Positions 1 through 64,000 of a stretch of DNA of 64,000 nt are shown here, piece after piece. The notes below the pieces were generated by a model. That model saw only the letters and a list, made by a program, of their open reading frames with translations, did no database searches and was not told the DNA's origin. The translations under genes and the position numbers were made by a program. Position 1 is the first letter of the stretch. The number at the start of each line of letters is the position of its first letter. Source of the DNA: an uncultured Alistipes sp. (GTDB lineage Bacteria > Bacteroidota > Bacteroidia > Bacteroidales > Rikenellaceae); NCBI GenBank assembly GCA_944321955.1, contig CALUNG010000003.1, positions 93,206-157,205 of the forward strand, in the 5' to 3' direction.

Positions 1-1073
1 GAGCCTCGCGGCATCAAATCCTGATAGTAATAAGGAGTTGGACGCACAGAGGTGTAGGTGCGTGCGTTGTCACCGAGTTCCGGTATCGAGATACCGTTGT
101 AGATATCGGACTTGCGGCCATCGTCCGTCTCGCCCGTAGCCGACTTGGCGGGCGTGCACCACGGGGCCAGAGCTCCGGTAACCTGCTGTCCGTAATCCTG
201 TGCATCGTTCGATAGTTCGAATATCGATTCACGCGTATATTTCTTGCCGAACGGCACGTCGCTCAACGGATATTGTGCAAGAGCCGCTTCGGGATCCACT
301 CCGGCACCGAAACCATATATTCCTTCCAGTACGCCGTAAACCTCGACGACATCCTCCCACTGCCGGTTCCACATGGCCATCTTGCCTGCGAGCATGAGCC
401 CGACGGCAGAACCCACCAGGTGTGCATCGTTGTCATAGGTACGTTCAAGCGGCAGGGCACACTTGCGTTCGGGATGCTCCTCGGTGGCCGGCATAAGCCA
501 CAATTTCAGTTCATCGATAATGATACTGCGGGTCTCGTCGGCCGACATGCGCGGCAAACGGGCTATCTCCGCCCTGTTCTGCTCGGTCACCCGTTCGAAA
601 TAACGCGGCACGTCTCCGAAGGTGCAGGTCAGCACATAATAGTAGAAGGCTCTCAGCACGACTACCTCGGCAATCAGGGCATCGGCCTGAGAACGAGTGA
701 CAAGACCGTCGTCGAAGGCCCTCTCTATGCATTCGTACATCTCGTTGCAACGCATAATACCCATATATCCCTGCTGCCATACCGTTTTGCCGATGCCGGC
801 ACGCACGGGAGAGATGTCGCATACGGCATCGTAAAGCCCGTCGTAGGCGTAATACATCACGTCGGTGGCCACCTCCGTCATGCAGAAGAAACTGTGGCCC
901 GAATATATGTTCCTCAACGGCGAATAGCAGCCGTTGACACCGGTGCGGCACTCGTCGTAACTCTTGTAATAGGTGTCTGCCGTAGCATAGGAGGTGTTGT
1001 TCTCGTCAAGCGAACACGACACGGCCGCAAACAACGGCAACAGTACCATACATATTTTCGAAATTGTTTTCAT
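1..1073 (-). CDS. SusD-like outer-membrane nutrient-binding lipoprotein (3' end outside window)
   Basis: This is the SusD/RagB-family partner of the SusC gene immediately upstream, 11 bp away. It sits on the cell surface as the lipoprotein lid of a SusCD importer. The reading frame opens with an ATG at 1073 and stays open to the left edge, so about 357 residues are visible and the C-terminus is missing. The N-terminus is a lipoprotein signal (MKTISKICMVLL, then FAAVSC, with the lipidated Cys about residue 20). The helix-rich pattern with an early YSPLRNIYSG segment and an RAFYYYVL segment fits the SusD TPR-like fold. The substrate cannot be told from the sequence. Identification rests on both position and motifs. 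Confidence 0.9.
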   Translation of the reverse strand, partial: MKTISKICMVLLPLFAAVSCSLDENNTSYATADTYYKSYDECRTGVNGCYSPLRNIYSGHSFFCMTEVATDVMYYAYDGLYDAVCDISPVRAGIGKTVWQQGYMGIMRCNEMYECIERAFDDGLVTRSQADALIAEVVVLRAFYYYVLTCTFGDVPRYFERVTEQNRAEIARLPRMSADETRSIIIDELKLWLMPATEEHPERKCALPLERTYDNDAHLVGSAVGLMLAGKMAMWNRQWEDVVEVYGVLEGIYGFGAGVDPEAALAQYPLSDVPFGKKYTRESIFELSNDAQDYGQQVTGALAPWCTPAKSATGETDDGRKSDIYNGISIPELGDNARTYTSVRPTPYYYQDLMPRG

Positions 1074-1084
1074 CTCTTGCGCCT

Positions 1085-4000
1085 TTAATAGGTAATTGAC
1101 AGGTTGAACACGAAGGTACGGGCTTTGGGATAGGCTCCGTTGTCTATGCGTCGGGCTGCCGACGATGTCGACACATCGGGATCGAATCCGTTGTAGTTCT
1201 TCCAAAGGAACAGGTTCTCGCCGCTGATACCGACGGTTATGTTGCGTATGAACTTGGTCTTCTGGTAAAGATCGAAACGATAACTCAACGAAACCGTCTT
1301 CAGACGTATGAACGAGGCATCGTGCACGAAACGGCTGCTGCCAAGACCGTCGTCGGTAAAGGCCCTCGGAATATCGGAATCGGGATTTCGAACCGGATGC
1401 CACGAATCGAGCACATAACGGTACTTGTTCCAGCTCGACGAGCTGCCGCCTATGTACATCTCCGAAAGGTTGTACATGCTGCCGCCGAACGAATAGGAGA
1501 AGTATACGCCCAACACCAGATTGCGGAAGAGCGTGAAGGTATTCTGCAAACCGCCGTATACAACCGGATCCGAACTGCCGAGAAATATCATGTCGTCCTG
1601 GTCGAGCTTGCCGTCGTTGTTCACGTCGACATAGCGCGCATATCCGGGTTCGGCCACCGATGCCGAAACGTATGCCCTGGTATTTGCGTTACGGGCGATC
1701 TCATCTTCGTTGTGCCATACTCCGGCATACTGATAGCCCCACATGGCATTGACAGGATAGCCGTTCTTGTAGCCGTAGAGCATCTGGCTGCTGTTGCGCG
1801 GGTTCATGAACGTGGGAACATATTCGCCGTTATTGCCGACATCGACCACCATCTGCTTGTTGTGGGCTATGGTAAACGTCGTCGTCCAGCTGAACTTTGG
1901 CGAAACGATGTTGCGCGAAGTAATCGAAAACTCGATTCCGGTATTGCGAGTCGAACCCACATTGTTGTAGTACGTATCGTATCCCGTCACCTGACTGTTT
2001 TTCATCGACAGCAGGAGATCGGATGTAAACGACTGGTAGAATTCGGCTTCCAGCACCACGCGGTTGCGCAGAACGGCAAAACTCAAACCTACGTTGTACG
2101 AATCGGTCGTCTCCCATGTAAGGTTACTGTTGGCCAGCTTGCTCGGATAGTACACGATATATCGGTTGTCGTTGAAAAGCCATCCCTGCCCCGTGCCAAG
2201 CGTGGCAAGCGACATGTAACTCGATACGGCATCGTTACCGGAACGTCCGCCGCTCAGACGCAACGACAGGTCGTTGATCCACTTGACTCCGCGCATGAAA
2301 CGTTCGTTGCTTATGGTCCAACGGAACGCGCCGGCCGGGAAGAATCCCCATTTGTTACCGGCGGCAAAAACGGACGAACCGTCGGCTCGCGCGGTGAAGG
2401 TCAGATAATAACGCTTGTCGTAATTGTAGTTCACGCGCGCCAGAACCGCCATTCGCAACATTTCGGTAGTATATGTGTTCGGAACAAGTGTACGGGTGTC
2501 GTACACGCTGCCCATACTGTGGTAGGTAACGGCATCGTTCATGTATCCCGAGCCCTGCAGCGACTGATAGTTTACGTCGACCCTCTCTACCGTATATCCG
2601 GCCATTGCGTCGAAGTTATGCTTGCCCTTGAAGAGTTTGCGATAGGTGGCTGTCGTCTCGCTCAGCAGGTTTGCCTTCTCGTAACGCGCCCGGCGAGCCG
2701 ATCCTCCAGACACTTCGGCCGCAGCGATGGGCATGTACGACGGAGAGTAGTAGAAGGTCTGAAGCTGGTGATCGGTATACGAAAGTTTCGACGTCAACGA
2801 CAAATTCTTGTGCAGCTTTACGGTTACGCGGGGAACGATATTGAGATTGCTGGCCTGCTCCTCGTTGGTGATGTTCATGGCACAGATATAGGGGTTGTTG
2901 AATATCGAACCTCCGGCCTTGGCGTTGTCGCCGTACAGGTTCCAGGTGTCGTTGATGGTCAACAGGGGCGACAGGAATATGGCCGCACTCGTATTCGTAC
3001 CGCCTATCGCGGCCGAGTTCTTGTCCGAGGTACGATACACGTAGTTGATGTTGGCCGCAAGAGTAAGCCATTTGGTAACGTCACTGCGTACGCTGAGACG
3101 TCCGGTATAACGTTGCAGACCCGTACGTATGATGATTCCGGTCTGATCATCGTAGCCGAACGAGGCCGAAAGTTTGGTACGGTTCGTACCGCCCGAGGCC
3201 GAAAGGTTGTAACTCTGGTATACGGCCGTCTGCGACAAGGCATCCATCCAGTCGGTACCCTCGCCCAGAGTCGACGGATCGATGAATATATAACCCGAGC
3301 CCGGCTGCTGGGGCTGGCCCTGAAGATTGTAGTTCCAGTATTGTATCTCGTTACGCCATGCACCGAACTCGCTGGCATTCATCAAATCGAGTTTCGATGC
3401 CAGATACGACACTCCAACATTCGAACGAAACGATGCCGTAAACTTGCTCGGCGTCGAGCTTTCGGTCGTGATTATAATGACGCCGTTGGCTCCGCGCGAC
3501 CCGTAAATCGCAGTCGAGGACGCGTCCTTGAGAACCGAAATCGACTTGATGTCGGCCGGATTGATATCGTTCAGACTTTGAACGGCATCGGCCACACCGT
3601 CCACAACGATCAGCGGCTCATTGCTCGCCGAAATGGATCGTGCCCCACGAATCTGAATGGAAGTCTCCTCGCCCGGCTCACCCGTCGTCGACAATATGTC
3701 GGCACCGGCAACACGTCCCTGCAGGGCCTGCCCGACAGACAGTACGGGCGTATCGGAGATCGAACGCATGTCGACCGTCGACACCGCTCCGGTCAGATCG
3801 GCCTTCGTGGTGGTTCCGTAACCTATGACGACGACATCCTGTATGTTGACATTCGACGGTTTGAGCGTAACGTCGATGATCGAACGTCCGCCTACATCAT
3901 GATAGACGGTCGAGTATCCGAGATACGAAAACTCGAGTACGGAGTTGCCGCTGACCTCTATGCTGTATTTGCCTTCGTTGTCGGTCATGGTTCCGTTGGT

Positions 4001-4201
4001 GGTCTGGTCCTTGTCGACGACGCTCACTCCGACCAGAGGTACGTTGTTTTCGTCGAGCACCCTGCCCGTAACCGTATGTTTCTCTTCATTGGCGGCATTG
4101 TTCTGGGCTGCGACCGGCCGAACCGCCGAAACGGCCAGAGCCAACGGCGCAATGACGGCGAACAGATGCCTCAACTTTGTAAAAATATCGTTCATAATCA
4201 T
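1085..4201 (-). CDS. SusC/RagA-family TonB-linked outer-membrane transporter
   Basis: This 1038-residue protein is a full-length SusC-type importer. In order it shows a signal peptide (about 1-32), a carboxypeptidase-regulatory-like domain (about 40-125, starting HTVTGRVLDENNVPLVGVSV), a short segment containing VVVIGYGT that is typical of SusC, a plug domain (about 130-245, with SISVLKDASSTAIYGSRGAN), and a long beta-barrel ending in an aromatic-rich strand (FVFNLSITY). It works with the SusD lipoprotein downstream to import oligomers across the outer membrane using TonB energy. Two ATGs, six bases apart, could start it. It is preceded, 17 bp upstream, by a run of surface lipoprotein genes instead of standing first in its operon, which is unusual for SusC. 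Confidence 0.95.
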   Translation of the reverse strand: MIMNDIFTKLRHLFAVIAPLALAVSAVRPVAAQNNAANEEKHTVTGRVLDENNVPLVGVSVVDKDQTTNGTMTDNEGKYSIEVSGNSVLEFSYLGYSTVYHDVGGRSIIDVTLKPSNVNIQDVVVIGYGTTTKADLTGAVSTVDMRSISDTPVLSVGQALQGRVAGADILSTTGEPGEETSIQIRGARSISASNEPLIVVDGVADAVQSLNDINPADIKSISVLKDASSTAIYGSRGANGVIIITTESSTPSKFTASFRSNVGVSYLASKLDLMNASEFGAWRNEIQYWNYNLQGQPQQPGSGYIFIDPSTLGEGTDWMDALSQTAVYQSYNLSASGGTNRTKLSASFGYDDQTGIIIRTGLQRYTGRLSVRSDVTKWLTLAANINYVYRTSDKNSAAIGGTNTSAAIFLSPLLTINDTWNLYGDNAKAGGSIFNNPYICAMNITNEEQASNLNIVPRVTVKLHKNLSLTSKLSYTDHQLQTFYYSPSYMPIAAAEVSGGSARRARYEKANLLSETTATYRKLFKGKHNFDAMAGYTVERVDVNYQSLQGSGYMNDAVTYHSMGSVYDTRTLVPNTYTTEMLRMAVLARVNYNYDKRYYLTFTARADGSSVFAAGNKWGFFPAGAFRWTISNERFMRGVKWINDLSLRLSGGRSGNDAVSSYMSLATLGTGQGWLFNDNRYIVYYPSKLANSNLTWETTDSYNVGLSFAVLRNRVVLEAEFYQSFTSDLLLSMKNSQVTGYDTYYNNVGSTRNTGIEFSITSRNIVSPKFSWTTTFTIAHNKQMVVDVGNNGEYVPTFMNPRNSSQMLYGYKNGYPVNAMWGYQYAGVWHNEDEIARNANTRAYVSASVAEPGYARYVDVNNDGKLDQDDMIFLGSSDPVVYGGLQNTFTLFRNLVLGVYFSYSFGGSMYNLSEMYIGGSSSSWNKYRYVLDSWHPVRNPDSDIPRAFTDDGLGSSRFVHDASFIRLKTVSLSYRFDLYQKTKFIRNITVGISGENLFLWKNYNGFDPDVSTSSAARRIDNGAYPKARTFVFNLSITY

Positions 4202-4218
4202 TCAAATCTTTAACTGGA

Positions 4219-5082
4219 TCAATATCTGACGGATATCTTTATCGGTTTATGGGCCGAGGCCGCTGCCGTAAATTCATCGTCCATTATCTCGACCGAATCG
4301 ATGTTGCCTTCGTAGACACTGCGGGAGACATACACGTAATCGGCCCGATACGCCTTCGAAGGATCTTCGGGCGGTGTAAAGGTCGGGATGTTGTACTTGT
4401 AGAGCTGCGCCACGCAATCTATCAGATTGTCGTTCCACGCATAGAGATCGAACCGGTACTCGTCGGCATCCAGATCATCGGGATACCACTCTATTCCGTA
4501 ATCCATATCCATTATGGAGAGATGGTACATCGAGCCGCCGACAATCCATGACGAAGCAACATAAGAACGGTTGTCGTATGTAGCATCCAGAACGCCTACC
4601 ATACGGTCATATGCATCGAGCGGTTCGAGCGAACGATCGATATCCATACCCACGACATGAATATCCCCGATCTGCACGTGCAGGGCCGGTTTGCCGGATT
4701 CCACTTCGACCGTCTCGCTGAACGAAGGAGCAACCTTCGAGGTTACGACCACCGGATAGCCGTCATCGGCATCCGCCGTCACAATCGACGTGTGGCCCCA
4801 CTCCGACATTCTGGCACCGAGCATCGCCGCATCGGCCTCGCACGCGACAAGCATGTCGCAATCCTGTGCCGAAAGCCATGACACGAACCCGGCATAACCT
4901 GAAGCCGCATCCGATGCCATGCCGCGATCGAGATTGTAATAGATGATCGTCATACGCTGCTGCGGTGTCGGCACGAACTCCACCTGGATGTCGTGTTCAC
5001 CGCTCTGCGGATCGGAACCGCACCCGCCAAGCGAGAGTACGAACATCGATACCGCACAAATATTCTTGATGAATCCTTTCAT
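4219..5082 (-). CDS. Lipoprotein with a degenerate endonuclease/exonuclease/phosphatase (EEP) fold
   Basis: A 287-residue lipoprotein (lipobox LSLGGC, Cys21). The body follows the layout of the EEP superfamily: a first strand with an Asn (MTIIYYNLDRG, N50), a Glu after a hydrophobic strand (DMLVACEAD, E82), a late RADYVYVS strand (D248) and a C-terminal SAHKP segment (H278). Two signature sites are changed. The usual GDFN is GGSM (182-185) and the usual SDH is SAH (276-278). Those changes remove residues the family needs for metal-dependent phosphodiester cleavage, so it may bind a ligand and not cut. It sits seven bases after the BACON gene, in the SusCD operon. The family assignment is my reading of motif order, not a database match. 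Confidence 0.6.
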   Translation of the reverse strand: MKGFIKNICAVSMFVLSLGGCGSDPQSGEHDIQVEFVPTPQQRMTIIYYNLDRGMASDAASGYAGFVSWLSAQDCDMLVACEADAAMLGARMSEWGHTSIVTADADDGYPVVVTSKVAPSFSETVEVESGKPALHVQIGDIHVVGMDIDRSLEPLDAYDRMVGVLDATYDNRSYVASSWIVGGSMYHLSIMDMDYGIEWYPDDLDADEYRFDLYAWNDNLIDCVAQLYKYNIPTFTPPEDPSKAYRADYVYVSRSVYEGNIDSVEIMDDEFTAAASAHKPIKISVRY

Positions 5083-5089
5083 GATTGGC

Positions 5090-5737
5090 CTACAGTTTCT
5101 GAATTATCTCCAAAACCGACTCGGAGGTTTCGCCCCAGGCATCGGTGAATCGCAAGCTGATATTCCCGCGACGTTCGGCATCGGCCGCATCGAGCGTGAA
5201 GACGACTCTCGACGAATTGTCGAAACGCACGTTGCGTATCCACGGCTGATCCGAGCTCACGTCGACGGCATGAACCTCCTCGGCGGGAATGTTTGAGGTA
5301 ACGTACACGAAATGCTCCCCGGCCGTTGCAGGCAACTCGACCGAACAGTCCCTGAACCTCAGGACCGAGGGCACTCCGTTCTGTTTGAGATACAACGTAT
5401 CGGCCGTATATTTGTCGGCCGTAGAGACAACGATGCGGGCCATGCGGCGCAACCTCGTGACCGAGAGATCGGACTTGTTGGACTCGTAATATACGGTAAA
5501 GGCACCGTTGTCCCGTCCGACCGTGTCGTCGAACGATATCCAAGCAGCTCCATCGGCCTCTCCGACATACCATACGCCCGTCGTATTGACGGCTATCGAC
5601 CGGAATCCGCTCTCGGCCGACACTTCGATTTCACCCAGAGACGTACCCTGCGTACGGATCTCGGGCTCCTTGTCGCACGAAACGGCGACTGCGCCGCCTG
5701 CGACGGCCAACAACATGTATTGTACAAAGCTTCTCAT
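5090..5737 (-). CDS. BACON-domain lipoprotein
   Basis: A 215-residue surface lipoprotein. The ATG at 5737 is preferred over an upstream TTG because it puts a clean signal at the N-terminus (MRSFVQYMLLAV, lipobox VAVSC, Cys21). The rest is two beta-rich, immunoglobulin-like repeats of the BACON type: a first module with VNTTGVWYVGEADGAAWISF and a second with VYVTSNIPAEEV and SSDQPWIRNV. The pattern of a Trp followed by a short polar strand and a closing LYLKQNG strand is characteristic. BACON modules are thought to bind mucin or glycans, or to act as spacers. The start lies five bases after the upstream stop, so the gene is translationally coupled within the surface-protein operon. Confidence 0.75.
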   Translation of the reverse strand: MRSFVQYMLLAVAGGAVAVSCDKEPEIRTQGTSLGEIEVSAESGFRSIAVNTTGVWYVGEADGAAWISFDDTVGRDNGAFTVYYESNKSDLSVTRLRRMARIVVSTADKYTADTLYLKQNGVPSVLRFRDCSVELPATAGEHFVYVTSNIPAEEVHAVDVSSDQPWIRNVRFDNSSRVVFTLDAADAERRGNISLRFTDAWGETSESVLEIIQKL

Positions 5738-5742
5738 AGTCG

Positions 5743-6618
5743 TCAATCCAATGGGTTCGTTCCAACTTCGAAACCGGGCAACTCTCCGCCGATATCGACA
5801 GTTACGATATTGTTGTCGGCGATCGACACCCGTTCCACCTGTACCTGTTTCATCCTGAGAATAAAACTGTCGGAGGCAGGTACGGCCTCGACGGTAAGCG
5901 TCAGGTCGCGGTCGGGATACGTTCCCGGCGGCAACATGATGTAGAAGGTTTTACTGTCGTCGGGCGTGGAGACGATGCCTTCGCCGCACTCCAGACGTAT
6001 CGATGCCGATCCGGTATCGGACATCTCGAGATTCAACTCTTCGTCGACATATCCGCGGCCAGCAAGATTGCGGCTCGCGCACTCGAGAAGCATCGACTTA
6101 ACGGTTATGGGATAGTCTATGGTTACGGCCATGCATCCCAAAGGATACTCGAAATGCATTTTGCCGTCGGAATAGAGATCGTAACGCGCAAACAGACCCG
6201 TAGTCGAGAGAAACTGTGCATAGACGTCGGAATCATACGTCTGTTCACTCGATACGGTCATCGGGAAACGCCCCAACGAAGCATCCATCTCCGCATCATA
6301 GGGATAATATGCCATGATGACGTCACCCTTGACCTTCGGCCCGTAAAACTCGACCTCTCCACGACTGTCATAATATGCACGCTTGAGTATGTATTCGCAG
6401 TTGGAGCCCTGCTCCGAAGCGTAAACCCCGATGTTCACCCCTTCGGTCCACAGATGCTCGTAGCTGTTGCCGTTCCAGAAGGCGAGTGTCTCGACATCCG
6501 CCACAAAGAGCGAGTGTCCTTCGATCACGGGCTCGGATACCGTCTCCTGCTTCTGGCAGGAAACGGCTGCAGCCAGCAAAATCACGATGCTAAAAACTCT
6601 TTTCATCATAATATTCAT
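5743..6618 (-). CDS. Fimbrillin-like lipoprotein
   Basis: A 291-residue lipoprotein (MNIMMKRVFSIVILL, lipobox AAVSC). It shows the layout of the Bacteroidales fimbrillin/Mfa-like family: after the signal, a WTEGVNIGVYASEQGSN strand pair, a conserved AYYPYD segment, a beta sandwich, and a late strand FYIMLPPGTYP before the end. That AYYPYD plus IMLPPGTYP pair also occurs in altered form in the two larger neighbours, so the three share a fold. It could be a minor fimbrial subunit, an anchor, or a ligand-binding surface protein. No fimbrial assembly genes lie nearby. The start could equally be one of the two ATGs slightly downstream. Confidence 0.7.
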   Translation of the reverse strand: MNIMMKRVFSIVILLAAAVSCQKQETVSEPVIEGHSLFVADVETLAFWNGNSYEHLWTEGVNIGVYASEQGSNCEYILKRAYYDSRGEVEFYGPKVKGDVIMAYYPYDAEMDASLGRFPMTVSSEQTYDSDVYAQFLSTTGLFARYDLYSDGKMHFEYPLGCMAVTIDYPITVKSMLLECASRNLAGRGYVDEELNLEMSDTGSASIRLECGEGIVSTPDDSKTFYIMLPPGTYPDRDLTLTVEAVPASDSFILRMKQVQVERVSIADNNIVTVDIGGELPGFEVGTNPLD

Positions 6619-6626
6619 TCACCATG

Positions 6627-9107
6627 TCATTCACCATTCCAGTACGATATGTCGGAAACGGCAATATTGTTAAGAATCAAATCGGTAGTTGAATCTTTTC
6701 CACAGAAACAATAGTTCGAGAAGTTGGCGGCCGTAATATCGCGTTCGGTCGTTGCGGCCGTCGTCTTGCAATAGATACTGCCACCGATCCTCGAACCCGA
6801 AATGGACGATCCGGCCAGATAGGCATTGGCACTCGGCATGTCGCGCGAAATCATCGAGCCGGCAGCACCGATAAACAGACCGTAATACTCCCAATCCTGA
6901 TTCACGAGCCTGATGTCGGCATATATCGAGCAGTTGGTTATCGAGAACCTGTTGATAAGGACACCGTAGACGCCCCCGGCCGAAAACATGGGATTGACTC
7001 CGTCGCCGATCTGCGCCTTCACCGTACATGCACTGATATCGGTGAAGCCGCCATAGCCGACCAGACCGCCGGCCGTAATGTGACAGTACGAACGTGAATA
7101 GGGGGTTCCGCCGGCAACCATACCGTAATTCTCACACCGATCGATCACGGCATGGGCATCCGAACGTCCGAACAATGTGCCGGCAATTCCTCCGGCCACA
7201 CCTCTCGAACGGTTGGAGTTGGACCCTCCGGCCGCGGTAGTGCGATTGGAGATCTCTCCGTAATTGCGGCAGCCTTCCATCTTCACGTAGAAACCGTCGT
7301 ATGCAGTCGTAGACTCGCCGCCGAGAGGGAAGGCAAACAACTGACCGGCACTGGTCGACGAACTGAAACGGTATGCCCATCCCACTATTCCACCGGCCGT
7401 ACTTGCAGCATTGCCGACCACGTTGGTCTGCGGATACTCGACCGAGACAGAACCATGATTCTCGCAATCGGAGAATGTCGCATACCTTTCGGGCGAGCCG
7501 CCGCACACCCATGCCGAAATGCCTCCGAAGGCCGCATAGTTGACACTGTATGACGCCGACATCTTCGAAGCGACGGAGACGGATATGTCTCCGTTGTTGA
7601 CGCACCTCTCAATATTTACGGCTCCCGACAGTTCGCTTTCACCTACAAGGTTGCCCACAATGGCAACGATACCCCCGACATATGCATTTATCGAAGAGGT
7701 CTGCGACGCCAAACGGTATGTAATATTACCCTCGTTGCGGCAATCTGCAATGCGGCCCGCAAAGATCTGACGGGCCATGGAAGCCATGGCTGTGTTGGTG
7801 CATAACGACGCCGATATGTCCACACGGTTTACGCACGACAATATCTCGCCTCCATAAACGTATCCTGACAGCACACAACAGCCCGGCGTGGACTGACCGT
7901 TGCTGTTGATCGACTTGTCCATGACGCCTGCAAGCGTAAGGTTCTTCACCGCAGAGCCTTCGTATATGTTGAAAAATACAGGCGACCAGAAGTTTTCCGA
8001 GGTAATCGTGTGTCCGTTACCGTCAAAGATACCATACCAGTTGGTTATGACGCCCTGACGTTGCGAAGCGTCCGTATACCAGCAGATTTGCGGCACCGTG
8101 ATGTCGGCACACAGTTCGACTTCGCCCTCGGGAGATATCCAGTCGGAATAGTCGCCGGCATTGCCGCCGTCGGCATCTCCCGTATCGGCAGCTCCGTCTG
8201 CCACAAGTGCAAATTCGATGAAATCGTCACCCGTTACAATTTCGCGGTGTGTCGGAACGAACTCAATCTCACCGAAATCGGCCATGTAACCTGGTGTAAG
8301 TGTAACGCCCGAGCCAACGGCTTCGGATACATCCATGCGCGTCCAGGAGCAGTTCATGGTCTTCTTGGACGAAGCCTCCTTGATCTTAACGGTAAAGCCC
8401 TCGGGATAATCGCCTGCCGGCAACGTTATGATGAAGTTGCGCGGAGTGTCGGTCAGCGCCACACCACCTTCGGGCATGGCGAGCGTAACACTGTTAGAGC
8501 CTTCGACCACAGTCAACGCTCCGGTCTCGATATCCAGATCGAACAATCCGGAAACGGCGCCGCCGTTGCTCACAATCCTTATCTCTGAAACGCTGAGTCC
8601 TGCACCTGTGAGCGACAGACGAACGGCGCCGCACAGATTTTCGAAAGAGATCTCTTCCTCTTCGACGGCATGACCGTACAATATGGCCGAACCTTCGGCA
8701 AAAGAGTCTTCGGCATAGGTCTGCACATCGTCTATGTCAATCGTAACGACACGGTTGTCATCTCTCGACGAGACGAAAATTCCGTCTGGATAGATGGCGT
8801 AATACGGCGCCGAGACATTCTTAACCTCGAACACGGCCTGCGACAGCTCGCCGTTTCCGCCTGTCGAGAGAGGCGACGAGTTGACGCCGTTCACATTCAG
8901 CATGTCCCCGTCGCTCCAATACACCGGAACATACGATCCGGTCTGATCTCCCATATGGGTTCTCGTTGCCGACGGTACTGAGGCGCGGATCGTCACCGTC
9001 GGGCCGTCATCCGCCTGAGTGCGGACATCCTCGTCGATACCCTGACTGCACGACACGCAACATGCGGCCGCTAAGAACGGTATCGCCAAAAGTTTTCTTG
9101 CAAACAT
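6627..9107 (-). CDS. Fimbrillin-like and GLUG-type beta-helix surface lipoprotein (paralogue A)
   Basis: An 826-residue lipoprotein, started at the ATG at 9107 (an in-frame TTG lies one codon earlier); the lipobox is CCVSC. Residues about 30-285 form a fimbrillin-like domain (RTHMG, VYWSDGDMLNVNG, YYAIYPDGIF, FIITLPAGDYP). From about 330 the protein becomes a right-handed beta-helix of GLUG type, opened by WYGIFDGNGHTIT and VKNLTLAG. Rungs with Cys-x-N-x-G turns follow (DCRNEG, RCVNNG, DCENHG, GCRNYG, RCENYG), separated by GGIVG or GGLVG. The C-terminus is ISYWNGE. The layout suggests a long surface adhesin or glycan-binding fibre. It is a tandem paralogue of the gene upstream. Confidence 0.75.
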   Translation of the reverse strand: MFARKLLAIPFLAAACCVSCSQGIDEDVRTQADDGPTVTIRASVPSATRTHMGDQTGSYVPVYWSDGDMLNVNGVNSSPLSTGGNGELSQAVFEVKNVSAPYYAIYPDGIFVSSRDDNRVVTIDIDDVQTYAEDSFAEGSAILYGHAVEEEEISFENLCGAVRLSLTGAGLSVSEIRIVSNGGAVSGLFDLDIETGALTVVEGSNSVTLAMPEGGVALTDTPRNFIITLPAGDYPEGFTVKIKEASSKKTMNCSWTRMDVSEAVGSGVTLTPGYMADFGEIEFVPTHREIVTGDDFIEFALVADGAADTGDADGGNAGDYSDWISPEGEVELCADITVPQICWYTDASQRQGVITNWYGIFDGNGHTITSENFWSPVFFNIYEGSAVKNLTLAGVMDKSINSNGQSTPGCCVLSGYVYGGEILSCVNRVDISASLCTNTAMASMARQIFAGRIADCRNEGNITYRLASQTSSINAYVGGIVAIVGNLVGESELSGAVNIERCVNNGDISVSVASKMSASYSVNYAAFGGISAWVCGGSPERYATFSDCENHGSVSVEYPQTNVVGNAASTAGGIVGWAYRFSSSTSAGQLFAFPLGGESTTAYDGFYVKMEGCRNYGEISNRTTAAGGSNSNRSRGVAGGIAGTLFGRSDAHAVIDRCENYGMVAGGTPYSRSYCHITAGGLVGYGGFTDISACTVKAQIGDGVNPMFSAGGVYGVLINRFSITNCSIYADIRLVNQDWEYYGLFIGAAGSMISRDMPSANAYLAGSSISGSRIGGSIYCKTTAATTERDITAANFSNYCFCGKDSTTDLILNNIAVSDISYWNGE

Positions 9108-9161
9108 CAATCTACAGTTGTTTTGATTATTTCTGGCAGTTTATGCACATGAGAGGCCCCC

Positions 9162-9193
9162 GCGGGAGATACCTCAAGCATGGGGTCTCCCGC
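9162..9193 (-). promoter_or_regulatory. Intercistronic hairpin between the two GLUG paralogues
   Basis: The 106-bp space between the stop of paralogue B and the start of paralogue A holds an inverted repeat: GCGGGAGA at 9162-9169 pairs with TCTCCCGC at 9186-9193, with extra pairing inside. No U-run follows, so it is not a standard terminator. It may slow polymerase, protect the RNA end or tune the ratio of the two lipoproteins. Confidence 0.4.
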
Positions 9194-9213
9194 ACAGGCC
9201 GCCTTACCGGTCA

Positions 9214-11739
9214 TTATTCAATACCGTTCCACAGGGATATCGACGACGTTGTTACACTCGACGTAAAGTCCGTATTGTTGTTGTCGTCTTGACAGTATAC
9301 GCAATCCGGAAGATTATCTTCGTTTACGGTCAGTGATCCGGAATATGATGTTCCGGTCTTGACGGTTGCGTAGTTGATCGTGCCGCCGATACTGCACTCC
9401 GTTACGGTGGTCCCGGCAAGTGCTCCGTAAGAGTCGGTGCGCACGAGTTTGCTCGTATCGCCGTTGACAAGGCCCACATATCGCCAGTTTTCGGATGAAC
9501 CGCCGCTCTCGCCGTTGAAACCGCCGACGTAGATGCCGCTGTAGTATATGTCGGCCATGACCTTGCAGTTGCTTATGGATGACACGTTGTAAAGTATTCC
9601 GAAAAGACCTCCTATCGAGAAGACATTACGCATGAGCGAAGGATCGCCCAAAGCAGCTTTCACCACACAACCGTCCATATCGATGCATCCGCCGTATCCG
9701 ACCATTCCGCCGATCGTATGGTAGAGAGACGACCGCGCCGAACCGGCCGCTCCCACATCGAATCCGGCAACAAGCGCTCCGTAATTCCGGCAGTTGCGTA
9801 CGACGGCATGGTTGGCAACGCTACCGAACATTACGCCGCTCATGCCGCCTACGCAAGTGCGTACACGGTTGGAGCTCGATGCCGTATTCGCACCGCAAAC
9901 CGAAGCTACGACCCGGCCGTTGTTGACACAGTCGTCCATCACAATGCGATATCCGTCGGCATACTGATCCGAACCTCCGTATGGATATGATATCACGGCA
10001 TAACCGCTTATCGATGTGGAGCCCGCGGCAACACCGATGAATCCGCCGGCACCGCTGCCCAGATTGTATGTCCAGAGCGACGAAGACGAGGGGCCGCTCA
10101 TCGATATTTCACCATTATTGACGCTCGATTCGATTCTCAACAGATCCGAACCGGCCGGGGCCAGTCCGCGAACTCGACCGACAAAACCTCCGGCTGCAAG
10201 GTAATTCGTCTGAACCTGACTGTCGATGGTTATGGTTCCTTCATTCGTACAGCCCCTTATCGTCACGGTCTCGGCAAGTTGCAGGTCGCTCGATACGACA
10301 CCGACCCTCGAGACGAGACCGCCGACGTAGACGACGTGGTTCGATGAGCCGGTAATGGCATCGGTCGCCATGTACGTTATGTTTCCATAGTTTGTGCACT
10401 CCTCGATCGTGCCGCCGAACGCTCTCGCACACAGACCGCCAACTGCAGCTCCATCGGCATTGATTTCGTCTCGCACATACATGTCCAGACGGTTGTCAAC
10501 GTTCTGAAGCAGACCTCCCGCCTGTAACTGCGCGACCACGGCACCTCCCAATGCACGCGCAGTTCTCAGATTGGCCGTTCCTGCGACAGTCAGATTCTTG
10601 ACCGTACCGAACAGATTGATAAATATGGGAGTGGTAAGATTGGCGACCGTAATGGTATGACCGTTGCCGTTGAATACGCCCATCCAGTTGGCTATCGAAT
10701 TTACTCGCATATCGGCTATGTCATCCACGGAGTTTGTCCATCCGACCTTGTCAATCCAAATGTCGTTCATCAACACCACTTCACCGTCGTCATTGACCCA
10801 GTCAGAGATATCGCCCATGGTCGTTTCCGAAGCCGACAGCATACCGTCGTAGGTAACCGTAACAGCGGCATCCGCTGCAATGGTGAAGGCACGGAAATCG
10901 GCTGCCGTATATATGCCTCCGTCAACATATGTACCCGTAGGTTCGAACGTAACCTCACTTGCATAAGCCTTGCCCGGCTCGGCCGTGAATGGTGTCGAAC
11001 GTCTTATTATCTGGTAGTGGCTGTTCTCGTCGACTATGGTCATGGTGATGCCCGAGGCATACGTCGCCGCAGGTATGGCTATGAAAAAGGTACTGCCCTG
11101 TGCGGCTCCGGCACAATCGAGATTTACATAAAGGCCGTCATCCGCAACCGGCGACAGCGTAAGGTCCGCATAATCCACGTCGAACGTGCCGCTCATGGGT
11201 TCAAGTGCATTGCCTTCGATTCGAATATACTTCAACAAATCGGGATCGCTTCCGGCATTCACCGTAATCTTCATGAACGCCATGACACTCTTGAGAGATA
11301 TCTGTCCGGCAACCTCGCTGTAACCTACCAGTACGGCGGCATTGCGGTCGAACGTTCCCTCCGTCATGGCCTGCGTTACGGGCAAAACCACACGATCGCC
11401 TCCGGCAGCCGCAACGGATGCCGGATATACCGCCTTGTACGGAACTTCGAGCAGAGCCCCGAATTCGAAAGAGGCTGCCGATCCGTTGTCCGGTTGCACG
11501 GCAATCGATGTTGAAGTCACACCATTTACCGACAAGGCATCGTCGCCATGCCACAGGACCGGATATGTATTGTCGTCGTTTTTGTCGCCAAGATAGATGC
11601 GCGTATCATCGTTGTCCACGGTGACATTTATGACCGACACACCTTTGACGGTTGGCATTGCCGTGTCATCGATCTCGCTCACGGTACACCCCACAAGAAT
11701 CGATGCAAGCGCCAAACTTGCAAGTAAGTGTTTTTTCAT
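9214..11739 (-). CDS. Fimbrillin-like and GLUG-type beta-helix surface lipoprotein (paralogue B)
   Basis: An 841-residue lipoprotein (MKKHLLASLALASILVGC, lipidated Cys18), laid out like paralogue A. It has a fimbrillin-like head (about 30-275: TRIYLGD, VLWHGDDALSVNG, YKAVYPAS, FFIAIPAATYASG) and then a beta-helix opened by WMGVFNGNGHTIT and VKNLTVAG. The rungs carry Cys-x-N-x-G turns (ECTNYG, GCTNEG, DCVNNG, NCRNYG) and GGLVS or GGMVGYGG connectors. It ends ISLWNGIE, almost the same as paralogue A. It stands 31 bp after the small peptide gene, making it the first large gene of the operon. Function is inferred as surface adhesion or ligand capture. No enzyme motif is visible. Confidence 0.75.
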   Translation of the reverse strand: MKKHLLASLALASILVGCTVSEIDDTAMPTVKGVSVINVTVDNDDTRIYLGDKNDDNTYPVLWHGDDALSVNGVTSTSIAVQPDNGSAASFEFGALLEVPYKAVYPASVAAAGGDRVVLPVTQAMTEGTFDRNAAVLVGYSEVAGQISLKSVMAFMKITVNAGSDPDLLKYIRIEGNALEPMSGTFDVDYADLTLSPVADDGLYVNLDCAGAAQGSTFFIAIPAATYASGITMTIVDENSHYQIIRRSTPFTAEPGKAYASEVTFEPTGTYVDGGIYTAADFRAFTIAADAAVTVTYDGMLSASETTMGDISDWVNDDGEVVLMNDIWIDKVGWTNSVDDIADMRVNSIANWMGVFNGNGHTITVANLTTPIFINLFGTVKNLTVAGTANLRTARALGGAVVAQLQAGGLLQNVDNRLDMYVRDEINADGAAVGGLCARAFGGTIEECTNYGNITYMATDAITGSSNHVVYVGGLVSRVGVVSSDLQLAETVTIRGCTNEGTITIDSQVQTNYLAAGGFVGRVRGLAPAGSDLLRIESSVNNGEISMSGPSSSSLWTYNLGSGAGGFIGVAAGSTSISGYAVISYPYGGSDQYADGYRIVMDDCVNNGRVVASVCGANTASSSNRVRTCVGGMSGVMFGSVANHAVVRNCRNYGALVAGFDVGAAGSARSSLYHTIGGMVGYGGCIDMDGCVVKAALGDPSLMRNVFSIGGLFGILYNVSSISNCKVMADIYYSGIYVGGFNGESGGSSENWRYVGLVNGDTSKLVRTDSYGALAGTTVTECSIGGTINYATVKTGTSYSGSLTVNEDNLPDCVYCQDDNNNTDFTSSVTTSSISLWNGIE

Positions 11740-11770
11740 GTTTCTTCAGTTTTTCAGGTTCATAATCAGA

Positions 11771-11917
11771 TCAATACCATGTAAAGTCTTCCTCTTCGAC
11801 AGGATCAAGCTCTACGGAAGACATGGCATACCCGGCATCAGGTTCGATGCAGGCAACAAAGAGCCCGGGACGGCGATAACTCTTCTGACGAGTTTCGTTT
11901 TTGGTCGGTTTCTTCAT
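11771..11917 (-). CDS. 48-residue peptide at the head of the fimbrillin/SusCD operon
   Basis: A short frame with ATG at 11917 and TGA at 11771-11773, opening 31 bp before the first large lipoprotein gene on the same strand. It starts with a strongly basic stretch (MKKPTKNETRQKSYRRPG), has a short hydrophobic core (LFVACIEPDAGYAM) and ends acidic and aromatic (EEEDFTWY). It has no signal peptide. Bacteroidales genomes often carry 40-60 residue proteins of this shape next to surface-protein loci, and their role is unknown. The clean frame, charge pattern and operon position argue that it is real. It could also act as a leader peptide. Confidence 0.6.
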   Translation of the reverse strand: MKKPTKNETRQKSYRRPGLFVACIEPDAGYAMSSVELDPVEEEDFTWY

Positions 11918-12211
11918 AATTTTCAAGGTTTTAGTTTTAAGTTGGTTCATTCTGACAATTCTTAAGGCATCAACGCCATGAGGCTTTTCGTTTAGCGGTA
12001 TTCACACGCGTGCCGCTTACAAAAGGAAAATTCACGGATCAGGGATTTATTTAATTTATTTATTAATAATACCCTTACTTTGCGAAATTAAAAATTTTAT
12101 AATTCACATGCAAATATTTTTGCATAAAAGTGCAAAAACAGGCATGATTTTATTTTATCGGAACAATCTATTCGATTCGAGACATGCATGTACCTCAATT
12201 GTCCCGATTAC
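11918..12211. other. AT-rich intergenic region ahead of the surface-protein operon
   Basis: About 355 bp separate the peptide gene from the end of the DUF4380-like gene. The left part must contain the promoter of the surface operon, but no exact TAnnTTTG element reads leftward. The best candidate is TCCTTTTG on the minus strand at 12020-12027, with one mismatch. A 7-4-7 palindrome (ATGCAAA/TTTGCAT) at 12108-12125 could be an operator. The right end holds the terminator listed separately. Confidence 0.4.
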
Positions 12212-12246
12212 AAAAAAATTGATGCCGGCCACAATCGAAGCCGGCA
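12212..12246 (-). terminator. Intrinsic terminator of the galM/DUF4380 unit
   Basis: On the minus strand TGCCGGC (12240-12246) pairs with GCCGGCA (12223-12229), followed by a run of seven U (12212-12218). It lies 26 bp past the stop of the DUF4380-like gene. Confidence 0.8.
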
Positions 12247-12272
12247 CCAACATATATATTATATATTACACG

Positions 12273-13514
12273 TTACTGATAAAGCGGATCGCACAATATC
12301 GATGCAAAGGAGCGATGCGAACGGTAGATTCGTTCTACGGCACGCAGTTCACTGTCCAGAAGAGTCATGGATACGTTTCCGGACGAAACGGGAACATCGA
12401 TATCGACCGGCTCGTTCGGAGAGACGGGGATTCTGGTGACATTTCCGTCGCACTCCACGGCCACATACCCGCAGACGGCAACCCCGAGATGCGCTGATAT
12501 GTTCGCACGTCCGAGCACTATATTGGAAGTGGCAATCCAGCTGCGTCCGGCCGAAATCACCGACGTGTTGGGATGCACGCGACAGGACCACAGCGAATAC
12601 TTGTATTCGATCGAATCGCCCGGACGTACGCGTTGCAACGGAGACTGCAGCTCCATCTGCATGTAACCGGGATTTATCTTCATGTTGTCGGGGCATACCG
12701 ACAAAGATCCGCGAGTATAGATCGAACCGCGACCCTGTGCCCAAACCTGCAACGGTGCGTCATGGAAATAGGGTTTGTCCTCTTCCCTCTCGAAATTGGC
12801 CACAAGACATGCTCCCTTGTCGCAATTCATGTAACAGGCCCAGCCGCAATCGGTATCGCTGCCTATTTTACCGGCAATATACTGGTAATCGACCTCAACG
12901 ATATTGTCGCGCAAATGCCACTGAGGGGAGTTAACGATACCGTGAATTATCGTGAACCCGCTTTTGCTGCGGTCCCGACCGAAAAATATCTTGTAATGGC
13001 CACTCTCGTATGACGATGCCTCGACCTGAGCCACAGGCCAGATCGACAGATGCTTGCTGTGCTCCGAACGGTTGCGCAACCAGGCGTTTATCTCAAGTCT
13101 CGTGCTCTTCTCGAGAAGTCTGACGCTGCGTCCCACCTGCACGCCTATGTGAGGCTCGACCGACGAGGTCATCTCTATGACATCGTTCTCGGCAGATACC
13201 TTGTAACTACCACCGTCGATGACCGGATCAGGCGGTCCCGGCCACTCATCTTCACTTGACCAACCTTGAGGCGCCACCCATAGCTTTTCGCCTCCGAAAT
13301 TCTGCCAGTTGCCGTTCCATCTCGACGTTCCCTGCACGTTGGCCATGCCTTTCAGATTCTCATTCTCGAAAAGCAGGGCACATCCGCCGATTTCGATCTG
13401 AAGGATACGACCGCCCAATTCCGGCGCGACATAAACCTTGACGTAATCATTGGACATTTCGATAACCGACCTTCCGCTGTGTTTTGTTTGCCTAATCATA
13501 ATCGTGTGAATCAT
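12273..13514 (-). CDS. DUF4380-like protein of the galactose-mutarotase fold
   Basis: A 413-residue protein without a signal peptide. The N-terminal part reads VKVYVAPELGGRILQIEIGG and then NWQNFGGEKLWVAPQGW, the pattern of DUF4380-type members of the galactose mutarotase-like superfamily. The middle is a large beta sandwich with a WPVAQVE strand. It has a longer C-terminal beta extension than plain epimerases. The ATG overlaps the stop of the upstream aldose epimerase by four bases (ATGA), so the two are co-translated and probably act on the same sugar. The exact reaction is unknown. A later in-frame ATG (13499) is possible. Confidence 0.6.
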   Translation of the reverse strand: MIHTIMIRQTKHSGRSVIEMSNDYVKVYVAPELGGRILQIEIGGCALLFENENLKGMANVQGTSRWNGNWQNFGGEKLWVAPQGWSSEDEWPGPPDPVIDGGSYKVSAENDVIEMTSSVEPHIGVQVGRSVRLLEKSTRLEINAWLRNRSEHSKHLSIWPVAQVEASSYESGHYKIFFGRDRSKSGFTIIHGIVNSPQWHLRDNIVEVDYQYIAGKIGSDTDCGWACYMNCDKGACLVANFEREEDKPYFHDAPLQVWAQGRGSIYTRGSLSVCPDNMKINPGYMQMELQSPLQRVRPGDSIEYKYSLWSCRVHPNTSVISAGRSWIATSNIVLGRANISAHLGVAVCGYVAVECDGNVTRIPVSPNEPVDIDVPVSSGNVSMTLLDSELRAVERIYRSHRSFASILCDPLYQ

Positions 13515-14644
13515 TCATTATCCTGCAATACCCCGAAACGATACTCGGTTACCGACCTGAACTCATCTCCGGGACGTAACAGACATTGAGGCAGATCCGG
13601 CCTGTGCGGCGTATCCGGAAAGTGTTGTGTTTCAAGGGCCACGGCGGCATAACGTTCGAAAGGTTTACCGTCTTTACCCGTGATAGAGCCGTCAAATGCG
13701 CTGCACGGATATACAAGCAGTCCCGGTTCGGTAGTCACTACATCGAGACAACGTCCGCTGACGTTGTCGACAACCGTACATGCCGGGCGCAACGTCCTGC
13801 CGTCGTACCCGTCCACAAACCAGTTCAACGACCCTCGCGAAAATACGGAGAGATCTTCATCGTCGACATGGTCTTCGATTGGTCGCATCTCCCTGAAATC
13901 ATAGGGGGTACCGTCGACGCCAAATACACCGTCAGACAGAAAAAAGGCATCGGTCGCAACCCTGCGGTCCGCATATATCCGCATGGCATGCTCCAAGACA
14001 TTTGCAGCATCGTATCCGCGAAGGTTGAAGTAGACGTGATTCGACAGGTTTACAACGGTTGTCGCATCGGCGACTGCCTCATACTCGATACGCAGCACGT
14101 TGTCATTACTCCAGCGATATGTAACCGAACACCGCAGATTGCCGGCATATCCCTCTTCTCCATCAGGGGAAAGACGCGTAAAAAGCAACGAAACGCCATT
14201 TTCACCGACGAAGGGCTCCGCACGCCACATACGACGGTCGAAACCTTCGAATCCGCCATGCAGATGTATTGCACGACCATTACGAATTTCATTGGCAGAC
14301 AATATCAGCTCTTTGTCACCCGCCATGCAGCGACCGTCCGCTATACGGTTTGCATACCGGCCAAGAGTTGCTCCGGAATATGTAGTCCGGTCAGCCTCAT
14401 ACGCCTCCGCGGAATCGAATCCAAGAACGACATCGCCCAGAACACCGTCCCGATCCGGCACCGTTATCGAAACGATGCGGGCACCGAAATCCGTAAGCGA
14501 CACACTCGCTCCGGTATCGTTGACAAGACGATATAGCGTAACCGGAGTCCCGTCCGAGAGACTGCCGAAAGATTCCGATTCGATGCGCTGATGTGAACAT
14601 GCAGCAAACAAAAACACAAAAGATATGAGCAAGAGTTTTTTCAT
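13511..14644 (-). CDS. galM: Aldose 1-epimerase, lipoprotein form
   Basis: A 377-residue galactose mutarotase that interconverts the alpha and beta anomers of aldoses. The ATG at 14644 was chosen because it exposes a lipoprotein signal (MKKLLLISFVFLFAAC); a longer frame reaches 14704. The family motifs are intact: GRYANRI, the substrate-binding IHLHGG, the catalytic-His segment NLSNHVYFNLRG, and the catalytic-Glu segment ALETQHFPDTP. The lipid anchor puts it in the periplasm, where it would prepare imported sugars for uptake. It is the first gene of a two-gene unit and has a promoter about 110 bp upstream. Confidence 0.88.
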   Translation of the reverse strand: MKKLLLISFVFLFAACSHQRIESESFGSLSDGTPVTLYRLVNDTGASVSLTDFGARIVSITVPDRDGVLGDVVLGFDSAEAYEADRTTYSGATLGRYANRIADGRCMAGDKELILSANEIRNGRAIHLHGGFEGFDRRMWRAEPFVGENGVSLLFTRLSPDGEEGYAGNLRCSVTYRWSNDNVLRIEYEAVADATTVVNLSNHVYFNLRGYDAANVLEHAMRIYADRRVATDAFFLSDGVFGVDGTPYDFREMRPIEDHVDDEDLSVFSRGSLNWFVDGYDGRTLRPACTVVDNVSGRCLDVVTTEPGLLVYPCSAFDGSITGKDGKPFERYAAVALETQHFPDTPHRPDLPQCLLRPGDEFRSVTEYRFGVLQDNE

Positions 14645-14754
14645 ATGCAAAGCCACATAATGTTCATACACATGCATTCCGTACATCACCGGCGGCAGAC
14701 ACACAAGATATCACGAATTGACACACGGTAGCCAGTAGCAAAGTTGGATTTTCA

Positions 14755-14784
14755 CAAAAATAAAAAATTTTCGCGACATACAAT
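14755..14784 (-). promoter_or_regulatory. Promoter of the galM unit
   Basis: The minus strand reads TATTTTTG (14755-14762), an exact fit to the Bacteroidetes -7 element TAnnTTTG, with ATTG (14781-14784) 18 bp upstream as the -33 element. It sits in AT-rich DNA. Confidence 0.55.
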
Positions 14785-14851
14785 ATATATAAACATATTT
14801 TATTTTATATATAAACCACACTGTTATTAATTTTATTTAATAAAAAGCCAT

Positions 14852-14879
14852 AAAAAAGGGCAGAGGTTTCCCTCCGCCC
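14852..14879 (-). terminator. Intrinsic terminator of the glycerol-phosphate operon
   Basis: On the minus strand GGGCGGAGG, a GAAA loop and CCTCTGCCC form a nine-pair stem with one G-U pair, followed by six U. It lies about 24 bp past the transporter stop codon. Confidence 0.85.
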
Positions 14880-14902
14880 CTGATTCTTCGGACGAAACAG
14901 CG

Positions 14903-16372
14903 TCACAACCTGACTTCCGGCTTTTCCATTTGAGTATGGTCGTAGCCGTCGGCCGGAGCTTTCCACATAAGCATGAGTATGCCCATGCAGATGAACGCCA
15001 CGACGATTATTCCTATGTATGCCGAGTCCCAGCCGTAGTGGTCGGCCAGAAAGCCCAAACCGGCTCCCGACACCAGCGTACTTGCATATCCGAACATGCC
15101 CTTGAAGCCATTGGCCGTCGCTGCGGCACGTTTCGTCGCCTGATTGGCCGCCGCGATGCCGATAAGCGCCTGCGGGCCGTAGATGCAGAATCCGGCCGCA
15201 CACAGAACCACGAAGTATACCCATACGGGCGTCGATGCGGGCAGCTGCCAGAACAGCGTCATGAAGATAACCGTACCGAGCATGCAGAAGACGCAGGTAC
15301 GGTGTGCACGGCCCTTGAGCCACTTGTCGGTAACCCATCCGGCGAAGAGCATGCCGAGGATACCGGCGATCTCGAACATTGCCACGAGCCATCCGGCCGA
15401 TGAGAGACTTACTCCCTTCGACTGGCTGAGCAGCGACGGTCCCCAGTCGAGGATCGAGAAACGGACGATGTAGACGAAAAAGTTTGCGAACGACAGGATC
15501 CATATCAGCGGATTGCCGAAAACATGCTTGCGTATGAAGGCGCGGGCTTCGGCCGGATTTTCGTCATGCGGAGCATCTTTCGACTCGGTTCCTTCGAGTT
15601 CGGGAAGGCCCACCGACTTGGGCGTATCGCGGATCGTCATGAAGAGTGCTATCGCTCCGACAAAGGCTATCGCCGCCGGCACCCAGAAGCAGAGTTTCCA
15701 TGCTCCGTAATGCGATGCCGACTGCATGACGCGGGCCATGCCTTCGGTATCGTCGGGCGAGACGTGGAGATTGGCTGCAATCGACGCGACCACACCGGCA
15801 TCGCCGCTCATGTCCGTACCGAAGTGCGACATCAGATATCCGCACAGGATCACCACGAGACCGGCGCCGATCGAGTGCGACGTATTCCATATCGACATTT
15901 TGGTTGCCAGCTGCTGAGGCGGCACCCAGTGAGTCAGCAGGCGTGCGCACGGTGGAAATCCGGCACCCTGGAACGCTCCGTTGATGACCCACATAAGGCC
16001 CATGAATACGGTCAGGACATTGATGTATGCACCGCCCTCGGTCGAGCCTGTGAGCATGTAGGCCACATTTTCGCCGAAGCCGAAGGCCACGTTTGCCATA
16101 ACGCACAGCATCAACGCGATGGACATGTACCAGCGGGCGTTCTTGCGGTCGGCAAACATTCCGTTCACAAGCTGCGACAAACCGTAGACTATACCCTGCG
16201 CCGTAAGGAATATTCCGAGGCTTGTCTTCGACAGGCCGAGATCGGCCTCCATGCCTGGCATGGCAAGCGAGAAGTTCTTGCGCACGAAATAGAAGAGTGC
16301 ATAGCCGAACATCGTACCGATGATGGTACGGGTCTGCCAGCTCTTGAAGAGTTTTTTCTGTTGTTCAGTCAT
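14903..16372 (-). CDS. OPA-family organophosphate transporter (GlpT/UhpC-like MFS)
   Basis: A 489-residue inner-membrane protein with about 12 hydrophobic segments. The start fits the organophosphate:phosphate antiporter family: FGYALFYFVRKNFSLAMPGM, then ADLGLSKTSLGIFLTAQGIVYG and an FMGLMWVINGAFQGAGFPPC segment. Family members exchange glycerol-3-phosphate, hexose phosphates or phosphoglycerate for phosphate. The two upstream genes (12 bp and further) are a glycerol-1-phosphate dehydrogenase and a glycerophosphodiesterase, so the likely cargo is a glycerol phosphate. The exact isomer cannot be told from sequence. It is the last gene of the operon and is followed by a strong terminator. Confidence 0.85.
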   Translation of the reverse strand: MTEQQKKLFKSWQTRTIIGTMFGYALFYFVRKNFSLAMPGMEADLGLSKTSLGIFLTAQGIVYGLSQLVNGMFADRKNARWYMSIALMLCVMANVAFGFGENVAYMLTGSTEGGAYINVLTVFMGLMWVINGAFQGAGFPPCARLLTHWVPPQQLATKMSIWNTSHSIGAGLVVILCGYLMSHFGTDMSGDAGVVASIAANLHVSPDDTEGMARVMQSASHYGAWKLCFWVPAAIAFVGAIALFMTIRDTPKSVGLPELEGTESKDAPHDENPAEARAFIRKHVFGNPLIWILSFANFFVYIVRFSILDWGPSLLSQSKGVSLSSAGWLVAMFEIAGILGMLFAGWVTDKWLKGRAHRTCVFCMLGTVIFMTLFWQLPASTPVWVYFVVLCAAGFCIYGPQALIGIAAANQATKRAAATANGFKGMFGYASTLVSGAGLGFLADHYGWDSAYIGIIVVAFICMGILMLMWKAPADGYDHTQMEKPEVRL

Positions 16373-16384
16373 GGTTCATCGGTT

Positions 16385-17725
16385 TTATCGTATCTCCCAG
16401 ATGCCGCCCTTGCCGAAGAGACGCTCCTCGACGGCATCCATCAGACCGCAGCGGAAGAGCACGTCGATATTGGTGAAACGGCTGCGCATGTAGGGCATGT
16501 ATCCGAACGTCCTGCGGAAGCGTTCGCGCGTCACACCGATCATCTCCGGTTCGTACGGAGCTCCTACAGCCTTGAGATTTTCGCGCACCTGCCCGAAGGG
16601 TATGATCTGACGGCGGATACGCTCCTTCAGCTCGGGCCAGCAGGTCTTGAGCGTCTCGAGCTGGTGGCGCAGACCGTCACGGTCGACATACTTGCCTTTG
16701 GTCTCGGTCAGGGCACGTGCAATGTGTCCGGGTTTGCCGTCGAATATGCGATAGATATCCTGCACGGTCTCCTCCCACGACTTCCACGAATCGACGCAAC
16801 GGTCGATGTCGAGATGTTCGATATCCGTCTCCAGAAGAAACTCGAGCGATGCCGTCGAGGCCAACGTCCCGATACCTACCTTGAAGCCGTGCGAGACGTG
16901 TTTGCCTTCATAGCAGAGATTCTCCATGTCCCAGCAGTGGCTGAACTGATGTTCGGTACCCGAAGCCGGGCGGCTCGACTGCAGGGCCTGCATCGCAAAA
17001 CCGCTCATGATCAAACCTTCGGCCAGCTTTTCGGTCATGGCAACGTCGCCTTCGAATACGGCTTTCGGAGCGCTCAGGGCATCGCGCAGACCGTCCTGGA
17101 CAAGCCCGAACGAGAAGCTGTCGAGACGCTCGACGCCGAGAGCGTCTGCTATGATCCAGTCGGCTCCGGCCGGGATCTTGGCTATCAGGTCGGCATATCC
17201 CGATGCGGCCAGCTCCTTGGGTGCGGCCGCTGCAATCACCGGATCGAAGAGCATGCCGTACGGCGCCGGACAGTCGAACGTCTGCTTGTTGCCCTCGAAG
17301 GTTATGGAGGCACCGTAGGCCGTATATCCGTCCATCGAGGCGGCCGTACCTACTACCATGTACTTGCGGCCAAGATGCGCCGAAACCAGCTTCGTAAGGT
17401 CATTTATCACGCCCGACCCAACGGCTATGGCTATGGCATCGACCTGACGGAGGTAGGCCTCGAGCTGCTCGATGTACGACCACTCGGCATAGAGCTGCGG
17501 GTCATCGAAAACAAAGGGCTTGACGGTCTCCACGCCCGCCTCGGCCAAATGACGTGCGACCTCTTCGCCCGCCACGCGGAAAGTGGTCGTATCGGCCACG
17601 ATGACGGCCTTGCTTCCGGGAAAAAGTTTGCGGAACATCTCCGGAGTCCGCTTCAGGGCGCCGACACCTATAATAAGATCGCGGGTGTCGGTAGTACGCT
17701 GCAGTGCTGCTTCTATCTTGTTCAT
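16385..17725 (-). CDS. sn-Glycerol-1-phosphate dehydrogenase (AraM/EgsA family)
   Basis: A 446-residue, cytoplasmic, iron-alcohol-dehydrogenase-type protein. NAD(P)-binding motifs are clear: IAVGSGVINDLTK and VVGTAASMDGYTA. The metal-site region contains SGTEHQFSHCWDM and a later KHVSHGFKVG. These identify the family that interconverts dihydroxyacetone phosphate and sn-glycerol-1-phosphate, the enantiomer used in archaeal lipids and made by Bacillus AraM. A long C-terminal part (about 340-446) goes beyond the core. It sits seven bases after the glycerophosphodiesterase gene and twelve before the transporter. The context suggests breakdown of glycerol-1-phosphate to DHAP, though synthesis is possible. 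Confidence 0.85.
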   Translation of the reverse strand: MNKIEAALQRTTDTRDLIIGVGALKRTPEMFRKLFPGSKAVIVADTTTFRVAGEEVARHLAEAGVETVKPFVFDDPQLYAEWSYIEQLEAYLRQVDAIAIAVGSGVINDLTKLVSAHLGRKYMVVGTAASMDGYTAYGASITFEGNKQTFDCPAPYGMLFDPVIAAAAPKELAASGYADLIAKIPAGADWIIADALGVERLDSFSFGLVQDGLRDALSAPKAVFEGDVAMTEKLAEGLIMSGFAMQALQSSRPASGTEHQFSHCWDMENLCYEGKHVSHGFKVGIGTLASTASLEFLLETDIEHLDIDRCVDSWKSWEETVQDIYRIFDGKPGHIARALTETKGKYVDRDGLRHQLETLKTCWPELKERIRRQIIPFGQVRENLKAVGAPYEPEMIGVTRERFRRTFGYMPYMRSRFTNIDVLFRCGLMDAVEERLFGKGGIWEIR

Positions 17726-17732
17726 ATCGTTG

Positions 17733-18632
17733 TTATAGTTCCATGTTCTCGTAAATGCCGATAAAATCCAACGGATAGTCCGTCTCGATGATATCGGGTT
17801 TCAGCGCCACCTCACGGGCATAACGCGCCCTGCGCAGGCGATCGTTCGGGATCTTGTCCTGCAACGGCGCCGTAGAGGTCATGCAGCGCACACCCACGCC
17901 ATGCAGGGCTTCACGCAAGGGCTCGAGACCTTCGTTCATCGTGGGGCTCACGACATAGGCCACCTTCACATGCGACCACGGAACCCCGGCCGCAGCATAG
18001 GCCTCGAACTGTTCGAGATTCTTTACCCATATCGAGAACCGTGCTTCGGGATCGAGCGCAAGACACTCCAGCGCCGCTTCGGGCGTATGCACCGTATATA
18101 TGACGTTGCAGGCCCCGCACCGCTGCACAAGCGGTACAAGCACATCACGCGAGACATCCTTGGTGTCGAAATTGAGCACGGTCCTACCCTTGCTCCACAA
18201 AATGACATCCTCTACCTTGGGGATACGGTATCGGGTTATGTTGCCATGACGGTCCACCAGAAAGAGCCGGTTCAGTTCATCCCATGTATGGTCCCTCACA
18301 CGACCCTCACCCGTCGTCGTACGTTCGAGCGTACTGTCATGCATGAGCACTATGACGCTGTCGCGCGTCATGCGGGGATCGATCTCGAAGAACGACGGCA
18401 TGTGCCGCAACGTATGTTCGAACGATTCGATGCAATTCTCGGGATAGCCTTCGGCCATGCCTCCGCGATGTCCGCTGATGATCATGCCGCAACCGGGCTC
18501 GTAACGGAAATAGGCATCCACCTCTTCAAGCGTATTGCACGGAATGGTATTGAGTTCACGGTTGCAGCCTGCGGCAACCGTCAGAACCGCCGCCGCAGCC
18601 AGCAACGACAAAACGGGTCCATAGTATTTCAT
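17733..18632 (-). CDS. Glycerophosphodiester phosphodiesterase lipoprotein
   Basis: A 299-residue GDPD-family TIM barrel that hydrolyses glycerophosphodiesters to glycerol phosphate plus an alcohol. Catalytic motifs are present: GHRGG and GYPENCIESF near the N-terminus, FEIDPRMTRDSVIVLMHD with the metal and acid residues, and ERTTTGEGRV. The N-terminus is a lipoprotein signal (AAAAVLTVAAGC, Cys23), so it acts outside the inner membrane. It is first in the operon with the glycerol-1-phosphate dehydrogenase and OPA transporter and has a well-formed promoter upstream. Likely substrates are deacylated phospholipids or teichoic-acid fragments. This is an inference. Confidence 0.88.
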   Translation of the reverse strand: MKYYGPVLSLLAAAAVLTVAAGCNRELNTIPCNTLEEVDAYFRYEPGCGMIISGHRGGMAEGYPENCIESFEHTLRHMPSFFEIDPRMTRDSVIVLMHDSTLERTTTGEGRVRDHTWDELNRLFLVDRHGNITRYRIPKVEDVILWSKGRTVLNFDTKDVSRDVLVPLVQRCGACNVIYTVHTPEAALECLALDPEARFSIWVKNLEQFEAYAAAGVPWSHVKVAYVVSPTMNEGLEPLREALHGVGVRCMTSTAPLQDKIPNDRLRRARYAREVALKPDIIETDYPLDFIGIYENMEL

Positions 18633-18666
18633 GGCAGATCAGGTTGGTTTGGTTTCTTTTCCTTTG

Positions 18667-18698
18667 CAAATTTAACCAATTAGTTTCGAACATGCAAT
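18667..18698 (-). promoter_or_regulatory. Promoter of the GDPD operon
   Basis: The minus strand has ATTG (18695-18698), a 20-bp spacer, then TAAATTTG (18667-18674), an exact TAnnTTTG. It starts about 35 bp ahead of the GDPD start codon. Confidence 0.75.
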
Positions 18699-18725
18699 CA
18701 TTCGAAACACTTTTACCCGTAAATT

Positions 18726-18757
18726 TTTGTTAAAATAAAAGATTATCGTTACTTTTA
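18726..18757 (+). promoter_or_regulatory. Promoter of the HAD phosphatase gene
   Basis: The plus strand has TTTG (18726-18729), a 20-bp spacer and TACTTTTA (18750-18757), one mismatch from TAnnTTTG. It lies back to back with the GDPD promoter, so one regulator could control both directions. Confidence 0.6.
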
Positions 18758-18839
18758 CCATACGTACAAACAACAAGACAGGCCTCAGGCCGGCAAAATC
18801 GAGTCTCAAGGGTCAAAACTAACACGCAAACAGAAAATT

Positions 18840-19709
18840 ATGGTCAAATTCCACGAATATCGTTCGATATATTCCGACGATGAACTCATGCAGCGTCTGC
18901 GTGACATCCGACACCTGGCACTCGACATGGACGGCACGGTCTACATGGGCATGTCGCTCTTTCCGTTCACCGCTCCGTTTCTCGCGTCGATGCGTTCGCT
19001 CGGAATAAGACATTCGTTCCTCACGAACAACCCGTCGAAGTGCATTGCCGACTACCTGCACAAACTCGACGTGCTGGGCATACATGCCGAGGCCGACGAG
19101 ATATACACGACCGTCCTCGCCACGATAGACTACATACGCGAACACTATCCGCAGGCACGCAGACTCTTCATGCTGGGGACGCCGAGCATGATCTCGGAGT
19201 TCGAAAAGGCCGGATTCGAATCCACGGCCGACGATCCGGCCGACGTACCCGACATCGTGGTAGTGGCATTCGACATGACGCTTGAATACAAACGCTTGTG
19301 CCGCGCCGCATGGTGGGTTTCGCGCGGGCTGCCATACATTGCGACCAATCCCGACCGCGTCTGCCCCACCGACCAGCAGGTTATACTTGTAGACTGCGGC
19401 TCGATATGCGCATGCCTCGAGCACGCTACGGGACGCAAACCCGACATCACCCTCGGCAAACCCGATCCCAACATGCTTTCGGGCATCGTCAAACGATACG
19501 GCTTGCAGGCGGATCAGATAGCCATGGTCGGCGACCGCATCTACACCGACATCGAGATGGCGCACAATGCCGGAGCCTTCGGCGTGCTGGTACTGTCGGG
19601 TGAAACGACGCTCGACGTTGCCGACAAGGCCCCGAGACAACCCGACCTTATCGTCGACGACATCGGCGTACTCGGCCGTCTGATCGAACGGGCGCACGGC
19701 GAGAAATAG
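18840..19709 (+). CDS. HAD-IIA family sugar/glycerol-phosphate phosphatase
   Basis: A 289-residue cytoplasmic phosphatase of the NagD/AraL group (HAD subclass IIA). Motif I is LALDMDGTVYMG (nucleophile D29, acid D31), motif II lies in SFLTNNPSK, and motif III/IV is GKPDPNML and MVGDRIYTDIEMA. A large cap domain (about 95-205) lies between motifs II and III, as in this subclass. It is divergent from the GDPD-G1P dehydrogenase-transporter operon and shares its intergenic region. In Bacillus subtilis an HAD-IIA gene (araL) is also next to a glycerol-1-phosphate dehydrogenase gene (araM). It may dephosphorylate glycerol-1-phosphate or act as a detoxifying phosphatase. Confidence 0.82.
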   Translation: MVKFHEYRSIYSDDELMQRLRDIRHLALDMDGTVYMGMSLFPFTAPFLASMRSLGIRHSFLTNNPSKCIADYLHKLDVLGIHAEADEIYTTVLATIDYIREHYPQARRLFMLGTPSMISEFEKAGFESTADDPADVPDIVVVAFDMTLEYKRLCRAAWWVSRGLPYIATNPDRVCPTDQQVILVDCGSICACLEHATGRKPDITLGKPDPNMLSGIVKRYGLQADQIAMVGDRIYTDIEMAHNAGAFGVLVLSGETTLDVADKAPRQPDLIVDDIGVLGRLIERAHGEK

Positions 19710-19730
19710 ATCGTAAAACACAACAAATAA

Positions 19731-19763
19731 AACGAGGTATCGGCCCAAAGTCGATACCTCGTT
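19731..19763. terminator. Bidirectional intrinsic terminator
   Basis: AACGAGGTATCG (19731-19742) and CGATACCTCGTT (19752-19763) form a perfect 12-pair stem with a nine-base loop between two convergent genes. The U-run is better on the minus strand. Confidence 0.8.
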
Positions 19764-19785
19764 TCGTCTCTACTGCGCAGGCCGA

Positions 19786-20922
19786 TCATCTCATCGTCCA
19801 CCACGTATGTCCGCACTCGTTGCAGCGCAGATGCTGCCAATACTCGCGATCGGTATGACGGCTCACCACCTCCTTGTGACCGTCCGGATACTCGGCAGTC
19901 TCGGTTTTGGTCGTCGTCTTCACCTTCTCCTCGATAATTGTATAGTCAGTCGAGGCGCAACGCGAGCACCGGCCCTTGATGGCCCGCGTAAAGCCGAACA
20001 TGTAGGCGAAGATCCACAGGAACCAGTACAATGCGGCGAATATGTGGTCGTACGGGCCGGCACGATAGAGCAGACGCGCCAGCGGGAAGAATATCACCAC
20101 CAGAAATGCCGCATCGATGATTATGATAAGCCTGTTCGAGATGTTGCGGCGCGGGCGCATGATGATTGTCGGCACGAACGACGCCAGAAATCCGAAGAGC
20201 AGCGGCAACAGCACATTCTTGAACAATCCGCGATTGTGCCGAAAGTTGTAGTTGCTCTTTTCTCCGGCCGTGGGCAACGCTTTTCTGCACTCGGACACGA
20301 TACTGTCGGCATAAGCCTTCTTCTGCGCCACTTCGCCCTCGACAGCTGCATCTTCCCCGTAATAATACACGGTACGTGTATAGTCGTGCGTGGCGCCGCT
20401 CTGCAACGTAGCCTGCACGCCCTTGATCCAGTTGCCGTGACGGTCGAAATCGCCGTCGCCACAATATATCGGTTTTATGGCGTAGGGACGGTATGTGAAA
20501 TGCTTCTCCTTGTCCAGCTCGCAGTTGTTGTTCTCGCGCTCGGCCGTCTTCTTGCCGTAGTAGTCGAACCCCTCGGCATGACGCCACAGGAACTCGCCCT
20601 TCTCGCCCACATACGTCTCCTTCACATCGGGACGATAAACCGTCTCGCCGCGTCCGTCGGTACGGCGCTGATCACGGCTGCGGGTCTCCATGAAGAGTTC
20701 TCCGTCGCGGTCGAAATAGGCCACAACCTCGCACGGTTGAGACCAGTCGTGATCCTTGAAGACGATCTTGCACGGCGTACCGTTCACCTCGAAGATATTG
20801 GAGACACGTACGCAGGAATCCGCCTCGTGGCCGCGCGGGGGTTCCGGCACGGCAGCGGTTACGGTTGCGGCTGCAACGATGCTCAAGGCCGCAGAAATCA
20901 TTGTTTTGAGTCCGATATGCAT
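19786..20922 (-). CDS. Membrane protein with C-terminal zinc ribbon, function unknown
   Basis: A 378-residue protein I do not recognise. It has a signal peptide (about 1-24), a polar extracytoplasmic part (about 25-230) rich in charged and aromatic residues, three hydrophobic segments (about 232-254, 264-285, 294-315), and a cytoplasmic tail with two Cys pairs (CSRC and CNEC, with a nearby His) that look like a zinc ribbon split by a beta hairpin. The tail repeats Lys and Thr (EEKVKTTTKTET). It begins 10 bp after the stop of the TonB plug protein, so the two form one unit. A membrane-sensing role is possible but not shown. Confidence 0.7.
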   Translation of the reverse strand: MHIGLKTMISAALSIVAAATVTAAVPEPPRGHEADSCVRVSNIFEVNGTPCKIVFKDHDWSQPCEVVAYFDRDGELFMETRSRDQRRTDGRGETVYRPDVKETYVGEKGEFLWRHAEGFDYYGKKTAERENNNCELDKEKHFTYRPYAIKPIYCGDGDFDRHGNWIKGVQATLQSGATHDYTRTVYYYGEDAAVEGEVAQKKAYADSIVSECRKALPTAGEKSNYNFRHNRGLFKNVLLPLLFGFLASFVPTIIMRPRRNISNRLIIIIDAAFLVVIFFPLARLLYRAGPYDHIFAALYWFLWIFAYMFGFTRAIKGRCSRCASTDYTIIEEKVKTTTKTETAEYPDGHKEVVSRHTDREYWQHLRCNECGHTWWTMR

Positions 20923-20932
20923 TGTATGAAGA

Positions 20933-21622
20933 CTATTTCGCCGAACCGGCCGACCGGGTTTTGATCAGTATGACACCGTTGGCTCCGCGGAATCCGTACA
21001 TGTTGGATCCCTTGAGCACCTCGACGGATTCGACTTCGTTGATGTTTATCGAGTTGATATTGGTTTCGTGACCGTCGCACAGTATCAACGCCCCGTTGCC
21101 GGAGTTTATCGACCCGATACCGCGTATGCAGATCTCGCCGTTGACAAGCATGAGCCCCGGCACGCGCGACAGCAAAGCATCGCGCAGGTTCGATGTTCCC
21201 AGACGGCGCAGCTCCTCGCCCGATATGCCCGACGAACTGTCGATTTTCTCGCGACGCTTGACATACATGAAACCGAGGTCGGCCAACTCGTCCGACTCCG
21301 ATGCCGAATATCCCGTATCGCCCGTCCAGAGTATGCGTATGCTCCGGCGGCCCGCAACGGGTATCTCCACCTCGTCGCGCCGGAAGGTAACGACCAGCAC
21401 GTCGCTGTCGGCTATGTTTGTCAGTCCGAAACGGCCCTTCCTGTCGGCCGTCGTGACCTTGTCCTTGCCCTTTACCTTGACGCGGGCACGCACCCCGGCA
21501 CCGTCGGTATCGATTATCAGTCCGTTGAACGGGACATCTTCCGACACCGGCACGTCGTTCTGAGCCGCGGCCGACACCGCCAGCAACGACAATACGGCAA
21601 AAAGTATCACACGTATCTTCAT
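20933..21622 (-). CDS. Stand-alone TonB receptor plug-domain protein
   Basis: A 229-residue exported protein (signal MKIRVILFAVLSLLAVSAAAQ). Residues about 35-110 form a carboxypeptidase-regulatory-like domain (GLIIDTDGAGVRARVKVKG). Residues about 130-225 are a SusC-like plug (LRDALLSRVPGLMLVNGE, ICIRGIGSINSG, VESVEVLKGSNMYGFRGANG). It then stops with no beta-barrel. The promoter at 21636-21667 fits the ATG at 21622 and excludes the longer frame to 21649. Without a barrel it cannot form a channel, so it may be a TonB-interacting periplasmic or surface factor. Such barrel-less plugs are seen in Bacteroidetes, but their role is not settled. Confidence 0.82.
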   Translation of the reverse strand: MKIRVILFAVLSLLAVSAAAQNDVPVSEDVPFNGLIIDTDGAGVRARVKVKGKDKVTTADRKGRFGLTNIADSDVLVVTFRRDEVEIPVAGRRSIRILWTGDTGYSASESDELADLGFMYVKRREKIDSSSGISGEELRRLGTSNLRDALLSRVPGLMLVNGEICIRGIGSINSGNGALILCDGHETNINSININEVESVEVLKGSNMYGFRGANGVILIKTRSAGSAK

Positions 21623-21635
21623 GGCACCTTTTTTA

Positions 21636-21667
21636 CAAAAATAAGCCATTTTTCAGACATTTGCAAC
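21636..21667 (-). promoter_or_regulatory. Promoter of the plug-domain unit, near-leaderless
   Basis: The minus strand has GTTG (21664-21667), 20 bp, then TATTTTTG (21636-21643). The start codon begins only 13 bp after the -7 element, so the 5' leader is likely under 10 bases, though an AAGG stretch lies just before the ATG. Confidence 0.75.
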
Positions 21668-21773
21668 GCTTCCCGCCGCAGTGAAAGCGAGTTCGCGATC
21701 GTCAACGACACGCTACGCGCGCATAATCATGAAAACGGCCACTCCGACACATGCAAAAAAAAGAGCATCGGTC

Positions 21774-21806
21774 AAAAAAAGAGCATCGGCCCGAAGGTCG
21801 ATGCTC
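21774..21806 (-). terminator. Terminator of the rpsH-rplQ unit, with a duplicated 3' arm
   Basis: On the minus strand GAGCATCG (21799-21806) pairs with CGATGCTC (21781-21788), followed by seven U. A second copy of the 3' arm and U-run follows at 21755-21770, an 18-bp near-exact tandem duplication, so the same 5' arm could pair with either copy. Confidence 0.85.
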
Positions 21807-21829
21807 CGAAATTATAGGAAACAGATGTA

Positions 21830-22423
21830 TTACATCTTCTTGCCTACGTTGGTCTTCACGCTTGCAACCTTGGCGCCCGTGTTCTTGGCAGCCTTCTGGG
21901 CTACGGGTTTTGCCTTGGGAGCGGCGCTCTTCTTGGCCGGTTTCTCGGCTACGACGGTTGCGTCCTCGACGGCGTCGGTGGTCTTCGCGCTGCTCTTGCG
22001 CGAACGGCGGGTCTTGGGTTTAGCCTCCGTTGCAGCTGCCGGAGCTACGCCGAGAGTGTATGCATCGTTGAAGTCGACGAACTCGATGATGCACATGTCG
22101 GCACCGTCACCCAGACGGAATCCGGTCTTGAGAATGCGGGTGTAACCTCCGGGACGCTCGGCGATCTTGGGAGCGATCGTACGGAACAGCTCGGTAACGG
22201 CCTCCTTCTGACGAAGGTACGAGAATACCACACGACGAGAATGGGTCGTATCCTCTTTCGAGCGGGTTACGAGAGGCTCAACGAACTGCTTAACTGCTTT
22301 GGCCTTGGCGACGGTCGTCTCGATGCGCTTGTGCATGATGAGCGACGAAGCCATGTTCGACAACATTGCCTTACGGTGGCCGGCCTGTCTGCCGAGGTGA
22401 TTAAAATTCTTATTGTGTCTCAT
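21830..22423 (-). CDS. rplQ: 50S ribosomal protein L17
   Basis: L17 binds 23S rRNA near the exit tunnel. The core (about 1-120: [20 protein letters not shown], a basic helix, then [19 protein letters not shown]) is standard. It is followed by an Ala/Lys/Thr-rich tail of about 75 residues ([25 protein letters not shown]), giving 197 residues against roughly 120-130 in most bacteria. Such tails are common in Bacteroidetes. It is the last gene of the ribosomal cluster, three bases after rpoA, and is followed by a terminator. Confidence 0.97.
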
Positions 22424-22426
22424 AAA

Positions 22427-23419
22427 TTAATCTTTATCAAGTTTGTAGATAGATACGTCCATTCCGAACTTAAGATTGAGCGACGCAAGCAGCTCGTCGA
22501 GTTCCGTCAGCGACTTCTTACCGAAGTTGCGGAACTTCAGCAAATCGTTGCGATTGAGGCGCACCAGATCGCCTACCGTGTCGACGTCGGCAGCCTTCAG
22601 GCAGTTCAGGGCGCGTACGCTCAGGTCCTGATCCGAAAGCTTGGTCTTCAACAGCTGGCGCATGTGGAGTACATCCTCGTCGAACTCTTCGGTTCCGTTC
22701 GAATCCTCCATGTTGAGAGTGATCTTTTCGTCCGAGAAGAGCATGAAGTGCTGGATGAGGATCTTGGCTGCCTCTTTCAGCGCATCCTTCGGGTGAATCG
22801 ATCCGTCGGTGGTGATCTCTATGTTGAGCTTCTCGTAGTCGGTCTTCTGCTCGACACGGTAGTTCTCGATAGAGTACTTGACGTTCTTGATAGGAGTGTG
22901 AATCGAATCGATAGGAAGCGTTCCGAACTCACAATCGGCCGGAGTATTCTCTTCCGCAGGCACATATCCGCGCCCCTTGCCGATGGTAATGGTCATCTGC
23001 ATCTTCGTGCCAGGTGCCAGGTGGCATATAACCAAGTCGGGATTCAAAACCTTGAAGAACGACAGGAAATTGGAGATGTATCCGGCCGTCAGCTCCGTAA
23101 CACCGGCAACATTGATCGAAACCTTCTCGGCCTCCTGGTTATCAACGGTGCGGATGAAACGTACCTGCTTCAGCTTGAGAACGATATCTATCATTCCCTC
23201 CATCACCCCGGGTATGGCGGCAAACTCATGGTCGACACCGGCAACCTTCACCGTCGTAATCGCATAGCCCTCGAGCGAAGAGAGCAGTATGCGGCGCAGT
23301 GCGTTGCCTATGGTCATACCGAAACCCGGCTCCAGCGGTCGGAACTCGAACTTTCCGAACGACGAAGTGGATTCAAGCATGATGACCTTCTCAGGTCTTT
23401 GGAATGCTAATATTGCCAT
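22427..23419 (-). CDS. rpoA: DNA-directed RNA polymerase alpha subunit
   Basis: A 330-residue alpha subunit. The N-terminal dimerisation domain (about 1-235) starts [26 protein letters not shown]-like, with the invariant GNALRR assembly segment. The C-terminal domain (about 250-325) has the helix-hairpin-helix region [19 protein letters not shown] and [10 protein letters not shown], which contacts promoter DNA and activators. It lies between rpsD and rplQ, as in most bacteria, and is transcribed with them from the promoter ahead of rpsH. Confidence 0.98.
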
Positions 23420-23441
23420 AATTTAATTGTGTTATTGATTA

Positions 23442-24050
23442 CTACTTGGAGTACAACTCGACGATGAACTGCTCCTTGATGTTCTCGGGGATCTCTTCAC
23501 GTTCGGGTTTCTGGAGGAACTTGCCGGTCATGGTGGCGTTGTCCCACTCGAGCCACGAGTAGCGGCTCTTGGCGGCGCCTGCCAGCGAATCGGTAATTAC
23601 TTCCAGGCTCTTCGACTTCTCGCGAACAGATACCGTGTCGCCGGCCTTGAGCGAATACGACGGGATGTTGACTACCTCGCCGTTTACGCAGATGTGGCGG
23701 TGAGAAACCAGCTGACGTGCTGCCGCACGCGTGGGAGCGATACCCAGACGGTATACAACATTGTCGAGACGGCACTCAAGCAGTTTCAGCAGGTTCTCAC
23801 CCGTGATACCGCCCATACGGGCAGCCTGCTCGTAGGTACGTGCGAACTGCTTCTCGAGCAATCCGTAGGTGTACTTGGCCTTCTGCTTCTCGGAGAGCTG
23901 CATGCCGTACTCCGAAGTCTTTTTACGCTTGCGCGCAAGACCGTGTTGTCCGGGAGGAAAGTTTCTCTTGTCAAGACTCTTGTCCGCACCGTAAATAGCC
24001 TCGCCGAATCTTCTGGCGATCTTAGTTTTAGGTCCTATATATTTTCCCAT
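23442..24050 (-). CDS. rpsD: 30S ribosomal protein S4
   Basis: A 202-residue 16S rRNA-binding assembly protein. The start [17 protein letters not shown] lacks the Cys4 zinc knuckle, so it is the zinc-independent form. The S4 RNA-binding domain is clear ([20 protein letters not shown], then [11 protein letters not shown]). It is placed between rpsK and rpoA as in the alpha operon. S4 is an autogenous translational regulator of this operon in some bacteria, but I see no matching site here. Confidence 0.98.
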
Positions 24051-24116
24051 TGTTTTAACTTTTTAATAATCCGTCAAAATCAGTTTGGTGATGCACCGAA
24101 TACGTAATCGCAAAAA

Positions 24117-24506
24117 TTATACGCGACGACGATTCGGAGCACGACAACCGTTATGCGGCAGCGGAGTGACGTCGATGATCTCCATCACCTCGATACCTGC
24201 TCCGTGGATCGTACGTACGGCCGATTCACGTCCCTGACCCGGACCCTTCACATATACCTTTACCTTGCGCAGTCCCATGTCGTAAGCAATCTTCGCGCAG
24301 TCGGCTGCGGCCGTCTGTGCTGCATAGGGAGTATTCTTCTTAGAACCGCGGAATCCCATCTTACCTGCCGACGACCAGCTGATAACCTCGCCGACCTCGT
24401 TGGTAATCGAGATGATAACGTTGTTGAACGTCGAGTGTACGTAAGCCATACCCACGGCACCGACCTTGACAACCTTCTTCTTAACTGTTCCTGTTTTCTT
24501 TGCCAT
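24117..24506 (-). CDS. rpsK: 30S ribosomal protein S11
   Basis: A 129-residue protein of the small-subunit platform, near the mRNA exit and the Shine-Dalgarno pairing site. Conserved segments are [39 protein letters not shown] and the C-terminal [14 protein letters not shown], which holds the Asn-Gly that becomes iso-aspartate in some bacteria. It lies 12 bases after rpsM. Confidence 0.98.
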
Positions 24507-24518
24507 AACTCTCTAATA

Positions 24519-24899
24519 TTACTTAGTTGCCTTTTTCTTGTTAGCGACCGTCTTCTTGCGTCCCTTGCGGGTACGGGCGTTGTTCTTGGTGCTCTGACCG
24601 CGAACCGGAAGACCCAGACGGTGACGGATGCCACGGTAGCAACCGATATCCATCAGACGCTTGATATTGAGTTGGACGAGCGAACGGCATTCGCCTTCGA
24701 CCTTGATACCCATCTCGGATATGGCCGAACGGATGGCGCCGACCTGGTCATCGCTCCAGTCCTGTACTTTCACATCGTAGCTTATGCCACATTTGTCGAG
24801 AATCTTCTGTGCCGTGCTGCGGCCGATGCCGTAGATATAGGTCAGACCGATCTCGCCTCTTTTATTTTTTGGTAAATCTACACCGACTATACGTGCCAT
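24519..24899 (-). CDS. rpsM: 30S ribosomal protein S13
   Basis: A 126-residue protein of the small-subunit head that contacts L5 and P-site tRNA. It starts [20 protein letters not shown], has the helix-two-turn-helix [13 protein letters not shown], and ends in a basic tail ([15 protein letters not shown]) that reaches the P site. It follows rpmJ by 36 bases, the usual start of the alpha operon. Confidence 0.98.
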
Positions 24900-24935
24900 A
24901 AATTTTCAATTTCTTTAATTCAATCGTTTAATAAT

Positions 24936-25052
24936 TTACCCTTGGCGCATTTTGAACTTGGGATTCTTCTTGCAAATGACGTAGAGCTTGCCCTTGCGTT
25001 TTACAATCTTGCAATCCTCGCTTCTCTTTTTGATTGATGCTTTTACTTTCAT
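24936..25052 (-). CDS. rpmJ: 50S ribosomal protein L36
   Basis: A 38-residue protein missed by ORF finders because of its size: ATG at 25052, TAA at 24936-24938. It begins [20 protein letters not shown] and ends [10 protein letters not shown]. The classical zinc site (three Cys and a His) is broken: the first Cys is Ser and the His position is Phe, leaving two Cys. This is the zinc-independent form usual in Bacteroidetes. It lies 18 bases after infA. Confidence 0.95.
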
Positions 25053-25070
25053 GATTTTCAACCAATCTTG

Positions 25071-25289
25071 TTATTTGTACCTGAAGGATATGCGACCCTT
25101 ACTCAAATCGTAGGGGGTCATCTCCACTTTTACTTTATCTCCGGGCAGGATCTTGATGTAATGCATGCGCATCTTGCCCGAGATGTGGGCGGTAATCACG
25201 TGACCGTTGTCCAGTTCGACGCGGAACATCGCGTTCGACAGGGCCTCGATTATCGTGCCGTCCATTTCAATAGCAGCCTGTTTTGCCAT
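25071..25289 (-). CDS. infA: Translation initiation factor IF-1
   Basis: A 72-residue single-domain OB-fold factor that blocks the A site during initiation. Diagnostic stretches are [37 protein letters not shown] and [16 protein letters not shown]. It sits between map and rpmJ, six bases after map, the common Gram-positive and Bacteroidetes order. Confidence 0.97.
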
Positions 25290-25295
25290 GGAGTT

Positions 25296-26069
25296 TCAAT
25301 TATTAAGTGCCTGTTCGATTATACTGAAATCCGTCAGCACATCGGGTCCGTTCTTGCGGATCGCCACTGCGAATTCGAAATGCGCAGCCGGTTTTCTGTC
25401 GCGCGTACGGACTGTCCAGCCGTCGCGTTCGAAAACCACCGCCTTGTTACCCATCGTTATCATCGGTTCGATGCAGATGACCATGCCCTCGCGGAGCAAC
25501 GGTCCCCTGCCGCGTGCGCCGTAGTTCGGTACACCCGGGTCCTCGTGCATTTTCCGACCCAGTCCGTGTCCTTCCAGTTCGCGCACAACGCCGTAGCCGA
25601 AGCTTTCGGCGTACTCTTGCACTGCCGCCGAGATATCGCCCACGCGATTTCCGGCCTTGGCCTGTGCAGTACCTTTGTAAAGAGCCTCTTTGGTGACGGT
25701 GAGAAGTCGCTTAACTTCGTCGCTGACCTCTCCCACGGCAAACGTATATGCCGAATCACCAACAAACCCCTTCATAAACGTACACAAATCTACCGACACG
25801 ATGTCGCCATCCTTGATAACGTAATCCGACGGAATACCGTGAACCACCTGCTCGTTGACCGATATGCAGGTCGCGGCAGGATAGCCCTCGTAACCGAGAC
25901 AAGGAGGAGTTGCGCCGTGAGAACGGATGAAATCTTCAGCGATTCTGTTCAGTTCCTTCGTCGTTATGCCGGGCTTGAGGTTGCGACCAACCTCCGCCAG
26001 CGTCTTGCTCACGAGAATATTGTTCTCGCGGAGCAACTCTATCTCGTCATCGGTCTTTAAGTATATCAT
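25296..26069 (-). CDS. map: Type I methionine aminopeptidase
   Basis: A 257-residue cytosolic enzyme that removes the initiator Met. The pita-bread fold metal ligands are all visible: two Asp in IVSVDLCTFMKGFVGDSAYTF-type spacing (SVDLCTF and GDSAYTF), His in GLGRKMHEDP, Glu in MVICIEPM and Glu in HFEFAVAI. The substrate-side His is in EQVVHGIPSDYV. It lies between secY and infA in the spc operon. Clear full-length family member. Confidence 0.97.
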   Translation of the reverse strand: MIYLKTDDEIELLRENNILVSKTLAEVGRNLKPGITTKELNRIAEDFIRSHGATPPCLGYEGYPAATCISVNEQVVHGIPSDYVIKDGDIVSVDLCTFMKGFVGDSAYTFAVGEVSDEVKRLLTVTKEALYKGTAQAKAGNRVGDISAAVQEYAESFGYGVVRELEGHGLGRKMHEDPGVPNYGARGRGPLLREGMVICIEPMITMGNKAVVFERDGWTVRTRDRKPAAHFEFAVAIRKNGPDVLTDFSIIEQALNN

Positions 26070-26103
26070 CTATTTACCAATAAATGAGCCCTTGATAAAA
26101 CTT

Positions 26104-27486
26104 TTAGTAGCGGCCCTGAATGCGGCCGGTCTTCATCAGACCGTCGTAGTGACGCATCAGGAGATGGCTTTCTATCTGCTTGAGAGTGTCGAGCACCACG
26201 CCGACCATGATCAACAGCGACGTACCGCCGTAGAAGTAGGCGAACGACTGCTGAATGTTCAGGAACTTCATCGCCAGTGCCGGAAGAATCGACACGATGG
26301 CAAGGAAGATCGAACCCGGAAGGGTGATTCTCGTCATGATGTTGTCGATGTAGGTAACGGTAGCCTTGCCGGGTTTTACGCCCGGGATGAAACCGCCGTT
26401 GCGCTTCATGTCGTCAGCCATCATTTGGGGGTTGATGATAATTGCGGTGTAGAAGTATGTGAACGCAATTACCAGGAATGCAAGCGTAATGTTGTACCAT
26501 ACGCCGGTCATGTCGGCGAATGCGCCGGCGAAGCCCGGAGCTACCTTCTGGAACAGCATCGGGATGAACATCAGCGCCTGGGCGAAGATGATAGGCATCA
26601 CGTTGGCGGCATTCATCTTGAGAGGAATGTACTGACGTACGCCTCCGTACTGCTTGTTACCCACGATACGCTTTGCATACTGCACGGGCACCTTGCGGAC
26701 GGCCTGCACTACGGCGATCGTAGCCATGAAGACCAGGAACAGGAGCACCAGCTCGACGATGATCATGATCAAGCTGCCGTTCGAAGTGTTGAAGCGGGCG
26801 TTGACCTCTGCGAGCAGGGCGTGCGGCAGACGTGCGACGATACCGATCATGATGATGAGCGATACGCCGTTGCCGATACCCTTGTCGGTGATCTTCTCGC
26901 CCAGCCACATGATGAACATCGTGCCGGCGATCAGGATTACCGTCGCATAGGCGGTGAACATGAACGAGTTACCATACACGAACGCCTGCGGTACCTGGTG
27001 ATACAGATTGGCCACGTATGTCGGTCCCTGAAGGAGCAACACGCCGATGGTCAGGAAACGGGTCCACTGGTTCATTTTGCGGCGGCCGCTCTCACCCTCC
27101 TTCTGCATCTTCTGGAAGTAAGGTATCATGATACCCAACAGCTGGATGATGATCGAAGCGGTGATGTACGGCATTACACCGAGTGCGAATATCGCTGCAT
27201 TGGCAAATGCACCGCCGGAGAATACGTTCAACAGACCAAGAAGGCTGTTGTTGTCCATCTGGCTTGCCAGTGCCGAACCCTCACCCAGAAGGTTGGGGTT
27301 GATACCCGGTATTACCACAAAACAACCCAAGCGATACACAAGAAGCAGGAGCAGCGTATAGCCTACGCGCTTGCGCAGCTCCTCGATCTTGTATATGTTC
27401 TTGAGAGTTTCACGAAGCTTCTTGTTGGCTGCCAAGAGGGCTATGATAACCAAAAAGACAATGCCAACAATCAGATAACTTTTCAT
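26104..27486 (-). CDS. secY: Protein translocase subunit SecY with an extra N-terminal hydrophobic segment
   Basis: The central pore protein of the Sec translocon, 460 residues from the ATG at 27486 (a TTG lies two codons earlier). The canonical part starts about residue 25 (LRETLKNIYKIEELRKRVGY) and then shows ten membrane segments with VVIPGINPN, GVMPYITASIIIQLL and the cytosolic loops. Ahead of it is a hydrophobic helix (SYLIVGIVFLVIIALLAANK) that E. coli and B. subtilis SecY lack. An in-frame TTG at codon 18 would remove most of it. It follows rplO by 24 bases. Confidence 0.95.
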   Translation of the reverse strand: MKSYLIVGIVFLVIIALLAANKKLRETLKNIYKIEELRKRVGYTLLLLLVYRLGCFVVIPGINPNLLGEGSALASQMDNNSLLGLLNVFSGGAFANAAIFALGVMPYITASIIIQLLGIMIPYFQKMQKEGESGRRKMNQWTRFLTIGVLLLQGPTYVANLYHQVPQAFVYGNSFMFTAYATVILIAGTMFIMWLGEKITDKGIGNGVSLIIMIGIVARLPHALLAEVNARFNTSNGSLIMIIVELVLLFLVFMATIAVVQAVRKVPVQYAKRIVGNKQYGGVRQYIPLKMNAANVMPIIFAQALMFIPMLFQKVAPGFAGAFADMTGVWYNITLAFLVIAFTYFYTAIIINPQMMADDMKRNGGFIPGVKPGKATVTYIDNIMTRITLPGSIFLAIVSILPALAMKFLNIQQSFAYFYGGTSLLIMVGVVLDTLKQIESHLLMRHYDGLMKTGRIQGRY

Positions 27487-27510
27487 AAACAATCAGGTTT
27501 TTCAGGTTTC

Positions 27511-27957
27511 TTACAATTTCTCCACGCTGCCGCCGGCTGCCGTGATTGCTGCTTCGGCACTCTTCGAGAATGCGTTGGCCGTAACCTTCAGAGCCTTGGT
27601 GAGAGAACCGTTGCCCAGAATCTTGACCTTGTCGTTCGACGATACGAAGCCCGCGGCCACCAGGGTCTCGAGATTCACTTCGGTCAGGTTTTTCTTTGCT
27701 GCCAGCTCCTCGAGAGTCGACAGGTTGATGGGCTTGAACTCGACTCTCTTCAGATTCGTGAAGCCGAACTTCGGCAGACGACGCTGCAACGGCATCTGAC
27801 CTCCTTCGAATCCCAGCTTGCGGGAGTAACCCGAACGCGACTGCGCACCCTTGTTACCGCGAGTCGCATATCCGCCGTGGCCCGAACCTGCACCGCGTCC
27901 GATACGTTTGTCATGGTGAGTCGAACCCTTTGCGGGTTTGAGATTATTGAGTTCCAT
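27511..27957 (-). CDS. rplO: 50S ribosomal protein L15
   Basis: A 148-residue 23S rRNA-binding protein. It has the typical glycine- and arginine-rich N-terminal arm (KRIGRGAGSGHGGYATRGNK, then RSGYSRKLGFEGGQMPL) and a globular C-terminal domain ending KSAEAAITAAGGSVEKL. It starts two bases after rpmD and precedes secY, the standard spc order. Confidence 0.97.
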   Translation of the reverse strand: MELNNLKPAKGSTHHDKRIGRGAGSGHGGYATRGNKGAQSRSGYSRKLGFEGGQMPLQRRLPKFGFTNLKRVEFKPINLSTLEELAAKKNLTEVNLETLVAAGFVSSNDKVKILGNGSLTKALKVTANAFSKSAEAAITAAGGSVEKL

Positions 27958-27959
27958 TG

Positions 27960-28193
27960 TTATTCCTCCTCTTTCTTAGTTGTTTCACTTACTTTGGCGG
28001 TCTTGGCACCCTCGGCGACAACCTCTACCTTGACGAGGTGGTTGACGCGCTCCAGCATGCCCTTGATGACTGCCGAATCCTCATGCTCGACGCTGCGGTT
28101 GATTTTCTTCAGACCCAGAGCATCGAGATTCTTGCGCTGCTGTGCGGTTGCACCTATGCGGCTTTTGATCTGTGTAATCTTCAATGTAGCCAT
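27960..28193 (-). CDS. rpmD: 50S ribosomal protein L30 with acidic/basic tail
   Basis: The core (MATLKITQIKSRIGATAQQR, LDALGLKKINRSVEHED, VIKGMLERVNHLVKVE) is a complete L30. A tail of about 18 residues (AEGAKTAKVSETTKKEEE) follows, bringing it to 77 residues against about 60 in most bacteria. It lies between rpsE and rplO. Confidence 0.96.
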   Translation of the reverse strand: MATLKITQIKSRIGATAQQRKNLDALGLKKINRSVEHEDSAVIKGMLERVNHLVKVEVVAEGAKTAKVSETTKKEEE

Positions 28194-28206
28194 AGTCGTT
28201 CAGAAA

Positions 28207-28725
28207 TTAACCGTTAAAAACCTGGTTGAGCGATATTCCGCGAACCTGAGCCACGCTGCGGGCGTCGCGCAGTTCGCACAGGGCGCCTACGGTTGCCTTT
28301 ACGAGGTTGTGGGGGTTCGACGAGCCCTTGCTCTTTGCGAGCACGTTCTTCACGCCTACCGACTCGAGGACGGCACGCATGGCACCTCCGGCGATGATAC
28401 CGGTACCGGGTGCGGCAGGACGAATCATTACCAGCGAACCGCCGAAACGCTTCTCCTGCTTGTGGGGAATCGTACCGTTGATTACCGGGATCTTAACGAG
28501 GTTCTTCTTGGCATCCTCGACTCCCTTCGAGATGGCGGCCGTAACTTCCGATGCCTTGCCCAGGCCGTAGCCTACGACACCGTTCTCGTTGCCGACTACC
28601 ACGATAGCCGAGAAGCTGAATGTACGACCTCCCTTTGTTACCTTGGTAACACGCTGTATGCTTACGAGTCTGTCCTTAAGCTCGAGGTCGCTTGTGCGTA
28701 CTTTCTTTATGTTAGTATTTGACAT
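28207..28725 (-). CDS. rpsE: 30S ribosomal protein S5
   Basis: A 172-residue protein of the decoding-side small subunit that affects accuracy and helicase activity. The dsRNA-binding N-terminal part ([40 protein letters not shown]) and the C-terminal domain ([31 protein letters not shown]) are intact. It begins six bases after rplR ends. Confidence 0.98.
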
Positions 28726-28731
28726 ATCGCT

Positions 28732-29094
28732 TTAGAATTTAAGACCGCCTTCGCGTGCGGCGTCGGCCAACATTTTAACTCTTCCGTGATAGAGGTAGCC
28801 GTTACGGTCGAATGCGACGGCCGAAATTCCTTTGGCTGCGGCGTTCTTGGCGGCGAGCTTGCCTACCAGTGCTGCAACTTCACTCTTGTTCTTGCCTGCA
28901 GCCTCTGCCGCAACCTCCTTGTCCAAGGACGATGCTGCTGCTAAAGTAACGCCTGCAAGGTCATCTATGAACTGTACGTAGATCTGCTTGTTGCTGCGGA
29001 ATACAGTCATACGGGGACGCTCCGATGTGCCGCTTACGATCTTGCGGATACGCATCTTGATCCTCTCTCTTCTTTCTATCTTATTCAATGACAT
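28732..29094 (-). CDS. rplR: 50S ribosomal protein L18
   Basis: A 120-residue protein that binds 5S rRNA with L5 and L25. Conserved stretches are [40 protein letters not shown] and a C-terminal [20 protein letters not shown]. It lies 18 bases after rplF. Confidence 0.97.
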
Positions 29095-29112
29095 AACTTG
29101 ACTTGTGTTTTA

Positions 29113-29700
29113 CTATTTAGCATTTGCAGACTTTCCTGCCTTACGACGTATCTGTTCGCCTACGAACTTGATACCCTTGCCCTTGTACGGTTCGGGCTTG
29201 CGCAGCGAGCGGATCTTGGCTGCAACCTGGCCGATGAGCTGTTTGTCGCAGCTCTTGAGTGTTACTATCGGGTTACCCTTCTTCTCGGTTACGGCCGTAG
29301 CGGTAACTTCGGGAGGAAGCTGGAGATAGGTATCGTGCGAATAGCCGAGGCTCATCTCGAGAACGTTGCCCTTGACTTCGGCCTTGAAACCTACACCTAC
29401 GAGTTCCTGTTTGATCTCATAGCCTTTCGAGACTCCGATGACCATGTTGTTGATGAGTGCGCGATAGAGTCCGTGCATCGAACGATGACGCGGCTGATTG
29501 GTCGGGCGTGTCACGAACACTGCGGGGATCTCCTTTTCGGTCTCCTTCTCCTTGTGCGTGCCAACTTCAACTTTGATGTCCGAGTCTACCTTCTGGCTCA
29601 GTGTACCAAGTGGCCCTTTCACGCTTACCGTGTTGTCGGGTGCTACCGTGACGGTTACTCCGGCAGGCAAGTTTACAGGTAATTTACCAATTCTTGACAT
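29113..29700 (-). CDS. rplF: 50S ribosomal protein L6
   Basis: A 195-residue protein at the factor-binding base of the large subunit. It starts MSRIGKLPVNLPAGVTVTVA and ends with the C-terminal RNA-binding KPEPYKGKGIKFVGEQIRRK. A short insert (KEKETEKEIPAVFVTRPTNQ, about 50-70) makes it longer than the E. coli protein and fits the Bacteroidetes form. It follows rpsH. Confidence 0.97.
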   Translation of the reverse strand: MSRIGKLPVNLPAGVTVTVAPDNTVSVKGPLGTLSQKVDSDIKVEVGTHKEKETEKEIPAVFVTRPTNQPRHRSMHGLYRALINNMVIGVSKGYEIKQELVGVGFKAEVKGNVLEMSLGYSHDTYLQLPPEVTATAVTEKKGNPIVTLKSCDKQLIGQVAAKIRSLRKPEPYKGKGIKFVGEQIRRKAGKSANAK

Positions 29701-29718
29701 TGTGTTTGGATTTTAACA

Positions 29719-30117
29719 TTAATAGATATAGCACAATACTTCGCCGCCAACGTTCTCCTGACGTGCCTTGGCATCGGTCATGATGCCCTTCGACGTCGAC
29801 AGGATGGCGATACCCAGACCGTTGAGTACGCGAGGCATGTTGGCCACCGATGCATACTGACGAAGACCGGGACGGCTTACACGCTTCAAATCCTTGATGG
29901 CGTTGCTCTTGGTGGCTGCATCCCACTTGAGAGCGATCTTGATGACGGGGTGACCTTTGGCGTCACTGTCGAACTTGTAGGCAAGGATGTATCCCTGCTC
30001 ATAGAGAATCTTAGTGATTTCCTGCTTAATTTTTGAGCCAGGAGCTTCAACCACTTTGTGGTTGGCTTTCACTGCGTTTCTAATTCTCGTTAAAAAATCC
30101 GCAATTGGATCTGTCAT
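29719..30117 (-). CDS. rpsH: 30S ribosomal protein S8
   Basis: A 132-residue central-domain assembly protein. It begins MTDPIADFLTRIRNAVKANH and ends with the conserved STSKGIMTDAKARQENVGGE. In most bacteria rpsN ends just ahead of rpsH. Here 1.08 kb of non-coding DNA intervenes, and rpsH is the first gene of a separate transcription unit with its own promoter about 110 bp upstream. Confidence 0.98.
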   Translation of the reverse strand: MTDPIADFLTRIRNAVKANHKVVEAPGSKIKQEITKILYEQGYILAYKFDSDAKGHPVIKIALKWDAATKSNAIKDLKRVSRPGLRQYASVANMPRVLNGLGIAILSTSKGIMTDAKARQENVGGEVLCYIY

Positions 30118-30225
30118 AACTGTAATGAATTAAAAGTTAAAAATTAATTGTAAATGCGTCCTTTCCACCTCACTCTCAGGGGTTAACGCCCTTTGCGGGA
30201 AGGCATAAAGTCCACATAAAGCCCA

Positions 30226-30233
30226 CAAAGATA
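30226..30233 (-). promoter_or_regulatory. Promoter (-7 element) of the rpsH-rplQ unit
   Basis: The minus strand reads TATCTTTG, an exact TAnnTTTG, about 110 bp upstream of rpsH. An ATTG lies 22 bp further upstream (30256-30259), slightly beyond the usual spacing. The position right after an AT-rich stretch and the operon break makes it the best candidate start of the second half of the ribosomal cluster. Confidence 0.65.
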
Positions 30234-30894
30234 AGAATTTTCCCGCAAACATGTGCAATTGTCGGCACATCATGTTTTTGTGATCCAACCCTTTCGTGAA
30301 GGTTGCCTATCAAGCTCCGAGGTACAATGATTGCGGGATTTATGGTCTGATCCGGCACCATGCCACAGCCACGTCAAATGCCTTATAATATGTTGAATAT
30401 CTTTATATTATGCAATATACAGACTGTCTATTTTCATCTGGTTGCATGCCTTTTCATAGTGTAAACTGGAGGTCGCAAACAGCAGTAAAAAAGTAATATT
30501 TTTTCGCTATCACGGAAATTTAGGACATTTTTAGCGTAATATAGAACATTTTTTGCTCTTGTCGTAAAAAGGCTTGTATGTTCATGAAAATACCGTTTGA
30601 TCAGACTGGTCACAACCGTTGCATGCGAGCTGCTCCGCACGCGGTATAATGAAGAGCGAGTCTCCGCAGAGTGACTTTTATATTCCGTCAAGAGGGCCAG
30701 CTTTCATGCATCTGTGACGCAGAGACCCGCCAACCGTAAAGCATCCATACGAACGCCGTATACGCGGCAAAAGCAGAGCAACAAACAAGGGTTCACTGCA
30801 TCCTGCGACAGAATCACCGTCAAACGGGTGTGGCGTCAAAATCAAAAGAGTTCGCCAATATCGGGATCATCACGACAGGAATCGACTACGAGAT

Positions 30895-31067
30895 AAGGCG
30901 GCCACGACTGCGAGGCGGGACTGCCGCAACAGAAAAAGAATATCGCCGCAACCGAACGACAAGATCGCAACGACTGCGAAGCAAGGCGGCCACGACTGCA
31001 CGACAAGATCATCACGACTGCGGTGAGACTGTCTCGACTGAAGGGAAGATCATCATGGCTGCGAAGC
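30895..31067. repeat. Degenerate 22-bp tandem repeat array
   Basis: Units with a shared core CACGACTGCG, each opening with AAGRYC or AAGGCG, start at 30895, 30961, 30983, 31005 and 31046. Two worn units fill 30917-30960 and one shortened 19-bp unit fills 31027-31045. The exact 8-mer ACGACTGC recurs at 30904, 30970, 30992 and 31014, that is at spacings of 66, 22 and 22. The 22-bp period is not a multiple of three, so it is not a coding repeat. It lies between a terminator and the AT-rich part of the spc-operon break. Confidence 0.75.
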
Positions 31068-31111
31068 GATGCTGCCTCGCCTTTCAATCGCGGAAGGTCC
31101 AGCCCGGACGC

Positions 31112-31149
31112 AAAAAAATACGAGACCCGCCGACTTGAATCGACGGGTC
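31112..31149 (-). terminator. Intrinsic terminator after rpsN
   Basis: On the minus strand GACCCGTCGA (31140-31149) pairs with TCGGCGGGTC (31124-31133) with one G-U pair, followed after five bases by seven U (31112-31118). It lies 50 bp past the rpsN stop and would end the rpsL-rpsN transcript. Confidence 0.75.
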
Positions 31150-31198
31150 ACGTTATCGGATACCGTCCGTCATACGACGGACAGTTACACTTCGACTG

Positions 31199-31495
31199 CT
31201 ACCAGCTTGCCTTCTTAACGCCCGGGATAAGACCGTTCGAAGCCATCTCGCGGAACTGGATACGGCTGATACCGAACTGGCGGATATATCCCTTCGGACG
31301 ACCCGTAAGCTTGCAACGGTTGTGCTGACGGATAGGATTGGAGTTGCGCGGAAGTTTCGAAAGGGCAATCCATGCCTCTTCGTGATCCATCTCGCCGCTC
31401 TTTACCTTGGCAGCAATCTCCTCACGCTTGTGGGCGTAACGCTTTGCGAGTTTCGCACGCTTTACCTCGCGTGCCTTCATTGACTCTTTTGCCAT
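31199..31495 (-). CDS. rpsN: 30S ribosomal protein S14 (zinc-free form)
   Basis: A 98-residue protein of the small-subunit head. It is the long form with no CxxC pairs. The C-terminal motif [20 protein letters not shown] and [22 protein letters not shown]-type ending (read in parts) is complete. It starts three bases after rplE ends. It is the last gene before the spc-operon break. Confidence 0.97.
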
Positions 31496-31498
31496 AGC

Positions 31499-32059
31499 TT
31501 ATTGGTTCTTTTTTGCGTTTTTGAAAGGCAGACCGAACTTGCTCAGAAGCGAATAGGCCTCTTCGTCGGTCTTGGCCGATGTTACGAAAGTTATCTCCAT
31601 ACCGAAGATCTTGGTGATCTTGTCGATATCGATCTCGGGGAAGATGATCTGCTCGGCAACGCCAAGGGTGTAGTTGCCCTGGCCGTCGAACTTCTCGTTG
31701 ATACCCTTGAAGTCGCGGATACGCGGCAGGGCTACGGCGATCAGACGCTCGAGGAACTCGTACATGCGATCCGAACGGAGCGTTACACGCACACCGATAG
31801 GCATGCCCTTACGCAGTTTGAAGTTCGAAATATCCTTGCGGGACTTCGTCTGTACGGCCTTCTGACCGGTGATCAAGGTAAGCTCCTCCTGAGCCACTTC
31901 GATAAGCTTCTTATCCGAGATGGCCTGACCCATACCCTGGTTGATAACAATCTTCTCGAGTTTCGGGCACTGCATTACGCTCGTGTAACCGAACTCCTTC
32001 ATAAGGGCAGGAACGATCTGCTCCTTATACTGTGTCTTGAGTGTTGGAACGTATGCCAT
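31499..32059 (-). CDS. rplE: 50S ribosomal protein L5
   Basis: A 186-residue 5S rRNA-binding protein that contacts S13 and P-site tRNA. Conserved parts are [20 protein letters not shown], the loop [39 protein letters not shown] and FPEIDIDKI. Its ATG shares a base with the rplX stop (TAATG), implying coupled translation. Confidence 0.98.
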
Positions 32060-32382
32060 TACTTGATCTCCTCCCCTGATTTTTTAGCGTAACGAACTAA
32101 TTTGCCTTCTGCATTGGCCTTGCGACCGATTCTCGTCGGCTTCCCGCTCTTGGGATCGAGCACCTGCAGATTCGAGATATGTATCGGAGCCTCCTGCTCG
32201 ACGATACCTCCCTGAGGATTCTTTGCATTGGGCTTGGTGGCCTTCTTGCAAATGTTGACGCCCTCGACGATTGCACGCTGCTTGTCGACGTCGACCTTCA
32301 GGACTTTACCCTGCTGGCCTTTGCCGTCACCGGCAATGACGTAAACCATATCCCCTTTCTTGATATGTAATTTCACTGACAT
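32059..32382 (-). CDS. rplX: 50S ribosomal protein L24
   Basis: A 107-residue assembly-initiator protein with a KOW domain ([20 protein letters not shown]). The ATG at 32382 gives the standard N-terminus [10 protein letters not shown]. An upstream in-frame start at 32424 would run into rplN and is rejected. The C-terminal part has [19 protein letters not shown]. Confidence 0.96.
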
Positions 32383-32404
32383 ATTCGTAATCTGTTTTTT
32401 GTTA

Positions 32405-32770
32405 TTACAATACTTCAGGTGCAAGGGAGATAATCTTCATATACTGGTCACGAAGCTCACGGGCTACAGGGCCGAATATACGAGTACCGCGCATTTCACC
32501 TTGGTTGTTGAGCAGCACGACGGCATTGTCGTCGAAACGAATGTAAGAACCGTTCGCACGTCTGATCTCCTTGGTCGTTCTGACCACAACCGCCTTCGAT
32601 ACGGCACCCTTCTTGATGTCGCCCGACGGGGTTGCGCTCTTGACCGCTACCACGATTTTATCGCCGATAGATGCGTAGCGGCGCTTCGTGCCACCAAGCA
32701 CACGAATGCAAAGAACCTCCTTCGCACCGCTGTTATCGGCTACTACAAGTCTACTTTCTTGCTGTATCAT
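32405..32770 (-). CDS. rplN: 50S ribosomal protein L14
   Basis: A 121-residue protein that forms the bridge to 16S rRNA and binds L19. It starts [20 protein letters not shown] and ends [20 protein letters not shown], which is full length. It lies two bases after rpsQ. Confidence 0.98.
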
Positions 32771-32772
32771 AA

Positions 32773-33027
32773 CTACTTAGCTCTTTCAATGATTTGTACT
32801 AATCTCCAACGCTTCGTTTTGCTCAACGGGCGGGTCTCCATAATGCGTACAGTATCTCCCTCCTTGCAGGTCTCATCGAGGCACTCGGCCACGAACTTCG
32901 TAGTCTTGTTCACGAACTTACCGTAAATCGGGTGCTTAACCTTACGCGCAACCGCAACCACAATGGTCTTCTCCATCTTGTTGCTGACAACGACCCCAAT
33001 ACGCTCTTTTCTAAGATTTCTTTCCAT
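32773..33027 (-). CDS. rpsQ: 30S ribosomal protein S17
   Basis: An 84-residue primary 16S rRNA-binding OB-fold protein. The ATG at 33027 gives [20 protein letters not shown], the usual start, and lies eight bases after rpmC. The C-terminal [20 protein letters not shown] is conserved. An upstream frame extension to 33042 overlaps rpmC and is not needed. Confidence 0.96.
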
Positions 33028-33035
33028 AATAGTAA

Positions 33036-33230
33036 TTAACATTTAGGGTTCTTCTGACGCAGAATTGTCAGCATACGAGCTATATCTCTGCGGGATTTCT
33101 TGATTATCGAAGGATTCTCGATAGGCGATACTGCATGCTGCACCTTCAGCTGCGAAAGCTTTGCCTTCTCAGCCTCGATACGCTCCTGCAGATCCTGAAT
33201 TGACATATCCTTTATTTCAGCACTTTTCAT
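33036..33230 (-). CDS. rpmC: 50S ribosomal protein L29
   Basis: A 64-residue two-helix protein near the tunnel exit, the docking site for trigger factor and SRP. It reads [20 protein letters not shown], then a helix [17 protein letters not shown]. It lies 15 bases after rplP, the standard order. Confidence 0.96.
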
Positions 33231-33245
33231 ATCTTTTCTCCTTCT

Positions 33246-33677
33246 TTAATTATTTGCCGACTCCTCGAAGTCGCGTCTTACTATGAATTTGGTCGTAATA
33301 GGCAGCTTCTGGGCTCCGAGACGCAATGCCTCCTTTGCCACTTCCAAGGGCACGCCTTCGGCCTCGAAGAGAACACGGCCGGGAGTTACGGGAGCTACGA
33401 ATCCTTCGGGATTACCCTTACCTTTACCCATACGTACCTCGGCAGGCTTCTTGGTGATGGGTTTGTCGGGGAAGATGCGGATCCATATCTGTCCTTCACG
33501 TTTCATGTAACGCGTGATTGCCTGACGCGCTGCTTCTATCTGGCGGCCCGTGATCCACATGGACTCAAGGGCCTTGATGCCGAACGAACCGTATGCAAGT
33601 TGGTTACCTCTTTGAGCTAAACCCTTCATACGACCCTTCTGCATTCTTCTAAACTTGGTCTTTTTTGGCTGTAACAT
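33246..33677 (-). CDS. rplP: 50S ribosomal protein L16
   Basis: A 143-residue protein near the A-site finger and peptidyl-transferase centre. Conserved parts are [40 protein letters not shown] and [20 protein letters not shown]. The Arg in the KPxxK loop region, a site of hydroxylation in some bacteria, is present. It starts 29 bases after rpsC. Confidence 0.98.
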
Positions 33678-33706
33678 AGCTGTACTTTTCGCTTAAAAGG
33701 TCCGAC

Positions 33707-34447
33707 TTACTTATTGTTGTTGTTGCGTCTTCTCTTGGGAGCGCCCTTGCCGCCGCGGCCATGCTGACGTTCACCGGCACCCTGCTGTGCGGATGCTCCG
33801 GCTATTTCGAACAGATCGCGCTTGCCGTAAACGGTACCGTGGCAGATCCATACCTTGACTCCGAGGATACCCACCTTGGTGAGGGCTTCGGTCAGGCAGT
33901 AGTCCACGTCCGCACGGAAGGTGTGCAACGGAATACGACCCTCCTTCATCATCTCGCTGCGGGCCATTTCGGCGCCGCCTACACGGCCCGAGATCTGAAC
34001 CTTGATACCCTCGGCGCCCATACGCATCGTCGATGCGATGGCCGTCTTCACGGCACGACGGTACGATACGCGGCCTTCGAGCTGACGGGCGATGTTCTGA
34101 CCTACGATGATGGCATCGACCTCGGGGCGCTTAACCTCGAAGATATTGATCTGAACCTCCTTGCCGGTGAGTTTCTTCAACTCCTCCTTGAGCTTGTCGA
34201 CCTCCTGGCCGCCCTTGCCGATGATGATACCCGGACGGGCCGTCGAGATGGTTACGGTTACGAGTTTGAGCGTACGCTCTATGATAATTCTCGAAATACT
34301 TGCCTTTGCCAAACGGACATTCAAGTATTTACGTATCTTGGCGTCTTCGACCAATTTCTCTGAGAAATCCTTACCACCGAACCAGTTGGAGTCCCAACCT
34401 TTGATGATACCAAGACGGTTTGCTATTGGATTTACTTTCTGTCCCAT
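33707..34447 (-). CDS. rpsC: 30S ribosomal protein S3
   Basis: A 246-residue mRNA-entry-channel protein. The N-terminal KH type II domain ([20 protein letters not shown]) and the C-terminal domain ([20 protein letters not shown], then [14 protein letters not shown]) are complete. It ends with an unusual Gln/Gly/Arg/Asn-rich tail ([20 protein letters not shown]). It lies three bases after rplV. Confidence 0.98.
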
Positions 34448-34450
34448 TTG

Positions 34451-34861
34451 TTACTTGTTTTCAGCGATTACCATTTTATCTACTACGATCGTCACGTGGT
34501 TCGAACGTTTGCGTATGCGGTGAGCGCGACCCTGAGGTGCAGCCTGTATACGCTTGAGCATTCTGCCGCCGTCGACCATGACCTCCTTGACGCAAAGCTT
34601 GACGTCTTCGAGACGTTCGCCTTCGTTCTTTGCCTCCCAGTTGGCGATTGCCGAGCGGAGCAGCTTCTCCATTCTGATCGACGCCTCTTTCTTCGAGTAA
34701 CGAAGAATACCAAGTGCCTTGTTTATCTCCACACCGCGGATGATGTCGGCCACCAGGCGCATTTTACGGGGCGACGTAGGGCAGTTACGCATGATAGCGA
34801 TAGCCTTCTGCTTCTTTTCAGCCTTGAGTTTCTCGGCTCTTATTGATTTTCTTGCACCCAT
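34451..34861 (-). CDS. rplV: 50S ribosomal protein L22
   Basis: A 136-residue protein whose beta-hairpin lines the exit tunnel. Conserved parts are [40 protein letters not shown] and the hairpin end [20 protein letters not shown]. No obvious macrolide-resistance deletion is seen in the hairpin. It lies six bases after rpsS. Confidence 0.97.
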
Positions 34862-34867
34862 TTTCTA

Positions 34868-35137
34868 CTATTTTTTCTTGTTACCTGCATGACCACGGAA
34901 GTTACGGGTAGGAGCGAACTCACCGAGTTTGTGGCCTACCATGTTCTCGGTTACGTACACGGGAATGAACTTGTTTCCGTTGTGGACAGCTATCGTCTGA
35001 CCTACGAAGTCAGGCGAAATCATACTTGCTCGCGACCAAGTCTTTATTACAGACTTCTTATTGCCCTCTGCCTGAGCTATGACCTTAGCTTCGAGTTTCG
35101 GGTCGATAAACGGTCCTTTTTTCAATGAACGACTCAT
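34868..35137 (-). CDS. rpsS: 30S ribosomal protein S19
   Basis: An 89-residue head protein that contacts S13 and the A-site finger. It starts [20 protein letters not shown] and ends [20 protein letters not shown]. Full length. It lies 16 bases after rplB. Confidence 0.98.
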
Positions 35138-35153
35138 TATGTACTCTTTTTAA

Positions 35154-35978
35154 TTATTTTTTCTTTCTTGAAATAATGAACTTCGTGGTCGTCTTCTTGG
35201 GATTACGAGTCTTGTAACCCTTAGCCAACAGACCCTTGCGCGAACGCGGGTGTCCACCCGACGCACGACCTTCACCACCACCCATCGGGTGATCAACCGG
35301 GTTCATTACGACACCACGGTTACGCGGACGGCGTCCCAGCCAGCGCTGACGTCCGGCCTTACCGTCGCTTTCGAGGTTATGGTCGAGGTTCGATACGACA
35401 CCTACCGTTGCACGGCAAGTTACGAGTACCATACGAGTCTCTCCCGAAGGCAGCTTGATAATGGCGAATTTGCCTTCGCGAGCCAAAAGTTGAGCATACG
35501 AACCGGCCGAACGTGCCATTGCGGCGCCCTGACCGGGGTAGAGTTCGATATTGTGGATTACGGTTCCCAGAGGTATTTCGCTCAGGAAAAGCGTATTTCC
35601 AACTTCGGGTGCAACGCCGGCACCGCTCATCACGGTCTGGCCGACCTGCAGTCCGTTCGGAGCGAGGATATAGCTCTTCTCTCCGTCGGCATAAACTACG
35701 AGCGCTATGCGTGCAGTACGATTAGGATCGTACTCGATAGTCTTTACAGTTGCAGCTATTCCGTCCTTGGCACGTTTGAAGTCGACGTTACGATACATCT
35801 GCTTGTGGCCGCCGCCGATGTAGCGTACGGTCATCTTACCGGTGTTGTTACGTCCGCCCGTGCTCTTCTTGGGACTCAGCAACGACTTCTCAGGCTTTGT
35901 CGAGGTGATCTCCTCGAACGTGCCGATAATCTTATGTCTTGTACCGGGAGTTGCCGGTTTAAACTTTCTTACTGCCAT
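35154..35978 (-). CDS. rplB: 50S ribosomal protein L2
   Basis: A 274-residue protein needed for subunit joining and peptidyl-transferase assembly. The core segments [40 protein letters not shown] and the C-terminal [20 protein letters not shown], which holds the conserved His near the catalytic centre, are intact. It lies five bases after rplW. Confidence 0.98.
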
Positions 35979-35983
35979 CTTGC

Positions 35984-36274
35984 TTAGATATTACTGTAAA
36001 AATCTATCTTATCTCCTTCCTTCAAGGTAACGAACGCTTTCTTGAAGTTGTTTGCGCGTCCCTCAAGAAGGCCGGCCTTGGTATAGCGGCTCTTGAGTTT
36101 ACCCATGTAATTCACCGTGTTAACATCCTTTACAACGACGTTGTACATCTGCTCCACGGCGTTACGGATCTGCAGCTTATTAGCTCTAACGTCAACGATG
36201 AAACCGTAGCGGTTCAGTTTGTCGCCCTGAGCCGTCATTTTCTCGGTCAATATAGGCTTAATAATTACTTCCAT
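35984..36274 (-). CDS. rplW: 50S ribosomal protein L23
   Basis: A 96-residue exit-tunnel protein that docks trigger factor. It begins [20 protein letters not shown] and has the loop [20 protein letters not shown]. Slightly short at the C-terminus but in the family range. It lies 12 bases after rplD. Confidence 0.97.
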
Positions 36275-36286
36275 GTCCTTGCGTTT

Positions 36287-36913
36287 TTAAGCTAACATTA
36301 CATTCAATACATTTTCTGCGCCTTCCACCATCACCAGAGCCGATGCATTCATCACCTCATAGGTATTGAGGTTCGATGCGAGGATGGGCTTTACCGACGG
36401 TATGTTGCGGCAAGAGAGCTGAAGGTTGGGGTTGGATTCCGGCAGAACCAGCAATACCTTCTTGTCAGATACCTTCAGAGCATCGGTGAGAGCTACGACC
36501 GTCTTGGTCTTGGGAGCCTCGAGCTTGAGGGCCTCGACTACGGTTATGGCACCGGCCTGAGCCTTGTAAGTAAGGGCGCTGCGACGAGCCAGCTGCTTGA
36601 GCTTCTTGTTGAGCTTGAAGCTGTAGTCGCGGGGTACGGGTCCGAATACGCGGCCGCCTCCCGGGAAAAGCGGAGACTTGATACCGCCGCAACGTGCACC
36701 GCCCGTTCCTTTCTGCCTCTTCAACTTGCGGGTCGAACCGGCAACTTCGTTGCGCTGCTTCGACTTGTGAGTTCCCTGACGCTGATCGGCAAGATACTGC
36801 TTTACGTCGAGGTAAATAGCGTGGTCATTAGCCTCCACGCCGAAGACTGCGTCGCTGAGGACTACCTTACGACCGGTCTCTTGTCCTTGTGTGTTCAATA
36901 CAGCTAATTCCAT
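36287..36913 (-). CDS. rplD: 50S ribosomal protein L4
   Basis: A 208-residue protein whose long loop lines the exit tunnel. The ATG at 36913 gives [20 protein letters not shown]. The tunnel loop [20 protein letters not shown] and the [20 protein letters not shown] segment are complete. In E. coli L4 also represses the S10 operon. No equivalent site is proven here, but a hairpin lies upstream of rplC. It begins one base after rplC ends. Confidence 0.97.
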
Positions 36914-36914
36914 A

Positions 36915-37529
36915 CTACTTCTCAATGGTTAAATAAGCGCCTTTAGCCCCCGGAATGGATCCTTTCACAAGGATGAGGTTGTTCTCGGGGATTACTTTCA
37001 ATACTTTGAGGTTAAGAACCTTAACCTGCTCGCCACCCATCTGTCCGGGCAAACGCTTACCCTTGAAGACGCGCGACGGATAGGACGATGCTCCCAGCGA
37101 ACCCGGTTTACGCTGACGGTTGTGCTGACCGTGAGTCTGGCCGCCGACACCGCCGAAACCGTGACGCTTTACAACGCCCTGAAAGCCACGACCCTTCGAG
37201 ATCCCCGTTACGTCTACCCAGTCCTCTTCGGAGAACATGTCGACGGTGAGGGTGTCACCAAGGTTCACTTCGGGCATACCCTTGAATTCAGCCATTTTGC
37301 GTTTGGGGGTAGTGCCGGCTTTCTTGAAGTGGCCTAACAAACTTTTGCTGGTGTGTTTTTCACTTTTGTCGTCATAGGCAACCTGAACAGCCTCGTACGA
37401 ATCCTTCTCGGCTGTCTTGATTTGCGTAACCACACACGGACCAGCTTCAATGACAGTGCATGGTATGTTCTTACCCTCGGCACTGTAAACGGAAGTCATT
37501 CCGATTTTCTTTCCAATTAGTCCTGACAT
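36915..37529 (-). CDS. rplC: 50S ribosomal protein L3
   Basis: A 204-residue protein reaching to the peptidyl-transferase centre. It starts [20 protein letters not shown] and holds [20 protein letters not shown] and [20 protein letters not shown], including the Gln that is methylated in E. coli. It is separated from rpsJ by a 139-bp spacer with a strong hairpin, the largest gap within this half of the cluster. Confidence 0.98.
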
Positions 37530-37597
37530 TTTTGTCGAATTACGTTTGTTAATAAAAGTGATCTTGTCTCTTCTTTCAATCTGTTGACGGAGCGTAG

Positions 37598-37622
37598 GTT
37601 GCCTGCCCTCGCGGCAGGCAAC
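37598..37622 (-). promoter_or_regulatory. Strong hairpin in the rpsJ-rplC spacer
   Basis: GTTGCCTGCC (37598-37607) and GGCAGGCAAC (37613-37622) form a perfect ten-pair GC-rich stem with a five-base loop. There is no U-run after it on the minus strand, so it is not a terminator. It lies about 70 bases ahead of rplC inside a 139-bp spacer in a cluster where other gaps are under 30. It could be a ribosomal-protein binding site, attenuator or RNA-processing site. Confidence 0.55.
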
Positions 37623-37668
37623 GCGCTCGCCGTCTCTCTGTCGGCCGCATCAGGCCGTTATCTGCTCA

Positions 37669-37974
37669 TCAAACCTTGATCTCAACCTCTACACCCGAAG
37701 GAAGTTCGAGCTTCATCAGTGCATCGATCGTCTTGGGAGTCGACGAATAGATGTCGATGATACGCTTGAAGGTGCAGAACTGGAACTGCTCGCGGGCCTT
37801 TTTGTTTACGAAGGTCGAGCGGTTGACAGTGAAGATCTGCTTTCTCGTCGGAAGGGGCACCGGACCGCTTACCATGGCGTCCGTGCTTCTTACGGTCTTG
37901 ACGATCTTCTCGGCCGATTTGTCTACCAAGTTGTGGTCAAAAGACTTGAGCTTGATTCTAATTTTCTGATTCAT
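37669..37974 (-). CDS. rpsJ: 30S ribosomal protein S10
   Basis: A 101-residue head protein that also serves NusB in antitermination. It reads [40 protein letters not shown], and ends [18 protein letters not shown]. It follows fusA by 12 bases, so tuf is missing from the usual place. Confidence 0.98.
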
Positions 37975-37986
37975 ATCTGTTCTTTA

Positions 37987-40101
37987 TTATTCTAAATCCT
38001 TACGTTTGCCGCTCGCCTTTTCGATGATCTCCTTGGCCAGGTTGGCGGGAACCTCCTCGAAGTGCGAGAATTCCATCGACGACGTTGCACGTCCCGAAGA
38101 TATGGTACGGAGTACGGTCACGTAACCGAACATCTCCGACAGGGGCACCTTCGCCTTAACGACGCGGGCCGTACCCTTCGACTCCATACCCTGGATCTGG
38201 CCACGGCGCTTGTTAAGGTCACCGATGATATCACCCATGTTCTCCTCGGGCGTCACGACCTCCACGTTCATGACAGGCTCCATGATTACCGATCCGGCCT
38301 TGGGAGCGGCCTGACGGAAACCGTTGCGGGCGCAGATCTCGAACGACAGCTGGTCGGAGTCTACGGGGTGGAACGAACCATCCTTCAGCGTAACCTTCAT
38401 CGAGTCGATCGGATATCCGGCCAGAGCGCCGTTTGCCATGGCGGACTCGAAGCCCTTCTGTACTGCGGGGATAAACTCCTTGGGGATGTTACCGCCCTTG
38501 ACCTCGTCGACGAACGTAAGACCCATCTTGCCATCTTCGGCAGGACCGATCTCGAATATGATATCGGCAAACTTACCGCGACCACCGGTCTGCTTCTTGA
38601 ATACCTCACGATGCTGAACGGTCTTGGTAAGGGCCTCCTTGTAGTTGACCTGGGGAGCACCCTGGTTGATCTCGACGCCGAACTCGCGACGCAGACGGTC
38701 CACGATGATGTCGAGGTGAAGCTCACCCATACCGCTGATGATCGTCTGACCGCTCTCCTCGTCGGTACGAACCGTGAAGGTCGGGTCCTCTTCAGCCAGC
38801 TTGGCGAGAGCTATGCCGAGCTTGTCGAGGTCCTTCTGGGTCTTGGGCTCTACGGCCAGACCGATAACCGGTTCGGGGAACGTCATCTGCTCGAGTACGA
38901 TAGGTGCATCCTCGGAGCAGAGAGTATCGCCCGTACGGATCTCCTTGAAACCTACGGCTGCGCAGATATCACCGGCACCTACGCTCTCCAGAGGATTCTG
39001 CTTGTTGGCGTGCATCTGGTAAAGACGGCTGATACGCTCACGCTTGCCGGTACGCGAATTGAGCACGTACGAACCTGCATCGAGCTTGCCCGAGTATACG
39101 CGGACGAATGCCAGACGGCCTACGAACGGGTCGGTAGCGATCTTGAATGCCAGTCCGCAGAACGGATCGCTCTCCGAAGCGTGACGTACAACGGGCTCGT
39201 CGGTCTTGGGGTTGATACCCTCGACGGGGGGTACGTCCATGGGCGACGGCAGGAATGCGATGATATAGTCGAGCAGTTTCTGCACGCCCTTGTTGTGGAA
39301 CGACGAACCGCAGAGCATCGGAACCAGCGTCATGTTGATGGTAGCCTTGCGGATTGCGGCGATAAGCTCCTCGGGAGTGATCGAATCGGGATCCTCGAAG
39401 AACTTCTCCATGAGGGCGTCGTCGGTAGCGGCAACCTCCTCGATGAGTTTTGCACGCCACTCGGCTGCTTCGGCCTTCATGTTCTCCGGAATCTCGCGCA
39501 GCTCGAAGTTGTCGCGAACGGTCTTGTCGTCGAAGTAGTAGATCGCATTATTATATATAAGGTCTATCAGACCCTCGAACTTGTCCTCAGAACCGATAGG
39601 CAGTACGACCGGCAGAGCCGTTGCACCGAAGTGCTCCTTGATCTGCGCGCATACGCTGAAGAAATCGGCACCCGTGCGGTCCATCTTGTTGACGTAACCG
39701 ATACGGGGGACATTGTACTTGTCGGCCTGACGCCATACGGTCTCCGACTGAGGCTCGACACCGCCTACGGCACAGAACGTGGCTACGGCACCGTCGAGTA
39801 CACGGAGCGAACGCTCCACCTCGACCGTGAAGTCCACGTGTCCCGGGGTATCGATAAGGTTGATCTGGTAAAGCTTGTCGTTGTAGTGCCAGAATGCGGT
39901 GGTTGCAGCCGACGTGATGGTGATGCCTCGCTCCTGCTCCTGCACCATCCAGTCCATCGTTGCGCCGCCTTCGTGAACTTCGCCGATTTTGTGAGTCTTA
40001 CCCGTATAGAAAAGTATACGCTCCGACGTGGTCGTCTTACCGGCATCGATGTGAGCCATGATACCGATATTACGGGTGTAATGCAAATCTCTTGTTGCCA
40101 T
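37987..40101 (-). CDS. fusA: Elongation factor G
   Basis: A 704-residue translocation GTPase. G1 is [19 protein letters not shown], the switch II region is DTPGHVDF, and G4 is [10 protein letters not shown]. Domains II to V follow, with [20 protein letters not shown] in domain III and the C-terminal [20 protein letters not shown] in domain V. It is full length and lies in the str operon, so it is the main translocase rather than a divergent paralogue. It lies 18 bases after rpsG. Confidence 0.98.
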
Positions 40102-40119
40102 CTAACCTATCCTCCTCAA

Positions 40120-40596
40120 TTAAAATCTGAAGTGTGCAAATGCCTTGTTGGCCTCGGCCATGCGGTGCATCTCCTCCTTACGCTTGAAGGCGGCACCCTG
40201 CTGGTTGTAGGCATCCACTATCTCGCCTGAGAGTTTTTCGGCCATCGACTTACCCGAGCGCTTGCGTGAGTAAAGGATAAGGTTTTTCATGGAAATCGAA
40301 ATCTTGCGCTCCGGTCTAACCTCCGTAGGAACCTGGAAGGTCGCACCACCGATTCGCTTCGACTTTACTTCGACTTGGGGTGTGATATTCTCAAGAGCCT
40401 GTTTCCAGATTTCCAGAGGAGATTTATCAGCATCCTTCATCTTCTTGCCGACCATCTCCAGTGCATCGTAGAAAATGGCATAGGCAATACTCTTCTTACC
40501 ATCCAGCATAAGGTTGTTCACGAAACGCGTTACTTCGACGTCGTTGAACTTCGGATCCGGAAGTAGAATTCGCTTCTTTGGCTTAGCTTTTCTCAT
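40120..40596 (-). CDS. rpsG: 30S ribosomal protein S7
   Basis: A 158-residue primary binding protein of the 16S 3' domain. It reads [20 protein letters not shown], then [16 protein letters not shown] and [20 protein letters not shown], with the conserved [20 protein letters not shown] end. It lies 25 bases after rpsL. Confidence 0.98.
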
Positions 40597-40621
40597 TGTT
40601 GTTTTCCTTGTTTAGTGTTTT

Positions 40622-41005
40622 TTACTTCTTTCCTGCCTTGGGGCGTTTTGCGCCATACTTCGAACGACGCTGACGACGTCCGTCGACACCTGCCGCATCG
40701 AGGGCTCCGCGTACCAGGTGATAACGTACACCAGGGAGGTCCTTGACACGTCCGCCGCGCACAAGCACGATCGAGTGTTCCTGCAAGTTGTGGCCTTCTC
40801 CGGGGATATAGGCGTTGACCTCCTTGCCGTTGGTCAATCTTACACGCGCAACCTTTCGCATTGCCGAGTTAGGCTTCTTCGGGGTCGTTGTGTACACACG
40901 TGTACATACGCCACGACGCTGAGGACACGCTGAGAGCGCGGGAGACTTGCTCTTGTCCTCCAGTTGCGCCCTGCCGTTTCTTACTAACTGTTGAATAGTT
41001 GGCAT
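40622..41005 (-). CDS. rpsL: 30S ribosomal protein S12
   Basis: A 127-residue decoding-centre protein. [20 protein letters not shown] and [20 protein letters not shown] are intact, with both Lys residues whose change gives streptomycin resistance still present. The ribosome is therefore predicted to be streptomycin-sensitive at these positions. It is the first gene of the str-S10 unit, with a promoter about 85 bp upstream. Confidence 0.98.
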
Positions 41006-41040
41006 TTTAACGTTTTTTATCCTTTAATTGTTAATACTCA

Positions 41041-41056
41041 CGGGGTTCGACCCCCG
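41041..41056 (-). promoter_or_regulatory. Leader hairpin ahead of rpsL
   Basis: CGGGG and CCCCG form a five-pair stem with a six-base loop in the untranslated leader, 35 bases before the rpsL start. It resembles a tRNA T-arm by chance but no tRNA is present around it. Confidence 0.35.
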
Positions 41057-41087
41057 ATTTCCTTGTTATCCGTATCCAAACGGACTG

Positions 41088-41117
41088 CAAATGTACGCAT
41101 TTTTTTCGATCCACAAC
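41088..41117 (-). promoter_or_regulatory. Promoter of the str-S10 ribosomal unit
   Basis: The minus strand reads TACATTTG (41088-41095), an exact TAnnTTTG, with GTTG (41114-41117) 18 bp upstream. AT-rich DNA lies further upstream, as expected for a strong ribosomal promoter. Confidence 0.75.
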
Positions 41118-41335
41118 ATATATATGCCTTTTTTTTTCGCCGTTTGGCGGCTTTTTTCAGCGATTTATCGCATTTTGCAGCGTTTTTCAATTCTTTTTTC
41201 TTATCGTATTTTCGATACTATAGTTACAGCTTATTGCAAATATTGCAATACATTGTTGTTCAGAATATTGCAAAATGCAATATTGGAGAAAAAACAGCAT
41301 TTACGGCAAAAGGAGCACGTATTGATGAAAATTCT
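41118..41335. other. AT-rich intergenic region with two ATTGCA palindromes
   Basis: Between the rpsL promoter and the acetyltransferase gene lies AT-rich DNA with two palindromes. ATTGCAA/TTGCAAT (7-3-7) is at 41233-41249, and AATATTGCA/TGCAATATT (9-3-9) is at 41264-41284. Their centres are 33 bp apart, about three helix turns, which fits a pair of sites for one dimeric regulator. No gene is seen here. Confidence 0.55.
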
Positions 41336-41343
41336 TAATTTTG
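41336..41343 (+). promoter_or_regulatory. Promoter (-7) of the GNAT acetyltransferase gene
   Basis: TAATTTTG is an exact TAnnTTTG. It overlaps the TTG codon that would open the longer reading frame, which supports the GTG at 41365 as the real start. Confidence 0.5.
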
Positions 41344-41364
41344 TCGGAAAAACAGGGGTTAAAA

Positions 41365-41796
41365 GTGAAGATTATCGAGACGAAACAGTACCGCGACAAC
41401 CTCGGAGAGGCCTTTGCGCGGCTCATACCGCAGCTGTCCCCGACAGCGCGGATACCCGGACGCGAAGATATCGAGAGAATGATCACCGATAACGGCACGC
41501 ATCTATTGGCGGCCGTGGATGAAAAAACAGACGAAATCGTCGGCATACTGACATTGGTCATTTACGACATTCCGACGGCACGCCGTGCATGGATCGAGGA
41601 TGTGGTTGTCGACACGGCACACCGCGGCGAACACATCGGTTTCGCGCTGGTCGACAAGGCCATCGAAATTGCCCGTAAATGTCGTGCAGACCAGATAAAT
41701 CTCACATCGAATCCACGCCGCACGGCAGCCCGCAGCCTCTATCGCAGATGCGGATTCGCCGAGGTCGAGACTACCCTGTTCCGGCTCAAGCTCTGA
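41365..41796 (+). CDS. GNAT-family N-acetyltransferase
   Basis: A protein of about 143 residues that transfers acetyl from acetyl-CoA to an amine. Motif A is clear: AWIEDVVVDTAHRGEHIGFA, in which RGEHIG is the pyrophosphate-binding loop (usual R/QxxGxG/A), followed by a helix ALVDKAIEIARK. Motif B is in RSLYRRCGFAEV. The start is taken as the GTG at 41365, with a GGGG stretch upstream, because the promoter overlaps the longer frame. The acceptor is unknown. It is divergent from the ribosomal operon and has two palindromes upstream. Confidence 0.8.
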   Translation: MKIIETKQYRDNLGEAFARLIPQLSPTARIPGREDIERMITDNGTHLLAAVDEKTDEIVGILTLVIYDIPTARRAWIEDVVVDTAHRGEHIGFALVDKAIEIARKCRADQINLTSNPRRTAARSLYRRCGFAEVETTLFRLKL

Positions 41797-41973
41797 ACCA
41801 TCAGAACATTTTTTTGTCATTGGCACAAGAGGAGATCGAGACCTGTAAGCCAAGGCACGATCAGCCAAGAAAAAAACACAACAAAAAAGACTCCGTGTCA
41901 ATAGTTGTCACAGAGGCACCCGATATTTGCCGGAAACAGATACCCGAAAAAGTATCACAAAAAGACGACAGCC

Positions 41974-42171
41974 ATGACAAACAGGATTTTCGACGGTGAA
42001 TATCACCGACAGAAGAGGGAGCAGGCCGAAGAGTGGATCGACCGTCGCTTCGGATACATGGAGAAGTATGCACCGGCAGAGAGTGCCCCGGGAATACTCC
42101 ATTTTCTATATATGATCTTCGTATTCTTTCCTTTGGCCTGTCTCGATCTGTTTCTTTACGGAGACGAGTAG
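41974..42171 (+). CDS. Small single-span membrane protein, function unknown
   Basis: A 65-residue protein from the ATG at 41974. The N-terminal half is charged (EYHRQKREQAEEWIDRRFGY) and the C-terminal half is one hydrophobic span (ILHFLYMIFVFFPLACLDLF) with a short acidic end (YGDE). I do not recognise it. A terminator follows 14 bases after the stop, which supports it being a real gene. It is not conserved enough with any family I know to suggest a role. Confidence 0.5.
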   Translation: MTNRIFDGEYHRQKREQAEEWIDRRFGYMEKYAPAESAPGILHFLYMIFVFFPLACLDLFLYGDE

Positions 42172-42180
42172 TGAGGCAAC

Positions 42181-42211
42181 AAAAAAGCCCGGCAACATCT
42201 GTTGTCGGGCT
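42181..42211. terminator. Bidirectional intrinsic terminator
   Basis: AGCCCGGCAACA (42186-42197) and TGTTGTCGGGCT (42200-42211) pair with one G-U wobble. The minus strand ends in six U. It serves the convergent fucP-like and small membrane protein genes. Confidence 0.85.
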
Positions 42212-42265
42212 TTCTGACAGGTGCCGGGGCACCTTTATTTTACATGCATCGCACGCACGCGCATG

Positions 42266-43549
42266 TTATTCCGTCGGAATATCCTTGTTGACGTTCTTGC
42301 ATCCAACGAGCGCATAGAAGAGCAGGTAGAGCAGACCGGCAACGATCAGCCAATACGATCCGAGATAACCTACCGAGTCGGCGATCCAGCCCTGAATTGC
42401 GGGCAGAATACCGCCGCCGCAAACCAGCGCCATGAAGATACCCGAAGCTGCCGGAGTGTATTTGCCGAGGCCTTCGGCCGCGAGGTTGAAGATACCGCCC
42501 CACATAACCGAGGTGCAGAGGCCGCACAATACCATGAATATCATGTTCAGAGGCAGCGTGTATTCGGTAAACGGAATTGCAACCTTCACCTCTTCGGGCA
42601 CGAACATGATGCAGAGCACGAAGAGTATCGCCAGCACGCTGACCGTCGTAAGCATCACCTTGCTCGACACCTTGCCGCCCACGGCGCTGCCGATCAGACG
42701 GCCGCACATCATCATGAACCAGTAGATACCCACAACAGTACCTGCAATGGCGGGACCTACCCAGTCGAGGTTCGACATGTAGAGGTTCGACATGTTGGGG
42801 ATGCCGACCTCGATACCTACATAGAAGAAGATGGCCACGGCACCCAGAACGAAGTGTCGGAACGACATCGGGCCGTACTTGTCCTTGGCGACCTTGCCGC
42901 TCAGACGGGCAGCCTTCTCCTCCGGGGTCTCCATGTGAGGCTCGGGAATGCGGGTCAGGCCGATGATGATGAATGCCAGAGCGAAGATGGCCATGGCGAT
43001 AATCATGGCGGGAGCGGCGTCGCTCACGCTTGCGTTCTCAACCGAGCCGCCGATGAGGTAACCCAGAAGGATCGGGGCTATCGTACCGCCGATCGAGTTG
43101 CACGAGCCGCCGAGCTGAATGAGCTGGTTGCCGCGGTTACCGCCGCCGCCGAGGGTGTTGAGCATCGGGTTTACGACGATGTTGAGCATGCACATCGAGA
43201 AACCGGCAACGAACGCACCACCGACATATACGCCGAATGCGAAATGCGGAGCCACATACCCCGAAAGGAACTGTATGCCTACGCCGATGAAGCCGACGGT
43301 AACGGCCAGCAGCGAAGTGAACTTGTAGCCCTTGCGCTTGAGGATCACGCCGGCCGGAATACCCATGAACGCATAGGCGATGAAGTTGGCCAGCGTTCCG
43401 AGCTGCGACAGGGCGTCGCTCGCACCGAACTGATTCTTGACGATAACGCCCATCGAACCCGCGAAATTGGTCACGAACGCTATCATGAAGAACAGCGCGA
43501 ACATCACGGCTATCGGAAGCGCATAACTCTTTTTCTGTACGTTTTCCAT
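42266..43549 (-). CDS. FucP/GluP-type sugar:proton symporter (MFS)
   Basis: A 427-residue inner-membrane transporter with about 12 hydrophobic spans. It fits the fucose/glucose/galactose permease group: ALFFMIAFVTNFAGSMGVIV, FIAYAFMGIPAGVILKRKGY, CMLNIVVNPMLNTLGGGGNR and NQLIQLGGSCNSIGGTIAPI. The conserved NPMLN and GGNRGNQLIQ patterns are the group's signature. The cargo sugar cannot be told from sequence. No catabolic gene lies beside it, so it may serve general hexose or deoxyhexose uptake. Confidence 0.88.
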   Translation of the reverse strand: MENVQKKSYALPIAVMFALFFMIAFVTNFAGSMGVIVKNQFGASDALSQLGTLANFIAYAFMGIPAGVILKRKGYKFTSLLAVTVGFIGVGIQFLSGYVAPHFAFGVYVGGAFVAGFSMCMLNIVVNPMLNTLGGGGNRGNQLIQLGGSCNSIGGTIAPILLGYLIGGSVENASVSDAAPAMIIAMAIFALAFIIIGLTRIPEPHMETPEEKAARLSGKVAKDKYGPMSFRHFVLGAVAIFFYVGIEVGIPNMSNLYMSNLDWVGPAIAGTVVGIYWFMMMCGRLIGSAVGGKVSSKVMLTTVSVLAILFVLCIMFVPEEVKVAIPFTEYTLPLNMIFMVLCGLCTSVMWGGIFNLAAEGLGKYTPAASGIFMALVCGGGILPAIQGWIADSVGYLGSYWLIVAGLLYLLFYALVGCKNVNKDIPTE

Positions 43550-43673
43550 AGTAATTAAAGGTTTTTGGTTGTGTAAATATTTCTACAAAGTTTTCAGTCG
43601 TTCATTTCGGAGGCGTACGTACACGCAACCGGAAGTCGCAAATCGGCACGAATGTGACAGCCGCCGCGACGGA

Positions 43674-44660
43674 TCATCTTTCACGTTCGGCCACATAGGC
43701 GCACAGGTTCATCAGTGCCTCGCGGTACGGCGATTCGGGATACCCCGACAGCACGGTCATGGCGATCATCAGATAGCTCTTTACGGTCTGCTGTGCAAGC
43801 GCAATGCCATCGGCCTCATCCACACATTTCATTATGAATTCGATAGCCGATTCGTCGGTCGCACACCGTCCCAGCGCCGCGAGTATCTCGCCACGCAATT
43901 TTTCGTCGGCGCTTTCGAGCGTTTCAATCAGCGGCAGCGTGATCTTGCATTCACGCAGATCGTTGTTCGAGGGTTTGCCCGTATCGGCCGAACATGTATA
44001 GTCGAGTATGTCGTCACGTATCTGGAATGCCATGCCTATCGCCTCGCCGAAACGCTGCATCGCTACAATCCTGTCGTGCGGAGCGCCCACGGACAAGGCT
44101 CCTACCGAAGCACTTACGCCCAGCAGGCTCGCGGTCTTCTTGCGAATGATGTCGAAGTATGTCTCGCGAGAGGTATCCATCTTTTTGGCGTGGTCGTTCT
44201 GCACGAGTTCGCCTTCGCAAAGCATGGCTATGGACTTGATAACATGGGAAACAATGTCGTACTGGCCGCTCGAAAGGCCCAGTTCCATGTTGCGGGCCAG
44301 AATGTAGTCGCCGATGACTACGGCATTGCGCGACTGCCAGCGGGCGTTGACCGAGGCGCGGCCGCGCCTCATGTCCGATTCGTCGATAACGTCGTCATGG
44401 ATAAGCGACGCCACGTGTATCATCTCTACGAGCATCGCCGCCAGATAGCTGCGTTTGCCGAAACTGCCGTCATGACTGGAATTCATGGCAGCCGACAGCA
44501 TTACTATTATGGGACGGATACCCTTTCCGCGCGTCGAAAGCACATATTCGAGCATCTCGGCAACAATTCCGTCACCGGCGCTGAAATTGCGCCGCACAAA
44601 CTCATCAAACTCCTCAAGTTCAGACTCTATCGGTTTACGAATCGAATTGATCGTTATCAT
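43674..44660 (-). CDS. Trans-polyprenyl diphosphate synthase
   Basis: A 328-residue all-helical prenyl elongase, started at the ATG at 44660. The first Asp-rich motif is LIHDDVIDESDMRRG and the second is QIRDDILDYTC, both with complete DDxxD. The GKGIRP substrate-binding segment is also present. Small residues before the first motif suggest a long-chain product such as the octaprenyl class used for menaquinone side chains. It is divergent from the YfhO gene with a short shared promoter region. Exact chain length cannot be read from sequence. Confidence 0.9.
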   Translation of the reverse strand: MITINSIRKPIESELEEFDEFVRRNFSAGDGIVAEMLEYVLSTRGKGIRPIIVMLSAAMNSSHDGSFGKRSYLAAMLVEMIHVASLIHDDVIDESDMRRGRASVNARWQSRNAVVIGDYILARNMELGLSSGQYDIVSHVIKSIAMLCEGELVQNDHAKKMDTSRETYFDIIRKKTASLLGVSASVGALSVGAPHDRIVAMQRFGEAIGMAFQIRDDILDYTCSADTGKPSNNDLRECKITLPLIETLESADEKLRGEILAALGRCATDESAIEFIMKCVDEADGIALAQQTVKSYLMIAMTVLSGYPESPYREALMNLCAYVAERER

Positions 44661-44681
44661 CAAATGTTACCGTTTGTTCTG

Positions 44682-44689
44682 CAAATATA
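44682..44689 (-). promoter_or_regulatory. Promoter (-7) of the polyprenyl synthase gene
   Basis: The minus strand reads TATATTTG, an exact TAnnTTTG, 21 bp ahead of the start codon. No good -33 element is seen. Confidence 0.55.
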
Positions 44690-44734
44690 ATCATTTTTCG
44701 CATCGGCGGCCATGATATCTCGATGTTTTTTTCG

Positions 44735-44742
44735 TACCTTTG
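44735..44742 (+). promoter_or_regulatory. Promoter (-7) of the yfhO-ftsX unit
   Basis: TACCTTTG is an exact TAnnTTTG. It lies inside the longer open frame that starts at 44712, so translation must begin downstream, at the ATG at 44766. Confidence 0.6.
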
Positions 44743-44765
44743 GCGGTATATACCGCTCATTCCAA

Positions 44766-47249
44766 ATGGAAAGATTCAAATCGATACTCAGGACATTGGC
44801 GCCATACGCGGCTGCGCTGGCGATTTTCTATGCCGTAAGCGCATTCTGTTTCGCCCCGCAGTTCGAGGGGAAGGTTCTGCCGCAACACGACATCGAGCAG
44901 TACGACGGAATGTGGAGCGACATCCGCCGGATGCGTGAAGCCACCGGCGAAGACGCACAATGGACCGGCGGCATGTTCGGCGGCATGCCCGCATATCTCA
45001 TCAACGTCGAATACCCTTCGCAGATAGTCAAGAACACCATAGGCAACATCGTCAAGGCCGTAAAGACCCCGGCGGGATTCATCTTCTTCGCCATGACGGC
45101 CATGTGGCTGATGATGCTCATGCTGGGCATGTCGCCGTGGGCTGGCATCGTTCCGGCGCTGGCCTACGGACTATCGACATACTTCTTCCTGATAATCGGC
45201 GCCGGACACGTCACAAAGATGTGGGCTCTGGTCTACGCTCCCCTCATGATGGGAGGCGCCTGGATGACCCTGCGCGGCAACATGTGGGCGGGCGGCGTGC
45301 TGACGGCTCTCTTCACCTCGCTCGAGATCGGAGCCAACCACCCGCAGATAACCTACTATTTCCTGCTGGCGATGGCCGCATTCTGGATCAGCGAGCTGGT
45401 TTTCGCCATACGCGGACACCAAATCAGGGAATTTTGCAAACGTACGGGCGTACTTGCCGTTGCCGGCATCGTGGCGCTGGGATCCAATTTCGCACCGCTG
45501 TGGTACACGTCGCAGCACTCGGGAGACACGATCCGCGGAGGATCGGAACTCGCTGCCGAAAATTCGGGTGACGGTCTCGACCTGCAGTACGCCACGGCTT
45601 GGAGCTACGGCATAGGCGAAAGCTGGAACATGCTGATACCCGACTTCGAGGGACGCGACTCGGCCTCGACATTCAGCCCCGACGGCCCCGTCGGCGACGC
45701 CCTTTCGGACATAGGTTTGCGTCAGGCCGCGGCTCAGCTGCCCACATACTGGGGCGAACAGCCCTACACCGCAGGCCCCACATATCTCGGGGCCGCAGCG
45801 ATATTCCTCGCCCTGCTCGGACTGATGCTCATCGGCAACCGCAACCGCTGGTGGATAGCGGTGGTCATGCTGTTGATGCTGTTGCTGGCATGGGGGCACA
45901 ATTTCATGGGCTTCACCGAATTCTGCTTCAAATACCTGCCCTTCTACAACAAGTTCCGCACGGTGTCGACCACGCTGGTCGTACTCGAATGGGCCGTACC
46001 GCTGCTTGCGGGTGCGGCGCTCTGGAAGATGTGGAAGGCCGATGATCAGGCCCGCCGCGGCATGTGGAGACCGATAGCATGGGCCGCAGGCATCACGGGC
46101 GGCATATGCTTGTTGTTCGCCGTGGCCGGCAGCTCGATTCTCGACTTCGGCCGCACCTCCAGCGAGGACTTCATGATAGAGCAGTTCTACCACATGTTCA
46201 GGAATGCGGGCGCCGATGACTACATAGAGCACGGCGTACACGAGCAGTTGGGCGTACGGGTGGCCGCCGCCATGGTCGAGGAGCGGGCCGAAATGATGAG
46301 CTCCGACGCATGGCGTTCATTCATATTCATCGTATTGGCAGCCGCCGCAACCGCACTCTTCGCCCTGCGCAAAATCAACCGCGGGGTACTTACGGGCGCG
46401 CTGGCCGTAATCGTGCTGGCCGACATGCTTCCGGTGGACATGCGCTTCATGCCACGCGACCGTTTCGTGGCCGAGAACCGGCAGGGAGTAAAGCCCACGC
46501 AGGCCGACCTCGAGATAATGAAGGACAAGGATCCCGGATACCGCGTGCTGAACCTCACCGTCAGCCCGTTCAACGATGCCACGACATCCTATTTCCACCG
46601 TTCGGTCGGCGGCTACCACGGAGCCAAGCTCGCCCGTTATCAGGATCTCATAGACCGCTACCTCTCGCAGGGCGACGAGGGCGTCCTCGACATGCTCAAC
46701 ACCCGTTACGTCATCAACCCCGACGGCAGCGTCACGCGCCGCGACAGCGCCAACGGCGCCGCCTGGTTCATCGACGGAGTAGTGCCGGCCGCCGATGCCG
46801 GCGAAGAGATCGACCTGCTCGGACGTATCGATACCAGACACACGGCCGTCTTCTCACCCAAAGGCAACCGCAACCTGCCCGAAAAGGGCCCGTTCGGAGA
46901 TGGCGACATATCGCTCGCGGAGTACAGGCCCAACTACCTGCGCTATGAATACACGGCCGACGACGATGCCTTCGCCGTCTTCTCCGAGATATTCTACGAC
47001 AAGGGTTGGAAAGCATACATAGACGGCAACGAAGCTCCATACTGCCGCGTCGACTATCTGCTGCGCGGCATGCGCCTGCCTGAGGGCACGCATACGGTCG
47101 AGTGGCGTTTCCGCGCTCCGGCATGGGGATTGACAAGTACCGTAACGGCCATCTTCTCGCTGATAATATTGGCGGGTGTCGTTACGTTGATAATATGGAC
47201 TACAGCAAGCAAACGTAAAAAGCAATGTCAAACACAGACCGCAGACTGA
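44766..47249 (+). CDS. YfhO-family membrane protein
   Basis: An 827-residue integral membrane protein with about 12-13 hydrophobic spans. The first loop carries QHDIEQYDGMWSDIRRM and GGMFGGMPAY, and later come NHPQITYYFLLAM and PFYNKFRTVST. After about residue 590 a periplasmic domain follows (YFHRSVGGYHGAKLARYQDL, then DMLNTRYVINPDG) and a final span. This is the layout of YfhO/GT-C-like proteins, some of which glycosylate teichoic acids in Firmicutes. The Bacteroidetes role is unknown. ftsX overlaps its end by 25 bases. Confidence 0.85.
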   Translation: MERFKSILRTLAPYAAALAIFYAVSAFCFAPQFEGKVLPQHDIEQYDGMWSDIRRMREATGEDAQWTGGMFGGMPAYLINVEYPSQIVKNTIGNIVKAVKTPAGFIFFAMTAMWLMMLMLGMSPWAGIVPALAYGLSTYFFLIIGAGHVTKMWALVYAPLMMGGAWMTLRGNMWAGGVLTALFTSLEIGANHPQITYYFLLAMAAFWISELVFAIRGHQIREFCKRTGVLAVAGIVALGSNFAPLWYTSQHSGDTIRGGSELAAENSGDGLDLQYATAWSYGIGESWNMLIPDFEGRDSASTFSPDGPVGDALSDIGLRQAAAQLPTYWGEQPYTAGPTYLGAAAIFLALLGLMLIGNRNRWWIAVVMLLMLLLAWGHNFMGFTEFCFKYLPFYNKFRTVSTTLVVLEWAVPLLAGAALWKMWKADDQARRGMWRPIAWAAGITGGICLLFAVAGSSILDFGRTSSEDFMIEQFYHMFRNAGADDYIEHGVHEQLGVRVAAAMVEERAEMMSSDAWRSFIFIVLAAAATALFALRKINRGVLTGALAVIVLADMLPVDMRFMPRDRFVAENRQGVKPTQADLEIMKDKDPGYRVLNLTVSPFNDATTSYFHRSVGGYHGAKLARYQDLIDRYLSQGDEGVLDMLNTRYVINPDGSVTRRDSANGAAWFIDGVVPAADAGEEIDLLGRIDTRHTAVFSPKGNRNLPEKGPFGDGDISLAEYRPNYLRYEYTADDDAFAVFSEIFYDKGWKAYIDGNEAPYCRVDYLLRGMRLPEGTHTVEWRFRAPAWGLTSTVTAIFSLIILAGVVTLIIWTTASKRKKQCQTQTAD

Positions 47250-48109
47250 AACGCAAGGTCCGCAATTCATACATGATCTCGACGGTCAGCATCGCGCTGG
47301 TACTCTTTCTGTTGGGAGCCGTGGCATATCTGATGACCGCAGCCATGAAGATCGCAGACTCGCTGAGCCGTAGCGTTACGGTCATAGTCGAGTTGCGCAA
47401 CGACGCCGGCGAAGAGCAGCGTGCAGCCATCCGCAAACACTTCGAGCAGAGCCCGATGGTCGACGAAATTACGTTCTCGTCGAAGGAGTCGAAACTCGAG
47501 GACGAGGAGTTCCGCAAGATATTCGCCGCGGAATTCGAGGATGTCCTCGATGAAAACCCGCTGCTCGATTCATACGAGGTGCGTCTTTCGGCAAAATCGG
47601 GGGATGACGAGGCGCTCGGCGCATTCATCGACGAGGCGATGACGCTCGACGGCGTGGAGCACGTGTCATATCCGGCACGTGTGGTCGAGAAGATGCACTC
47701 GACAATCAACAAGGTACGTCCTCTGCTGCTCATATTCGCGGCCGTGCTGCTGGTAATATCGCTCACGCTGCTCAACAGCACCATCCGTCTGGCCATCTAC
47801 TCGAAACGCTACATAATCAACACCATGAAGCTGGTTGGCGCCACCAAGTGGTTCATAATGAGGCCTTTCCTGTGGAGCGGCTTCAAGCAGGGCATTGCGG
47901 CCGGAATCATCGCCGCCGCCCTGTTCGGCGCCACGATCTACGGCATAGACCGTTCGCTGCCCGAGATATCGTCGCACGAACAGCTCATGGCGGCCGCCGC
48001 CATCCTCGGCGGCATGATCGTCACTGGCGTGGCGGTATCGCTGCTCTTCACGCTCTTCGCCGTGAACAAGTTCGTAAACATGAAATCAAACAAAATATAT
48101 CTTTACTGA
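47225..48109 (+). CDS. ftsX: Cell-division permease-like protein FtsX
   Basis: A 294-residue protein with four membrane spans: one near the N-terminus (SIALVLFLLGAVAYLM), a periplasmic domain (about 50-160, SVTVIVELRNDAG then SFSSKES-like), and three spans near the C-terminus (LLLIFAAVLLVISLTLLNST, then the IRLAIYSKRYIINTMKLVGA coupling segment). FtsX works with the ATPase FtsE to control peptidoglycan hydrolases. No ftsE is beside it here, as is common in Bacteroidetes. It overlaps the end of the YfhO gene and is followed by DUF3098. Confidence 0.92.
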   Translation: MSNTDRRLKRKVRNSYMISTVSIALVLFLLGAVAYLMTAAMKIADSLSRSVTVIVELRNDAGEEQRAAIRKHFEQSPMVDEITFSSKESKLEDEEFRKIFAAEFEDVLDENPLLDSYEVRLSAKSGDDEALGAFIDEAMTLDGVEHVSYPARVVEKMHSTINKVRPLLLIFAAVLLVISLTLLNSTIRLAIYSKRYIINTMKLVGATKWFIMRPFLWSGFKQGIAAGIIAAALFGATIYGIDRSLPEISSHEQLMAAAAILGGMIVTGVAVSLLFTLFAVNKFVNMKSNKIYLY

Positions 48110-48110
48110 C

Positions 48111-48371
48111 ATGGGAAAACTCAAGGATCGCTTCTCGAAGATAACCGACGGCAACGACGGAAAGATGGCGCTGTCGATGCGCAACTACGTACTGCTGCTC
48201 ATCGGCTTCGTTGTAATCGTCATCGGGTTCGTGCTGATGGCGGGAGGAGGCAGCCCGTCGCCCGACGAATTCGACTACTCGATGTTCTCGTGGAGGCGCA
48301 TCACGCTCGCGCCGATACTGGTCATAGGCGGCTTCGCCTTTGAAATATACGCCAGCCTGAAGCGTTTTTAG
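48111..48371 (+). CDS. DUF3098-family small membrane protein
   Basis: An 86-residue protein with two hydrophobic spans (NYVLLLIGFVVIVIGFVLMA and ITLAPILVIGGFAFEIYA) joined by the conserved GGGSPSPDEFDYSMFSWRRI loop. It starts one base after the ftsX stop. DUF3098 genes are typical followers of ftsX in Bacteroidetes and usually precede uppP. The role is unknown, and a link to division or lipid-carrier recycling is an inference from position. Confidence 0.85.
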   Translation: MGKLKDRFSKITDGNDGKMALSMRNYVLLLIGFVVIVIGFVLMAGGGSPSPDEFDYSMFSWRRITLAPILVIGGFAFEIYASLKRF

Positions 48372-48389
48372 GCGTCTGCCGCATGCAAA

Positions 48390-48427
48390 GCGAGAGGCGG
48401 GTCATCACGTGATGACCCGCCTCTCGC
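48390..48427. terminator. 38-bp perfect palindrome between convergent genes
   Basis: Nineteen bases (GCGAGAGGCGGGTCATCAC) are followed at once by their exact reverse complement, with no spacer. It lies between the convergent DUF3098 and oxidoreductase genes, so it most likely ends both transcripts. Neither side has a good U-run, which is unusual for an intrinsic terminator. Confidence 0.6.
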
Positions 48428-48446
48428 GTGTATCGATGCGTACAGG

Positions 48447-49853
48447 TTACTTCACGGCAACCTTGCGCTTGCCCAGTCGGCTCTCCTCGGCCTTGAAGCC
48501 CATGACGTGGCTCTCGATCGAGACGTCGATCGTACTCGACAGCAGCGACTGATCCTGAGCGGCAACGGCGCGCACGAAGTCACGGACAAGTGCGAGGTCG
48601 CCTCCGCCGTGACCGGCACCCCTGTACTCGGGAATCTCCTCGACCTTCTTGTCCCATACCATACGCTTGCCGGTGCGGAATTCCGTAACGGTAAACGTGG
48701 TCATGTCGCCTTCGATATACCCGCGTGTACCCATGATGCGCGTACGGCGGCCGCCGCGCGGCGTGAAGGCATCCATCGTAAAGCTGGCCGTAATGCCGTC
48801 GCCGAAACGCATCGTGGCCACATAATGGTCGCACTGGTCGTTGTCGCAACGGAAAACGCACCGTCCGTAATCGGTGGTCAGGAGTTTTTCGTGTATGAGT
48901 TTCGGATCCTTGCGCGGCAGATCGAACACCGACGTATGCCACTTCTTGCGTTCGTAGATGTCGATGGCCGAATAGGGGCACGTAGCCTCGTGAGGACATC
49001 CGTCCGTACAGCGCTCGGGAGCGCCCTCGGGCATGTTCTCGCGGCGGAAGAAGAAGAGCGAACCCTCGGCCGCAATCATCTCGCACGGTTTGCCGACGAT
49101 CCAGCGAAGGATATCGAGGTCATGGCACGACTTGGCGAGGATGATGGGTGTTGTCTGTTTGGAGTTGTGCCAGTTGCCGCGCACGTACGAGTGGGCCATG
49201 TGGGCATACTGTATGGGCTCCATGTGTTGTATGCTTACAAGATCGCCGATGGCACCCGAATCTACGACCTGCTTCAAGGCGATGAAATACGGTGCGTAAC
49301 GCAGAACATGACACACGGCAACGATGCGGTTGTACTTGTGGGCCTGAGCGAGAATGCTGCGACACTCCTTTTCGGTTGGAGCCACCGGTTTTTCGAGCAG
49401 TACGTCGTATCCTTCGGCCAAAGCCATCATGCAGGGTTCGTAATGGAGGTTGTCGGGAGTGGCGATAACGACGGCATCGGCGAACTTCGCACGTTCGAAC
49501 ACTTCATGGAAATCGCCGAAGCAGTTCTCTTCGGGGACGGAGTAACGCTTGCGCATCGCTTCGCGACGGTCGGGATTGATGTCGGCCACGCCCACCACCT
49601 TCATGGCATCGGGGAAACGCGATGCATATCCCGCATAGGTACGACCGCGATTGCCGGCTCCGACGATGATGACCGATATCGGTTTCGATACCTTTGCTCC
49701 GAGCCCCTCGACGGGAATGTCCAGTTTTTCGGCACCGTCAAAAAAGTCGGCATCCGTATCTTCATCGGAGGTCATGCCCTTGACATCAACCCCCACAAGC
49801 GACGCCCCGACCGTAAGCAGGCCGAGTCTCTTCAGAAATTCAAGTCTGTCCAT
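48447..49853 (-). CDS. Gfo/Idh/MocA-family NAD(P)-dependent oxidoreductase, exported
   Basis: A 468-residue protein started at the ATG at 49853. The N-terminus is Tat-like (MDRLEFLKRLGLLTVGASLV) but has Lys-Arg in place of the twin Arg. The Rossmann domain has IIVGAGNRGRTYAGY and the family's LLEKPVAPTEKEC; the C-terminal alpha/beta domain holds a Cys-rich CTDGCPHEATCPYSAID loop and GRRTRIMGTRGYIEGDMT. Relatives act on sugars or as NAD-dependent glycosidases (GH109), but the substrate is unknown here. It lies opposite to and between ftsX-DUF3098 and uppP-truB-queA, genes that usually stand together. Confidence 0.85.
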   Translation of the reverse strand: MDRLEFLKRLGLLTVGASLVGVDVKGMTSDEDTDADFFDGAEKLDIPVEGLGAKVSKPISVIIVGAGNRGRTYAGYASRFPDAMKVVGVADINPDRREAMRKRYSVPEENCFGDFHEVFERAKFADAVVIATPDNLHYEPCMMALAEGYDVLLEKPVAPTEKECRSILAQAHKYNRIVAVCHVLRYAPYFIALKQVVDSGAIGDLVSIQHMEPIQYAHMAHSYVRGNWHNSKQTTPIILAKSCHDLDILRWIVGKPCEMIAAEGSLFFFRRENMPEGAPERCTDGCPHEATCPYSAIDIYERKKWHTSVFDLPRKDPKLIHEKLLTTDYGRCVFRCDNDQCDHYVATMRFGDGITASFTMDAFTPRGGRRTRIMGTRGYIEGDMTTFTVTEFRTGKRMVWDKKVEEIPEYRGAGHGGGDLALVRDFVRAVAAQDQSLLSSTIDVSIESHVMGFKAEESRLGKRKVAVK

Positions 49854-49886
49854 CAAAAAAGTTTTTAAGGTTATTTATTGCTGATA

Positions 49887-49894
49887 CAAAGATA
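49887..49894 (-). promoter_or_regulatory. Promoter (-7) of the oxidoreductase gene
   Basis: The minus strand reads TATCTTTG, an exact TAnnTTTG, 33 bp ahead of the start codon. No clear -33 element. Confidence 0.6.
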
Positions 49895-50078
49895 TGTAAA
49901 ACAACCATAAAAACAGGCTAAAATCGGACACAAATACGCTATTTTCGTTTGTTTTCATTTCTTTTGCCGTACAGCCGCGCAGCAAAAGGAAACCGGACGC
50001 CACGATGCGGCAAAGAATTTGCATGCACCCTGCTCCCGCACACAATATTTTGATATACTGCAAAAAGAGCGGATTGTT

Positions 50079-50112
50079 TTTGGGTCTGTTCGCATTATCT
50101 TTATTATCTTTG
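50079..50112 (+). promoter_or_regulatory. Promoter of the uppP-truB unit
   Basis: TTTG (50079-50082), 22 bp, then TATCTTTG (50105-50112), an exact -7 element. The spacer is two or three bases longer than usual. The start codon of uppP is 56 bp downstream. Confidence 0.6.
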
Positions 50113-50168
50113 CGCGCTGATTCCCGCAACACGGGCAGAACGTTCACTAAAAATACAATCGCAAAACC

Positions 50169-50963
50169 ATGGAGACGATAGAAGCAATCATACTCGGCAT
50201 GGTGCAGGGCCTCACCGAGTTCCTGCCCGTATCGAGCAGCGGCCACCTGCAGATAGCCAAGGCCCTGCTGGGCGTAGAGATCGAAGAAAACCTCGCTTTC
50301 GACGTCACGCTGCACGCCGCGACTGTACTCAGTACGATAGTTGTGCTGTGGCCCGAAGTGCGCCGCCTCGTATGCGGGCTCTTTTCGCGCCGCTTCAACG
50401 CCGAACAGGCATATATTCTAAAGCTCATCGTGTCGATGATCCCGATAGGCATAGTAGGCTTCGCGCTGAAGGACCAGCTCGACGCCATGCTCAATTCGCC
50501 CTACATCCTCACCATCGTAGGTGCGATGTTGCTGCTCACGGCCGCTCTGCTCGCCTTCGCATACTACGCCCGCCCGCGCCAGAAGGCCGAAATCTCATAC
50601 CGCGACGCATTCATAATAGGTCTGGCACAGGCCGTGGCCGCCATGCCGGGACTGTCGCGTTCGGGTTCGACCATAGCAACCGGTCTGCTTCTGGGCGACC
50701 GCAAGGAGTCGGTGGCACAATTCTCGTTCCTTATGGTGCTGGCGCCGATTCTGGGAGAGATGCTGCTGACGATAATCAAGGGTGAAGCCTCGTTCGCATC
50801 GATCGGAACGGTGCCGATGATCGCAGGATTCGCAGCGGCCTTCATCGTTGGATGCCTTGCCTGCAAGTTCATGATCAATATCGTCAAGCGCGGGAAGCTG
50901 ATATGGTTCGCCATCTATTGCGCTCTGGCCGGCATCGTATCCATAACCAGCAGCCTGCTCTGA
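50169..50963 (+). CDS. uppP: Undecaprenyl-diphosphatase (BacA type)
   Basis: A 264-residue inner-membrane enzyme that dephosphorylates undecaprenyl diphosphate to recycle the lipid carrier of cell-wall synthesis and gives bacitracin tolerance. Both signature motifs are complete: the (E/Q)xxxE region in [20 protein letters not shown] and the PGxSRSGxT loop in [19 protein letters not shown]. It has about eight hydrophobic spans. truB follows three bases after its stop. Confidence 0.96.
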
Positions 50964-50966
50964 CAT

Positions 50967-51680
50967 ATGGAAAATCAACAGATAGACAACATCAACTTCG
51001 AAGAGGGCTACATTGCCGTCATCGACAAGCCGCTGGAGTGGACATCGACCGACGTGGTGCGCAAGATCAAGTTCGCACTGCGCCGCAAGGGCTACCGCAA
51101 GGTAAAGGTGGGACATGCCGGCACACTCGACCCGCTGGCCACGGGCGTACTGGTCGTCTGCATCGGACGCGCCACCAAGATGGTCGAGCAGCTGCAGGCC
51201 GAAGAGAAGGAGTATACCGCCGATCTGATGCTGGGCGCCACTACGGCAAGTTACGACATGGAACATCCGGTGGACCGCACGTTCCCTACGGAGCACATCA
51301 CGCGCGAAGCCGTCGAGCAGGCTCTCGCCTCGCTCACCGGAGAACGGCTGCAGGCCCCGCCGCTCTATTCGGCCAAGAAGATCGAGGGCGTACGCGCATA
51401 CGATCTGGCCCGTGCCGGCGAGGAGGTCGAGCTGCGCAAGAACCTCATAAACATATACGACCTCAAGCTTGAGAGATGCGAACTGCCGTCGATAGGCATA
51501 CGCGTCAGATGCAGCAAGGGAACCTACATCCGTTCGCTTGCCGCCGAGATAGGCGAAGCCCTCGGCAGCGGCGCATACCTGACATCACTCCGAAGGGTGC
51601 GCAGCGGCGGTTTCACGGCGGACAATGCCATGTCGGTGGAGGATTTTCTGGAAATGTTGGGGAAAATCGAGACCAAGTGA
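50967..51680 (+). CDS. truB: tRNA pseudouridine(55) synthase
   Basis: A 237-residue enzyme that makes pseudouridine 55 in the T-loop of tRNAs. The catalytic Asp is in VGHAGTLDPLATGVLVV; KEYTADLMLGATTASYDMEH and CSKGTYIRSLAAEIGEALG are the other family blocks. It lacks a PUA domain, as in the short forms. It lies three bases after uppP and 76 bases before queA. Confidence 0.96.
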   Translation: MENQQIDNINFEEGYIAVIDKPLEWTSTDVVRKIKFALRRKGYRKVKVGHAGTLDPLATGVLVVCIGRATKMVEQLQAEEKEYTADLMLGATTASYDMEHPVDRTFPTEHITREAVEQALASLTGERLQAPPLYSAKKIEGVRAYDLARAGEEVELRKNLINIYDLKLERCELPSIGIRVRCSKGTYIRSLAAEIGEALGSGAYLTSLRRVRSGGFTADNAMSVEDFLEMLGKIETK

Positions 51681-51756
51681 AACAAAAACGGCCTTTTTTC
51701 GTATAAAGTTTGATTGTCATTTTCTGAAAACATAGAAAACTTACTCAAAACGGATC

Positions 51757-52806
51757 ATGAAGTTATCGCAATACGGATATGACTTTTCGCCCGAAATGCT
51801 GGCGAAATACCCCGCAGAAGTCCGCGATGAATCCCGCCTGATGGTCGTAAACCGCGCCACGGGCAAAATCGAGCACCGCATATTCAAGGATATTCTCGAC
51901 TACTTCGAAGAGAAGGACCTCTTCGTGTTCAACGACACCAAGGTGTTCCCGGCACGCCTCTACGGAAACAAGGAGAAGACCGGCGCCGAGATCGAAATAT
52001 TCCTGCTGCGCGAGCTCAACCGCGACCTGCGTCTGTGGGACGTGCTGGTTGACCCCGCCCGCAAGATTCGAATCGGGAACAAGCTCTACTTCGGCGAGGA
52101 CGACATTCTGGGAGCCGAGGTCATCGACAACACCACCTCGCGCGGCCGCACGCTGCGTTTTCTCTACGACGGTCCCTACGACGAGTTCAAACAGACGCTC
52201 TTCCGCATGGGCGAGACCCCGCTGCCGCGATGGGTGCGCGAGAAGGTCGAGCCGCTCGATGCCGAGCGCTACCAGACCATCTTCGCCTCGAAAGAGGGTG
52301 CCGTCGCCGCCCCAACGGCCGGACTGCACTTCTCCAAGCATCTGCTCAAGCGCATGGAGATCAAGGGCGTGGACAAGGCATTCATCACACTGCACGCCGG
52401 TCTCGGCAACTTCCGCACGGTCGACGTCGAGGATCTCTCGAAACACAAGATGGACTCCGAACAGTTCTTCGTGACCGAAGAGGCCGCTCAGGCCGTCAAC
52501 TCGGCCAAGGACAGCGGTCACAAGGTCGTCTCGATCGGCACTACGGTCATGCGTACGCTCGAGACGGTGGTCTCGACCAACGGACACATCAACGCCATGG
52601 AAGGCTGGACCAACAAGTTCATCTTCGAGCCATACGACTTCACCGTCGCCGACGCAATGGTGGCCAACTTCCAGCTGCCCTACTCCACGCAGCTGATGAT
52701 GATCGCCGCCTTCGGCGGCTACAACCTCGTAATGGAGGCCTACAAGGTCGCCAAGGAGGAGGGATACCGCTTCGGTACCTACGGCGACGCAATGCTGATA
52801 CTTTAA
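51757..52806 (+). CDS. queA: S-adenosylmethionine:tRNA ribosyltransferase-isomerase
   Basis: A 349-residue enzyme that forms epoxyqueuosine in the wobble base of tRNA. It starts [20 protein letters not shown], has [39 protein letters not shown] and [11 protein letters not shown]-like ([16 protein letters not shown]), and ends [13 protein letters not shown]. All family blocks are present. It follows truB in the common Bacteroidetes order. Confidence 0.96.
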
Positions 52807-52824
52807 GTTTAAGAAAAAATTTCG

Positions 52825-52832
52825 TATCTTTG
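52825..52832 (+). promoter_or_regulatory. Promoter (-7) of the starch synthase/DUF4270 pair
   Basis: TATCTTTG is an exact -7 element. A TTTA sequence 19 bp upstream, overlapping the queA stop, could act as -33. Confidence 0.65.
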
Positions 52833-52853
52833 TCGAACCAATACAAATCTGCG

Positions 52854-53663
52854 ATGTCAAACAACAGGATATTATACGTATGCCAGGAGATTGCGCCCTA
52901 TCTTCCCGAAAACGAAGAGTCGCTGCTCTGCCGTACCCTGTCGCAGGCAATGCAGGAGCGCGGCAATGAAGTGCGTACGTTCATGCCCCGCTACGGTTGC
53001 ATCAACGAACGCCGCAACCAGCTGCACGAAGTCATTCGCCTGTCGGGGATGAACCTGATAATCGACGACAACGACCACCAGCTCATCATCAAGGTGGCGT
53101 CGATACCCTCTGCGCGTATCCAGATTTACTTCATCGACAACGACGACTATTTCGCCCGCAAGGCCGTAATGACCGATGCCGACGGCAACCAGTTCGCCGA
53201 CAACGACGAACGCATGGTCTTCTTCGCCCGCGGCGTACTCGAGACGGTCAAGAAGCTGCACTGGTCACCGACCATCGTGCACTGCCACGGCTGGTTCTCG
53301 GCCATAGCGCCCATATACCTCAAAAAAGTTTTCAACGACGACCCCGTATTCAAGAATGTCAAGATTGTGGTATCGCTCTACGACGACAAGTTCCCCGGCA
53401 GCCTCAACCCCAATCTGCGCCATTCGATTGCAGGCGAGGGCGTCAAGGATAAAAATCTGTCTATTCTCGACGATCCTTCATACGAAAATCTCTATCGTTT
53501 CGTTATTGGTTATGCCGACGGTGTGGCGATAGCGTCGGAGGGTGTCGATGCCGCCGTGCTCGACATCGCCCGCAACAGCGGAAAACCGCTGCTCGAATAC
53601 CGTTCGCCGAAAGAAGAGGGATTTTTCGATAATTACGACCGTTTCTATGAAGAGTTACGCTAG
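52854..53663 (+). CDS. Single-domain glycogen/starch synthase-like protein (GT5 N-terminal half)
   Basis: A 269-residue protein. The ATG at 52854 lies 21 bp after the -7 element and gives MSNNRILYVCQEIAPYLPEN. It matches the N-terminal (starch-synthase catalytic) half of GT5 enzymes, with LSQAMQERGNEVRTFMPRYG and the VHCHGWFSAIAPIYL segment, but it has no C-terminal Rossmann domain that would carry the ADP-glucose site. Its N-terminal K-x-G-G loop is replaced (PENEES). It is therefore unlikely to make glycogen alone. Similar short proteins occur in many Bacteroidetes next to DUF4270, whose gene overlaps its end by 17 bases. Confidence 0.8.
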   Translation: MSNNRILYVCQEIAPYLPENEESLLCRTLSQAMQERGNEVRTFMPRYGCINERRNQLHEVIRLSGMNLIIDDNDHQLIIKVASIPSARIQIYFIDNDDYFARKAVMTDADGNQFADNDERMVFFARGVLETVKKLHWSPTIVHCHGWFSAIAPIYLKKVFNDDPVFKNVKIVVSLYDDKFPGSLNPNLRHSIAGEGVKDKNLSILDDPSYENLYRFVIGYADGVAIASEGVDAAVLDIARNSGKPLLEYRSPKEEGFFDNYDRFYEELR

Positions 53664-55347
53664 TCTGCGCCGTATTGCCGGGAGCATTGCAGCTCTCGCA
53701 ATAGCGATTGCACCCTTTCTGACATGCTGCACGACCGTCGACGACACGCTCGGATATGAATTCGTGCCCGAGAACCAGAAGATGGAGATGAGGTTCAAGA
53801 GTTTCCAGGCCGGCAAAGTCACCAAATACGACCCCGAGACAAAACAATACCTTACGGTCGACAACCGTCAGATTTTCAGGACATCGATCTTCCGCAGCGA
53901 CTCGCTCATATCGTCCAACCTGCAGGTGGGATACATGGGCGTGCAGAACGACCCCGACAAGATCTTCGGCAAACGTTCGGCCGGATATGCATCGGAGTTT
54001 CTGTTCATGTCGAAAATCGAGGATACGGGGTTCGGATACCTGCCCATCTTCGACTCGATGCAGATGCTGCTCTCGATCACGGACTATGCCGGCGACACGA
54101 CATACGTGCAGACGTACGAAGTCTATGAAATAATCTCGTCGCTCGAGGAGAGCATGGTCAACGGAGACGACACGGTGGCATACATCAACCATGACATGTC
54201 GAAGCTGTACAACCCGTCGAAACTGCTCTTCACGTTCCGTTTCCCGGATCAGGAGAACGGCATCTATACCACATCGACAGCCGTAACCATGAAGCCCGCC
54301 GACCTCTCGGCCAACGGAGCTACGTGGGACTTTGTCAAGAGGCTGATGCTCATAGGCGATCTCGACGACGGCTGGGACGGCTACGCCGACGACACCGAAA
54401 TATACACGGACGACAAGAAGTGGGTCGAAGCCTTCAAGGGACTCTACATCAAGCCGCAGGAGAATCTGGCCGACGATGCCGAAGGAGGCATGTACAAGAC
54501 CGACTTTTCGGCTACGGGTCTCTATCTGCTGGGGCGTAACCGCAATCCCAAGGACCCAATGCTCATCAAGGATACCACCTACATGTACTACTATTTCTAT
54601 GATCAGAATGCCAAGGTGGGCAACAAATCGATAAACACGGTAACGCACGACTTCTCGAATTCGACGGTCATGTCGTCGCTTGCAATGACGGACGACCCGA
54701 ACAAGACGACCGAAGAGAACTGCCTCGCCCGCACCGAAAACCCCACGGGTTATATTTCAGGCATGGGCGGACCGGTCATGGAAGTATACTTCACGGACGA
54801 TTTCCTCAACGAGCTTTACGAGACGGGAAACGAGGACGGCTTCAGCAAATCGGCCGTAAATCAGGCACGTCTCTACGTCTATCTCGAGGGTTCGGACTAC
54901 GACTGGCTCAAGCTCGACCCGACGGTTCTCACGCCGCTGCTCAACGAATCGATAACGAGACTGGGCCTCTATACGGACTACGACCAGTTGACCGGTATAC
55001 CAGACTACAACTACGCCTACGAGAAGATGTACAATACGACACTGGCCTACGGCGGCAACATCAACCGCAGCTGGGCAAGCTACGTGATGGACATATCGAG
55101 CTACATACAGCGTCTGAAGAACTATGTCGACTGGCTCGTGAGCGAAGGCAGGGCGACGAAGGGCGAAGACGGCAAATATGTCTTCAAGTTCGATGCGGGC
55201 GACACGAAATACATCTCGCGCACGCTCTACATGGGGCCCGAAGCGTACGACGCCTACACCTTCAAGCGATCGAAGGTCCAGGGCATGGAGGATGCCCTGA
55301 ACAACGCCTCGATGAAGATCGACCTGACATACACAATGATAAAATAA
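53647..55347 (+). CDS. DUF4270-family lipoprotein
   Basis: A 566-residue lipoprotein. The ATG at 53647 lies inside the end of the starch-synthase-like gene and gives a signal (SIAALAIAIAPFLTCC, then TTVDD). The body is beta-rich with repeated aromatic and acidic segments (LGYEFVPENQKMEM, TTYVQTYEVYEI, FVKRLMLIGDLDDGWDGY). I recognise the DUF4270 layout by length, position and pattern. The function is unknown. The tight overlap with the GT5-like gene implies that the two act together at the envelope. Confidence 0.75.
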   Translation: MKSYASLRRIAGSIAALAIAIAPFLTCCTTVDDTLGYEFVPENQKMEMRFKSFQAGKVTKYDPETKQYLTVDNRQIFRTSIFRSDSLISSNLQVGYMGVQNDPDKIFGKRSAGYASEFLFMSKIEDTGFGYLPIFDSMQMLLSITDYAGDTTYVQTYEVYEIISSLEESMVNGDDTVAYINHDMSKLYNPSKLLFTFRFPDQENGIYTTSTAVTMKPADLSANGATWDFVKRLMLIGDLDDGWDGYADDTEIYTDDKKWVEAFKGLYIKPQENLADDAEGGMYKTDFSATGLYLLGRNRNPKDPMLIKDTTYMYYYFYDQNAKVGNKSINTVTHDFSNSTVMSSLAMTDDPNKTTEENCLARTENPTGYISGMGGPVMEVYFTDDFLNELYETGNEDGFSKSAVNQARLYVYLEGSDYDWLKLDPTVLTPLLNESITRLGLYTDYDQLTGIPDYNYAYEKMYNTTLAYGGNINRSWASYVMDISSYIQRLKNYVDWLVSEGRATKGEDGKYVFKFDAGDTKYISRTLYMGPEAYDAYTFKRSKVQGMEDALNNASMKIDLTYTMIK

Positions 55348-55369
55348 CAACCACCGAAGAACGAATCAC

Positions 55370-55400
55370 ACAAAACCTAAGTCGTCAGCTTAGGTTTTGT
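55370..55400 (+). terminator. Hairpin between DUF4270 and topA
   Basis: ACAAAACCTAAG (55370-55381) and CTTAGGTTTTGT (55389-55400) form a perfect 12-pair stem with a seven-base loop. A TTTTGT run forms the end of the 3' arm. It may be a terminator or attenuator: the topA start codon follows 23 bp later with no promoter in between. Confidence 0.6.
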
Positions 55401-55423
55401 CGTTCAGAAAGAGAATAACGCAA

Positions 55424-57715
55424 ATGCAGGACAATTTAGTAATAGTCGAGTCCCCGGCAAAGGCCAAGACCATCGAGAAGTTTTTGGGCAAGGACTACAT
55501 GGTCAAGTCGAGTTTCGGACACATCCGCGACCTTTCGAAGAAGGATCTCGGCATCGACATAGACGACGGATACAAACCCGTATACGAAATCCCCTCCGAC
55601 AAGCGCAAGGTCGTCGACGAGCTGTCGAAACTCTCGAAAGAGGCCAAAACCGTATGGCTCGCATCCGATGAAGACCGCGAAGGAGAGGCCATCGCATGGC
55701 ACCTGGCCGAAGTGCTGGGGCTCCCGATAGATCAGACCAAACGAATAGTCTTCCACGAAATAACCAAGAACGCCATACTCGACGCCATCAAGCATCCGCG
55801 TACGGTGAACATGAATCTGGTCAACGCCCAGCAGGCGCGCCGCGTTCTGGACCGCCTGGTCGGTTTCGAGTTGTCGCCCGTACTGTGGAAGAAGGTCCGT
55901 CCGGCTCTGTCGGCCGGACGCGTGCAGAGCGTAGCCGTAAGGCTCATCGTCGAGCGCGAACGCGAAATCATTGCATTCAAGTCTACGCCGTCGTACCGCA
56001 TCACGGCGCTGTTCAGCCCCGAAGGCGACCCGAAATCGACGTTCCGGGCCGAAGTGGCGCGCAAGTTCGCGACCAAGGCCGAGGCCGAGGAGTTCCTCAA
56101 GAGCTGCATCGGGGCCGGCTTCAAGGTCGAGAGCTGCGAAGTGAAGCCCACGAAGCGTTACCCCGCACCGCCGTTCACCACGTCTACCCTCCAGCAGGAG
56201 GCATCGCGCAAGTTCGGCATGTCGGTATCGCAGACGATGTCCATAGCTCAGCGGCTCTACGAGCAGGGTCTCATAACCTACATGCGTACCGACTCGGTAA
56301 ACCTCTCGACGCTGGCTCTGGGGCTCTGCAAGCAGGAGATCACGTCGCTGTTCGGCGAAAAGTACTCCAACGCCCATAACTATACCACCAGGAGCAAGGG
56401 CGCCCAGGAGGCTCACGAAGCCATACGTCCGGCATACATCGACCGCCGCACGATCGAGGGTACGGCCGCAGAGAAGAAGCTCTACGAGCTCATCTGGAAA
56501 CGGACGGTGGCATCGCAGATGGTTGCCGCCGACATCGACCGCACCACCATCAACATATCCCGTACGGGCAATGACGCGACGTTCGTAGCCACGGGCGAGA
56601 CCATACGTTTCGACGGTTTTCTGCGGCTCTACTCCGAATCGACCGAAGAGGAGGGCGAGCAGAGCGAAGGCCTGCTGCCCAAGGTGGCCGCCGGAGACAG
56701 AGTTACGGCCGCATCGGTAACGGCCACGGAGCGTTTTTCGGTTCCGCCGATGCGCTACAACGAGGCGATGCTCGTGAAGCGGCTCGAGGAGCTGGGCATA
56801 GGACGTCCGTCGACGTACGCCCCGACCATCACCACCATCATCAACCGCGGATATGTCGAGAAGCAGAACAAGGAGGCCCGCAAACGCAGCTACACGCAGC
56901 TGACGCTCACGGGCGACAGGATAACCGAAAAGACGCTGAGCGAAAACTACGGCGCCGAGAAGAACCGTCTGGTCCCGACCGACGTGGGCATGATCGTCAA
57001 CGACTATCTCGAGGCGCAGTTCGCCCCGATTCTGGAGTACAACTTCACGGCCGACGTCGAGAAGGAGTTCGACCGCATCGCCGAAGGCAAGATAGCGTGG
57101 ACCAAGATGATCAACGACTTCTACGTACCGTTCCACCAGATGGTCGAGCATGCCATCGAGACGCAGGCCGACAAGAACAGCCAGGCCCGCATACTGGGAA
57201 CCGATCCCGCCACGGGCCGCACGGTCAAGGCACGTATCGGACGCTACGGGCCGATGGTCGAGATCGAGGGCAACGAGACCGAAAAGCCGCGGTTCGCGTC
57301 GCTCAAGAAGGGGCAGCTCATCGAGGCGCTGACGCTGGAGGATGCCCTCGAACTCTTCGCCCTGCCCCGCAACCTCGGCAAGTACGGCGACGAGGATCTC
57401 GTTGTCGGAATCGGCAAGTACGGAGCCTACGTACGTCACGGCAAGACCTTCGCGTCGCTCACCAAGCAGGATGATCCCTACACGTTGAGCTACGACCGGG
57501 CCGTCGAGCTTCTCGAAGAGCACAAGGCACAGGTGGCTGCGGCCAATACCCCGCTGCGTACGTTCGACGGCAATCCCGACGTGGTGATCAAGAACGGCCG
57601 CTACGGAGCATACATCGCCTGCAAGGGCAAGAACTACCGCCTGCCGCGCGGAGCAAAACCCGAGACCATTACGCTCGACGAATGTCTCAAGATCATAAAC
57701 ACAAGCAAAAAATAG
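55424..57715 (+). CDS. topA: DNA topoisomerase I
   Basis: A 763-residue type IA topoisomerase that relaxes negative supercoils. The ATG at 55424 gives MQDNLVIVESPAKAKTIEKF. The TOPRIM acidic motif is LASDEDREGEAIAWH, and the catalytic Tyr is in GLITYMRTDSVNLSTLAL. In place of Cys4 zinc fingers, the C-terminus carries three repeats of the TopA C-terminal type (GRYGPMVEIEGNE, GKYGAYVRHGKTF, GRYGAYIACKGKNY). It is followed six bases later by the C1 peptidase. Confidence 0.97.
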   Translation: MQDNLVIVESPAKAKTIEKFLGKDYMVKSSFGHIRDLSKKDLGIDIDDGYKPVYEIPSDKRKVVDELSKLSKEAKTVWLASDEDREGEAIAWHLAEVLGLPIDQTKRIVFHEITKNAILDAIKHPRTVNMNLVNAQQARRVLDRLVGFELSPVLWKKVRPALSAGRVQSVAVRLIVEREREIIAFKSTPSYRITALFSPEGDPKSTFRAEVARKFATKAEAEEFLKSCIGAGFKVESCEVKPTKRYPAPPFTTSTLQQEASRKFGMSVSQTMSIAQRLYEQGLITYMRTDSVNLSTLALGLCKQEITSLFGEKYSNAHNYTTRSKGAQEAHEAIRPAYIDRRTIEGTAAEKKLYELIWKRTVASQMVAADIDRTTINISRTGNDATFVATGETIRFDGFLRLYSESTEEEGEQSEGLLPKVAAGDRVTAASVTATERFSVPPMRYNEAMLVKRLEELGIGRPSTYAPTITTIINRGYVEKQNKEARKRSYTQLTLTGDRITEKTLSENYGAEKNRLVPTDVGMIVNDYLEAQFAPILEYNFTADVEKEFDRIAEGKIAWTKMINDFYVPFHQMVEHAIETQADKNSQARILGTDPATGRTVKARIGRYGPMVEIEGNETEKPRFASLKKGQLIEALTLEDALELFALPRNLGKYGDEDLVVGIGKYGAYVRHGKTFASLTKQDDPYTLSYDRAVELLEEHKAQVAAANTPLRTFDGNPDVVIKNGRYGAYIACKGKNYRLPRGAKPETITLDECLKIINTSKK

Positions 57716-57721
57716 AGAACC

Positions 57722-58897
57722 ATGAAACGACTGACCCTGCTATTGATTCTCGTTCTGGGCATATCGGCCCAGGGCATGTCGCAAAAAGGCTACAAGTTCA
57801 CCGACGGCAAACTCGTCCGCACCACTTCGGTCAAGGACCAGTCCCGCAGCGGCACCTGCTGGTGCTATTCGGCCCTCTCGTTCCTCGAGAACGAGATCTT
57901 GCGTGCCGGAGGCGAGGAGATGGACCTTTCGGAGATGTGGATCGTCCGTAACGTCTACTTCGAGAAGGCCGTGAAGTACGTGCGCCTGCACGGAAGCCTC
58001 AACTTCGCCGTGGGCGGCGCAGCACACGACGTGACCAACGGCATACGCAACTACGGCATCGTCCCCGAGGAGGTCTATCCGGGCCTCAACTACGGCACCG
58101 ACAAGCCCTACTTCAACGAGATCGACGCCGTACTGAAGGCTTACGTCGACGCCATAATCGAGGCTCCGAACAGGAAGCTCACCACGGCATGGCAGGATGG
58201 TCTGAACGCCATACTCGACGCCTATTTCGGCGTACGTCCCGAGAAGTTTACATACAAGGGCAAGGAGTACACGCCCCGTACGTTCGCCGAATCGCTGCCT
58301 ATCGACATCGACGACTACGTATGCGTCGGCTCCTACACGCATCACCCCTTCTACGAGAAGTTCATCATCGAGGTTCCAGACAACTGGGCGTGGGACACCG
58401 TATACAACGTGCCTCTCGACGAGATGATGTCGATCATCGACAACGCTCTGGCCAACGACTACTCCGTGGAGTGGGCCACCGACGTGAGCGAGCGCGGTTT
58501 CAGCCGCACGAAGGCCATAGGTATCGTCCCCGAGGCCGATCTCGAGAGCATGAGCGGCACCGAGGCCGAGCGTTGGGGAAAACTCTCTGAAAAGGAGAAG
58601 GAGAACGCACTCTACAAGTTCGACAAGCCCGGCAAGGAGAAGAAGATCACACAGCAGATGCGTCAGGAGGCCTTCGACAACTACGAGACCACCGACGACC
58701 ACGGCATGGTGATCATCGGCACGGCCACCGATCAGAACGGCAATCCCTACTTCAAGGTAAAGAACTCGTGGGACGTAATACCGCCGTATGACGGTTACTA
58801 CTACTTCTCGCGTCCGTTCGTCGAGTACAAGACCATCTCGATCATGGTCAACCGCAACGCCATACCGCAGACCGTACGCGAAAAGCTGGGTCTGTAG
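57722..58897 (+). CDS. Papain-fold C1-family peptidase (bleomycin hydrolase/aminopeptidase C-like), exported
   Basis: A 391-residue cysteine peptidase with a signal peptide (MKRLTLLLILVLGISAQG). The catalytic Cys is in VKDQSRSGTCWCYSALSF (C46), the His in TTDDHGMVIIG (about H327) and the Asn in FKVKNSWDVIPP (about N348). All three are intact, so it should be active. The C1B layout and size fit aminopeptidase C/bleomycin hydrolase, but the signal peptide places it outside the cytoplasm, unlike the classical enzymes. It follows topA by six bases and is closed by a strong terminator. Confidence 0.9.
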   Translation: MKRLTLLLILVLGISAQGMSQKGYKFTDGKLVRTTSVKDQSRSGTCWCYSALSFLENEILRAGGEEMDLSEMWIVRNVYFEKAVKYVRLHGSLNFAVGGAAHDVTNGIRNYGIVPEEVYPGLNYGTDKPYFNEIDAVLKAYVDAIIEAPNRKLTTAWQDGLNAILDAYFGVRPEKFTYKGKEYTPRTFAESLPIDIDDYVCVGSYTHHPFYEKFIIEVPDNWAWDTVYNVPLDEMMSIIDNALANDYSVEWATDVSERGFSRTKAIGIVPEADLESMSGTEAERWGKLSEKEKENALYKFDKPGKEKKITQQMRQEAFDNYETTDDHGMVIIGTATDQNGNPYFKVKNSWDVIPPYDGYYYFSRPFVEYKTISIMVNRNAIPQTVREKLGL

Positions 58898-58917
58898 AGT
58901 CGCTTTCGCGACATAGA

Positions 58918-58958
58918 CGAAAAGGCGTCGTCCGATATCCTCGGACGACGCCTTTTCG
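58918..58958 (+). terminator. Intrinsic terminator after the C1 peptidase
   Basis: CGAAAAGGCGTCGTCCGA (58918-58935) and its exact reverse complement (58941-58958) form an 18-pair stem with a five-base loop, with U-rich sequence in and after the 3' arm. Confidence 0.9.
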
Positions 58959-59015
58959 TTGTTTCGTGGCAGGTGCTCACCGTGGTGCGGAAAGGCATCT
59001 TTTTGAAAAAATAGG

Positions 59016-59046
59016 TTTGCGCTTACGGGAATTATACATATTTTTG
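59016..59046 (+). promoter_or_regulatory. Promoter of the murG-murC-ftsQ-ftsA unit
   Basis: TTTG (59016-59019), exactly 19 bp, then TATTTTTG (59039-59046), a full match to the Bacteroidetes consensus. It overlaps the TTG that opens the longer murG frame, which supports the ATG at 59073. Confidence 0.85.
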
Positions 59047-59072
59047 TGGATATTTCGGAAATTGTTCACGTT

Positions 59073-60179
59073 ATGAAACGGATAATATTGTCCGGCGGCG
59101 GAACAGGCGGCCACATATACCCTGCCGTCGCCGTCGCCGAAGCTCTCCGCCGCCGTTACGGCGAAGGTGTGGAGCTGCTCTTCGTGGGAGCCGAAGGCAA
59201 GATGGAGATGGAGAAGATACCGGCACTCGGTTACAGGATCGTCGGGCTGCCGATACTCGGCATACAGAGACGTTTTACGCTCAAGAACCTGACGGTACCG
59301 TTCCGCCTGGCCCGAAGCCTGATGAAGGCCCGCGAGGTTCTGAAGCTCTTCAAACCCGACGTGGTCGTCGGCTTCGGAGGCTACGCCAGCGGCCCGATAC
59401 TCTGGGCGGCGCAGCACATGGACATCCCGACGGTAATACAGGAGCAGAACTCCTATGCCGGTCTGTCCAACAAGCTGCTGGCCAAACGCGCAGACACCAT
59501 CTGCGTGGCCTATGAAGGCATGGAACGTTTCTTCCCGGCCGACAGGATCGTCATGACGGGCAACCCGCTGCGCGGCAATTTCGGGGCCGACAAGGCCGAC
59601 CGTACCGAAGCTCTCGCCTACTACGGATTCAGCGACAAGCTGCCGGTGCTGCTTGTCGTCGGAGGCTCGCTCGGCACCCGTACGCTCAACAACATGATGA
59701 AGTCGTGGATCGTAGCGGGCGGAGGCAACGTACCGGTACAGGTCATCTGGCAGACCGGCAAGTTCTACGAACGCGAGATGCGCGAGTTTCTGGCTGCATA
59801 CCCCGCCAATAACATCTGGCAGGGGGCCTTCATCGAGCGCATGGACTACGCCTATGCCGCCGCCGATCTGGTAATCTCGCGAAGCGGCGCCTGCACCGTA
59901 TCGGAGCTCTGTCTCGAGGGCAAGCCTACGATCTTCGTACCTTCGCCCAACGTGGCCGAGGATCACCAGACCAAGAACGCCATGGCCCTTGTCGAAAAGG
60001 GTGCGGCCGTAATGGTGCGCGACTCCAACGCCGTCGAGAGCTGCATGAGCGAAGCCATGGAGCTGCTGAAGAGTCCGAGAAAGCTCAAGTCGCTGAGTAC
60101 CAACATATCGAAACTGGCTATTCCCGATTCGGCCGACCGCATAGTCGATCAGATCGAGAAATACATAAAGAAGAGATGA
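59073..60179 (+). CDS. murG: UDP-GlcNAc:lipid I N-acetylglucosaminyltransferase
   Basis: A 368-residue GT28 enzyme that adds GlcNAc to lipid I to make lipid II at the inner face of the membrane. The ATG at 59073 gives MKRIILSGGGTGGHIYPAVA, the family start. Other blocks are VVGFGGYASGPILWAA, QEQNSYAGLSNKLLAK, the UDP-site GGSLGTRTLN, and SRSGACTVSELCLEGKPTI. It ends four bases into murC (ATGA overlap). It is the first gene of a separated dcw segment with its own promoter. Confidence 0.97.
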   Translation: MKRIILSGGGTGGHIYPAVAVAEALRRRYGEGVELLFVGAEGKMEMEKIPALGYRIVGLPILGIQRRFTLKNLTVPFRLARSLMKAREVLKLFKPDVVVGFGGYASGPILWAAQHMDIPTVIQEQNSYAGLSNKLLAKRADTICVAYEGMERFFPADRIVMTGNPLRGNFGADKADRTEALAYYGFSDKLPVLLVVGGSLGTRTLNNMMKSWIVAGGGNVPVQVIWQTGKFYEREMREFLAAYPANNIWQGAFIERMDYAYAAADLVISRSGACTVSELCLEGKPTIFVPSPNVAEDHQTKNAMALVEKGAAVMVRDSNAVESCMSEAMELLKSPRKLKSLSTNISKLAIPDSADRIVDQIEKYIKKR

Positions 60180-61570
60180 AGATCGAGAACGTATATTTCA
60201 TCGGCATAGGCGGCATAGGGATGAGCGCCCTGGCCCGCTACTTCATGCACGAAGGCAAACGCGTGGCCGGTTACGACCGTACGCCGTCGCACCTTACGGC
60301 CCAACTCGAGGCCGAAGGCGCATCGATACACTATACCGACGACGTGTCGCTCATCCCCGAAGAGTTCGGGGACCGTGAGCACACCATCGTCGTCTACACC
60401 CCGGCCGTACCGGCCGACATGGGCGAGTTGTGCATGTTCCGCGAAAAGGGATACGAGGTAGTCAAGCGTTCGCAGATGCTCGGATACCTTTCACAGGGCA
60501 AATACGTGCTTGCCGTCTCGGGCACGCACGGCAAGACCACGACATCGACGCTTGTGGCGTGGCTCAACCACGAGGTTGCACACGAAGGCAGCGCCTTTCT
60601 CGGCGGCATCTCCAAGAACTTCGACAGCAATCTGGTTCTGGGCAAGGGAGCGCGCCTGACGGTCGAGGCCGACGAGTTCGACCGCTCGTTCCTGCGGCTC
60701 TACCCCGATGTTGCGGTGGTCACGGCGGCCGATGCCGACCATCTCGACATCTACGGCACGCACGAAGCCGTCAAGCAGGCCTTCTCGCAGTTCGTGAGCC
60801 AGATACGCAAAGGCGGCACTCTGATAATAAAGAAGGGCGTCGACATCGCCATCGACAATCCGGGCATCACCGTATACCGCTATTCGTACGACCAGCCGTG
60901 CGACTTTTACGCACGCAACATACGGCTGACGGGCGGCGGTTACTACATCTACGACATCGTCACACCGCACGGCACAATCGCCGACTGCACGCTCGGCGTT
61001 CCCGGGTGGGTCAACATCGAAAATTCGGTTGCGGCCGTGGCCATGTTCCTCTGCGCCGAGAAGCACGACGGCCGGAAAACGGACCTCGACAGCCTGCGCA
61101 GGGCACTCAGAGAGTTTTCGGGAGTCAAGCGCCGTTTCGAATTCTACGTCAATACTCCCACCGCCGTCTACATGGACGACTATGCGCATCACCCGCGCGA
61201 ACTGGCCGCCACGCTCACGTCGGTACGCCGGATGTTCCCCGGCCGCCGCATCACGGCACTGTTCCAGCCGCACCTCTACACCCGCACGCGCGACCTCTGC
61301 CCCGAGTTCGCCGAGGCGCTGTCGCATGCCGACGAGGTTGTGCTGCTGCCGATATACCCGGCGCGCGAAGAGCCCATCGAGGGCGTCACCTCGCAGATCA
61401 TCGCCGACCGCATCACGGTTCCATGCCGCATAGTGGAGCGCAGCGAACTGGCCGAAACGGTCGCACGGATGGATACGGATGTAGTTATAAGTTTCGGAGC
61501 CGGCAACATCGACGCATGCTGCGAGGCTCTGGCCGAAGTAATAGGTAAAAAGGCCGCCGCAAAAGCATAA
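60176..61570 (+). CDS. murC: UDP-N-acetylmuramate:L-alanine ligase
   Basis: A 464-residue Mur ligase that attaches the first amino acid of the stem peptide. The N-terminal UDP-binding part is YFIGIGGIGMSALARYF, the ATP loop is VSGTHGKTTTSTLVAW, the central part has NFDSNLVLGKGARLTVEADE, and the C-terminal domain has DDYAHHPRELAATLTSVR. Family blocks are complete. It overlaps murG at the start and shares a base with ftsQ at the end (TAATG), so translation is coupled. Confidence 0.97.
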   Translation: MKIENVYFIGIGGIGMSALARYFMHEGKRVAGYDRTPSHLTAQLEAEGASIHYTDDVSLIPEEFGDREHTIVVYTPAVPADMGELCMFREKGYEVVKRSQMLGYLSQGKYVLAVSGTHGKTTTSTLVAWLNHEVAHEGSAFLGGISKNFDSNLVLGKGARLTVEADEFDRSFLRLYPDVAVVTAADADHLDIYGTHEAVKQAFSQFVSQIRKGGTLIIKKGVDIAIDNPGITVYRYSYDQPCDFYARNIRLTGGGYYIYDIVTPHGTIADCTLGVPGWVNIENSVAAVAMFLCAEKHDGRKTDLDSLRRALREFSGVKRRFEFYVNTPTAVYMDDYAHHPRELAATLTSVRRMFPGRRITALFQPHLYTRTRDLCPEFAEALSHADEVVLLPIYPAREEPIEGVTSQIIADRITVPCRIVERSELAETVARMDTDVVISFGAGNIDACCEALAEVIGKKAAAKA

Positions 61571-62679
61571 TGAAAGTCAGAAGGATCGGTAAATACGCAC
61601 TGATTGCATTCGTATGGTGCATCGTCGTGGGTTACGTGGCGTACTCCATCGGCGTCACGCGCCGTCACCGGTCCGAACAGGTTGTCGAGAGCGTCGACAT
61701 CGAAGTCGTCGACAGCACCGCCAACGGGCATCTGGTATCGAGCCGCAAGGTGCGCGAGTGGATCCTGCGCAGCGGCATCAGCACGATAGGCGTTCCGGTC
61801 GACAAGGTCGATCTTGCCGGCATCGAGGCTGTCATCGCCAAGAACGGTTTCGTGGACCGGGTAAACACATACGTGTCTTACACCGGCGTGCTGCATATCG
61901 AGGTGAGCCAGCGACGCCCCATGCTGCGACTGATGATGGACGGCTACAATTCATATACGACCGAAGCCGGGTTCGTCTTCAGGGCGCCGAGCGCATCGGC
62001 CCTTTACGTGCCGGTTGTCACGGGCAGTTACCGTCCGCCGTTCCCTTCATCGTACGAGGGTGATGTCCGGACTCATATCGACCGGCTTCTGGACGAAAGC
62101 AACGAACGCATACGCAAGATCGGACGCGAAAAACTGCCTCTCTACGAACTCGAGGATTCGCTCTCGACGGCCATACGCAACGAACGCCGCCGATACATCA
62201 AGAAGAAGTGGTTCGAGTCCCGCGAGTCGTTCGAGAAGAAGGTCGAGGAACTGCGTGCCGGGAAGCACCGCAATCTGCGCAAACTGCGTGGGGCTCTGCG
62301 TGATGCGAACCGCCGCGTCGAGGCCGTAACCGCACGCCAGCAGGCCGAATACAGAGGCCAAAAAAAGTTGGAGAAAAGATATGAAGATTTCATCAAACTC
62401 ATTAACTTTGTCTGCTGGATAGAAGACGATGATTTCTGGCGTTCGGAAGTCGTTCAGATAGTGGCCAGAACGATGCCGAGCGGGGCACTCGAGGTGGACC
62501 TCGTACCCCGGAGCGGCAACTATACGATTTTGTTCGGAGAGATAGGCAGCCGGGAGCAGGTCGAGCGCAAGTTCGACAAGCTCATGCGTTTCTATCGCGA
62601 CGGATTGAACAATATCGGCTGGGACGTGTATTCGAGCATCGACGTCAGATACGAAGGACAGGTCGTCTGCAGGAAATAG
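61570..62679 (+). CDS. ftsQ: Cell-division protein FtsQ with a large charged helical insert
   Basis: A 369-residue bitopic division protein. It has one N-terminal span (IGKYALIAFVWCIVVGYVAY), a POTRA-like part (about 40-110, with SRKVREWILRSGIS) and a beta domain whose first half ends YVPVVTGSYRP (about 155) and whose second half resumes about 273 (FIKLINFVCWIEDDDFWRSE) and runs to GWDVYSSIDVRYEGQVVC. Between them lie about 110 highly charged residues, predicted helical or coiled coil (RNERRRYIKKKWFESRESFE and onward). Typical Bacteroidales FtsQ is near 250 residues and lacks this. The gene lies between murC and ftsA. Confidence 0.88.
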   Translation: MKVRRIGKYALIAFVWCIVVGYVAYSIGVTRRHRSEQVVESVDIEVVDSTANGHLVSSRKVREWILRSGISTIGVPVDKVDLAGIEAVIAKNGFVDRVNTYVSYTGVLHIEVSQRRPMLRLMMDGYNSYTTEAGFVFRAPSASALYVPVVTGSYRPPFPSSYEGDVRTHIDRLLDESNERIRKIGREKLPLYELEDSLSTAIRNERRRYIKKKWFESRESFEKKVEELRAGKHRNLRKLRGALRDANRRVEAVTARQQAEYRGQKKLEKRYEDFIKLINFVCWIEDDDFWRSEVVQIVARTMPSGALEVDLVPRSGNYTILFGEIGSREQVERKFDKLMRFYRDGLNNIGWDVYSSIDVRYEGQVVCRK

Positions 62680-62681
62680 AT

Positions 62682-64000
62682 ATGGAGAAGAAAAGCTATA
62701 TAGTAGGAATAGACGTCGGGACGTCGAACATCGTGATAGTCGTCGGCACCAAGGAGGAGTCGGGGCTGATCAACGTCGAAGCCATCGTCTCGAAACCGGC
62801 ACGAGGAGTCAACGCCGGCATCATCGAGAACTACAACGAAGCGGGCAACGTCATCCGCGAAGCCAAACAGGAGATCGAGGAGGAGCTCGGCATCCGCATA
62901 ACCGAAGCTTATGTCGGAGTGTCGGGAGCATTCGTACGCTGCGACCGCTACACGGACCATGTCTTCGTCAAGGAGCCGCGCGAAGGGGTCACGCAACGCG
63001 ACGTGGAGAGTCTGAACGAGCGCATGCGCAACGTCATAGCGCCCGAGAACGAGACCATCATCGAGCGCATCCCTCAGAACTACATGATCGACGGCGGACA
63101 GGAGATAAAGAGTCCTGTAGGCGCATTCGGCCGACAGCTCTCGTCGACGTTCAACTTCATACTCTGCGACAAGATGCCGCTCACGCGTCTCGACATGACG
63201 TTCCGTCAGCTGGGCATCAAGGTGCTGGGCATATTCGCCAACGCCCTGATCATGCCCGAAGCCGTACTCACGGACGACGAGAAGGAGGATGGCGCAGCCG
63301 TGGTCGACATCGGCGGCGGTACCACCGACGTGGCCGTGGTACACGGCAACATCGTACGCTACATAGCCTCCATCCCCATGGGAGCCAACGCCATCAACCG
63401 CGACATAGCGGCACACGGCGTTCCGGAGCGCAGCGTCGAGAAGCTCAAGAAGAATTACGGTTCGGCCATCGCGGAGTTTGTCCCGGAGCAGAAACTCATA
63501 CAGATCCCGAGCATGGGACACCGTACCAAAGGTGTCATGCGCCGCAATCTGGCAGCCATCATCGAGGCGCGCCTCACCGACATAGCCGAATATGTCAAGG
63601 CCGAGATCAAGGATTCGGGATATGCGGGACGTATCTCCTACGGGCTGGTGCTGACCGGAGGATCGGCCTCGTTGGAGCATATCGACGAGCTTTTCCACCG
63701 TGTCACGGGATACGACGTACGCACAGGCACGCCCCAGTCCGGCATCAACAGCGAGTCGCAGGAGAAGATCGACACGCCGGCACATACGGCAGCCGTTGCG
63801 CTGTTGCTGGCGGGAGCGAAACACGGAGCCTGCGCCGTAAGTTTCCAGCCGGCGCCCCAGACACCGCCGAAACCGGCAGCACAGCCGGTGCAGAACGCCG
63901 CTACGGGCGGGACGACGACGTCCGCAGGTTACCGCACGCCGACGCAGCAACCCGGCTATGGCTCGGCCACGACTCCAGGGCCTCAGCAGAACAGGCCCAC
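62682..64000 (+). CDS. ftsA: Cell-division protein FtsA (3' end outside window)
   Basis: An actin-like ATPase that anchors FtsZ to the membrane. It starts with ATG at 62682, two bases after ftsQ, and the frame is open to the right edge (439 codons visible). Phosphate 1 is YIVGIDVGTSNIVIVVG, the 1C/SHS2 region follows (ETIIERIPQNYMIDGGQEIK), and phosphate 2 is AAVVDIGGGTTDVAVVHG; GLVLTGGSASLEHIDELF is the adenosine site. After about 395 a Pro/Gln/Ala-rich linker begins (QPAPQTPPKPAAQPVQ), which normally leads to the C-terminal membrane helix. Its end is not visible. Confidence 0.96.
   Translation, partial: MEKKSYIVGIDVGTSNIVIVVGTKEESGLINVEAIVSKPARGVNAGIIENYNEAGNVIREAKQEIEEELGIRITEAYVGVSGAFVRCDRYTDHVFVKEPREGVTQRDVESLNERMRNVIAPENETIIERIPQNYMIDGGQEIKSPVGAFGRQLSSTFNFILCDKMPLTRLDMTFRQLGIKVLGIFANALIMPEAVLTDDEKEDGAAVVDIGGGTTDVAVVHGNIVRYIASIPMGANAINRDIAAHGVPERSVEKLKKNYGSAIAEFVPEQKLIQIPSMGHRTKGVMRRNLAAIIEARLTDIAEYVKAEIKDSGYAGRISYGLVLTGGSASLEHIDELFHRVTGYDVRTGTPQSGINSESQEKIDTPAHTAAVALLLAGAKHGACAVSFQPAPQTPPKPAAQPVQNAATGGTTTSAGYRTPTQQPGYGSATTPGPQQNRP

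Follow-up and report, generated by a model that had tools for sequence, protein, structure and literature searches.

The Escherichia coli glpTQ genes encode the antiporter GlpT and the periplasmic glycerophosphodiester phosphodiesterase (GDPD) GlpQ. The available text of PMC7086022 describes GlpQ as strictly specific for sn-glycerol-3-phosphoryl groups, cutting sn-glycerol-3-phosphate (G3P) ends alone, and lipoteichoic acid (LTA) as a polymer of sn-glycerol-1-phosphate (G1P); the stereochemical premise of the original prediction for the locus analyzed here, that the LTA repeat is G1P, is thus in print. In Bacillus subtilis, araD-araL-araM lie inside the gene order araABDLMNPQ-abfA. The accessible portion of that report states that AraL hydrolyzes D-xylulose-5-phosphate and other substrates but not G3P, and G1P is absent from the substrates given there (PMC3207120). 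According to the part of PMC13400652 that is available, AraM is the known bacterial source of G1P, and PlsY is reported to accept this ester. EgsA/AraM phylogeny is treated in PMC5059525, and PMC7852524 describes FCB bacteria with archaeal-type lipid genes that lack araM, as far as the accessible sections extend. Note that the name AraM denotes a mutarotase in PMC4666351, PMC5507952 and probably PMC3750489. Among open-licence papers, nothing relevant was found on pentitol-phosphate dehydrogenases, on G1P dehydrogenases (G1PDH) occurring with AraD, on G1P catabolism or on the present system.

Here we analyzed a locus in a 64,000-nucleotide stretch of DNA (the window) from an uncultured Alistipes sp. 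What is new in it is a glpTQ-like import system joined to an AraM-type dehydrogenase. We read the locus as an operon that scavenges a phosphorylated polyol from a phosphodiester, with glycerol phosphate the likeliest substrate in the window (probability about 0.58). As in glpTQ, a presumably exported GDPD and an OPA antiporter share an operon, whereas the G3P dehydrogenases are replaced by the AraM-type enzyme and GlpT residues K80 and W138 are changed. The likeness to B. subtilis araDLM consists in AraM being the closest solved structure, in a HAD-IIA gene of the AraL kind next to the dehydrogenase, and in the presence of AraD in relatives. Unlike in the ara operon, arabinose isomerase is missing from 58 of 60 genomes, including that of the window, and OPA import with an exported phosphoesterase stands in place of arabinoside transport. 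The araL-araM parallel drawn earlier is stronger than first claimed, since homologues adjoin AraD as well, but it argues equally for pentose chemistry. Fold and metal-ligand positions are common to the window enzyme and the archaeal G1PDH EgsA. EgsA is shorter, the larger C-terminal part of the window enzyme being in common with AraM, and in contrast to EgsA systems the genome contains no PcrB or GGGP synthase.

Organization of the locus

Domain and PDB matches together with the coordinates confirmed the four predicted genes, arranged as a tight three-gene operon on the minus strand and a divergent HAD-IIA gene (Table 1). The operon runs from the GDPD through the dehydrogenase to the OPA transporter with intergenic gaps of 7 and 12 bases, and 207 bases separate it from the HAD-IIA gene.

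Table 1. Features of the locus (positions in the window)
Feature	Position	Strand	Evidence
GDPD-family putative lipoprotein (glycerophosphodiester phosphodiesterase), operon gene 1	17733..18632	-	PF03009, phmmer to 3mz2; signal and lipobox judged visually
AraM-type polyol-phosphate (glycerol-1-phosphate) dehydrogenase homologue	16385..17725	-	PF13685; 9h4x best by sequence and fold
OPA-family organophosphate:phosphate antiporter, GlpT-like	14903..16372	-	PF07690; phmmer to GlpT 1pw4
HAD-IIA phosphatase, NagD/AraL kind, divergent	18840..19709	+	TIGR01460; best solved relative 1vjr
Candidate promoter region shared by the divergent genes, containing Bacteroidetes -7-like elements	18633..18839		Motif matches
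Intrinsic-terminator-like hairpin at operon end	14856..14881	-	11 pairs, 7 G-C, T-rich tail

The terminator-like hairpin lies immediately 3' of the transporter gene. The whole region contained 6 terminator-like sites against 5.5 expected, a count not above chance, so that the weight of this hairpin comes from its length and position. Its location makes it unlikely that the downstream aldose epimerase belongs to the operon. In the divergent region, TAnnTTTG, which we take to be the Bacteroidetes -7 consensus, occurs twice as an exact match on the minus strand (18674-18667 and 18821-18814); the whole window contains 31 such matches against 18.0 expected. A near match on the plus strand, TTTG-20-TACTTTTA, was noted by eye at 18726-18757. 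A sigma-70 scan returned 2 sites against 3.8 expected, below the chance mean, with none in the divergent region.

Family assignment of the four proteins

The dehydrogenase matched PF13685 with 123.6 bits (cutoff 28). Among solved structures, phmmer ranked 9h4x, B. subtilis AraM, best (1.4e-33, 119.6 bits), and the archaeal EgsA entries 5fb3 and 4rgq scored more weakly (65.6 and 64.3 bits). Foldseek with a predicted model (mean pLDDT 94.6) also placed 9h4x at rank 1 (E 8.3e-22, TM 0.75/0.84). Sequence and fold comparison thus agree on an Fe-ADH/DHQS-type fold with AraM as the nearest solved relative. D179, H259 and H279, presumably the metal ligands, are kept in at least 97% of 117 aligned rows and align to D/H/H of 5fb3; we take these Asp/His/His positions to be those of archaeal G1PDH. 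The NCBIfam G1PDH equivalog NF002022 was not reached (150.7 bits, cutoff 413).

The transporter matched PF07690 with 195.2 bits (cutoff 33.4), and GlpT (1pw4) was its best solved relative (phmmer E 1.6e-69). It reached no OPA equivalog cutoff, the best being TIGR00881 (330.9, cutoff 407.75), and scored 302.3 bits against the GlpT equivalog TIGR00712 (cutoff 632.55). Because both the dehydrogenase and the transporter missed their equivalog cutoffs, the two names are family assignments, not specificities. GlpT residues R45, H165 and R269 were kept in all 62 transporters aligned, including that of the window. K80 is replaced by Q in the window transporter, and most of the others aligned carry R or K there. 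R45 and R269 are phosphate-site residues of GlpT; H165 and K80 were compared alongside them. W138 is F in the window transporter; this residue is V or I in 33/33 transporters linked to AraD or a ketose-phosphate 3-epimerase (RPE), and also in those of loci L078, L079 and L082.

The GDPD scored 66.5 bits against PF03009 (cutoff 23.6), and its best solved relative was 3mz2 (phmmer, 4.8e-64 over residues 26-290). By eye, its translation contains GHRGG, FEIDPR and MHD, the GDPD motif presumably being HR...ExD...H, and the N-terminus (...VLTVAAGC) suggests a putative lipoprotein. The HAD-IIA protein scored above the TIGR01460 cutoff (125.1 bits, cutoff 100.15), with 1vjr as best solved relative (1.1e-54).

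The gene layout is one of import and oxidation. An exported GDPD lipoprotein would release the polyol phosphate outside the cell, the GlpT-like OPA antiporter would bring it in with phosphate going out in exchange, and the AraM-type dehydrogenase would yield a ketose phosphate by oxidizing the secondary alcohol. For the window, this reaction would convert G1P to dihydroxyacetone phosphate (DHAP), and we infer that the GDPD would free this enantiomer from LTA, for example, or from the head group of phosphatidylglycerol. The HAD-IIA phosphatase probably hydrolyzes imported esters for their phosphate, or prevents their accumulation. Scavenging by the locus is likely, and G1P is a likely substrate, though not an exclusive one.

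Distribution and neighbourhoods of the dehydrogenase

Strong matches to the dehydrogenase (49-54% identity) were present in 5 other genomes among 295 of the order; among 296 genomes of the phylum, only the genome of the window itself had one. At the level of the family, 60 of 200 genomes carried a close PF13685 relative, 18 of these in two copies. A scan of genome contigs yielded 73 loci, named mostly as Alistipes, Rikenellaceae and Bacteroidales MAGs (gut, rumen), with one Maribellus isolate. We reduced 120 dehydrogenase copies (at least 420 aa) to 109 at 98.5% identity and scored neighbours within 4.5 kb, using profile HMMs built from the same loci. The resulting counts give sequences rather than independent events, and contig ends truncate many loci.

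An OPA transporter was found near 67/109 copies, on the same strand and at most 400 bases away in 64. An exported-looking phosphoesterase was nearby in 47/109 cases, together with an OPA transporter in 38. GDPD genes were rare (GDPD32 in 12/109, GDPD39 in 5/109), their place at other loci being occupied by exported purple-acid-phosphatase-like (PAP-like) and metallophosphoesterase genes. Lack of cluster conservation, named in the original prediction as a refuting outcome, thus received a mixed answer: the dehydrogenase and transporter are conserved together, but the full set of GDPD32, OPA, HAD and dehydrogenase was present for only 8/109 non-redundant copies. The pairing with OPA transporters, the operon and the GlpT-like importer speak for scavenging, but the family is not tied to glycerophosphodiesters. 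The exchange of GDPD for other exported phosphoesterases would also suit plain phosphate scavenging by GDPD, OPA and HAD from several organophosphates, the dehydrogenase being a loosely coupled passenger. The same is true of dehydrogenase-free modules, either HAD+OPA or HAD+GDPD32 with OPA+PAP17, in AraD-type genomes: in 5/7 of those inspected, HAD lay beside or opposite an OPA transporter, as it did in 0/5 RPE-type genomes. We consider this explanation highly improbable, as the dehydrogenase-transporter adjacency is tighter than that of a passenger.

The remaining neighbours of the 109 copies were AraD (L-ribulose-5-phosphate 4-epimerase; 25), HAD (23), MPP-type metallophosphoesterase (22), a DeoR regulator (21), 3-epimerase (16, spread over 15 loci since L067 contributes two copies), PAP-like phosphatase (13) and RpiB (1). 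AraD was encoded on the same strand directly upstream of the dehydrogenase in 25/25 cases, with gaps of -73 to 199, the negative values reflecting over-long ORF starts. It scored as a true 4-epimerase (NCBIfam subfamily, 366.4, cutoff 257) and contains what we take to be the catalytic motifs of that enzyme. RpiB exceeded its equivalog cutoff (141.8, cutoff 138.65); the 3-epimerase passed the subfamily cutoff alone (167, cutoff 165) and fell short of rpe and AlsE. These neighbours indicate pentulose-5-phosphates in the lineages concerned. The AraM-type fold and sequence agree with the earlier assignment of the dehydrogenase as a G1P enzyme, but G1P as its substrate is not fixed. In our reading, the family to which the window enzyme belongs comprises dehydrogenases of polyol phosphates that share a G1P-like stereochemistry.

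HAD, AraD and 3-epimerase were mutually exclusive within 4.5 kb of the dehydrogenase, a pattern suggesting that AraD or RPE functionally replaces HAD-IIA. We rejected this, since HAD orthologues were found in 32/33 genomes tested irrespective of type. Together with the dehydrogenase-free modules, this finding also speaks against the proposal that the phosphatase is a G1P-specific overflow valve; it belongs to a separable import module.

In a quick dehydrogenase tree (117 rows, no bootstrap), the 25 AraD-linked and 15 RPE-linked copies, plus one with neither, formed a derived group (SH-aLRT 94). HAD-linked dehydrogenases were scattered over many branches, and those of Rubrobacter, outside the derived group, also adjoin HAD-IIA. 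A quick transporter tree, again lacking bootstrap, united the AraD/RPE-linked transporters and one other in a single clade of 34 rows (support 100), with the window transporter placed apart from it among GDPD/HAD-linked transporters. In the derived lineage, the dehydrogenase is thus combined with AraD or a 3-epimerase and with another class of transporter, and its probable substrates there are pentitol 5-phosphates. The residues of the dehydrogenase did not reveal a substrate switch: at 85% conservation, the HAD and AraD/RPE groups separate at positions 100, 113 and 216 alone, and Y113 is no proof of a switch because it marks a larger clade that includes copies without AraD or RPE.

At the carbon to be oxidized, the one beside the free CH2OH, the configuration should be common to sn-G1P, D-ribitol-5-phosphate and L-arabitol-5-phosphate, so that a single active site might accommodate each of them. 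Scavenging of pentitol phosphates might accordingly apply throughout, including the window, with D-ribitol-5-phosphate or L-arabitol-5-phosphate oxidized to D- or L-ribulose-5-phosphate. We regard this as unlikely; the sources would then be ribitol teichoic acids, capsules or similar polymers. The AraD, 3-epimerase and RpiB neighbours fit such a role, as do the 70-76% identity of the window enzyme to AraD/RPE-type enzymes with unchanged catalytic residues and a Rubrobacter homologue next to HAD-IIA and RpiB. Against it, the window carries a GDPD and the other transporter class, and no pentose epimerase is linked to the dehydrogenase in the window or in the 23 HAD-linked copies.

Gene content of the genomes

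The genome of the window is 92% complete, and the absences reported for it rest on that figure. It contained neither AraA nor AraD (E 0.001), which rules out an L-arabinose operon of the araBAD type with araLM; without AraD, L-ribulose-5-phosphate would have no onward route in it, a further point against pentitol phosphates as substrates. No glycerol kinase scored above cutoff, which would make oxidation of the phosphate ester by a dehydrogenase the direct entry to glycolysis. It is the GDPD, the transporter class and the lack of both AraD and a glycerol kinase above cutoff that make glycerol phosphate the likeliest substrate in the window.

The dehydrogenase might instead work in synthesis and reduce DHAP to G1P, which would go into G1P-based or heterochiral lipids or, via the HAD phosphatase, yield glycerol. 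The published role of AraM as G1P source and the acceptance of G1P by PlsY are in line with this, as is a paralogue group of dehydrogenases without transporter, in which methylglyoxal synthase is encoded just 5' at L151 and L152. The earlier note had named synthesis feeding a PcrB-type prenyltransferase as a refuting alternative. However, the search for PcrB (PF01884) gave 0 matches within the E-value limit in the genome of the window, with control genomes positive in 7/14 cases, which rules out AraM feeding PcrB there, subject to the completeness above, and argues against a synthetic role. GpsA was found and is available for ordinary G3P, and an operon shared with an importer and an exported phosphodiesterase suits uptake. 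We therefore judge synthesis improbable and retain scavenging of glycerol phosphate as the preferred reading for the window.

Across 60 genomes chosen by handle, AraD was present in 40 (25/25 AraD-type, 13/15 RPE-type, 2/20 others) and AraA above cutoff in 2, G809 and G654 (marginal); 24/25 AraD-type genomes lacked this isomerase, which again favours pentitol phosphates in those lineages. Thus, AraD operates in genomes mostly without the isomerase that would normally supply it. Ribulokinase was above cutoff in 15/60 genomes, including that of the window, where it lies away from the locus. When AraD occurred elsewhere in RPE-type genomes, its surroundings showed no consistent partner. The 3-epimerase paralogue was found in 9/9 RPE-type genomes sampled (one partly), 6/13 AraD-type and 0/11 others. 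It is not the housekeeping RPE, as a second match, 32-39% identical and likely the housekeeping enzyme, was present in 33/33 genomes sampled.

Homologues in other phyla

The dehydrogenase matched 45 plasmid records, and 8 regions were inspected. On two Rubrobacter plasmids, a homologue (47-48% identity) adjoins HAD-IIA, dihydroxyacetone kinase, RpiB and FGGY kinases. R. leguminosarum, S. meliloti, Acidiphilium and Shinella show another arrangement, in which the homologue has HAD-IIB and a sugar-binding regulator close by and the cluster also encodes an FGGY kinase or xylulokinase. The homologue of R. etli has a regulator and a kinase alongside, and that of Priestia is located among ara genes. 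The polyol loci of Rhizobium, Sinorhizobium, Acidiphilium and the Rubrobacter plasmids thus resemble the present locus in having a HAD phosphatase next to a dehydrogenase of this family; in contrast, those with an FGGY kinase would start from a free polyol, and the window from uptake of the ready-made phosphate ester. These FGGY kinase, RpiB and ara neighbours stand against a G1P-specific reading, as do the pentose-phosphate enzymes next to close homologues, the K80 to Q change, the missed equivalog cutoffs, the scarcity of GDPD genes and the substrates reported for AraL, which include neither G3P nor, in the portion cited above, G1P.

We tentatively suggest that AraM-type proteins act generally as dehydrogenases of polyol phosphates, with a stereochemistry like that of sn-G1P. 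Gut and rumen Bacteroidales may then comprise a G1P lineage, leading from LTA or phosphatidylglycerol to DHAP, and a pentitol-polymer lineage, leading to L- or D-ribulose-5-phosphate and on to AraD or the 3-epimerase. If so, the association of AraM with both AraD and a HAD phosphatase across Bacillus, Rubrobacter and Bacteroidales would be explained, B. subtilis AraM would gain a role within the arabinose operon, and the question of AraM function would reduce to a substrate assay. With OPA import, Gram-negative gut bacteria would use Gram-positive teichoic acids as carbon source. If glycerol phosphate is the substrate in the window, a gut bacterium would consume the 'archaeal' glycerol phosphate enantiomer by a route without a match in the open-licence papers searched. 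Caution is advisable in annotating all AraM-type genes as lipid enzymes.

Loci neighboring and related to the operon

The closest relative of the window locus is L025, the two dehydrogenases being 92% identical. L025 differs in that a purple-acid-phosphatase-like gene, absent in the window, lies between HAD and GDPD. In the window, the aldose 1-epimerase, with a lipoprotein-like N-terminus, overlaps the DUF4380/mutarotase-like gene after it by 4 bases; the pair has a separate TAnnTTTG at 14762-14755, past the operon's terminator. The TonB-receptor plug is the sole domain of the 238-aa protein.

Features in the window and related genomes
Feature	Location	Strand	Remark
Short plug-domain protein, 238 aa	window 20933-21649	-	PF07715; SusC/RagA similarity
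Aldose 1-epimerase, then DUF4380/mutarotase-like gene	window 12273-14704	-	gene pair
Purple-acid-phosphatase-like gene, nearest relative	L025:7751-8920		
Tandem dehydrogenase pair	L067:10001-17949		
Ribulokinase, L192	G000:C18:36288-37874		above TIGR01234 cutoff

The tandem pair in L067 is preceded by RPE and OPA, and a metallophosphoesterase follows each copy; the second copy shares 37% identity with the window's dehydrogenase. More distant paralogues (L151-L152, L154-L167) lack OPA and often lie near fmt and an LptF/G-like gene, with methylglyoxal synthase immediately 5' in L151 and L152.

The window's own genome has this ribulokinase and neither AraA nor AraD, a combination shared by most of the HAD-type genomes that were tested.

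L196, L197 and L199, all from AraD-type genomes, carry the paralogue of the 3-epimerase and may represent a second phosphodiester locus. An exported-looking GDPD lies near the paralogue in all three, as do a class-II-aldolase-like gene and permease at L196 and L197.
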